This document shows positions 1 to 38,322 of a stretch of 38,322 nt of DNA, in pieces. A program made the translations under genes and the position numbers. Numbering within the stretch: the stretch's first letter is position 1; each line of letters starts with the position of its first letter. The DNA is from Steroidobacteraceae bacterium. Lineage in GTDB: Bacteria; Pseudomonadota; Gammaproteobacteria; Steroidobacterales; Steroidobacteraceae. The stretch spans positions 1-38,322 of the forward strand of contig JALHTE010000196.1 in the NCBI GenBank assembly GCA_022865595.1, read 5' to 3'. Below the pieces are notes generated by a model that had not been told where the DNA came from, made no database searches, and saw only the letters and a list, made by a program, of their open reading frames with translations.

Positions 1-924
1 GTAGAGCTTCGAACCGAGCGGCGCGCGCTTGATGCGCTCTGCATCGGCCGCCGAGTTCTGGTCATCCACCAGCCGGAACTCCAGCGTCGCGGTGGCGCCC
101 AGCACGCGCAGCGCCTCGTTCGGATCCTGTACGCCAGGAAGCTGCACGACGATCCGGTCCAGCCCCTGGCGGGCCACGATGGGTTCCGTCACGCCGAGCT
201 CGTCCACGCGGTTGCGCAGCGTGGTGATGTTCTGCTGGATCGCGAAGTCCTGGCGCTGCTTGATGTTCTCGGGACGCACCGTCACGCTCACCGTGCCGCC
301 ATCGCCCAGCGTATCGGTCTCGATGATCAGGTTCGGATCGCGCTTGCGCAGCAGGGATGCGACTCGCGACACGTCCTCGCCCGAACGCAGCATGATCTGC
401 ACCGTGTCCGTGCCGTTGCTCTGCATGCCGCTGAACGGGATGCGTTCGTCACGCAGCATGGTGCGATAGTCGCGCTCCATGCTGGCGAGCAGCTGTGTCA
501 CGGCGCCCTTCACGTCCACCTCGTACATGAAGTAGACGCCGCCGCGCAGGTCGAGGCCGAGGCTCATCGGCTTGAGTCCCAGCGCACGCATCCACCCCGG
601 TGTGCGCGGAACCTGTGACAGCGCGACCAGGTAATCACCCGGGGCACCTTCGCGAATCGCGTCCCGGGCCTTGAGCTGCTGCTCAACCGATCCGAAACGC
701 AGCACCAGCCGGTCGCCCTCGACGTAGGCGGCGTCGGCGGCCAGGCCCTTGGTCGCAAGGATCGACGACACCGCGGCCTGCGCCTGCTCGGTGAACGCCG
801 AACGATCGTTGCGCGACAACTGCAGGGCCGGCGCCTCTCCGAACACGTTCGGCAGCGCGAGTACCAGGGCCACCAGCATTACGATGGTGACCAGCCAGAT
901 CTTCCAGGCCGGATAACTGTGCAT
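1..924 (-). CDS. secD: Protein translocase subunit SecD, N-terminal 308 residues (runs off the window)
   Basis: SecD is the inner-membrane part of the SecDF complex that uses the proton gradient to finish Sec-dependent export from the periplasmic side. The visible part starts at ATG 924 behind a GAGGGG ribosome site. It has an N-terminal membrane segment (about residues 8-26), then the periplasmic region with the family's LDLRGG motif at residues 124-129. The stretch VRPENIKQRQDF and the segment DELGVTEPIVARQG further on are typical of SecD. The C-terminal membrane domain lies outside the window. It follows yajC by 15 bases, the usual yajC-secD(-secF) order. I see no frame break, so the gene is cut only by the window edge. 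Confidence 0.97.
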   Translation of the reverse strand, partial: MHSYPAWKIWLVTIVMLVALVLALPNVFGEAPALQLSRNDRSAFTEQAQAAVSSILATKGLAADAAYVEGDRLVLRFGSVEQQLKARDAIREGAPGDYLVALSQVPRTPGWMRALGLKPMSLGLDLRGGVYFMYEVDVKGAVTQLLASMERDYRTMLRDERIPFSGMQSNGTDTVQIMLRSGEDVSRVASLLRKRDPNLIIETDTLGDGGTVSVTVRPENIKQRQDFAIQQNITTLRNRVDELGVTEPIVARQGLDRIVVQLPGVQDPNEALRVLGATATLEFRLVDDQNSAADAERIKRAPLGSKLY

Positions 925-939
925 GGTCGCCCCTCGGGC

Positions 940-1269
940 TCAGACGCTTTTCAGGGTGCCCTTGGGCAGGATGCTGGAGACGGTGTGGCGCTGGACCTTG
1001 ACCCGCACGCCTTCGGCCACCTCGACGGTCAGGAACTGGTCGCCCACTTCGGTGATCCGGCCAAGCATGCCGCCACTGGTCACGACCTCGTCTCCGACGC
1101 CAAGGGCCGCGACCATCGCCTTGTGCTCCTTCGCGCGCTTGGTCTGCGGGCGGATCAGCAGGAAGTAGAACACGACGAAAATCAGGACCAGGGGCAGCAG
1201 CGACGTGAATGCATTCGGCTGTGCGCCGCCGGCGGCCTGCGCGTAGGCGCTGGGAATCAACCAATCCAT
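940..1269 (-). CDS. yajC: Preprotein translocase subunit YajC
   Basis: A 109-residue small membrane protein of the SecDF-YajC holotranslocon. It has a short N-terminus, one membrane segment at about residues 23-39 (LLPLVLIFVVFYFLLIRP) followed by positive residues (TKRAKEHK), and a C-terminal cytoplasmic beta-rich domain containing GDEVVTSGGMLGRI, the YajC signature. Length is normal for the family. The ATG has an AGGAG ribosome site eight bases upstream. It lies 52 bases after tgt and 15 bases before secD on the same strand, the classic gammaproteobacterial queA-tgt-yajC-secD order. Its exact role in export is not settled for any species. Confidence 0.97.
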   Translation of the reverse strand: MDWLIPSAYAQAAGGAQPNAFTSLLPLVLIFVVFYFLLIRPQTKRAKEHKAMVAALGVGDEVVTSGGMLGRITEVGDQFLTVEVAEGVRVKVQRHTVSSILPKGTLKSV

Positions 1270-1321
1270 CAGGGGAACTCCTATGGCGGGCCCGGGACGG
1301 GGCCATCAAAAAGGCTGCGGA

Positions 1322-3510
<2,189 letters not shown>

Positions 3511-3524
3511 GGGGCGCGCATGCT

Positions 3525-3558
3525 AGCAGAGGGCCGGCCACAGCCGGCCCCCGCTGCT
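3525..3558 (-). terminator. Strong GC hairpin between the PDZ gene and queA
   Basis: GGGCCGGC (3531-3538) and GCCGGCCC (3543-3550) form a perfect 8-bp stem with a four-base loop. AGCAG (3525-3529) and CTGCT (3554-3558) can extend it past a small internal loop. It sits 10 bases after the stop of the PDZ gene and 14 bases before queA. There is no T-run, so it may be a Rho-assisted terminator, an mRNA 3'-end stabiliser, or part of the queA leader. The structure is seen directly; the role is inferred. Confidence 0.45.
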
Positions 3559-3568
3559 CATCCCATGG

Positions 3569-4585
3569 TCAGGTGGGGTCCGCCTTGTCCGCGGGCGGCA
3601 TGGGCATGGCCGGTACCGGGGGACGGCCAGGCGCCGGGGGGGCCGCGTGGCCGCGACCGTGCATCGCGCCTCGGGGCGGCATGGTCACATCGAGCTCCAT
3701 GCGCTTGCGATCGCGCAGGATGCCGAGCTTCACCTTGTCGCCGGGCTCGTAGGACTGCAGGATGCGGAACGCCTGGCCGGGGCTCTCCGGCGCGCGCCCT
3801 CCGATCGTCACCAGCACGTCCCCGTCTGCGAGTCCGAGTCCCGGCCCGGCCGGCGCACGGACCACCAGTAGCCCGCTGTCGGCACCGAAATACTTGCCGA
3901 GCCCGGGCGTGATCGTCACCAGCTCGAGTGGGCCAAATCCCGGCTCCTGGAGCATGAATCGGTGGAAACCGGGCAGCGGCATCCCCTCATGCATTTCGAT
4001 CTCCATCTCCATTTCGTGGTCGCCCATCATGTTCGAGAACATCGGCCCTGCCGCTGTCGCCTTGACGCTGGCGGTCGCGCGCTTGCCGTCACGCAGGTAC
4101 TGCACCTTCACCGCCTGGCCCGGCTTCACGTCGCGCATGTAAGTGACCAGCTGCGAGGCCGGGTTTCGACCCTCGGACCGCTTCAGTGCCTGGCCATCCA
4201 CGGCAACGATGACGTCGCCGGCCCGCAGCCCCGCGGCCTCCGCCGGGCCGCCCGGACTCACGCCGACGATCTCGACGCCGTCGCTGCGTTGACCGGTACC
4301 ACCGATATTGACACCGAGCATCGCCCCACGTCGCTCGCCCTGGATCATCTTGACGATCTCGATCTGCTGGTCGCCGTAAAGCTCGCCGGTCAGTCGTGCG
4401 ACCTCCTGCGCCGCGGAATCGAGCTCGGCGCGCGCGTCTGCGAGCTGCTTTTCGAGTGCGGCCCGGTTGGCTTCGGGTGCCTGCTGGTCGGCCGGGGCGG
4501 CCCCGGCGGCATTTCCGCTGACTACAAGCAGCGCGACAGCCACGCTACCGGCAAATTTGCTGCCAATGTGCATCCTGGGAATCAT
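3569..4585 (-). CDS. Secreted protein with two PDZ domains and a Met/His/Glu-rich linker
   Basis: A 338-residue protein with a signal peptide (residues 1 to about 29, cleavage near GNAAGAA), so probably periplasmic or lipid-free envelope-associated. A predicted coiled coil (about 36-70) is followed by PDZ domain 1 (about 86-176; VEIVGVSPGGPAEAAGLRAG), an unusual stretch at 182-215 rich in Met, Glu and His (MGDHEMEMEIEMHEGMP), and PDZ domain 2 (about 216-300). The tail is Pro/Met/His-rich (308-338). It has no trypsin-like or other protease domain, unlike DegS/DegP. It is the third gene after the sigma and anti-sigma genes, 23 bases downstream, so it is probably co-transcribed. PDZ domains bind C-termini of misfolded envelope proteins in DegS/RseP-type signalling; a sensing or scaffolding role here is inference, and metal binding by the Met/His segments is only a possibility. 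Confidence 0.8.
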   Translation of the reverse strand: MIPRMHIGSKFAGSVAVALLVVSGNAAGAAPADQQAPEANRAALEKQLADARAELDSAAQEVARLTGELYGDQQIEIVKMIQGERRGAMLGVNIGGTGQRSDGVEIVGVSPGGPAEAAGLRAGDVIVAVDGQALKRSEGRNPASQLVTYMRDVKPGQAVKVQYLRDGKRATASVKATAAGPMFSNMMGDHEMEMEIEMHEGMPLPGFHRFMLQEPGFGPLELVTITPGLGKYFGADSGLLVVRAPAGPGLGLADGDVLVTIGGRAPESPGQAFRILQSYEPGDKVKLGILRDRKRMELDVTMPPRGAMHGRGHAAPPAPGRPPVPAMPMPPADKADPT

Positions 4586-4608
4586 TCCTGTATCTCCTGG
4601 TTAACAGA

Positions 4609-5232
4609 CTACAGAGCAACCCGCTGCGCCTCGACGTAACGCAGGCTCACCAATGAACGCATGACCTCCACGCGGGCGCGCCACAGCTGCTCGGCGTCTT
4701 CCGCCGTCGTTCCCGCGGCATCCGCCAGCGACAGCTGCTGGTCGATCCACTGCACACGCGCCTGCAGCGCATCGATCGGTATCGAGGTTTCGGCGCGTTC
4801 GATGGCCGGACGCGACGGCAGCGCGGCCAGCGCACGCTCGAGGTCGAGCGAACGATCGACGAGCGAAGCGACTGTTGTATCCCTGGCGGGCTGCTGGGCC
4901 GCCACGGTATCCGGGGCGCTGGCCGGACCGCTGCCGCTGCCATACAGCGTTGCGAACAGCGCGAGCGAGGCAACAGACGCCGCCGCGACCACACGCAAGG
5001 CGATCGTGCGGCGCCGTGCGGACTGCTCTCGTGCCGCAATCCGCGCGCCCACGAACCGCCAGGCCCCCGGATTCGGCTCGACTTGTGGCAGCGCGGCGAG
5101 GTTCTGGCGAACCTCGCGCATCTGCTGCACGGCCGCAGCGCAGTCGCGGCAGGACTCGACGTGCGTGCGCACGGTCGCGTCCACCGGTTCGCCGTCGCGG
5201 ACGCTCAGGAGCTGGTCGATACGGGCATGCAT
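4609..5232 (-). CDS. Anti-sigma factor, zinc-finger type, single-pass membrane protein
   Basis: A 207-residue protein with a short cytoplasmic N-terminal domain holding the HxxxCxxC anti-sigma motif (His24, Cys28, Cys31), one membrane segment at about 78-97 (VVAAASVASLALFATLYG) after the basic SARRRT, and a periplasmic domain of about 105 residues predicted helical. This is the zinc-associated anti-sigma (ZAS) layout, in which the N-terminal domain holds the sigma factor until a periplasmic signal releases it. The ATG at 5232 lies inside the sigma gene, overlapping by 28 bases, the common arrangement that keeps the two proteins in balance. The family is clear; the inducing signal cannot be read from the sequence. 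Confidence 0.88.
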   Translation of the reverse strand: MHARIDQLLSVRDGEPVDATVRTHVESCRDCAAAVQQMREVRQNLAALPQVEPNPGAWRFVGARIAAREQSARRRTIALRVVAAASVASLALFATLYGSGSGPASAPDTVAAQQPARDTTVASLVDRSLDLERALAALPSRPAIERAETSIPIDALQARVQWIDQQLSLADAAGTTAEDAEQLWRARVEVMRSLVSLRYVEAQRVAL

Positions 5233-5795
5233 GATGCTTCGACTCCGTCTGGTTCGAGCAGGCCGCGCAGGCGCTCATGCGCGCGGGCCAGCTGCGACTT
5301 TGAAAAACTCGTCGATCCGCCGAACAGGGCGCCGATCTCCGCGTGCGTATATCCCTCCACGTCGTGGAGCCACACGACCGCGCGCGCGACGGGTGCAAGC
5401 TGCGCCATGGCCCGCTCGAGATCGAGCAGGTTCGCTCCGTCGGAGGCCTGCGCGCAGGGCCCTGACTCGAACTCGCCCGCGCCGCCCGACTCGATCCAGG
5501 CCATGCTGCGGTGCCAGGGCGAGCGCAGGTGCATCAGGCATCGGTTCACCGTGATCGCGCGGACCCATCCGGCGAAGGAACCGCGTCCATCAAACTGCCC
5601 GAGCTTGGCAAGGATCTCGACGAAGACGTCCTGCGCCAGGTCCTCGGCCAGCGCACGCCGGGGCACCAGGCGGCGGGCAAGCGTGCGGACCGGTACCTCG
5701 AATGCACGGAAGATCGCCTCGCAGGCCGGCATTTCGCCGCGCTGCGCCTGTTCGACGGTTCCTGCTGGCAGTGCGCTGTCAGAAAATGAGGACAT
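5205..5795 (-). CDS. ECF (extracytoplasmic function) RNA polymerase sigma factor
   Basis: A 196-residue group IV sigma factor. Region 2 covers about residues 24-92, with AEDLAQDVFVEILAKL (50-65, the -10 recognition helix region) and FAGWVRAITVNRCLMHLR (74-91). Region 4 covers about 130-180, with LDLERAMAQLAPVARAV and the helix-turn-helix EGYTHAEIGALFG...SKSQLARAHERLRGLL, which reads the -35 element. It has no region 1 or 3. The next gene encodes its likely anti-sigma factor. No Shine-Dalgarno sequence precedes ATG 5795, and an ECF-like promoter lies immediately upstream, so the mRNA may be leaderless and self-activated. The linker between the domains (about 95-125) carries a Gly/Glu-rich insert. 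Confidence 0.93.
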   Translation of the reverse strand: MSSFSDSALPAGTVEQAQRGEMPACEAIFRAFEVPVRTLARRLVPRRALAEDLAQDVFVEILAKLGQFDGRGSFAGWVRAITVNRCLMHLRSPWHRSMAWIESGGAGEFESGPCAQASDGANLLDLERAMAQLAPVARAVVWLHDVEGYTHAEIGALFGGSTSFSKSQLARAHERLRGLLEPDGVEASCMPVSTSS

Positions 5796-5804
5796 TCACA
5801 TCGT

Positions 5805-5833
5805 TAGATGCGTGAGCACTGAAAAAGGTCGCA
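5805..5833 (-). promoter_or_regulatory. Candidate ECF-type autoregulatory promoter of the sigma operon
   Basis: On the minus strand TGCGACC (5833-5827) and CATCTA (5810-5805) are separated by 16 bases. This resembles the general ECF promoter plan, with an AAC-type -35 and a CGTC/TCTA-type -10, and deviates at one or two positions. Transcription would start near 5798, only about three bases before the sigma ATG. Autoregulation is common for ECF factors; this assignment rests on resemblance only. Confidence 0.4.
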
Positions 5834-5840
5834 GAAAGGG

Positions 5841-5861
5841 GGCCGCCGGTATCGCGCGGCC
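5841..5861 (-). terminator. Weak hairpin downstream of the L,D-transpeptidase gene
   Basis: GGCCGC (5841-5846) and GCGGCC (5856-5861) form a 6-bp stem with a nine-base loop, 23 bases past the stop of the transpeptidase gene and just upstream of the candidate sigma promoter. On the minus strand a short T-rich stretch follows only after about 13 bases, so intrinsic termination is uncertain. Confidence 0.3.
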
Positions 5862-5883
5862 GGGACGGGGCCAGGGGCGGGCT

Positions 5884-6594
5884 TCAGCCCCTTGGCCTGG
5901 TGCCGGCGCTCGCGGCAGCGACTCTCGCACCCCGGGCCGTGCCACAGGTGAGCGTCGGGGCTTCCTTGAGCCACTTCTGGTCGGGGTAGTAGGCGAACAG
6001 CAGCGCCCCGCCCTTCAGTGTGTCGATCATCACCCGCGCCACTTCCTTGCGCACTGCCGGGCAGCCCCAGCTGCGGCCGAGCCGGCCCAGTCGCTCGGCG
6101 AAGGCCTCGCTCACGTAGGGTGCGCCGTGCATGACGATGGCGCGGGACAACGCGTTGTCGTTGAAACCGGCGTCCAGGCCGCGCAGCCGCAGCGAGTAGC
6201 CATTGCTGCCGGTGTAGGTCTCAGTGGCCTGGAACAGGCCAAGACTCGACATCTTGCTGCCTTCGACGTTCGAGAATCTCGCTGCCAGTTGCTCGCCGGT
6301 ATTGCGCCCGTGCGCAACGAGTTCCTGGAAAAGCAGCCGACCACGATCCACGTCGAACACCCAGAGGCGCGGCGTCGTCGAGGGCAGCGAGTAGTCGATT
6401 ACCGCGAGACGGTGGAAACCGTCGAGCATGCCCTGCTTGCGGGCGCAATCGGCGGCACGCGCAGCGAGCGTCAGAACTTCGGGGTTGGCAGACGGCGCCG
6501 CGGCAACGAGTTCCGCGACCAGGCTGTCCTCGGCCCTGGCGGGCCCCGCGAGGAGTGTCAACAGCAAAAAAGCTGCCCCGAAACGTCGTCGCAT
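5884..6594 (-). CDS. Secreted murein L,D-transpeptidase catalytic-domain family protein (YkuD_2 type)
   Basis: A 236-residue protein with a signal peptide (cleavage near residue 21, LLAGPARA-E). The catalytic core carries HG at 156-157 (IVMHGAPY) and RSWGCPAV, with nucleophile Cys178. That is the HxxG/SxGC pattern of L,D-transpeptidases in the YkuD_2 variant. Such enzymes act on the peptide stems of peptidoglycan in the periplasm; most members of this subfamily have no proven substrate. The segment MSSLGLFQATETYTGSNG (115-132) is typical of the subfamily. It lies downstream of the tRNA-Leu region on the opposite strand and upstream of the ECF operon on the same strand, 88 bases from it. Whether the sigma factor controls it is unknown. 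Confidence 0.88.
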   Translation of the reverse strand: MRRRFGAAFLLLTLLAGPARAEDSLVAELVAAAPSANPEVLTLAARAADCARKQGMLDGFHRLAVIDYSLPSTTPRLWVFDVDRGRLLFQELVAHGRNTGEQLAARFSNVEGSKMSSLGLFQATETYTGSNGYSLRLRGLDAGFNDNALSRAIVMHGAPYVSEAFAERLGRLGRSWGCPAVRKEVARVMIDTLKGGALLFAYYPDQKWLKEAPTLTCGTARGARVAAASAGTRPRG

Positions 6595-6724
6595 GCGAGC
6601 ACTCTCCGTGCATTAAGCGCGTGCCGCCCGCAGGCGACGTGGTTGAGGCCTCAGACTGCCCCCGCCGGAATTGGTTCCCGGACACCCCCTGTCATCGACG
6701 AGCGTGATTTGACATCACTTCTGC

Positions 6725-6766
6725 CAGTTACCGCAAGTAACTGACTCACAAAGTCTTTGTCGAGTC
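6725..6766. repeat. Two abutting inverted repeats upstream of tRNA-Leu
   Basis: CAGTTAC (6725-6731) and GTAACTG (6737-6743) form a perfect 7-bp dyad with a five-base spacer. Immediately next to it GACTCACAAAG (6743-6753) and CTTTGTcGAGTC (6755-6766) form an 11-bp stem with one bulged C. They lie in the 204-base gap between the divergent transpeptidase gene and the tRNA. They could be operators, a small transcript or a terminator for read-through from the left. Nothing in the sequence decides between these. Confidence 0.6.
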
Positions 6767-6785
6767 CGCCCGGCGATCGGGTAAG
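6757..6785 (+). promoter_or_regulatory. Possible tRNA-Leu promoter
   Basis: TTGTCG (6757-6762) as -35 and GGTAAG (6780-6785) as -10, 17 bases apart, would start transcription a few bases before the tRNA at 6799. The match to consensus is weak. The following bases are GC-rich, as is common for the discriminator of stable-RNA promoters. The -35 overlaps the second inverted repeat. An alternative TTGACA at 6709-6714 has no good -10 at the right distance. Confidence 0.3.
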
Positions 6786-6798
6786 CTTCGCGCTCCGC

Positions 6799-6885
6799 GC
6801 CGGGATGGCGGAACTGGTAGACGCACCGGACTCAAAATCCGGCGGTGGAGACATCGTGAGGGTTCGATTCCCTCTCCCGGCACCA
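6799..6885 (+). tRNA. tRNA-Leu (anticodon CAA), CCA encoded
   Basis: An 87-base class II tRNA. The acceptor stem is GCCGGGA (6799-6805) with TCCCGGC (6875-6881), followed by A73 and an encoded CCA ending at 6885. The anticodon stem CCGGA/TCCGG encloses the loop CTCAAAA, giving anticodon CAA, which reads leucine TTG codons. A long variable arm (GGTGGAGACATC) and a T-arm with GGTTCGATTCC are present. All stems pair, so the gene looks intact. No integrase or second copy of the 3' end is seen nearby, so there is no sign of use as an attachment site in this window. Confidence 0.97.
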
Positions 6886-6940
6886 GGCAAGACATGGTGA
6901 TCGGCGGTTCGTGAACATCGAGGAACGACGGGACCGCACC

Positions 6941-7489
6941 ATGAAATTCTGCTCAAGCTGCGGTCAGCCCGTCGCGCAACTGGTGCCCGAAGGCGATCAC
7001 CTGCATCGCTACGTATGCACCGCGTGCGGCACGGTGCACTACCAGAACCCGAAGATCGTCGCGGGCTGCGTCCCGGAACACGGGGGCCGTATCCTGCTCT
7101 GCCGGCGTGCCATCGAGCCACGCCTGGGCTACTGGACGATTCCAGCGGGTTTCATGGAGATGGGTGAAACGACGCTTGAAGCGGCGCGGCGCGAAGCCGC
7201 CGAGGAGGCGCTTGCCGATGTCGAGATCGGTTCGCTGCTGGCGGTCGTCCACGTGCTCCACGCCGACCAGGTGCACGTGATGTTTCGCGCGCGCCTCCCG
7301 CTACCGGAATTTGGCGTGGGCGAGGAAAGCCTCGAGGTCATGCTGTGCGACGAGGCGGACATCCCATGGAAGGACATTGCGTTCCGCAGCGTTGAATTCG
7401 CACTGCGCCGCTACCTGGAGGACCGTCGCCTCGGCGTCGAGGCACACCACTTTGAAACGATCGACCTGCGACCGCGCCCGACCGGCTAG
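6941..7489 (+). CDS. Nudix hydrolase with N-terminal zinc ribbon (NudC-like)
   Basis: A 182-residue protein from ATG 6941. A zinc ribbon (Cys4, Cys7, Cys26, Cys29) precedes a Nudix domain whose box spans 70-92: G70, E76 and R84-E85-A-A-E88-E89 are in place, while the usual Gly near the box end is replaced by Leu. The ribbon-plus-Nudix layout is that of small NudC-like ADP-ribose/NADH pyrophosphatases, which hydrolyse nucleoside diphosphates linked to another group using Mg2+. The substrate is not predictable here. The SQPWPFPxS array of true NudC NADH pyrophosphatase is not seen. An in-frame GTG ten codons upstream (6911) is less likely because homologues start MKFCxxCG. It lies 55 bases after the tRNA, so it may share that transcript. 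Confidence 0.85.
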   Translation: MKFCSSCGQPVAQLVPEGDHLHRYVCTACGTVHYQNPKIVAGCVPEHGGRILLCRRAIEPRLGYWTIPAGFMEMGETTLEAARREAAEEALADVEIGSLLAVVHVLHADQVHVMFRARLPLPEFGVGEESLEVMLCDEADIPWKDIAFRSVEFALRRYLEDRRLGVEAHHFETIDLRPRPTG

Positions 7490-7500
7490 GAAGGTGTGTT

Positions 7501-7529
7501 TTGCAGCACGTGCCTGCTTTGGCACAATA
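7501..7529 (+). promoter_or_regulatory. Probable promoter of fdxA
   Basis: TTGCAG (7501-7506) and CACAAT (7523-7528), or ACAATA one base later, lie 16-17 bases apart. Transcription would begin near 7536, leaving a leader of about 48 bases before fdxA. It lies in the 94-base gap between the Nudix gene and fdxA. The spacing and both hexamers are reasonable sigma-70 matches. Confidence 0.5.
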
Positions 7530-7583
7530 CGCGCCCCCCGGCCGCCGACTGGCGCAATGGGAATCTGAATCTGGAGCCTGCCG

Positions 7584-7907
7584 ATGACCTTCGTCGTCAC
7601 CGAAAACTGTATCAAGTGCAAGTACACGGACTGCGTGGAAGTCTGCCCGGTGGACTGTTTCCACGTCGGTCCGAACATGCTGGTGATCGACCCCGACGAG
7701 TGCATCGACTGCACGCTCTGCGAGCCGGAATGCCCTGCCGAGGCGATCTTCTCGGAGGAGGAACTACCCGACGGGCAGCAGGCTTTCAAGGAACTGAACG
7801 CCGAACTGTCCAGGATATGGCCGGTCATCACGGAGAAGCAGGAAGCGCCGGCCGACGCAAGGGAATGGGACGGCCGCACTGACAAACTGCCACTGCTCGA
7901 GCGCTGA
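7584..7907 (+). CDS. fdxA: Seven-iron ferredoxin FdxA ([3Fe-4S][4Fe-4S])
   Basis: A 107-residue low-potential electron carrier. By alignment with Azotobacter ferredoxin I, Cys9, Cys17 and Cys50 would bind the [3Fe-4S] cluster and Cys21, Cys40, Cys43 and Cys46 the [4Fe-4S] cluster; Cys12 and Cys25 are the conserved non-ligands. The sequence [20 protein letters not shown] and the C-terminal helix ending DKLPLLER match the FdxA type found widely in proteobacteria. It acts in the cytoplasm; physiological partners are poorly defined. The gene has its own likely promoter and converges on dsbC, 27 bases away. Confidence 0.97.
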
Positions 7908-7925
7908 GCCGCCTCGGCGGGCGGC
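7908..7925. terminator. Hairpin between convergent fdxA and dsbC
   Basis: GCCGCC (7908-7913) and GGCGGC (7920-7925) form a 6-bp GC stem directly after the fdxA stop, inside the 27-base gap to the dsbC stop. There is no T-tract on either strand, so it may act only as a pause or a Rho-dependent end. Confidence 0.3.
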
Positions 7926-7934
7926 GCGAGGAGA

Positions 7935-8732
7935 TCAGCGGCCGGAGGAACCCGATCCCTGCTCGGACTCCTGGACCAGTGCCACCAGCTGTCCCGGCGT
8001 CAGGAACCCGCCGATGTACTCGCCGGACTGCGTGTAGATGGCCGGCGTGCCCTCGAGGCCGAAGTCCTCGCCCATCTCGAATCCGGCCTTGATCATCGCG
8101 TCGCCGCAATCCTTCGATTTGACCTCTTCACCGCGCTTCGCGCGTGTGAGCGCATCCTTGCGATCCGATGCACACCACACCGATTCGGCCTTCCGCCAGG
8201 ACTCGGTGCCCGGCCCGGTACGCGGGAACGGCACATAGCGGACCCGGACGCCAGCCTTGTTCAGCTCGGCGATCTGGCTGTGGAACTTGCGGCAGTAGCC
8301 GCAATCGACGTCCGTGAATACGGTGACGGTCATCTTCGGATTTGCCGGTGCGAAAACGATCATCTGGTCTTCACGCGCTGCCAGGAGAGCCTTCGCCCGG
8401 GCATCGTTCCGGCGCTTCGCCGTCAGGTTCGATTCGGTCGCGAGGTCGTAGATGCTGCCGCTGACGAGGTACTTGCCATCGGCGCTCACGTAGGCGATCA
8501 GGCCGCCCATCGTGACTTCATACAGCCCGGGAATGGGCGACACGGCGACGTCGGCGGGGCTCGCGCCCGGCAGCTTCGCAACCACGCGGGCACGCACATC
8601 GGCAGGGATGGCCGTGGAAGCAGGCGGCGCCGTTGCCGCAGCGGACTTGGCCGGCTTCTGAGCAGGTGCCGCGGCCATGGCGCCGGCAGCGATGAAAGCC
8701 GAGAAACCCAGTACAAGACTATTGATGCGCAT
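7935..8732 (-). CDS. dsbC: Thiol:disulfide interchange protein DsbC (periplasmic disulfide isomerase)
   Basis: DsbC reshuffles wrong disulfide bonds in periplasmic proteins and is kept reduced by DsbD. From ATG 8732 it has 265 residues: a signal peptide (to about residue 21), an Ala/Pro/Lys-rich linker, the N-terminal dimerisation domain (about 40-100), and a thioredoxin fold with active site CGYC (Cys144, Cys147, within FTDVDCGYCRKFH) and the cis-proline Pro230 (EGTPAIY). Cys187 and Cys209 match the structural disulfide. A start 24 codons upstream is open, but this ATG gives a clean signal peptide. It follows xerD by 122 bases on the same strand, the same neighbour order as in E. coli. Confidence 0.95.
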   Translation of the reverse strand: MRINSLVLGFSAFIAAGAMAAAPAQKPAKSAAATAPPASTAIPADVRARVVAKLPGASPADVAVSPIPGLYEVTMGGLIAYVSADGKYLVSGSIYDLATESNLTAKRRNDARAKALLAAREDQMIVFAPANPKMTVTVFTDVDCGYCRKFHSQIAELNKAGVRVRYVPFPRTGPGTESWRKAESVWCASDRKDALTRAKRGEEVKSKDCGDAMIKAGFEMGEDFGLEGTPAIYTQSGEYIGGFLTPGQLVALVQESEQGSGSSGR

Positions 8733-8854
8733 GCTGATGATCCGTAGGAAGACGCAACCCGTGTCACCCTCGGACAGCGGGCGCGGCGTGGGGTTCCACC
8801 GCAAAGGCGCGGGAGTCTAGCAGAGCACCCGGCTCGCCGGGTCGCGGGAGCCGG

Positions 8855-9802
8855 TCAGCCCCGCGGATGGTGCTGCGAATGCAGGTCTTTCAGGCGTTCC
8901 CGGGCGACGTGCGTATAGATCTGCGTTGTCGAGAGGTCGCTGTGGCCGAGCAGCATCTGCACGACGCGCAGGTCAGCCCCGTGATTCAGCAGGTGCGTGG
9001 CAAACGCGTGGCGCAGCGTGTGTGGCGAGAGTTCCTTCTCGACGCCCGCCTTGCGCGCATAGCGCTTGATGATGTGCCAGAACGCCTGGCGGGTCATTCG
9101 ATCGCCGCGGCGGGTCGGGAACAGATAGTCCGTCTGCCGCTCCAGCAGGATTTCGACGCGCGGACCCTGCAGGAACTGCTGGATCCACTGCACCGCTTCC
9201 TCGCCCAGCGGGATAAGTCGTTCGCGATCGCCCTTGCCGACGATGCGCGCGACGCCCTGGTTCAGGTTGACCTGCATGATCTTGAGGTTCACCAGTTCGG
9301 ACACGCGCAGGCCGGTGGCGTAAAGCACCTCGAGCATGGTCCGGTCGCGGTGGCCCAGCGGGTCGCCCACGGCAGGAGCGGCCAACAGGGCCTCGACTTC
9401 CTCCTCCGTGAGCGACCGCGGCAGGGAACGACCGACCTTCGGCATCGCAATCTGGGCCGTCGGGTCCTCGCGCAGCGAACCTTCGCGGACCATGTAGCGG
9501 TAGAAGCGACGGAAACTCGACAGCTGCCGGGCCGTCGAGCGCGGCCGGGCGCCCGCCTGCGCGCGCGCGGCCATGAATTCGAGCAGGTCACCACGCTTCG
9601 CCGAGGTGAGCTCCGTCTCGTGGATCTCGAGCCAGCGGTCGAGCGCGGTCAGGTCGGCGCGATACGCCGCCAAAGTGTTGGGCGCGAGGCCGCGCTCCAT
9701 CCAGACCGCGTCCAGGAATCGGTCGATCGGGCCGGGCCCCTGCGCGGCGCTGCCGCCGCGACGGTCGCGTGCGATAGCGGTGGTCTTGGCTGCTGTACTC
9801 AT
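8855..9802 (-). CDS. xerD: Site-specific tyrosine recombinase XerD
   Basis: XerD works with XerC at the dif site, under FtsK control, to resolve chromosome dimers at division. From ATG 9802 it has 315 residues with a SAM-like N-terminal domain (about 24-110) and a catalytic domain carrying all six active residues: Arg166 (ATGLRVSEL), Lys190 (VGKGDRERLIPLG), His261 and Arg264 (SPHTLRHAFATH), His287 (LLGHSDLSTTQIY) and Tyr296. The N-terminal 22 or so residues are low complexity and longer than in E. coli XerD (298 residues). The dsbC gene follows, as in other gammaproteobacteria, which supports XerD rather than a phage integrase. A further in-frame start 21 codons upstream is less likely. Confidence 0.95.
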   Translation of the reverse strand: MSTAAKTTAIARDRRGGSAAQGPGPIDRFLDAVWMERGLAPNTLAAYRADLTALDRWLEIHETELTSAKRGDLLEFMAARAQAGARPRSTARQLSSFRRFYRYMVREGSLREDPTAQIAMPKVGRSLPRSLTEEEVEALLAAPAVGDPLGHRDRTMLEVLYATGLRVSELVNLKIMQVNLNQGVARIVGKGDRERLIPLGEEAVQWIQQFLQGPRVEILLERQTDYLFPTRRGDRMTRQAFWHIIKRYARKAGVEKELSPHTLRHAFATHLLNHGADLRVVQMLLGHSDLSTTQIYTHVARERLKDLHSQHHPRG

Positions 9803-9907
9803 GGGACCTCGGAACCTTTCGTGGCGCGAAGTATGCGAGCCGCTGTCAGCCCCCCGTAGTGACACCCCTCACAGATTGAGCCCCACCGTTAACATAACAA
9901 GAACCAG

Positions 9908-9936
9908 TTCACAGAATGTCGGCGGGTGTGCAGACT
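9908..9936 (+). promoter_or_regulatory. Possible promoter of the acyltransferase gene
   Basis: TTCACA (9908-9913) and CAGACT (9931-9936) are 17 bases apart in the 160-base divergent gap between xerD and the acyltransferase. Transcription would start near 9943. The -35 matches consensus at five positions, the -10 at three. Confidence 0.35.
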
Positions 9937-9962
9937 GCCCACCCCGCCTGAGGAATCGACTG

Positions 9963-10703
9963 ATGCTTCGCCTGGCCGGCCGGGTGCTGCAGACCCTTTA
10001 CGGCCTCTGCGCCCTGGCTGTTTTCTGCCTGCTGATGGCGCTGGCTGCCCTGCTGGCCGTGCTCGTGCCGCGGCTCGCCTGGCGTCGCAGCCTGACGCGT
10101 TTTCTCGCACGCACGGCGCTCGCGCTGTTCCGGCTTCGCGTGGCCGTCTCCGGAATGACCAACCTGCCCGATGGCTCCTGCGTCGTGGTTGCAAACCACT
10201 CGAGCTATCTCGACGGGGTGCTGCTGCAGGCGCTGCTGCCACCGCGGTTCTCGTTCGTCGTGAAGCACGAGGCGTCGACCCTGCCGCTCGCCGGGCTGCT
10301 GATGCGCCGCATCGGCGTCGAGTTCGTCGACCGCCACAGCCACGGCGGACGCCAGCGAGGCGCGCGGCGGGTGATCGAACGGGCCCAGCAGGGTCACTCG
10401 CTGGTGTTTTTCCCGGAAGGGACGTTCGACGAGACCGCCGGCCTCAAGCGGTTCCACTCCGGCGCATTCACCGCGGCGATCAGGGGCGGCGTGCCGGTCG
10501 TGCCCGCGGTCATCCGCGGCGCGCGGCGGGCAATGCCCAGCCACACGATCATCCCGCGTCCGGGGCGCATCGAATTCGAGATTCTCGAGCCGCTGCCAGT
10601 GACGGGACCGGGCGTCACCGCCGACAGCCTGCGCGACGAGGCGCGGCGACGCATGCTCGCGCGGCTCGATGAGCCGGATCTCGCGCCGCAGGCGCCAGGC
10701 TGA
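9963..10703 (+). CDS. 1-acyl-sn-glycerol-3-phosphate acyltransferase family protein (PlsC-like)
   Basis: A 246-residue membrane-bound acyltransferase. An N-terminal hydrophobic stretch (about 8-36) anchors it. The catalytic NHSSYLDG motif carries His79 and Asp84 (HX4D); the second region around 118-124 (GVEFVDR), FPEGTFDE (150-157, substrate phosphate binding) and VVPAVIRGA (179-187) complete the four PlsC blocks. PlsC makes phosphatidic acid by acylating lysophosphatidic acid on the cytoplasmic face. Many gammaproteobacteria carry several paralogues, some acting on ornithine lipids or other acceptors, so the exact acceptor is uncertain. The ATG has a GAGGA ribosome site eight bases upstream. 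It is convergent with the mutase gene. Confidence 0.88.
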   Translation: MLRLAGRVLQTLYGLCALAVFCLLMALAALLAVLVPRLAWRRSLTRFLARTALALFRLRVAVSGMTNLPDGSCVVVANHSSYLDGVLLQALLPPRFSFVVKHEASTLPLAGLLMRRIGVEFVDRHSHGGRQRGARRVIERAQQGHSLVFFPEGTFDETAGLKRFHSGAFTAAIRGGVPVVPAVIRGARRAMPSHTIIPRPGRIEFEILEPLPVTGPGVTADSLRDEARRRMLARLDEPDLAPQAPG

Positions 10704-10707
10704 CGCG

Positions 10708-10727
10708 TTCCACATTTGGCTGTGGAA
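10708..10727. terminator. Perfect hairpin in the structured gap between convergent genes
   Basis: TTCCACA (10708-10714) and TGTGGAA (10721-10727) form a perfect 7-bp stem with a six-base loop just after the acyltransferase stop. The rest of the 139-base gap to the mutase holds CCGAGG/CCTCGG pairing and a direct repeat of CCTCGGCG. There is no T-tract. It is probably a transcription end for one or both convergent genes. Confidence 0.45.
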
Positions 10728-10842
10728 TGGCGCCGGCCCTTGCCGCCGAGGTACTCGAGCGGCGAGTCCTCGGCGCTGACGCCTCGGCGCGAAGTCTCCC
10801 AGGCGTCGCGACGAGGCATGAAACCCCCGGGGCCAACCGCAA

Positions 10843-13800
10843 CTACATGCTGCGCCGGTATCGCCCGCCGACCTCGTACAGCGCGTGCGAGATCGAGCCC
10901 AGCGACGCGATCTTGACGGTCTCCATCAGTTCGGCGAACACGTTGCCACCCTCCGCGGCCGCCTTCTGCAGGCGCGCGAGCGCAGCAGGCCGCGCGGCTG
11001 CGTTGCGCGCGAGGAAGTCATGCACCGAACTGACCTGGTCGGCTTTCTCCTGGTCCGTCGAGCGGATCAGCTCCGCGCCGAGGATCTCCTCGTTGCCGTC
11101 CCCGGCACCGAGGAAGGTGTTGACGCCGACCACCGGCAGCCGACCGTCGTGCTTCATCGTCTCGTAGTAGAGGCTCTCTTCCTGGATGCGGCTGCGCTGG
11201 TACATGGTCTCCATCGCGCCGAGCACACCGCCGCGCTCCGAGATGTTGTCAAACTCGCGATAGATGGCCTCCTCGACCGCATCGGTGAGGTCCTCGATCG
11301 CGAATGAACCCTGCCAGGGGTTCTGCGTCTTGTTGAGGCCGAGTTCCTTGTTGATGATCAGCTGGATCGCGACCGCGCGGCGCACCGACTCCTCGGTGGG
11401 CGTGGTGATCGCCTCGTCGTACGCATTCGTGTGCAGGCTGTTGCAGTTGTCGAACAGCGCGTAGAGCGCCTGCAGCGTGGTGCGGATGTCGTTGAACTGG
11501 ATTTCGCGCGCGTGCAGGCTCCGCCCCGAGGTCTGGATGTGATACTTGAGCATCTGCGAGCGCGGCCCGCCGCCGTACACGTCGCGCATCGCGCGCGCCC
11601 AGATGCGCCGCGCGACGCGCCCGATCACCGCGTACTCCGGGTCCATGCCATTGGAGAAGAAGAACGACAGGTTCGGCGCGAATTCGTCGATGTCCATGCC
11701 GCGCGCAAGGTAGTACTCGACGATCGTGAATCCGTTTGCCAGCGTGAACGCGAGCTGGGAGATCGGGTTCGCGCCCGCCTCGGCGATGTGGTAACCGGAA
11801 ATCGACACCGAGTAGAAATTGCGGACGCCGTTGTCAGCGAAGAACTGCTGGACGTCACCCATCATGCGTAGTGCAAATTCGGTGGAGAAGATGCAGGTGT
11901 TCTGCGCCTGGTCTTCCTTGAGGATGTCGGCCTGCACGGTGCCGCGCACCAGCGACAGGGCCTCGGCACGGATCTCCTGGTACGTTTCACGATCCACCAG
12001 CTGGTCGCCCGTGACCCCCAGCAGGCCGAGCCCGGAGCCGTCATGCCCCGGAGGCAGGTCTCCCCGGTATACGGGACGTTCGCGTCCGCGGAAGATCTCC
12101 GCGATACGCCGCTCCGCGTCGTCCCAGCGGCCCGATTCGCGCAGGTGCCGTTCGACCCGCTGGTCTACCGCGGTGTTCATGTACATCGCGAGGATCATCG
12201 GCGCCGGGCCATTGATCGTCATCGAAACGGACGTGGTGGGCGCGCAGAGGTCGAAGCCCGAATAGAGCTTCTTCATGTCGTCGAGCGTGGCAATCGACAC
12301 ACCCGAGTTGCCGATGCGACCGTAGATGTCCGGACGCTCGTCGGGGTCCTCGCCGTAGAGCGTGGTCGAGTCAAACGCAGTGGAAAGTCTTGCCGCGCCG
12401 TGACCCGCGGCCAGGTAATGGAAGCGGCGGTTGGTGCGTTCCGGCCCGCCCTCACCGGCGAACATCCTGGTCGGGTCCTCCTCCTCGCGCCGGTACGGGT
12501 ACACGCCGGCTGTGTACGGGAAGTGACCCGGCAGGTGCTCCCGGAGAAGGAACGCGAGCAGGTCGCCCCAGTCCCGGTATTTCGGTATCGCGAGCTTCGG
12601 CACCCGGGTATGGCTCAGCGTCTCGGTGTAATTGTCGCCACGGACCTCGCGGCCGCGCACGACGTACGAGTACTCAGGGTCTGTGGCCCCGGTCGCGAGC
12701 GCGGGCCACTTTCGCAGCAGGTCCACCGCCTCGGCCCCGAGCGCATCGAGCGCGTCGTTGTAGGCCGCGCGCAGGCGTGCGAGCGAGGCGTCGGCCGGCG
12801 CGTCAATCGCGGCCTCCGGATAACGGTCAAGCGGCGCCGGCAGCAGCGGGTCTTCCAGCGCGCGCAGCGCCTCGTGCAGGCTGTTGGCCCGACCCGCGGC
12901 CTGCGCCCGGTGCTCGACGTCAGTGGCCGCCCGCCTGCCGTTGGCTGCGATCTCCGCCAGGTAGCGGGTGCGGCCGGCCGGCACTAGTGCGTGCCGCTCG
13001 ACGAGCTCGACGGGGCCCGGATCGGCCACGTTCCAGCGTTCGGTGTCGCCAGTCTTCGCGCCGATGCTGGCGCATAGCGCCGCGAACAGCCGGTTGACGC
13101 CCGGGTCGTTGAAGCGGCTCGCGATGGTCGGGTACACCGGCACGTCAGCATCGGGAACCTGGAATGCCACGTGGTTGCGCCGCCACTGCTTGCGCACGTC
13201 GCGCAGGGCATCCTCTGCCCCGCGCTTCTCGAACTTGTTAAGCGCGATGAGCTCGGCGAAGTCGAGCATGTCGATCTTCTCGAGCTGGCTGGCCGCACCG
13301 TATTCGCTGGTCATCACGTACATCGGCACGTCAACCAGGTCCACGATCTCCGAATCGCTCTGCCCGATGCCGGCCGTTTCCACCACGACCAGGTCGAAAT
13401 TCGCATAGCGCAGCAGGTTCAGCACGTCGGCGAGCACGGCGCTGGTGGCGAGATTCTGCCGTCGCGTTGCGAGCGAACGCATGAAGACCTGCGGCGAAGC
13501 GAGCGAGTTCATGCGGATGCGGTCACCGAGCAACGCCCCGCCGCTGCGTCGCCGCGTCGGGTCCATCGCCACCACGGCGATGTTGTAGCCGGGAAAGTGC
13601 CGCACGAAGCGCATCAGCAGCTCGTCGGTCAGGCTCGACTTGCCGGCGCCACCGGTGCCCGTGATGCCGATCACCGGCGCACGGTGCTCGACGCGCTCCA
13701 CCGCCTTGCGCAGTGTCTCGCGAACGCCTGGAATTTCCTCGTCGGACTCGAGCGCGGAAATGGTCCTGGCAATCTGCTGGTGGTCGCGCGGACCGAGCGG

Positions 13801-14292
13801 CCCGAACCGGAACGGCTGCCGCGGCTGGTGCCTCACGCGACCGATGACGTCGTCGATCATGCCTTCGAGGCCGAGCTTGCGGCCGTCTTCGGCTGAATAG
13901 ATTCGCTCGACCCCGTACTGCTGCAGTTCTTCGACCTCGTGTGGCGCAATGGTGCCGCCGCCCCCGACGATCACGCGAATGTGACCGGCATCTTGCTCGC
14001 GCAGCATGTCCACCATGTAGCGGAAGTACTCGTTGTGGCCGCCCTGGTAGGAACTGACGGCGATGCCGTCGGCGTCTTCCTGGATCGCGGCGCGGACGAT
14101 GTCGGCAACGCTGCGGTTGTGACCGAGATGCACGACCTCGGCGCCGTGCGCCTGGAGAAGGCGCCGGATGATATTGATCGCGGCATCGTGCCCGTCGAAC
14201 AGCGACGCGGCACTTACGAATCGCAGAGGCGCCACCTCGTCCCGCTCGCTGGGCTGCGGTCGCGCCGTGCCGGTCGACGATCCTGCATTCAT
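10843..14292 (-). CDS. icmF: Fused isobutyryl-CoA mutase IcmF (B12 domain, MeaB-like G-protein, mutase)
   Basis: From ATG 14292 it has 1149 residues. Domain order is: cobalamin-binding domain (about 22-160; LFDGHDAAINI with His35 as the likely lower cobalt ligand), a MeaB-type GTPase chaperone (P-loop GITGTGGAGKSS at 209-220; MDPTRRRSGGALLGDR; NKFEKRGAEDALRDV), a linker, and the acyl-CoA mutase barrel to the C-terminus. This layout is IcmF, not MutA/MutB. Phe611 (TRMFAGEGG) and Gln797 (DQAQNTCIFS) occupy positions where methylmalonyl-CoA mutases have Tyr and Arg, the pair reported to favour isobutyryl-CoA/butyryl-CoA (and pivalyl-CoA/isovaleryl-CoA). The reaction is an adenosylcobalamin radical rearrangement in the cytoplasm. 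A TTG eleven codons upstream (14325) with AGGGA before it is an alternative start. It is divergent from the thiolase gene. Confidence 0.93.
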   Translation of the reverse strand: MNAGSSTGTARPQPSERDEVAPLRFVSAASLFDGHDAAINIIRRLLQAHGAEVVHLGHNRSVADIVRAAIQEDADGIAVSSYQGGHNEYFRYMVDMLREQDAGHIRVIVGGGGTIAPHEVEELQQYGVERIYSAEDGRKLGLEGMIDDVIGRVRHQPRQPFRFGPLGPRDHQQIARTISALESDEEIPGVRETLRKAVERVEHRAPVIGITGTGGAGKSSLTDELLMRFVRHFPGYNIAVVAMDPTRRRSGGALLGDRIRMNSLASPQVFMRSLATRRQNLATSAVLADVLNLLRYANFDLVVVETAGIGQSDSEIVDLVDVPMYVMTSEYGAASQLEKIDMLDFAELIALNKFEKRGAEDALRDVRKQWRRNHVAFQVPDADVPVYPTIASRFNDPGVNRLFAALCASIGAKTGDTERWNVADPGPVELVERHALVPAGRTRYLAEIAANGRRAATDVEHRAQAAGRANSLHEALRALEDPLLPAPLDRYPEAAIDAPADASLARLRAAYNDALDALGAEAVDLLRKWPALATGATDPEYSYVVRGREVRGDNYTETLSHTRVPKLAIPKYRDWGDLLAFLLREHLPGHFPYTAGVYPYRREEEDPTRMFAGEGGPERTNRRFHYLAAGHGAARLSTAFDSTTLYGEDPDERPDIYGRIGNSGVSIATLDDMKKLYSGFDLCAPTTSVSMTINGPAPMILAMYMNTAVDQRVERHLRESGRWDDAERRIAEIFRGRERPVYRGDLPPGHDGSGLGLLGVTGDQLVDRETYQEIRAEALSLVRGTVQADILKEDQAQNTCIFSTEFALRMMGDVQQFFADNGVRNFYSVSISGYHIAEAGANPISQLAFTLANGFTIVEYYLARGMDIDEFAPNLSFFFSNGMDPEYAVIGRVARRIWARAMRDVYGGGPRSQMLKYHIQTSGRSLHAREIQFNDIRTTLQALYALFDNCNSLHTNAYDEAITTPTEESVRRAVAIQLIINKELGLNKTQNPWQGSFAIEDLTDAVEEAIYREFDNISERGGVLGAMETMYQRSRIQEESLYYETMKHDGRLPVVGVNTFLGAGDGNEEILGAELIRSTDQEKADQVSSVHDFLARNAAARPAALARLQKAAAEGGNVFAELMETVKIASLGSISHALYEVGGRYRRSM

Positions 14293-14447
14293 GCCTGTGC
14301 CCTGTTCATTGCGCAATTGACTCAAAGTTTATCCCTACAGTGAATCACATATTACCCGTGCGCCTGCCGGTCCTTTCACCGTGTTCCCCGGCCATGGACC
14401 GTCACCACGGGCGACCGACACCTGGTGCCTCGATGCGGAGAGCCGTA

Positions 14448-14477
14448 TTGCGCCGCAAAATCCGCTCGGCTTACACT
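14448..14477 (+). promoter_or_regulatory. Candidate promoter of the thiolase-dehydrogenase cluster
   Basis: TTGCGC (14448-14453) and TACACT (14472-14477) are 18 bases apart in the gap between the divergent mutase and thiolase genes. The -35 is part of an imperfect dyad, TTGCGCCGCAA (14448-14458), so a regulator could bind over it. The predicted start near 14484 leaves a leader of about 75 bases. Confidence 0.45.
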
Positions 14478-14560
14478 CGGGCGTCGCGGACGGGCTGCAC
14501 GCCCTGCCGCCAGCAGCCGGTGCGCCGGCAACCAGCCACAGAACAACCGAGGGCTATTCA

Positions 14561-15742
14561 ATGAGCGAACAGGTCGTGATTCTCGCTGCGCGGCGCACAC
14601 CGGTCGGATCGTTCCAGGGGTGTCTCGCCCCTTTGACCGCCGCACAGCTCGGCGCTTTCGCAGCACGAGCCGCGGTTGCAGACTCCGGCGTTCGGCCGGA
14701 CCAGATCGGCGAGGTAATACTCGGATGCGTGCTTCCGGCCGGCCAGGGCCAGGCGCCCGCGAGACAGGCGGCCGTGGGCGCCGGCGTATCGCTCGACGTT
14801 CCGGCGACCACCGTGAACAAGATGTGCGGCTCCGGCATGCAGTCGGTGATGTTCGGCGCCGACCGGATCCGAGCTGGCAGTGTTTCCTCCGCGCTCACCG
14901 GCGGCATCGAATCGATGACCAATGCCCCCTACCTGCTGCTGAAAGCGCGGGGCGGCTACCGGATGGGCCATGGTGAAATCCTCGATCACATGTTCTACGA
15001 CGGCCTGCAGAGTCCCTGGGACGGCAAGGCCATGGGCTGCTTCGCAGATGCCACCGCCGAGAAATACGGCTTCAAGCGCGAAGACCAGGACGCGTTCGCC
15101 GCAGAATCGGTGCGCCGCGCACAACGTGCAGTGCGTGATGGCGACTTCACGGCCGAGATCGCGCCGGTCACCGTGAAGACGCGCAAGGGCGAAACGATCA
15201 TCTCGCAGGATGAAACTCCCTTCGCGCTCGACATCGACAAGATCCCGAACCTGAAGCCCGCATTTTCGAAAACCGGCACAGTGACCGCGGCATCTTCGTC
15301 TTCGATATCGGACGGTGCAGCGGCAATCGTGATCGCGAGCGCAGAGTGGGCCAGGGCGCAGGGCCTGACGTCGCTGGCGCGCATCGTCGCTTCAGCCAGC
15401 CACGCCCAGGCCCCCGAATGGTTCACGACCGCGCCGGGGCCGGCGATACAGAAGGCGCTCGACCTGGCAGGCTGGAAGGCGTCCGACGTGGACCTGTTCG
15501 AGATCAACGAGGCATTCGCCTGCGTGGCCATGGCGGCAATGCACGATCTGAAGCTGGACCACGCCCGCGTCAACGTTAATGGCGGAGCCTGCGCACTCGG
15601 ACACCCGATCGGTGCAACGGGCGCGCGCCTGATCACGACGCTGGTGCATGCGCTCAGGAAGCGCGGCCTGCGCCGCGGCGTGGCGTCGCAGTGCATCGGT
15701 GGTGGCGAGGCCACGGCCATCGCCATCGAGATCGAAGGCTGA
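14561..15742 (+). CDS. Acetyl-CoA C-acetyltransferase (biosynthetic-type thiolase)
   Basis: A 393-residue thiolase that condenses two acetyl-CoA to acetoacetyl-CoA or runs in the cleavage direction. Catalytic residues are in place: Cys89 in VNKMCGSGMQ, His in the GGACALGHPIGATGARL block near residue 349, and Cys in SQCIGGGEA near residue 379; NEAFACVA is also present. Length and motifs fit the short-chain acetoacetyl-CoA/2-methylacetoacetyl-CoA type. The ATG at 14561 begins MSEQVVILAARRTPVG; upstream in-frame codons do not resemble a thiolase. It heads a same-strand run with two short-chain dehydrogenases, ETF-QO and acetoacetyl-CoA synthetase, which suggests ketone-body or branched-chain amino-acid oxidation. 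Confidence 0.94.
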   Translation: MSEQVVILAARRTPVGSFQGCLAPLTAAQLGAFAARAAVADSGVRPDQIGEVILGCVLPAGQGQAPARQAAVGAGVSLDVPATTVNKMCGSGMQSVMFGADRIRAGSVSSALTGGIESMTNAPYLLLKARGGYRMGHGEILDHMFYDGLQSPWDGKAMGCFADATAEKYGFKREDQDAFAAESVRRAQRAVRDGDFTAEIAPVTVKTRKGETIISQDETPFALDIDKIPNLKPAFSKTGTVTAASSSSISDGAAAIVIASAEWARAQGLTSLARIVASASHAQAPEWFTTAPGPAIQKALDLAGWKASDVDLFEINEAFACVAMAAMHDLKLDHARVNVNGGACALGHPIGATGARLITTLVHALRKRGLRRGVASQCIGGGEATAIAIEIEG

Positions 15743-15786
15743 GGCAAGGGCCCGCGGCCGTAATTAACAAAACCAGGAAACCAGGC

Positions 15787-16548
15787 ATGCAGCTAACAGA
15801 CAAGGTCGTCGTCGTCACAGGCGGCGCTCGCGGCATCGGGCGCGCAATTGCTTCTGCGTTCGCCGACCGTGGCGCACGGGTCGCGCTCGTCGACCTGAAC
15901 CCGGCCGACCTCGAGACGGCGAAAGCTGAATTTTCGCGCGCCGGCGTGGACGTTCGAACCTACGCGGCCAACGTCGCGCGTGAGGAGCAGGTGGTCGAGG
16001 CCCTCGACAACATCGTCGCGGACCTCGGGCGGCTCGACGTGATGGTCAACAACGCGGGCATCATCAAGGACGGTCTTCTGATAAAGGCGAAGAACGGCGC
16101 CGTGACCGGCAAGATGGGCCTCGAGCAGTGGCAGGCAGTCATCGACGTCAACCTGACGGGCGTCTTCCTCTGCGGACGCGAAGCCGCCGAGCGCATGGTC
16201 AGGCTCGGGCATGGCGGGCTCATCATCAACATCTCGAGCATCTCGAAGTGCGGCAACGCGGGCCAGACCAATTACTCGGCAGCCAAGGCCGGCGTCACTG
16301 CCATGGCCGTGGTCTGGGCGAAGGAGCTCGCGCGCTACGGCATCCGCGCCGCCGCGATCGCACCCGGCTTCACCCGCACAGACCTGCTGTCCGGCATGCC
16401 CCAGGAGATGCTCGACAAGGTGACGGCGCCGGTGCCGCTCAAGCGCCTCGCCCTGCCCGAGGAGATAGGGCATACGGCCGTGTTCATCGCCGAGAACGAC
16501 TACTTCACAGGGCGGTCCATCGACGTTGATGGCGGCCTGCGCCTCTGA
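15787..16548 (+). CDS. Short-chain dehydrogenase/reductase (FabG/3-hydroxyacyl-CoA dehydrogenase-like)
   Basis: A 253-residue classical SDR. The NAD(P)-binding TGGARGIG (11-18), an Asp after beta-2 (VALVDLN, favouring NAD over NADP), NNAG (88-91), and the catalytic set Ser150, Tyr163, Lys167 (YSAAK) are all present. The C-terminal YFTGRSIDVDGG is typical of FabG-like enzymes. An insertion of about ten residues (IKAKNGAVTGKMG, 99-111) after NNAG distinguishes it from FabG. It starts 44 bases after the thiolase and precedes another SDR by 26 bases. It probably oxidises a 3-hydroxyacyl-CoA in the thiolase pathway; the exact substrate is unknown. Confidence 0.85.
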   Translation: MQLTDKVVVVTGGARGIGRAIASAFADRGARVALVDLNPADLETAKAEFSRAGVDVRTYAANVAREEQVVEALDNIVADLGRLDVMVNNAGIIKDGLLIKAKNGAVTGKMGLEQWQAVIDVNLTGVFLCGREAAERMVRLGHGGLIINISSISKCGNAGQTNYSAAKAGVTAMAVVWAKELARYGIRAAAIAPGFTRTDLLSGMPQEMLDKVTAPVPLKRLALPEEIGHTAVFIAENDYFTGRSIDVDGGLRL

Positions 16549-16574
16549 TCGAACGCCCAGCGGAGGCCGCGAAG

Positions 16575-17342
16575 ATGCAGATGAAGGACGTGCGTGCAAT
16601 CGTAACCGGGGGTGCTTCGGGCCTCGGGCTCTCGGTCGTGGAGAGCGTGGTCGCTGCTGGCGGCCATGCAGTGCTGCTGGACGTCAACGAAGCAGCCGGC
16701 GCGGATGCCGCGCAGCGCCTGGGCGCGCGGGCCCGGTTCCGACAGGTTGACGTCACGTCGGAAGACGCCGTGGACAAGGCGGTGCAGGAAGCTGTCGATG
16801 CCATGGGCGGGCTCAACCTGGCAGTCAACTGCGCAGGCGTCGGCTGGCCGAAGCGGATGGTGGGCAAGGACGGGCCGATGCCCGGCGAATTCTTTCGCAA
16901 AGTCGTCGAAATCAACCTCGTCGGCACGCTGCTGGTGTGCAAGGCTGCGGCGGCCGCAATGCAGAAAAATGAGCCGAACCCGGGCGGCGAGCGCGGCGCG
17001 ATCGTGATGACGGCGTCGGTTGCGGCCTTCGACGGGCAGGTCGGCCAGGTGGCCTACTCCGCCTCCAAGGGCGGGATCGTGGGGATGACGCTGCCGATGG
17101 CCCGCGAGCTCGCTGCGTTCGGGATACGTGTAGTCACGATTGCCCCCGGACTGTTCCTCACGCCGATGATGGCGTCGCTGCCGAAGGAAGCGCAGGAGTC
17201 GCTCGGCAGGCAGGTGCCGTTTCCGCCCCGGCTCGGCCACCCGGAGGAGTTCGCGTCGCTGGTGCGCCAGGTGGTCGAGAATCCGATGCTGAATGGCGAG
17301 ACAATCCGGCTCGACGGTTCCATAAGGATGGCGCCGCGCTGA
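16575..17342 (+). CDS. 3-hydroxyacyl-CoA dehydrogenase type 2-like SDR (HSD10 type)
   Basis: A 255-residue SDR resembling human HSD17B10 and its bacterial relatives, which oxidise 3-hydroxy-2-methylbutyryl-CoA (isoleucine breakdown) and other short 3-hydroxyacyl-CoAs. It shows TGGASGLGL (11-19), VLLDVN with the Asp that selects NAD, NCAG (85-88), Ser148, Tyr161 and Lys165 (AYSASKGG), then IAPGLFLTPMMASLP, typical of the HSD10 branch. The middle insert KDGPMPGEFFRKV also fits that branch. With the thiolase upstream it could complete 2-methyl-3-hydroxybutyryl-CoA to propionyl-CoA plus acetyl-CoA. Broad specificity is known in the family, so the in vivo substrate is inferred. Confidence 0.88.
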   Translation: MQMKDVRAIVTGGASGLGLSVVESVVAAGGHAVLLDVNEAAGADAAQRLGARARFRQVDVTSEDAVDKAVQEAVDAMGGLNLAVNCAGVGWPKRMVGKDGPMPGEFFRKVVEINLVGTLLVCKAAAAAMQKNEPNPGGERGAIVMTASVAAFDGQVGQVAYSASKGGIVGMTLPMARELAAFGIRVVTIAPGLFLTPMMASLPKEAQESLGRQVPFPPRLGHPEEFASLVRQVVENPMLNGETIRLDGSIRMAPR

Positions 17343-17423
17343 ACCGGGCGTTAGATTGAGGCGCCGGTTCCCGGCAACCCAGTCCGCACCGGACCGCACA
17401 CAAACGACCCGCAGGTACTCTAA

Positions 17424-19046
17424 GTGACCGAATCCACAACGATCGAAGTCGAGCGCGACGTGATGGAATATGACGTCGTGGTAGTCGGCGCTGGCCCGGC
17501 CGGGCTCGGCTGCGCGATACGGCTGAAGCAACTCAAGCCCGACCTCAACATCTGCGTACTGGAGAAGGGAGCGACTGTCGGCGCGCACATGCTCTCCGGC
17601 GCCGTGATCGAACCGGGCCCGCTCGACACCCTGCTGCCGGACTGGCGCGAAGAGGCCAAGGGAATACGGGTTCCGGCGGGCCGCGACGAATTCAGCCTGC
17701 TGACCGCCAGCAGGCGTCTACGGCTGCCGACCCCGCCGCAAATGAACAATCACGGCAACTTCATCGTCTCGCTTGGCAACCTGGTCGCGTACCTCGGCGG
17801 CAAGGCCGAGGCGCTCGGCTGCGACGTGTTCGCGGGCTTCGCCGCAGCAGCACCGCTCTTCGATAGTGACGGTGCAGTCACCGGTGTGCGCATCGGGGAC
17901 ATGGGCATCGACAAGGACGGCCAGCCCGGGCCGAATTTCGCGCCCGGACCCGAGATCCGAGCGAAGACCACGATCATGGCTGAGGGTTGCCGCGGCAGCG
18001 TGTCCAAGATCCTGATCCGGCGGTTCGGCCTCGACAAGGGAAAGTCGCCCCAGACCTACGGGCTTGGCTTCAAGGAACTCTGGCAACTGCCACCGGGTCG
18101 CGCTGAACCCGGCCTGATCCAGCACACGGTCGGCTGGCCGATGGACACCGCGACCTATGGCGGCAGTTTCATGTACCACCTCGACCAGGACCGACTGTAT
18201 GTCGGGTTCGTCGTGGGACTCGACTATGCCGATCCGCGCTTCAAGCCGTTCGAGGCGTTCCAGCAGTTCAAGAATCACCCGAGCCTGAAACCGCTGTTCG
18301 ACGGCGGCGAGATCCTGGCCTACGGCGCACGGACCATCGTCGAGGGTGGCTGGCAATCCATGCCGACGCTCGAGATGCCGGGCGCCATCCTGGTAGGCGA
18401 CGCCGGCGGCACGTTGAACGTTCCGAAGATCAAGGGCGTGCACCAGGCCATCCGCTCGGCCGTGCTCGCCGCGGAGCACCTGGTCGAGACCGGCGGTGCA
18501 GCGGGATTCGACGCGCGCTGGCGCGCGTCGCCGGGCAGCGCGGAACTTCGCAAGGTGCGCAACATCCGGCCCGGTTTCCGCCGCGGAATGTGGGCAGGCA
18601 TGGCCAATGGCGCGCTCGAGACAATCACCGCCGGGCACTCGCCCTGGACACTGCAGAACCACGCCGACCACTCGGCACTCAAGCGCCTCGATGAAATGGC
18701 CTCACCGGATCGCGGCTGGATCGATCGCGAGTTGAAGCCACGCGACCGCGTGAGCGCCGTGTACTTCGCCGGCAATGCACACGAGGAGTCGCAGCCCGCG
18801 CACCTGAAGGTCGCGGACCTGTCGATCTGTGCCACGCGCTGCGCCCAGGAATACGGCAACCCGTGCCAGCACTTCTGCCCGGCCGACGTCTACGAGATGG
18901 TGGACGACGGCGCAGGCGGAAAGAAACTGCAGATCAACGCGGCTAACTGCGTGCACTGCAAGGCCTGCGACATCAAGGACCCCTACGAGATCATCACCTG
19001 GACTACGCCGGAAGGCGGTTCGGGACCGAACTACGAGAGCATGTAG
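17424..19046 (+). CDS. Electron transfer flavoprotein-ubiquinone oxidoreductase (ETF-QO)
   Basis: A 540-residue inner-membrane flavoprotein that takes electrons from ETF, reduced by acyl-CoA and other dehydrogenases, and passes them to ubiquinone. The FAD-binding VVGAGPAGLGC lies at 20-30. The C-terminal [4Fe-4S] ligands are Cys485, Cys509, Cys512 and Cys515 (spacing x23, x2, x2), in HFCPADVYE and CVHCKACDIKDP. LVGDAGGTLNVPKIKGVH is the second FAD contact. Start is GTG 17424 with AGGT upstream; an ATG 13 codons later lacks a ribosome site. Neither the ETF genes nor an acyl-CoA dehydrogenase are in the window. It is separated from the SDR by 81 bases and from the synthetase by 10, so the latter pair is surely co-transcribed. 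Confidence 0.96.
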   Translation: MTESTTIEVERDVMEYDVVVVGAGPAGLGCAIRLKQLKPDLNICVLEKGATVGAHMLSGAVIEPGPLDTLLPDWREEAKGIRVPAGRDEFSLLTASRRLRLPTPPQMNNHGNFIVSLGNLVAYLGGKAEALGCDVFAGFAAAAPLFDSDGAVTGVRIGDMGIDKDGQPGPNFAPGPEIRAKTTIMAEGCRGSVSKILIRRFGLDKGKSPQTYGLGFKELWQLPPGRAEPGLIQHTVGWPMDTATYGGSFMYHLDQDRLYVGFVVGLDYADPRFKPFEAFQQFKNHPSLKPLFDGGEILAYGARTIVEGGWQSMPTLEMPGAILVGDAGGTLNVPKIKGVHQAIRSAVLAAEHLVETGGAAGFDARWRASPGSAELRKVRNIRPGFRRGMWAGMANGALETITAGHSPWTLQNHADHSALKRLDEMASPDRGWIDRELKPRDRVSAVYFAGNAHEESQPAHLKVADLSICATRCAQEYGNPCQHFCPADVYEMVDDGAGGKKLQINAANCVHCKACDIKDPYEIITWTTPEGGSGPNYESM

Positions 19047-19056
19047 GGACCGACGC

Positions 19057-21003
<1,947 letters not shown>

Positions 21004-21016
21004 CCCGACGGCGTCC

Positions 21017-22123
21017 GTGAGCGACCCCACAGACCTGCTTCAGGCCTACCGCGACTCGATCGCCACGCACGGCTATCGCGCCGACGACTCGCAGCTGCAT
21101 GCGATCCGGCGCCTCGACGAACTGGGGCGACGTCTCAGGCAGACAGCGCCGCGGCAACGAGGCTGGCTCGATCGCCTGCTGCGCCACGGACGAAATACGA
21201 CGCGCGAGGCACCTCGTGGCTTGTACCTATGGGGCGACGTCGGGCGCGGCAAGACGTTCCTGATGGATGTGTTTCACGAGGGCGTCGGGGTTCCGTCGCG
21301 CCGCGAGCACTTCCACCGATTCATGAAGGACTTGCACGCGCAGCTTCGCGCGCTGCAGTCGGTCGAGGATCCGCTGCGCAGCGTGGCCGCCACCATCGCA
21401 GCCGGCACTCGCGTGCTCTGCCTCGACGAACTCTTCGTGAGCGACATCGCCGATGCGATGATCCTCTCGGGCCTGTTCAGCGCCCTGGACGACAACGGTG
21501 TGATCCTGGTCTTCACCTCCAACGTGCCGCCGGACGGCCTGTATCGCGACGGACTGCAGCGAGCGCGTTTCCTGCCAGCGATCGCGCTGATCGAGCGCCG
21601 CTGCGAAGTGGTGAACGTGGATGCCGGTACGGACTACCGCCTGCGCCAGCTGGAGAAAGCACCGCTCTATTTCGATTCCCGTGCCGCCGGCGTGGAAGAT
21701 GAACTTGCCGAACGATTCTCGGCGATCGCAGGCACACAGGGCCGGATCGGCGGCGAACTCGAAGTCGAGGGCCGGACCATAACCGTGCGTCGCCAGAGCC
21801 CGGACGTCGCCTGGTTCGACTTCGCGGCCCTGTGCGAGGGGCCCAGGGGCACGGCCGACTACGTAGAAATCGCGCGCGACTTCCGCACCATATTCGTCTC
21901 CGGCGTGCCGGTGTTCGACGTCACGCTCGAGAACGAGGCCCGGCGTTTCATCGCGCTGGTGGACGAATTGTACGACCGGGCCGCCAAGCTCGTGCTGTCC
22001 GCGGCAGCCACGCCCGACGCGCTGTACCGCGGCGAGCGCCTGCATTTCGAGTTCGAGCGCACGCGCAGCCGACTGGCCGAAATGCAGTCGCACGAGTACC
22101 TGGCGCGACCCCACCGGCCCTAG
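21017..22123 (+). CDS. zapE: Cell division protein ZapE (AFG1-family ATPase)
   Basis: A 368-residue AAA-related ATPase. Walker A is GDVGRGKT (73-80), Walker B is VLCLDELFVSDI (133-144), and the sensor VFTSNVPPDGLY is typical of AFG1/ZapE. In E. coli ZapE associates with the Z-ring and is needed for division under low oxygen or heat; in mitochondria the relative Afg1/Lace1 handles respiratory complex proteins. The start is GTG 21017, 13 bases after the synthetase stop, with only a weak ribosome site. Its place behind respiratory electron-transfer and acyl-CoA genes is unusual and may be read-through only. Confidence 0.94.
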   Translation: MSDPTDLLQAYRDSIATHGYRADDSQLHAIRRLDELGRRLRQTAPRQRGWLDRLLRHGRNTTREAPRGLYLWGDVGRGKTFLMDVFHEGVGVPSRREHFHRFMKDLHAQLRALQSVEDPLRSVAATIAAGTRVLCLDELFVSDIADAMILSGLFSALDDNGVILVFTSNVPPDGLYRDGLQRARFLPAIALIERRCEVVNVDAGTDYRLRQLEKAPLYFDSRAAGVEDELAERFSAIAGTQGRIGGELEVEGRTITVRRQSPDVAWFDFAALCEGPRGTADYVEIARDFRTIFVSGVPVFDVTLENEARRFIALVDELYDRAAKLVLSAAATPDALYRGERLHFEFERTRSRLAEMQSHEYLARPHRP

Positions 22124-22152
22124 CGCGCTGGCGCGGTGGCCGGCCAAATCGT

Positions 22153-22180
22153 TACACTCGCAAGTATCTCCGGGCCCGGA
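22153..22180 (+). promoter_or_regulatory. Candidate -10 and palindromic operator before the MarR-type gene
   Basis: TACACT (22153-22158) is a plausible -10, with no good -35. The 12-base perfect palindrome TCCGGGCCCGGA (22169-22180) lies just after the expected start point (about 22165) and eight bases before the GTG start. That is a typical place for an autorepressor site. The identity of the binder is inferred. Confidence 0.4.
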
Positions 22181-22187
22181 TATCCGC

Positions 22188-22667
22188 GTGTCGCGCCAGC
22201 CGCCTGATCGAATCGAACTCGAACGGTTCCTGCCGTACCGACTGTCGGTGCTGACCAATGTCGTCAGCGGCTCGATCGCAGCAGCCTACCAGCGGCGCTT
22301 TGGCCTCGGCATACCTGAATGGCGTGTGATTGCGGTACTCGCGCGACACCCGGGGCTGTCGGCCGCCGAGGTCGCGGCATTCACGCGCATGGACGCGGTT
22401 GCCGTGAGTCGCGCGGTGACGCGACTCGTCCGCGCCGGGCGGCTTCGCCGCTCCGTTGCAGGCGACGATCGCCGTCGCTCCGTGCTGCGCCTCTCGCCGG
22501 CAGGCCGGGCGGTGTATCGCAGGATCGCCCCGCTCGCGCTTGATTACGAACGTGAGCTGCTCGACTGCCTGGACGCACGGCAGGTTGCGGAGCTGGATTC
22601 CATCATCGGGAAACTGACTGCGCGGGCGCATTCCCTCGCCGCGCCGCAGCGCGGGGACGGTCCGTGA
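22188..22667 (+). CDS. MarR-family transcriptional regulator
   Basis: A 159-residue winged-helix protein starting at GTG 22188. Helix 1 and dimerisation residues span about 10-35 (LPYRLSVLTNVVSGSIAAAYQ), IPEWRVIAVLARHPGLSAAEVAAF is the first DNA-binding part, TRMDAVAVSRAVTRLVRAGRL is the recognition helix, and the wing is RSVAGDDRRRSVLRLSPAG (about 88-106). The C-terminal helices complete the dimer. MarR proteins usually repress nearby genes and release DNA on binding a small aromatic or acyl compound. Candidates here are its own gene and the glutamate dehydrogenase 76 bases downstream, or the upstream acyl-CoA genes. The ligand is unknown. Confidence 0.9.
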   Translation: MSRQPPDRIELERFLPYRLSVLTNVVSGSIAAAYQRRFGLGIPEWRVIAVLARHPGLSAAEVAAFTRMDAVAVSRAVTRLVRAGRLRRSVAGDDRRRSVLRLSPAGRAVYRRIAPLALDYERELLDCLDARQVAELDSIIGKLTARAHSLAAPQRGDGP

Positions 22668-22686
22668 CGTCGCCGCCTCTAGGCCC

Positions 22687-22706
22687 GTCACTCGGTGACC
22701 TATAAT
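22687..22706 (+). promoter_or_regulatory. Promoter and dyad upstream of NAD-glutamate dehydrogenase
   Basis: A perfect TATAAT (22701-22706) gives a start near 22713. The -35 position (22678-22683, TCTAGG) is poor, suggesting an activator or an extended -10. GTCACtcgGTGAC (22687-22699), a 5-bp dyad, fills the spacer immediately upstream and could be an operator. The coding start at 22744 has AAGGA upstream. Confidence 0.5.
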
Positions 22707-22743
22707 CGGCATAACAGCGCGAAGCACCCAAGGACAAGCAACC

Positions 22744-25700
22744 ATGTCAGGCAGCATTCCGGCCGTTCGCAGGCACCTGATCGATGCCATTGCGGCCCAG
22801 CTGAGACCGGGCCCGGCGCGGAGTCCGGTGCAACCGGCGCAATTCGTGCGCGACTGCTACCGGGGCGTGGACGAGGATGATCTCGGAGTCCGTCGGCCTG
22901 CCGACCTCGCGGCCGCCGCCATGGGGCTGCTCGCGTTCGGGTCCAGGAGGCGCGCGAACCAGCCGCTGGTGCGAGTGTTCAACCCCGAGAAGTCGCAGCA
23001 CGGCTGGACCTCGCTGAACACCGTCGTCGAGGTCGTCACCGACGACATGCCGTTCCTGGTCGATTCGCTTGCGATGGTGCTGGCAGACTGCGGCCTCGCG
23101 CTTCACGTCATGGTGCACCCCGTGCTGCACGTGACGCGTGATCGTGCCGGCCGCCTGAAGCGCTGCGCCACCAACGAGTCGGCCGGCACGCTGATGGAGT
23201 CCTGGCAGCACGTCGAGGTCGATGCGGTCACCGACACGGCACGGCTCGAGGAAGTACGCACCCGCATCGTCGCGATGCTGACCGACGTCAGGTTCGCCGT
23301 GCAGGACTGGCGCGAAATGTCCGGCCGCGCCCAGTCGCTCGCCGCCAGCATTGCCGCCGGCATGCCGGGCGTCGGGCGCGCTGAATGCAACGAGGCGAGC
23401 GCGTTCCTCGCGTGGCTCGCGGACCATCACTTCACGTTCCTCGGTTACCGCGAGTACAAGCTGGTGCGCGGCGCCGGGCAGGACCGGCTCGAACCGGTTG
23501 CGTCGACCGGACTGGGCCTGCTGCGCACCGGCAAGGGCCGGCCGCGGCCGAAGCCCTCCGTGCTGAAAGGCGAGGTACGCCGGCGCGCGCGTGAGCCTGC
23601 CGCGCTGGTGGTGACCAAGGCCAACTCGATCTCCACCGTGCACCGGGCGACGTACCTCGACTACATCGGCGTCAAGATCATCGACGCGCGCGGCAACGTG
23701 ACAGGCGAGCAGCGCTTCCTCGGCCTGTTCACCTCCTCGACCTACAGCGCAGATCCGCGCGACATCCCGCTGCTGCGCCACAAGATCCAGCGCATCGTCG
23801 ACCAGATCGGCGCCGCGCCGGGCGGCCACGACAGCAAGGCACTGTTCCACGTGCTCGAGAGCTACCCGCGCGACGAGTTGTTCCAGGCGAGCGTGCCGGA
23901 ACTGGTGCGCAACGCGCGCGGTATCGTCAACATCTACGAGCGCCGCCGCGTCCGGTTGTTCATGAGACGCGACCCGTACGGACGCTTCTACAGCGTGCTG
24001 CTGTTCGTGCCGCGCGATCGCTACAACACCCAGGCGAGGCTGAGGATCGAGGAGATCCTGCTCCAGGAACTGGCCGGGATGTCACACGAGACGCAGGTTC
24101 AGATCTCCGAGTCCGCGTTGGCGCGCATGTACGTGCTCGTCCGCACCGACCCCGCGCACGAGGTCGCAGTGGACGCGGAGCGCATCGAGCGGCGTGTCGC
24201 CGAGGCGATCCGTACCTGGGAAGACCGGCTGCGCGAAGAACTCGCAGCGCGACTGCCCGGCGATCGCGCCGAGTGCTACGCGACCGCATTTCCTGCGGCC
24301 TACCAGGATGACGTATCGGCCCGCGATGCGGTCGACGACATCCGCGAACTGATGTCGCTTCCCGAGTCGGGTACCGCGCTTGGCCTCGAACTGCGCCCGG
24401 GAGACGTGGCGCGCAAGGCGCTGCACCTGCGGTTCTACCGGCGCGGCGAGCCTGTGGCGATGTCTGACCTGGTCCCGCTGCTCGAGAATTTCGACCTGCG
24501 GATCCTGAACGAACGCCCGTATCGCATAGGGCCGGGGCACGATCTCTGGGTGCAGGTGCTCGAGGTGACGCACGCCGGCGGACGCACGCTCGACCCCGCG
24601 CAGGCTGGACCACGCTTCGAAGAGGCGTTCTTCGCTGTCTGGAACGGCTTGGCCGAGAGCGACGGCGTCAACCGCCTGGTGCTGGCCGCGGACCTCCATT
24701 GGCGCCAGGCCGTCGTGCTGCGTGCCGTGTGTCGTTACCTGTTGCAGACGGGGCTGCCATTCAGCCAGCGTTACATGGAGTCGGTGCTGGAGCGCCTTCC
24801 AGGAGTCGCCTCGCGCCTCGCCAGGACCTTCGAGGCCCGCTTCGACCCCGACCTCAAGGAGTCGACGCGCAATTCCAGGCTGCGTTCGCTGGCCCGCGAG
24901 ATCGATGAAGCGCTCGACCAGGTCACCAAGCCCGACGACGACCGGATCCTGCGCGCATTCCGCGCGGTGATCGCCGCCACGCTGCGCACCAATCACTACC
25001 AGGTCGACGGCAACGGCGAGCCGAAGCCATACATATCTTTCAAGTTTGATCCCCGGACGCTCCCCGAACTGCCGAAGCCGCGCCCCATGTTCGAGATCTG
25101 GGTGTATTCACCGCGGGTCGAGGGCGTGCACCTGCGCATGGGCAAGGTCGCGCGAGGCGGACTGCGCTGGTCGGACCGGCGCGAGGACTTCCGCACCGAG
25201 ATTCTGGGCCTGATGAAGGCACAGAACGTGAAGAACACGCTGATCGTGCCGGTCGGCGCCAAGGGTGGATTCTTCCCGAAGCTGATGCCGGTGGGTGCCA
25301 CGCGAGAAGAAGTCCAGCGAGAAGGCACTGAGTGCTACCGGATGTTCATCCGGGCCCTGCTCGACCTGACCGACAACGTCCAGGGCGGCGAGATCGTTCC
25401 GCCGGTTCGCACTGTGCGCTACGACCCGGACGACCCGTACCTGGTAGTGGCCGCCGACAAGGGAACCGCGACCTTCTCGGACACTGCAAATGCGCTCGCG
25501 GCCGAGTACGGTTTCTGGCTGGGCGATGCCTTCGCCTCAGGCGGTTCGGCGGGTTACGACCACAAGGTGATGGGCATCACGGCCAAGGGCGGCTGGGAGT
25601 GCGTCAAACGGCACTTCCGCGAGATGGGCGTCGACATCCAGTCGCAGGATTTCACCGTGGCAGGAATCGGCGACATGGCGGGCGACGTGTTCGGCAACGG

Positions 25701-27567
25701 CATGCTGCTGTCCCGCCATATCCGCCTGGTCGCAGCGTTCAATCACCAGCACGTTTTCATCGACCCGTCGCCGGACGACGAGGCGAGTTTCCGGGAGCGC
25801 GAGCGGCTGTTCAAGCTGCCGCGTTCGTCGTGGAGCGACTACAACCCGCGCGTTATCTCCGCAGGGGGCGGCGTGTATCCTCGCGACGCAAAGGAGATCC
25901 CGCTCACCGCGCAGGCCCGCGCACTGCTCGGCATCGAGGCTGCCAAGGCCACGCCGACGCAGGTCATCCAGGCAATCCTCAAGCTGCCAGTCGACCTTCT
26001 CTGGAACGGCGGCATCGGAACCTACGTCAAGGCCTCCTGGGAGGCCAATTCGGCGATTGGCGACCGCAACAACGACGCGCTGCGAGTCGACGGCCGCGAG
26101 CTGCGCTGCAAGGTGGTCGGTGAAGGAGGCAACCTCGGCCTTTCGCAGCTCGGCCGCATCGAGTACGCGCTCGCCGGCGGGCGGATCAACACCGACTTCG
26201 TCGACAACTCGGGCGGCGTGGACTGCTCCGACCACGAGGTGAACATAAAGATCATGCTCGACGCCGTCGGCCGGCATACCAGCCTCACGACGGCAGCACG
26301 CAACCGCCTGCTCGTCGACATGACAAGCGACGTCGGTGATCTCGTGCTGCGGGACAACTACCTGCAGGGGCAGGCGATCAGCATTCTGCAGGCCAACTCG
26401 GCGGAACGCCTGGGCGAGCACGCGCATTTCATCCGCTCGCTGGAACTTGACGGCATCCTGGACCGCGCGCTCGAGTTCCTGCCGAATGCCGAGGACCTGG
26501 AGGAGCGCAGCCGCTCGGGCCAGGGCCTCACGCGGCCCGAACTGGCGATGCTGCTCTCGTATGCAAAGATCGCGTTGAACCAGCAACTCATCAGCTCCGA
26601 CGTGCCCGAGGACCCGTACCTCAGCCAGGAGCTTGGCCGGTACTTCCCGGATCGACTCGCGAAAAGATACGGGGCACTGCTCGGCGAGCATCGACTGAAG
26701 CGGGAAATCATCGCGACCGCCACGACCAACAGCATCGTGAACCGGATGGGGCCGACCTTCGTTTCCCGCACGCGCCAGGACTGCGGCGTCGGCGCGGCAT
26801 CCGTCGCGCGTGCCTACACGATCGCGCGTGAGATCTTCGACGTTCGCGACATCTGGCGCGCGATCGAGACACTCGACAACCGGGTCGCTGCCAGCATCCA
26901 GTACGAAATGCTGCAGGACACCGTCGCGCTGCTGCGCCAGGCGACTTACTGGCTGCTGCAGCGCCACCGTGGCGCGCTCAGCATCGACACACAGGTCGGT
27001 CGACTGCGGCCGGGGATTCGCGAGTTGACCGCCGCGCAGCCTCAATGGCTGCACGGCCTCGAGCGACAGGCGTTCGATGCGCGTACCACCGAACTGACCG
27101 GCGCCGGCGTGCCGCCCCCGCTGGCGCGCCAGGTCTCCGCCTGCTCCGCGTTGCAGTGCGCGCCCGACATCGTCGAGATCGCCACCGCACGCAGGATTTC
27201 CGTGGAAGCCGCCGCCGGTGCCTACTTCGGATCTGGTGCGGAGTTCGGACTCGACTGGCTTCGCGATCGCATCGAGCAACTCGACATCGCCGGCCACTGG
27301 CAGGCCGTAGCACGGGGCAGCTTGCGCGAATCGCTGTTCGAGAACCAGCGGGCGCTTACACTTCAGGTGCTCGAGGGGCCGCGCGAGCGGGATCCGGCGC
27401 GAGCCATCGAGCGCTGGAAGAAGAAGCACGAGGCCCAGGCCGCGCATGCGCGCGGCGTCGTCAACGACATCCGGAGCCAGCCCACTGCCGTCGACTTCGC
27501 ATCGCTTGCCGTCGCGCTGCAGTCAGTGCGGCGCCTCGTCATCGCCGCTGAGGGAAGGACCACATGA
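22744..27567 (+). CDS. gdhB: Large NAD-specific glutamate dehydrogenase (about 180 kDa type)
   Basis: A 1607-residue enzyme that oxidises glutamate to 2-oxoglutarate and ammonia with NAD. Long N-terminal regulatory (ACT-like) regions span to about residue 720. The catalytic core begins with [20 protein letters not shown] (about 792-811) and PVGAKGGFF with Lys840. The Rossmann motif [13 protein letters not shown] lies at 974-986, and [11 protein letters not shown] follows. The C-terminal helical region is typical of the Streptomyces/Pseudomonas GDH-180 class. The enzyme is usually catabolic, feeding amino-acid carbon to the citric acid cycle, and is allosterically controlled (arginine, aspartate and citrate in studied members). 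It is preceded by the MarR-type gene and overlaps the next gene by four bases (ATGA). No frame break is seen. Confidence 0.97.
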
Positions 27568-28319
27568 GAACCGGAAAGCTAGTACTGCTTCGCCACGGAC
27601 AGAGCACCTGGAACCTGCAGAACCTCTTTACGGGCTGGGTCGACGTGGATCTCTCCGACCAGGGTACGCTCGAGGCCCAGGAGGCCGGGCGACTGCTACG
27701 CGACGAGGGCATCGCATTCGACCTCGCGTTCACCTCGGTGCTGAAACGCGCAATCCGCACGCTGTGGATCACGCTCGACGGCATGGACCTGATGTGGCTG
27801 CCCGTCGAGCGCAGCTGGCGCCTCAACGAGCGCCACTATGGCGCACTGCAGGGACTCGACAAGGCCCGGACCGTCGAGAAACACGGGGCCGAGCAGGTAA
27901 AGGTCTGGCGCCGAAGTTACGACATTCCGCCACCGCCGTTACCGCTCGACGACCCGCAGCACCCGCGTTTCGATCGGCGTTATGCCGGCGTGCCGGTCGC
28001 GGAACTCCCGTCGGCCGAGTCGCTGAAGGACACGCTGGCGAGGGTGCTGCCCTACTGGAATTCGCGCCTGGCGCCCGAGCTTTCGGCGGGTCGCAACCTG
28101 CTGGTAGTCGCGCACGGCAACAGCATCCGCGCAATGGTCAAGATGCTGGATGGCATTTCCGACCAGGACATCGTCGGACTGAACATTCCAACCGGCGTTC
28201 CGCTGCTGTACGAACTCGACGCGCAACTGAAGCCGCTATCGAGCCGTTACCTGGGGGACGCAGAAGCCGTCAAGGCGCGCGCCGACGCCGTGGCTCGTCA
28301 GGCCGACGCCAAAAAATAG
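27564..28319 (+). CDS. gpmA: 2,3-bisphosphoglycerate-dependent phosphoglycerate mutase
   Basis: A 251-residue glycolytic/gluconeogenic enzyme that interconverts 3- and 2-phosphoglycerate through a phosphohistidine. The LRHGQSTWN motif has the phosphorylated His11, Glu89 is the proton donor (ERHYGALQG), and His184 lies in [25 protein letters not shown] is the typical dPGM loop. The ATG shares four bases with the stop of glutamate dehydrogenase, and AAGGA lies just upstream in that gene, so translation is coupled. The pairing is biologically unusual but could link amino-acid use to gluconeogenesis. A bidirectional terminator covers its stop. Confidence 0.96.
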
Positions 28320-28336
28320 GTGCCAGGCACCGGTTT
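28311..28336. terminator. Symmetric bidirectional intrinsic terminator
   Basis: GGTGC-CAG-GCACC (28319-28331) is flanked by AAAAAA (28311-28316) on the left and TTTTTT (28334-28339) on the right. It can therefore end transcripts on both strands: gpmA from the left and the flavoprotein gene from the right. The gpmA stop (TAG, 28317-28319) lies within it, and the flavoprotein stop (28339-28341) touches its right edge. Confidence 0.85.
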
Positions 28337-28338
28337 TT

Positions 28339-29307
28339 TCAGGCGGCGCCGCAGAGTCGGCGTCGCGTATCGTCAAACTCGGCGCGCATGCGTGCGACCA
28401 GTTCGGCCGTGGGCAGTACCTCCTGGATGTTGCCGACGCCCTGCCCGGCGCTCCAGATGTCGCGCCAGGCTTTCTTTTCCGAGCCGCCACCGGAGCCGAA
28501 GTTCATCTTCGACTTGTCGGCCTCCGGAAGGTTCGCCGGGTCGAAGCCCAGCGCCGCCACGCTGCGCGCCAGGTAGTTGCCTTTCACGCCGGTGAACAGC
28601 GACGTGTACACGATTTCGTCCGACGACGAGTCCACGATCATCTGCTTGTAGTCGCCCGGCACCTGCGCCTCGGTGGTCGCGAGAAATCGCGTGCCCAGAT
28701 AGGCCATGTCGGCGCCGAGCGCCAGTGCGGCGAAAACATCGCCTCCGCTGCTCATCGCCCCGGACAGCACGATCGTGCCGTCGAAGAATTGCCGGATCTC
28801 GCGCACCAGCGCGAAGGGACTTGCCATGCCCGCGTGGCCACCGGCTCCGGCGCAGACGGCGATGATTCCGTCCACGCCCTGCTCCGCTGCCTTGCGCGCA
28901 TGACGCACGCTGATTACGTCATGGAACACCAGCCCACCGTACGAGTGCACCGCATCGACGATTTCCCGGGGAGGACGCAGGCTCGTGATGATCAGCGGCA
29001 CCTCGTGACGCACGCAGGCTTCCATGTCGTGAGCGAGGCGATCGTTGCTGGCGTGCGCGATCTGGTTCACCGCGAAGGGCGCCACCTTCACTCCAGGATT
29101 CGCCGCCGCGTAGGCCCCGAGTTCGTCGCGGATTCGCACAAGCCACCCGTCGAGCGCTGCAGCCGGCCGCGCGTTCAGCGCCGGGAACGACCCGATGATG
29201 CCAGCCTTGCACTGCTCGATGACGAGTTCGGGCGTCGAGGCGATGAACATCGGCGAGCCGATGACCGGCAGGCTCAGGCGATCACGAAACGCAGCCGGAA
29301 TCGGCAT
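28339..29307 (-). CDS. Nitronate monooxygenase-family flavoprotein
   Basis: A 322-residue FMN-dependent TIM-barrel protein of the 2-nitropropane dioxygenase/nitronate monooxygenase family. It has the N-terminal IGSPMFIAS, the GAGGHAG block with His158, LSGAMSSGGDV (181-191) and MAYLGTRFLAT (201-211), the last two binding the FMN phosphate. True class I enzymes detoxify propionate 3-nitronate, but relatives act as enoyl reductases (FabK) or as flavoenzymes in steroid-ring breakdown (IpdC of actinobacteria). It lies 35 bases after the FadB/FadJ-type gene in one operon with a thiolase. The context suggests action on an unsaturated acyl-CoA, but this is not shown by the sequence. Confidence 0.85.
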   Translation of the reverse strand: MPIPAAFRDRLSLPVIGSPMFIASTPELVIEQCKAGIIGSFPALNARPAAALDGWLVRIRDELGAYAAANPGVKVAPFAVNQIAHASNDRLAHDMEACVRHEVPLIITSLRPPREIVDAVHSYGGLVFHDVISVRHARKAAEQGVDGIIAVCAGAGGHAGMASPFALVREIRQFFDGTIVLSGAMSSGGDVFAALALGADMAYLGTRFLATTEAQVPGDYKQMIVDSSSDEIVYTSLFTGVKGNYLARSVAALGFDPANLPEADKSKMNFGSGGGSEKKAWRDIWSAGQGVGNIQEVLPTAELVARMRAEFDDTRRRLCGAA

Positions 29308-29342
29308 CAGTTACTCCGCGACGCCGCCCGGGGCGGCGCTGA

Positions 29343-31514
29343 TTACGCAGCCCGCGACTGCCCGCCAGCCGCCGCATGGAACGGCTCATTGCGCTCGGCC
29401 CGCTCCCGCAGCCACTTCGACGGCTTGAACCGCTTGCCGTAGCGCTTGGCGAGCCGATCGCACTCGGCAACGAACACAGCGATGCCCATCGTGTCGATGT
29501 ACGACAGCGTGCCCCCCGTCCAGGCCGGGAATCCCCAGCCGAGGATCGAGCCCAGGTCGGCCTCGGCGGCGGTCGTAACCACGCCCTCTTCCATGCAGCG
29601 CGCGGCCTCCAGCGCCTGGATGCACAGGATCCGCTTCTCGACTTCCTCTACCGGCGGCTGCATCGGAGCGCCCGGGAACACTTCGGCGAGTCCCGGCCAG
29701 AGATGCTTCTTCGCGTCCTTCGGATAGTCGTAGAAACCGGCACCGAAGCGCTTGCCCGGTCGGTTGAGTTCCTCGACGAATTTCCGCACGGTCTCGTAGG
29801 TCACCGGCTTCTGGAACTTGCGACCGAGGTCCTGCTCGGTCTGCCGCATGATCTTCCAGCTCAGGTCGATCGTAACCTCGTCGGCGACCGCGAGCGGGCC
29901 CACCGGCATGCCGGCCATCTTCGCGCCGTTCTCGACCAGCGCCGGGACCACGCCTTCCTGCAGCATCGCGATTCCTTCGGTCACGAAGGTGCCGAAGCAG
30001 CGGCTGGTGTAGAAGCCGCGGCTGTCGTTCACCACGATCGGCGTCTTGTGCAGTTGCGCGACGTAGTCGAGCGCCCGGGCCAGCGTCTCCTCGGATGTCT
30101 TCTTGCCGACGATCACCTCGACCAGCGGCATCTTCTCCACCGGCGAGAAGAAATGGATGCCGATGAACTGCGCCGGGCGCTTCGAGGCCTGGGCGAGCCC
30201 GGTGATCGGCAGCGTCGAGGTGTTGCTCGCGAACACCGAGCCCTTCGGCATCACGGCCTCGGCCTTGCGGGTCACGTCCGCCTTGATGTCGCGATTCTCG
30301 AACACGGCCTCGATCACGAGGTCGCAGGCCGCCAGGTCGTCGTAGCTCACCGCCGGCTTGATGCGGGCAAGCACTGCCTCGGCATCCGCCTGGGTCTTTT
30401 TTCCGCGACCCACGTCTTTGGCCAGCAGCTGCTTCGAGTACTCCTTGCCCTTCTCGGCGAGTTCCAGCGTGCTGTCGAGCAGCACGACGTCCATGCCCGC
30501 GAGCGCCGAGACGTGGGCAACTCCCGCACCCATCATGCCGGCGCCGAGGATACCCAGCCTGCGAACCTGCGACTTCGGCGGCCCGGCCGGGCGGCGGGCC
30601 AGCTTGTCGGCGAGGCCCTTGTTGATGAACATCGTGCGCATCAGGTTGCGGGCGACCGGGCCCGAGAGCAGCTGCCCGAAGTACTTCGACTCGACTGCCA
30701 GTGCGGCGTCCATCGGCAGCAGCGTGCCTTCGTAGACGCAGGAGAGGATCGCCGCCGGCGCGGGATAGTTTCGCATCGTCATCTTCGCGGCCAGCGCCGT
30801 TCCGACCATGAAGGTCTGTGCCGCCGCTGGAGAGGCCATGCCGGCGCCGCCGGGCACACGGAAGCCCTTCTTGTCCCAGGGTTGGACACCCTCGCCACCA
30901 TTCAGTATCCACTTGCGGGCCCGCTCGATGAGTTCCGCGGCCGGTGCAAGCTCGTTGACCAGGCCCTTCTTCAGCGCATCCTGCGGGCCGAGGGTCCGGC
31001 CTTCGCTGATCAGCCTGAGCGCCTCGGTGACGCCGATCAGCCGCGGCGTACGCTGCGTGCCGCCTGCGCCGGGCAGCAGGCCGATCTTCACCTCGGGAAA
31101 GCCGACGCCGGCCTTCGGGTCGTCCGACATCACGCGGTAGTGGCAGGCGAGCGCGACCTCGAACCCGCCACCGAGCGCGACGCCATTGACGGCCGCGGCC
31201 ACCGGCTTACCGCAGGTCTCGAGCCGCCTGAGCAATCGATTCAGCTCGCCACTGAATTTCGCGGCCTCGGCAGCCGTGAGTCCTCGCTGGAATGCCGCGG
31301 CCATGTCCTTGATGTCGGCGCCGGCCATGAAGCTCGACTTCGCCGATCCGATGACGGCACCGCGTACCGCCGGGTCGGCTGCGAGTTTTTCCACGCATTC
31401 GGCCAGGTCCTTGCGGAATCCCGGGGTGATCACGTTCATCGGCCTGTCGGCCACGTCGATCAGCAGGGTTGCGATGCCGTCGCCGTCGACGGAATAACGG
31501 ATGTTCTGTGTCAT
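29343..31514 (-). CDS. FadB/FadJ-type multifunctional enzyme (enoyl-CoA hydratase / 3-hydroxyacyl-CoA dehydrogenase)
   Basis: A 723-residue alpha subunit of the fatty-acid oxidation complex. The N-terminal crotonase domain has both catalytic glutamates, Glu119 (GGGFEVALAC) and Glu141 (GFPEVKIGLLPGAGGTQR), so it should be an active hydratase. The dehydrogenase part starts near 318 with the NAD site LGILGAGMMGAG, followed by IGIHFFSPVEKMPLVEVI (catalytic His) and a duplicated C-terminal dimerisation domain. The sequence is closer to FadJ (714 residues in E. coli) in length than to FadB (729), but this does not fix the subtype. The thiolase gene lies 34 bases upstream and is probably its partner subunit. 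Confidence 0.93.
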   Translation of the reverse strand: MTQNIRYSVDGDGIATLLIDVADRPMNVITPGFRKDLAECVEKLAADPAVRGAVIGSAKSSFMAGADIKDMAAAFQRGLTAAEAAKFSGELNRLLRRLETCGKPVAAAVNGVALGGGFEVALACHYRVMSDDPKAGVGFPEVKIGLLPGAGGTQRTPRLIGVTEALRLISEGRTLGPQDALKKGLVNELAPAAELIERARKWILNGGEGVQPWDKKGFRVPGGAGMASPAAAQTFMVGTALAAKMTMRNYPAPAAILSCVYEGTLLPMDAALAVESKYFGQLLSGPVARNLMRTMFINKGLADKLARRPAGPPKSQVRRLGILGAGMMGAGVAHVSALAGMDVVLLDSTLELAEKGKEYSKQLLAKDVGRGKKTQADAEAVLARIKPAVSYDDLAACDLVIEAVFENRDIKADVTRKAEAVMPKGSVFASNTSTLPITGLAQASKRPAQFIGIHFFSPVEKMPLVEVIVGKKTSEETLARALDYVAQLHKTPIVVNDSRGFYTSRCFGTFVTEGIAMLQEGVVPALVENGAKMAGMPVGPLAVADEVTIDLSWKIMRQTEQDLGRKFQKPVTYETVRKFVEELNRPGKRFGAGFYDYPKDAKKHLWPGLAEVFPGAPMQPPVEEVEKRILCIQALEAARCMEEGVVTTAAEADLGSILGWGFPAWTGGTLSYIDTMGIAVFVAECDRLAKRYGKRFKPSKWLRERAERNEPFHAAAGGQSRAA

Positions 31515-31548
31515 GTTGTTGGTCCCGTGTACCTGGGTACAGCGCGCG

Positions 31549-32757
31549 TCAGACGCGCTCGATGATCGTGGCCGTGCCCATTCCCGCCCCGATGCAGAGC
31601 GTCACGAGCGCGGTCGAAAGGTCGCGTCGTTCGAGCTCGTCGAGCGCGATGTTGAGCACGATGGCGCCCGTGGCGCCGAGCGGGTGGCCGAGCGCGATCG
31701 CGCCCCCGTTCACGTTCACCTTGTCCGGCGTGATGTCCATGTCGCGCTGGTAGCGCAGCACGACCGACGCGAACGCCTCGTTGATCTCCCATAGGTCGAT
31801 GTCGGAGGCCTTCATGCGGCAGCGCTTCAGCACCCGGCGGCTCGCGCCGGCCGGGCCGGTGAGCATGATGGTTGGCTCGCTGCCGATCGACGCAAACCCG
31901 ACGATCCGGGCGCGCGGCTTGACGCCGAGCTTCTTCGCGGCGCGCTTGCTGCCAACCAGCATTGCCGCGGCACCGTCGACGATGCCGCTCGAATTGCCGG
32001 CCGTGTGCACGTGGTGGATCGTCTCGACCTGCGGATAGCGCTGGATTGCGACCGCATCGAAGCCGGCCTCCTCACCCATCGTCGCGAACGCTGGCTTGAG
32101 CTTGGCAAGGTCGGCCATCGACGTGCCCGGTCGCAGGTATTCGTCCTTCGCAAGAACGACCTCCCCTATGACGTCCCTGACCGGGAAGATCGAGCGGTCG
32201 AAGTGACCCGCCTGCTGCGCATGCGCGGCGCGGCGCTGGCTCTCGACCGCGTAGGCGTCGAGATCATCGCGCGTGAACCCCTCCAGCGTCGCGATCAGGT
32301 CGGCGCTGATGCCCTGCGGAACGAAATACTGCTGCCAGGCGACGCGCGGGTCGATGGCCCAGGCGCCGCCGTCGGAACCCATCGGCACACGCGACATCGA
32401 CTCGACGCCGCCACCTATGGTGAGCTCGGAGCTGCCGGACATGACCTGCGCGGCGGCGGTGTTCACCGACTCGAGGCCGGAGGCGCAGAACCGGTTCAGC
32501 TGCTTGCCCGGTACGCTTTCGTCGTAACCCGCGACCAGCGCGGCCACGCGGGCGATGTCGGCACCCTGCTCGCCGACCGGCGTCACGCAACCGAGGGTCA
32601 CGTCGTCCACCAGCCGGGTGTCGAGGCCGGTGCGGTCCCTGAGTTCAGCCAGCGTCTGGGCCGCGAGTTGAACGGGAGTAATCGAATGCAGCGAGCCGTC
32701 TGGCCGGCCGCGGCCACGCGGCGTGCGCACGGCCTCGAGGATGAATGCGTCGGTCAT
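31549..32757 (-). CDS. Acetyl-CoA acyltransferase (3-ketoacyl-CoA thiolase, FadA/FadI-like)
   Basis: A 402-residue thiolase. Cys91 lies in NRFCASGLE, then NEAFASVVLRYQ, the His block NVNGGAIALGHPLGATGA and the second Cys in TLCIGAGMGTAT. NRFCASGLE differs from the KMCGSG pattern of the other thiolase in this window, consistent with a degradative rather than biosynthetic type. It is the first gene of an operon with the FadB/FadJ-type protein and the flavoprotein, so it should catalyse the last beta-oxidation step, releasing acetyl-CoA. Upstream is a dyad-bearing promoter region. Chain-length preference cannot be read. Confidence 0.93.
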   Translation of the reverse strand: MTDAFILEAVRTPRGRGRPDGSLHSITPVQLAAQTLAELRDRTGLDTRLVDDVTLGCVTPVGEQGADIARVAALVAGYDESVPGKQLNRFCASGLESVNTAAAQVMSGSSELTIGGGVESMSRVPMGSDGGAWAIDPRVAWQQYFVPQGISADLIATLEGFTRDDLDAYAVESQRRAAHAQQAGHFDRSIFPVRDVIGEVVLAKDEYLRPGTSMADLAKLKPAFATMGEEAGFDAVAIQRYPQVETIHHVHTAGNSSGIVDGAAAMLVGSKRAAKKLGVKPRARIVGFASIGSEPTIMLTGPAGASRRVLKRCRMKASDIDLWEINEAFASVVLRYQRDMDITPDKVNVNGGAIALGHPLGATGAIVLNIALDELERRDLSTALVTLCIGAGMGTATIIERV

Positions 32758-32772
32758 TTGCGAGTGTCCCGG

Positions 32773-32796
32773 TTGCGATGTTGCGTCGCAATACTA
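32773..32796 (-). promoter_or_regulatory. Dyad operator overlapping the promoter of the thiolase operon
   Basis: TTGCGA (32773-32778) and TCGCAA (32786-32791) form a perfect 6-bp inverted repeat with a seven-base centre, 16 bases upstream of the thiolase ATG. On the minus strand TAGTAT (32796-32791) could be the -10, so the dyad would cover the start point, as expected for a repressor site. A clear -35 is lacking. Confidence 0.45.
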
Positions 32797-32907
32797 CACC
32801 AGCGCGGGGGCCCGGCATCCGCCAGGAATTCATTCAAGCGCAACGGATCGCGCCCCAGGCGCCCGGCCTGGCGAGGGCGCTCGAACCCAGGTCCGCCGCC
32901 TTCGGGG

Positions 32908-33681
32908 TCAGTACTTTGGCTTGCGCTTTTCGACGAACGCCCGCACGCCCTCGATGCCGTTCGGGTGCAGCCCCTGGGCAGCGATGGCGCGGCCCTCGGC
33001 GGCCATCTGCGCCTCGATGCCGGGGTCGGACCGCTCGATCAGGCGCTTCACGGCCCCGTAGGATTCTGTCGGACCATCCGCGAGTCGCGTGGCCAGCGCC
33101 TGCGCCTGCGCCAGCACCTCCGCGTCCTCGACGACCTGGTTGATGAGGCCCCAGGCAAGCGCCTCCTCGGCCCCCAGCACGCGGTTGGTCAGGAACAGTT
33201 CGAGTGCGCGGCGGCGACCGACGATTCGCGGCAGCAGGAACGACGTACCGCAGTCCGGTGCCATGCCGATGCCGGTGTAGGCCAGCGTGAACCTGCTGCC
33301 CTTGCCCGCGATCGCGAGATCCGCAGCGCACGCGAGGCCAACGGCACCGCCAGCCGCTGTCCCGTTCACCGCCGCGATCACTGGCGCGCGCGTGCGTGTG
33401 AACGCACTGATGGCAGCATGAATATAGGTGGTCAGCTCATTCAGGTACGCGCCCACGGCGTCGCCCTGCCCGGCCATGCCGCGCACGTCGCCGCCGAAGC
33501 AGAAATTCTTGCCGGCCCCCGTGAGTACAACGGCACGGACGCCGCGGTCGGCCTCGCAACGCAGGGCTGCGTCGAGAAGGGCGCGCCCCATGTCCATGTC
33601 CAGGACGTTGCCAGAGTCGGGACGATTCAGCGTCAGGGTCGCGACGCCATCGGTGACCTGGACCAGGACGGCACTGCTCAT
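32908..33681 (-). CDS. Enoyl-CoA hydratase/isomerase family protein, PaaG-like
   Basis: A 257-residue crotonase-fold protein from ATG 33681 (GGAGGT upstream). The oxyanion-hole motifs are present (NFCFGGDVRGM, about 59-69; NGTAAGGAVGLACAAD, 106-121). However, the two glutamates of true hydratases are replaced: position 115 is Gly and position 135 is Tyr. Instead it has Asp143 in IGMAPDCGTSFLLPR, the single acid used by PaaG-type enoyl-CoA/epoxyphenylacetyl-CoA isomerases. It is thus more likely a double-bond isomerase than a hydratase. It lies 67 bases after the ferredoxin gene and 150 bases before the thiolase on the same strand, in the same catabolic block. Confidence 0.88.
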   Translation of the reverse strand: MSSAVLVQVTDGVATLTLNRPDSGNVLDMDMGRALLDAALRCEADRGVRAVVLTGAGKNFCFGGDVRGMAGQGDAVGAYLNELTTYIHAAISAFTRTRAPVIAAVNGTAAGGAVGLACAADLAIAGKGSRFTLAYTGIGMAPDCGTSFLLPRIVGRRRALELFLTNRVLGAEEALAWGLINQVVEDAEVLAQAQALATRLADGPTESYGAVKRLIERSDPGIEAQMAAEGRAIAAQGLHPNGIEGVRAFVEKRKPKY

Positions 33682-33692
33682 GCGACCTCCGT

Positions 33693-33711
33693 GCGAGGCT
33701 CTTCGCCTCGC
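33693..33711 (-). other. Hairpin upstream of the PaaG-like gene
   Basis: GCGAGGC (33693-33699) and GCCTCGC (33705-33711) make a perfect 7-bp stem with a five-base loop between the ferredoxin stop and the ribosome site of the PaaG-like gene. It could end or shield the ferredoxin message. There is no T-tract. Confidence 0.35.
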
Positions 33712-33748
33712 GATGCAAGATGAAGTGGATCGACTCCCGCGGCTCCGG

Positions 33749-34066
33749 TCACTCGTCTGGCGCAATCTGCAGCGGCAGGCCGTCCAGCGCATCGGTGAAC
33801 TCCACCTGGCAGCTCAGCCGCGAGCGTGCCGCGTCGTAGTGCTGCAACTCGACCAGCAACTCCTTTTCGTCGCTCTGCGGCGTGGGCAGGCGCGACATCC
33901 ACTCGGGCTCGATGAATATGTGGCAGGTCGCGCAGGAACAAAGGCCGCCGCAGATGGCAGTCACGCCATAGTCGAACTCGCGGAGCGTCTCCATGAGCTT
34001 GAGTCCCTCCCGGCCCTCGACCTCGTGCAGATGCCCGTCACGATCCGTCACCATCATCTTCGCCAT
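33749..34066 (-). CDS. [2Fe-2S] ferredoxin, adrenodoxin/ISC type
   Basis: A 105-residue plant/vertebrate-type ferredoxin. The cluster ligands are Cys39, Cys45, Cys48 and Cys86 (CGGLCSCATC...LSCQVEF; spacing x5, x2, x37); Cys43 is an extra Cys inside the loop. The spacing fits adrenodoxin, putidaredoxin and ISC ferredoxins. Such proteins pass electrons to cytochrome P450s, Rieske or sulfur-assembly enzymes. The iron-sulfur assembly genes are not nearby, and neither P450 nor reductase is in the window, so the partner is unknown. GAGG precedes the ATG. The gene is followed by the PaaG-like gene and preceded by the thiamine operon, 87 bases away. Confidence 0.92.
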   Translation of the reverse strand: MAKMMVTDRDGHLHEVEGREGLKLMETLREFDYGVTAICGGLCSCATCHIFIEPEWMSRLPTPQSDEKELLVELQHYDAARSRLSCQVEFTDALDGLPLQIAPDE

Positions 34067-34153
34067 TGTCCAACCTCGTAGCCCATGCGATCAGCTGCGA
34101 TTATTGCAGCGCAACAGCTTTCGCGCACCTGCAAATCGTATCGGAGGCCTTGA

Positions 34154-35065
34154 TTACCGGCCGGAGGCGGCAAGACGGCCAGCCAGCACCGTCGCGCGGG
34201 TGGCACATTCGTGGCCAGCCGCCGGATTGCGCGCGGCCCAGGCCAGGTACCAGAGCCACTGCACGCAGTCGAACACCGTGCAAGCCGCGTCGAGCATCGT
34301 CGCCTCCATCCCAGCGCCCCGATCATAGGCGTCGAGCAACGCCGCCCGTTCCGACCCCGTGTATTCGTGCTGGCAGGCAAGACTCGCAAGGTCGAACAGC
34401 GGGTCACCGACGCCACCATATTCCCAGTCAACGATCCAGAGACGGTCGCCGTCGTCGACCAGGTTCAGGTGATGCAGGTCGTTGTGGCATGGAACGAGCG
34501 GTGAGCGCCGTGAGTCCAGCAGCTCGATGGCCGCTGCGGCATTGCCGAGAATCTCCTCTTCCCGGGCCCGCGCTGCGTGGATCAGTTCCTCGACCCCGGC
34601 ACCTGCACCGGGACTCGAGGCGGGCAACGGGGCGGTCGCGCGCAACTGTGCCTCGAGGCTGCGCGCCCGTGCCGCGAAATCCACGATGCCAACATCCGTC
34701 GGAGCCACGAGGCCGTGCAGCACCCGCAGTCGTTCCGCGACGCGCTCAATATTCCGGGCCTGATGTGCGTCCTCACGCCGCCACGTCTCGCCCGGGATGA
34801 AATGCGTCACCAGCAGGCCGTTCGCCGGCTCGCAGGCAATGAGCGGCGGCGCCAACCCCGCGGAGCTCACGAGACCGAGCAGCGCGCACTCGCTCCAGCG
34901 GTCCACACCCAGCGTCGCGGACTCCGGGCCACCGAGGCGCACGAACCAGCTGCGCCCGCCATGCTCGGCCTTCCACGCGTAGTTACTGAGCCCGCCGGGA
35001 ACCGGCTCGAGCGTCGCGTCCGCGAGTGCGCGTGTCGCATCCCGGGCCCGAAGTGCCGCGCGCAC
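34154..35065 (-). CDS. Choline/aminoglycoside kinase-fold phosphotransferase, candidate thiamine kinase
   Basis: From GTG 35065 (GGAG six bases upstream) it has 303 residues. The ATP-binding lobe contains GGLSNYAWKAE (about 24-34) and FVRLGG. The catalytic loop HNDLHHLNL (194-202) has Asp196, and IVDWEYGGVGDPLFDLA (211-227) carries the Mg-binding Asp213. This is the fold of ThiK (YcfN), choline kinase and aminoglycoside kinases. It is the last gene under the TPP riboswitch, after a PnuT-like permease, so thiamine is the favoured substrate; phosphorylation to thiamine phosphate would trap it in the cell. The substrate is inferred from context alone. Longer starts at 35104 (GTG) and 35149 (TTG, overlapping pnuT) are open but lack a good ribosome site. 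Confidence 0.82.
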   Translation of the reverse strand: MRAALRARDATRALADATLEPVPGGLSNYAWKAEHGGRSWFVRLGGPESATLGVDRWSECALLGLVSSAGLAPPLIACEPANGLLVTHFIPGETWRREDAHQARNIERVAERLRVLHGLVAPTDVGIVDFAARARSLEAQLRATAPLPASSPGAGAGVEELIHAARAREEEILGNAAAAIELLDSRRSPLVPCHNDLHHLNLVDDGDRLWIVDWEYGGVGDPLFDLASLACQHEYTGSERAALLDAYDRGAGMEATMLDAACTVFDCVQWLWYLAWAARNPAAGHECATRATVLAGRLAASGR

Positions 35066-35117
35066 GGTGGTCTCCGGCCCACCCGGCGCCGAATCCGCGT
35101 TCACCGTGCGAGCCCGT

Positions 35118-35723
35118 TCATCGCGCGTCCGTGACCGGCTCGACGCCAACGCCTCGACCAGGCTTTACGAGACACTTGCGCCACTGCAGGTAGCCGCGCA
35201 CTGCCAGCACGATGTAGACGAGGAACAGACCCGCCGTGGCATGAAATCCCTGGCTGAAATAGAGCGCCGCCGCGACCAGGTCAAACACCATCCAGTAGAG
35301 CCAGTTCTCGACCACTTTTCGGGTCATCATCCAGGTCGCGATGACGCTTCCCCAGGCGACGAACGAGTCCGCGTAGCGAACGAGCGGGTTCTCGTCGCCC
35401 GCGAGCAGGTACACGTTTGCCACCGTGGCGACAATCACAAATGCCGCTGCCGCCAGGTGCCGGCCGAGCGGCCAGGCACTCACGCTCAACTCGCCCGGCT
35501 GGCCGTGGCTCGCCCGCCAGGAGATCCAGCCGTAGACAGACATCGCGACGTAGAACCCCTGGAGTGCGGCCTGCATCGTGAGGCCTGCGCGTGCGAACAG
35601 CAGCAGGTAGATGGCTCCGCTTGCCCCCGCCGCAGGCCAGCACCAGAGGCTCTGCCGCGTCGCAAGCAACACGTATGAAAGCGCGAGCGCCACTGCCACC
35701 CATTCGACCAGGCTCGATCCCAC
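35118..35723 (-). CDS. pnuT: PnuC-family permease, probable thiamine transporter PnuT
   Basis: A 201-residue membrane protein with about seven hydrophobic segments. The N-terminal RQSLWCWPAAGASGAIYLLLF, the middle FYVAMSVYGWISW, and the late KVVENWLYWMVFDLVAAALYF and YIVLAVRGYLQWRK are the PnuC family landmarks (WxWP and ENWxYW). PnuC proteins move nicotinamide riboside, and the PnuT branch moves thiamine, by facilitated diffusion coupled to phosphorylation inside. Position behind a TPP riboswitch and a thiamine-binding protein marks it as PnuT rather than NAD-related. It begins at GTG 35723, ten bases after the upstream stop, without a clear ribosome site, so reinitiation is likely. Confidence 0.9.
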   Translation of the reverse strand: MGSSLVEWVAVALALSYVLLATRQSLWCWPAAGASGAIYLLLFARAGLTMQAALQGFYVAMSVYGWISWRASHGQPGELSVSAWPLGRHLAAAAFVIVATVANVYLLAGDENPLVRYADSFVAWGSVIATWMMTRKVVENWLYWMVFDLVAAALYFSQGFHATAGLFLVYIVLAVRGYLQWRKCLVKPGRGVGVEPVTDAR

Positions 35724-35733
35724 GTCGGTAACG

Positions 35734-36009
35734 TCAGTACTGCTTCAGGGCTTCGCGCTCGGCCGCCGTCGGTTCGCCGCCCAGCAGCTTCATCACGAAC
35801 ACCGCGCGGCCGCCGCTCGCGAACGACGTACGCGTCTCGGCCTCCAGCGCCGCGAATACCCGCTCGTGCTCGCCCGCGACCTGCGTGCTCATCGCGTTGG
35901 TCGCCACCTGCAGGCCATCGTGACGGTTCAGGCGCTCGATGAAGTCCCGAATCGGCGGGACGTAGTCTGCGTCGAGTGGATAGAGGCTGATGTCCACGGC
36001 AATGCGCAT
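35734..36009 (-). CDS. YkoF-like thiamine-binding protein (Thiamine_BP fold)
   Basis: A 91-residue soluble protein with one ferredoxin-like domain of the MTH1187/YkoF family. VDISLYPLDADYVPPIRDFIERLN (start) and ATNAMSTQVAGEHERVF (about 36-52) are the family landmarks; the domain ends near FVMKLLGG. It has no signal peptide or membrane segment, so it is cytoplasmic. In Bacillus, two-domain YkoF works with the YkoEDC ABC transporter and binds thiamine and hydroxymethylpyrimidine. Here the single domain is encoded between a TonB-dependent receptor and a PnuT-like permease with no ABC genes. A GAGGA site precedes the ATG. It may hand thiamine to the kinase or buffer it; that is inference. Confidence 0.85.
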   Translation of the reverse strand: MRIAVDISLYPLDADYVPPIRDFIERLNRHDGLQVATNAMSTQVAGEHERVFAALEAETRTSFASGGRAVFVMKLLGGEPTAAEREALKQY

Positions 36010-36045
36010 GTCGATGTCCTCGGTTCGGTTTCCGGCGTGGGGAGT

Positions 36046-38187
36046 CTAGTGCAGTGACCAGGTGAACGTAACGCCGGCCAGTTGCGGATCGCCGCGCTGT
36101 ATGTAGAGCTTGTCGGCATAGTCGGGCGGCTCGAGACCGAAGTAGAAGCCGCGCACGGCGTATTTTTCATTGAACAGGTTTCGCGCCCAGGCGTGCACCG
36201 TCCAGCGATCCGCCACGTAGCCGGCCTTCAGGTTCACGAGCACGTAGGGCTTCGACTCCTGGTCATTGCTGGTGTCGAAGTAAAACGACGCGCAACCCGT
36301 CACGTCGGCGCGCGCCATCCAGCCCCGCTCCCGGCCCCACTCGGCGGAGAGCGAATACTGGTAGGGCGGCGCGCTTGCCTGCTCGCGTCCGTCGAGGTTG
36401 CGGTCGCCGTACTGGTAGTCGAGGTACTCGCTGCCGAGCAGCCCCAGGGTCGCGCCCAGCAGCAGCGACGGTTGCGCGCGCCACGCGAACGTGGCCTCGA
36501 GGCCGTAGTTGCGGCCCTTCGCGGCGTTGCTTGTATAGAAAACGTAGGAGAGCGGATCGCCGGGATCCACCTGGTAGGACGAGGACACCTGTTCCTCGAT
36601 ACGCCACATGTAGAACACGGCCAGGTCGGCCGACAGGGTGTTTGACGGGTTGCGCAGGTGCAACCCGGTCTCGAGGTTCCAAAGGTACTCGGGATCGTAC
36701 TCGAGCAGGTCCTCCGGGATGAACTCGCCGATGTTGAAGCCGCCCGCCTTGTAGCCGCGCGCCAGCGTCGCGTACCAGGCGCTGTCGGAGCCAAAGTCAC
36801 CGGCGAGCGACAGGTGACCTCCTACCAGCGTGTTGACCGGCGAAAACCTGGCGCCGTCGCTGTCGCGGTAATCCGCGGAGCGCGTCTCGACCCGCAACCC
36901 GGCAGACAGCGTCATGCTGTCCAGAAGCCGCCATTCGGTCTCGCCGTAGGCGGCCAGATTGGTCGCGTCGTAGATGCTCTTCAGCGGCGGACCCGTGAGT
37001 TCCGACTCGAAGTAGTCGCGCTGCAGGTTGTCCTCGTTGAGGCGCAGCGCGTAGACCCCGGCCAGCCAGCCGAACCCGCCCGAGCGCGCGTCGGCGCGGC
37101 TCATGAGCCGGAGGTCTTCACCGAGCGTGCTGCGCTGCCGGTCGTAATGCGAGAAATAGTCGTAAGGGGCGTAGGCACCCCAGTACGGATCATTCGCCCA
37201 GTCGCCGTCGAAACTGTAGACGATGTCCGAGTTCGCGTAGGTAGTGGTGCTCGCGAGCGTGACCAGACCGAGGTCGCCGGTCACGCGCAGCATCGCACCT
37301 TCGGAGCGCTGCTTGTCGCGACCCGGCTGGTTCGACAGCGTGCGAAAGCTGTTGTCGAGTGAGAACGCGTCAAAACCATTGTGGATGTCGGCGTACAGCG
37401 CCGCTGCATCGACACGCCAGCCATCCGCTACCCCGAGCGTCAACTTGCCACGCAGCGTGGTCTCGTCACGATCGTTGGTGTCGTCGCGGTTGAGGTAGGC
37501 GTTGTGGCGGAATCCGTCGCTCACCGTGCGCTGGGCAGCGACCCGCCACGCCGAGTCGCTGGCCCTGCCCCAGGACCCAAGCGCGCCGCCCGCCACCAGT
37601 CCGCCGCCGATCAGGCCGTCGCCGCCAGCGGTCACTTCCGTCGAGAACTCCGGATCCACCGTTGGATCCCTGGTTCGGACGCTGATCAGCCCCGCAAGCG
37701 CGTTGGCACCGTAGCGGGTGCCCTGCGGGCCCCGCAGCACTTCGACCTGCTGCACGTCAAACGTGGTCGCTGGCGCACCAACGCCGCTGAAGTCGATGTC
37801 ATCGATCAGGAACCCCACCGACGGGTTGGGCGCGCCCTGGTACTGTTCCAGTTCGCCGATGCCGCGCAACTGGTAATAGCGGGGTCGCGAGGTGGCCCCG
37901 GACCAGTTGAGGTTCGGCACCAGGCCCACGAGATCGGCAAGATGCTGCAGTCCGGACGCCTGCACCTGGGACGTGTCAAGCACGGTCGCACTTGCCGGTA
38001 GTTCGTTCTCCGCGGCAGGTCGCAGCGAAGCGGTGACCACGATCTCCTCCAGCGGTGGCGCCTCATCCCCGGCGGTCGCTGCCAAGGGCATTGCCAGCGC
38101 AATGCCGCACGCGAGCGCGCCGAGCCGGCTGCGCGGGCGCACGCAACACCATGATTCTTCGAAACAAGCGGAAAGACTGCCGGGCAC
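36046..38187 (-). CDS. TonB-dependent outer-membrane receptor, probable thiamine receptor
   Basis: A 713-residue receptor. A signal peptide (cleavage near residue 39, LAATAG) is followed by a TonB box (LEEIVVTAS, 46-54), the plug domain (about 60-180; YYQLRGIG, VEVLRGPQGTRYGANALAG) and a 22-strand-type barrel with repeated aromatic-rich strands. The final strand reads VTFTWSLH, ending in His rather than the usual Phe. It is the first gene after a TPP riboswitch and heads the thiamine operon, matching the omr1-type receptors found under THI elements. The GTG at 38187 follows GGGAG at eight bases within the aptamer; a second GTG 15 codons later also gives a signal peptide. The likely substrate is thiamine or a derivative, by context. 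Confidence 0.92.
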   Translation of the reverse strand: MPGSLSACFEESWCCVRPRSRLGALACGIALAMPLAATAGDEAPPLEEIVVTASLRPAAENELPASATVLDTSQVQASGLQHLADLVGLVPNLNWSGATSRPRYYQLRGIGELEQYQGAPNPSVGFLIDDIDFSGVGAPATTFDVQQVEVLRGPQGTRYGANALAGLISVRTRDPTVDPEFSTEVTAGGDGLIGGGLVAGGALGSWGRASDSAWRVAAQRTVSDGFRHNAYLNRDDTNDRDETTLRGKLTLGVADGWRVDAAALYADIHNGFDAFSLDNSFRTLSNQPGRDKQRSEGAMLRVTGDLGLVTLASTTTYANSDIVYSFDGDWANDPYWGAYAPYDYFSHYDRQRSTLGEDLRLMSRADARSGGFGWLAGVYALRLNEDNLQRDYFESELTGPPLKSIYDATNLAAYGETEWRLLDSMTLSAGLRVETRSADYRDSDGARFSPVNTLVGGHLSLAGDFGSDSAWYATLARGYKAGGFNIGEFIPEDLLEYDPEYLWNLETGLHLRNPSNTLSADLAVFYMWRIEEQVSSSYQVDPGDPLSYVFYTSNAAKGRNYGLEATFAWRAQPSLLLGATLGLLGSEYLDYQYGDRNLDGREQASAPPYQYSLSAEWGRERGWMARADVTGCASFYFDTSNDQESKPYVLVNLKAGYVADRWTVHAWARNLFNEKYAVRGFYFGLEPPDYADKLYIQRGDPQLAGVTFTWSLH

Positions 38188-38191
38188 TGCA

Positions 38192-38294
38192 CCTGCTCCC
38201 TACGCCGGTATTACCCGGATCAGGTTCAACGGGTTCGCCGGTCAGCGGCATGGCCGCACCCGGCATCTCAGGCCCATTCAGGCCACCCCAAGGT
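38192..38294 (-). promoter_or_regulatory. TPP riboswitch (THI element)
   Basis: Read on the minus strand, the conserved blocks appear in order: GGGGTG (38289-38284), CTGAGA (38271-38266), ACCCGTTGAACCTGATC near 38235-38218, GGGTAATACC, and GCGTAGGGA (38205-38197). P1 can form from ACCT at the 5' end and AGGT before the GTG start. These are the nearly invariant residues of the thiamine pyrophosphate aptamer. GGGAG at the aptamer's 3' side also serves as the ribosome site of the receptor gene (GTG 38187). TPP binding should therefore directly block translation. Confidence 0.97.
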
Positions 38295-38300
38295 AGGCGC

Positions 38301-38306
38301 AGTATA
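38301..38306 (-). promoter_or_regulatory. Probable -10 element of the thiamine operon
   Basis: TATACT on the minus strand (38306-38301) would start transcription at about A38294, the first base of riboswitch helix P1. The -35 would lie at or just beyond the window edge, so it cannot be checked. Confidence 0.5.
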
Positions 38307-38322
38307 GCCGCAGGCATGGCAC

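Follow-up and report, generated by a model that had tools for sequence, protein, structure and literature searches.

A very probable thiamine scavenging operon of Steroidobacteraceae and related Gammaproteobacteria that combines a TPP riboswitch, a TonB-dependent receptor, a YkoF-like protein, a PnuT-type permease and a kinase

Background

The OMthi(omr1)-pnuT-tnr3 operon of Bacteroidetes was reportedly predicted by Rodionov et al. in 2002. This riboswitch-controlled operon is the closest described relative of the gene set analyzed here, and Bacteroides mutants that lack thiamine biosynthesis together with either transporter (OMthi or PnuT) require more thiamine (PMC5613172). In a recent marine survey of vitamin B1, Omr1 is treated as a transporter of unclear specificity (PMC12442306). 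PnuT is a demonstrated thiamine carrier, or facilitator (Jaehme 2018, as cited in PMC7749635), and Shewanella SO2713 is entered as pnuT, a predicted thiamin transporter (PMC5955497).

The operon described here comes from a Steroidobacteraceae bacterium (assembly GCA_022865595.1, contig JALHTE010000196.1; the whole stretch of 38,322 nucleotides that was analyzed is referred to below as the window) and very probably serves thiamine scavenging (import, binding and phosphorylation) in thiamine auxotrophs among the gammaproteobacterial kin of Steroidobacteraceae. Like the Bacteroidetes operon, it unites a TPP riboswitch, a putative thiamine TonB receptor, PnuT and a trapping enzyme; however, it additionally encodes a YkoF-like protein, and the trapping enzyme appears to be an APH/ThiK-like kinase that would act with ThiL, rather than the pyrophosphokinase Tnr3. 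The locus is not an omr1-pnuT-tnr3 operon proper: an APH-family kinase occupies the place of the pyrophosphokinase, and thiamine pyrophosphokinase (TIGR01378) was detected in none of 60 related genomes. With the genes present being those for the TonB-dependent receptor (TBDT), PnuT and the kinase, this bears out the statement of an earlier note on this DNA, made from the sequence alone, that neither an ABC system nor a pyrophosphokinase belongs to the set. The Shewanella PnuT (S. woodyi; SO2713) is likewise a PnuC-family thiamine permease in Gammaproteobacteria, and the YkoFEDC thiamine/HMP ABC transporter of Bacillus subtilis likewise includes a YkoF-family member encoded in a TPP-regulated thiamine transport operon. 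The B. subtilis YkoF, however, consists of two domains (~200 aa) and belongs to an ABC transporter, whereas the proteins of the present operon are single domains of ~80-92 aa linked to PnuT; assignment of the window's protein to the B. subtilis type was rejected given its single 91-aa domain and its neighbors (TBDT, PnuT and kinase, with no ABC genes).

The operon follows, with changes, the known riboswitch-omr1-pnuT scheme of scavenging and is not a new kind of system; all its parts are of known kinds, and the exact composition is apparently undescribed. In agreement with the earlier note, no description of the four-gene set was found in the searchable literature, a search that did not extend to Jaehme 2018, Melnick 2004, Rodionov 2002 and RegPrecise/SEED, so that novelty is not proven. 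The locus provides Omr1 with a complete, testable set of partners and a tie to auxotrophy, in lineages with cultured members (Steroidobacteraceae and Woeseiaceae), and pairs a protein of the YkoF family with a facilitator-type permease rather than with an ABC transporter.

Composition of the operon

The features identified in the window are as follows.

38178..38300, minus strand: TPP riboswitch aptamer (THI element, RF00059), full-length, cmscan 70.8 bits
38191..38201, minus strand: probable Shine-Dalgarno region, AGGGAGCAGGT, inside the 3' end of the aptamer, recognized by sequence
36046..38187, minus strand: TonB-dependent outer-membrane receptor (Omr1-like), probable GTG start at 38187
35734..36009, minus strand: single-domain YkoF-like protein, 91 aa (PF07615/PF01910, profile search and fold)
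35118..35723, minus strand: PnuT-type permease of the PnuC family with the WxxWxxxD motif (PF04973, E 2.7e-45)
34154..35104, minus strand: APH/ThiK-like small-molecule kinase (PF01636, E 3.6e-22), probable GTG start at 35104, alternative TTG start at 35149

The cmscan search of the window identifies the aptamer with a score of 70.8 bits against the gathering score of 54.3 (E 3.8e-12, model positions 1-105), and this is the only TPP riboswitch detected in the whole 3.09-Mb host assembly. The four co-directional genes that follow it encode a TonB-dependent receptor (barrel PF00593, E 1.6e-28, and Plug PF07715, E 8.3e-15, both over cut-off), which is the first gene behind the aptamer in the relatives as well, the YkoF-like protein, the PnuC-family permease and the APH/ThiK-like kinase. 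The cmscan and Pfam results thus confirm the gene arrangement that was originally read from the letters alone; among the gaps given at that time (36, 10 and about 52 bases), the first two are exact, but the third presupposes a later GTG, and the kinase probably starts nearer the permease, with a gap of 13 bases (GTG 35104) or an overlap (TTG 35149).

Conservation of the gene order

The four-gene order behind RF00059 is strongly conserved in relatives. A scan of genomes of named organisms, started with a 12-row subset of the YkoF alignment, yielded 80 loci, a sample biased towards close relatives; in 66 of these, the order TBDT-YkoF-PnuT-kinase is present and always identical. Because the same order recurs in 66 of 80 independently retrieved loci, the association of these genes is far beyond chance. 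These loci come from metagenome-assembled genomes (MAGs) of Steroidobacteraceae and Woeseiaceae and from the isolates Steroidobacter gossypii, S. agaridevorans, Peristeroidobacter agariperforans, P. soli and Povalibacter uvarum. A covariance model built from the aptamers of the operon family itself detects the switch in 63 of the 80 loci, namely 59 complete operons, three operons whose 3' end is cut off, and the locus L102. All 59 complete operons whose contig reaches far enough carry the riboswitch; in the seven complete gene sets with no aptamer match, the contig begins inside the receptor gene. By the same model, none of the nine YkoF genes with unrelated surroundings among the 80 loci has an aptamer.

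Of the 60 related genomes, the host included, 47 contain the permease, and the 5-kb surroundings from 40 of these show the same succession of riboswitch, receptor, YkoF, permease and kinase, although some families possess the set without YkoF (L046, L047, L048, L051, L060 and L062). An even, class-wide sample of Gammaproteobacteria provides a less biased test than the scan of named loci. In this sample, the YkoF-like protein is found in 12 of 274 genomes; in all 12, a copy lies within ~110 bases of the permease gene, and the TPP switch is present in every case that is not cut by a contig end. An adjacent kinase is missing in several distant Gammaproteobacteria (L206-L209), so that trapping there must use another enzyme; the core unit therefore is riboswitch-receptor-YkoF-PnuT, with the kinase as a frequent further member.

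Several observations concern YkoF-like genes in other settings. The L207 locus (3780-4951) of another gammaproteobacterium includes two YkoF-like genes in a single thiamine operon. The YkoF-like genes of L104, L109, L111 and L120 have no thiamine context at all: in L109, the gene lies downstream of that for a gamma-glutamyltranspeptidase, with an MttB homologue nearby, and the neighbors in L104, L111 and L120 are similar; a match to Rfam PYLIS_3 in L109 is located inside the coding sequence of the MttB-like protein. In addition, a c-di-GMP-I-GGC riboswitch is found at L093:4293-4378 and at L113:2102-2187, in each case less than a few kilobases from a stand-alone YkoF-like gene and on the opposite strand.

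Probable thiamine auxotrophy and the probable cargo of the permease

The host genome (completeness 100%, contamination 5.4%) contains no match to ThiC, ThiE, ThiG or thiamine pyrophosphokinase; the last of these was also absent from all 10 distant YkoF-bearing Gammaproteobacteria tested. By contrast, the host encodes a ThiL that scores over the curated cut-off, as do 58 of the 60 genomes, and a genome with ThiL but no ThiE must obtain thiamine monophosphate in another way. Of the 51 genomes that lack ThiE, 46 carry the permease, versus one of the nine that possess ThiE (Fisher p = 4.1e-6); for ThiC, the permease is present in 45 of 51 genomes without it versus two of nine with it (p = 1.3e-4). 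The 60 genomes are related, so both p values overstate independence. In five related genomes, neither ThiE nor the permease is present, which implies either that other routes exist or that these MAGs are incomplete. Two relatives, G012 and G051, carry ThiC/ThiG along with the permease; G012, in which no ThiE scores over the cut-off, may be partly prototrophic.

A profile search started with the permease detects its similarity to the PnuC structure 4qtn (E 4.3e-19), a relationship for which the profile was needed inasmuch as a single-sequence search of the PDB gave no match. The permease contains the motif W141xxW144xxxD148, and WxxWxxxD is conserved in 38 of 39 homologues where PnuC 4qtn has WxxWxxxN; the sole homologue with WxxWxxxN, L071, stands alone, with neither a riboswitch nor a receptor, YkoF or kinase gene alongside. 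The D/N position of this motif is what we take, from work on Pnu transporters, to divide carriers of thiamine from those of nicotinamide riboside. The combination of TPP-riboswitch control with the lack of the PnuC signature WxxWxxxN is that expected of PnuT. That the protein is instead an ordinary PnuC transporter of nicotinamide riboside, in an operon with merely a loose link to thiamine, is hardly credible: its score does exceed the PnuC equivalog cut-off (TIGR01528, 50.0 versus 42.45 bits), but such a function is at odds with the TPP riboswitch in front, with the aspartate in the motif, and with the near-exclusion between the permease and ThiE, ThiC and ThiG.

The riboswitch, the WxxWxxxD motif, the near-mutual exclusion with biosynthesis and the retention of ThiL without ThiE or pyrophosphokinase together support thiamine as the probable cargo, and we infer both the substrate of the permease and the direction of transport. 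Import of a precursor or breakdown product of thiamine (HMP, thiazole or aminopyrimidine) in place of the intact vitamin is very improbable. THI-regulated precursor transporters are well known, and ykoF is described as a B1/HMP-binding protein in a gene table (PMC10881298); however, the host and almost every operon-bearing genome lack a ThiE over the cut-off with which to join precursors, and both the kinase and ThiL require thiamine or its monophosphate as input.

Import of intact thiamine followed by the action of the kinase and ThiL fits the loss of ThiC, ThiG, ThiE and pyrophosphokinase, the retention of ThiL and the near-exclusion between permease and ThiE. Under this scheme, the TonB receptor would bring scarce thiamine across the outer membrane, PnuT would allow it to equilibrate between periplasm and cytosol, the YkoF-like protein would bind free thiamine in the cytosol, and the APH-family kinase would phosphorylate it to thiamine monophosphate, which could not leave the cell and from which ThiL, encoded elsewhere, would make TPP. 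What is established here is the riboswitch, the conserved gene order, the absence of the genes for biosynthesis and for pyrophosphokinase, and the retention of ThiL. The import-bind-trap route proposed in the earlier note is, then, largely supported, with two refinements: the kinase falls under the ThiK cut-off, and the YkoF-like protein, with no apparent signal peptide, is predicted to be cytosolic.

The kinase

The catalytic residues H207xD209....N214 and D226-W-E228 (the D and E of the latter) are invariant in 28 homologues and match the HxD....N and D(W/F)E pattern of APH-type kinases. The protein reaches none of the curated ThiK cut-offs and, against the ThiK model TIGR02721, scores 84 bits, far under the curated equivalog cut-off of 299.45, and no protein in the 60 genomes exceeds that cut-off; given also the higher score of the GntI model (130 bits), the substrate is a matter of prediction and is not proven by sequence. 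Nevertheless, within the host genome the ThiK model matches this protein alone, albeit under the cut-off, and the best such match adjoins the permease in 42 of 47 permease-bearing genomes, as judged by coordinates. Together with the retention of ThiL without ThiE, these observations suggest that the protein is a thiamine kinase. Its original description as ThiK-like holds insofar as it is the best candidate for this role, but it is not a ThiK by the NCBI cut-off.

Another substrate, such as choline or ethanolamine, or the synthesis of TPP in one step is quite unlikely. The family does include choline kinases (PF01633; 3dxq and 4r77), and the protein is very divergent between loci, with 18-50% identity to the one in the window. 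Nevertheless, throughout the conserved order the kinase gene directly follows the thiamine uptake genes, the host has no other ThiK candidate, and the combination of ThiL with the lack of ThiE is sensible only if another enzyme makes thiamine monophosphate. The predicted thiamine kinase would provide the same two-step route, from thiamine through thiamine monophosphate to TPP, as the salvage by ThiK (YcfN) and ThiL in E. coli, although it falls far short of the equivalog cut-off for ThiK. To our knowledge, the E. coli ThiK is not encoded in a riboswitch-controlled transport operon. The large, divergent branch of the APH family exemplified here probably comprises thiamine kinases that are missed by the curated ThiK model.

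The YkoF-like protein

The YkoF-like protein scores 29.1 bits against PF07615 and 26.0 bits against PF01910, both over the cut-off, the latter barely. A single-sequence PDB search ranked a ribosomal protein first, whereas a profile search identifies YkoF (1s7h) with E 2.5e-10; in the homologue alignment, the residues of the SLYP and STQ motifs are invariant or nearly so. The AF2 model (pLDDT 88) best matches single-domain DUF77 proteins (YBL001c, SP2199, TM0486, MJ1052 and MTH1187), with Z scores of 11.8 to TM0486 and 10.6 to MTH1187, and YkoF appears lower down. In length and fold, the protein thus resembles the single-domain thiamine-binding proteins MTH1187, TM0486 and YqgV (DUF77, PF01910), but it is closer to YkoF by profile (SLYPL and ST motifs), and its TIGR00106 score of 18.8 is far under the cut-off of 54.7 bits. 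By eye, no signal peptide is apparent, so that the protein is predicted to be a cytosolic rather than a periplasmic thiamine binder, a role that we infer.

The tight linkage of this putative soluble thiamine binder with a facilitator-type permease is the most interesting aspect of the set. We know of no soluble partners of PnuC-family permeases. It is possible, if rather doubtful, that PnuT and the YkoF-like protein are direct partners, the latter passing thiamine on from the permease to the kinase or acting as a gate on the permease, as PII does on AmtB; if so, capture and phosphorylation would suffice for net uptake across the inner membrane, with no ABC transporter or ion gradient. A purely regulatory function, with the protein sensing thiamine and gating PnuT or the kinase as PII does AmtB, neither carrying nor storing the vitamin, is unlikely. 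It would agree with the position of this small ferredoxin-like protein, which is encoded immediately before the permease in every YkoF-bearing genome of the class-wide sample and has no ABC transporter to feed; weak Foldseek matches to PII-like proteins are also found besides the YkoF family. However, PII-like folds form a background of common ferredoxin-like folds, the alignment contains no T-loop-like insertion, and the strong matches are to the YkoF/MTH1187/TM0486 family, in which the members studied so far bind thiamine.

Control of the operon

Among 34 aligned aptamers from the window and relatives, 80 cells show changes on both sides of a pair, and 92.8% of the cells are paired versus 83% in shuffles. 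The P1 pairs are present in 73.5% of the cells, with compensatory changes at two of the four pairs. In the window, the 3' strand of P1, AGGT (38194-38191), pairs with ACCT (38294-38291) and overlaps the probable Shine-Dalgarno region, and the GTG start of the receptor gene lies 9 nt after the AGGGA of the aptamer; about half of the listed homologues have a spacing of ~5-12 nt, the others one of ~40-95 nt. In the minimum-energy fold of the ligand-free leader, P1 is not formed, and the stability is no greater than that of shuffles. The location of AGGGA inside the aptamer, the overlap with P1 and the conservation of the P1 pairs indicate that direct sequestration of the ribosome-binding site is the likely mode of what appears to be translational control. 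At low cellular TPP, the aptamer would be open and the four genes translated; binding of TPP would close P1, with part of the ribosome-binding site in it, and turn the operon off. In the L066 locus, a TPP aptamer (5856-5979) stands directly in front of the YkoF-like gene without an intervening receptor gene, and the start codon of that gene lies ~10 nt after AGGGA.

Neighboring genes

Downstream of the operon (32908-34066, minus strand), the window contains genes for a 105-aa 2Fe-2S ferredoxin and an enoyl-CoA hydratase, which recur behind the operon in many relatives (e.g., L032, L056, L061, L095 and L133). They were rejected as members of the system, being present behind only part of the loci, with the ferredoxin gene of L035 on the other strand. 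Elsewhere in the window (10843-14325, minus strand), a single frame of 1160 aa combines B12-binding, MeaB and methylmalonyl-CoA mutase domains, the architecture of an IcmF-type fused mutase.
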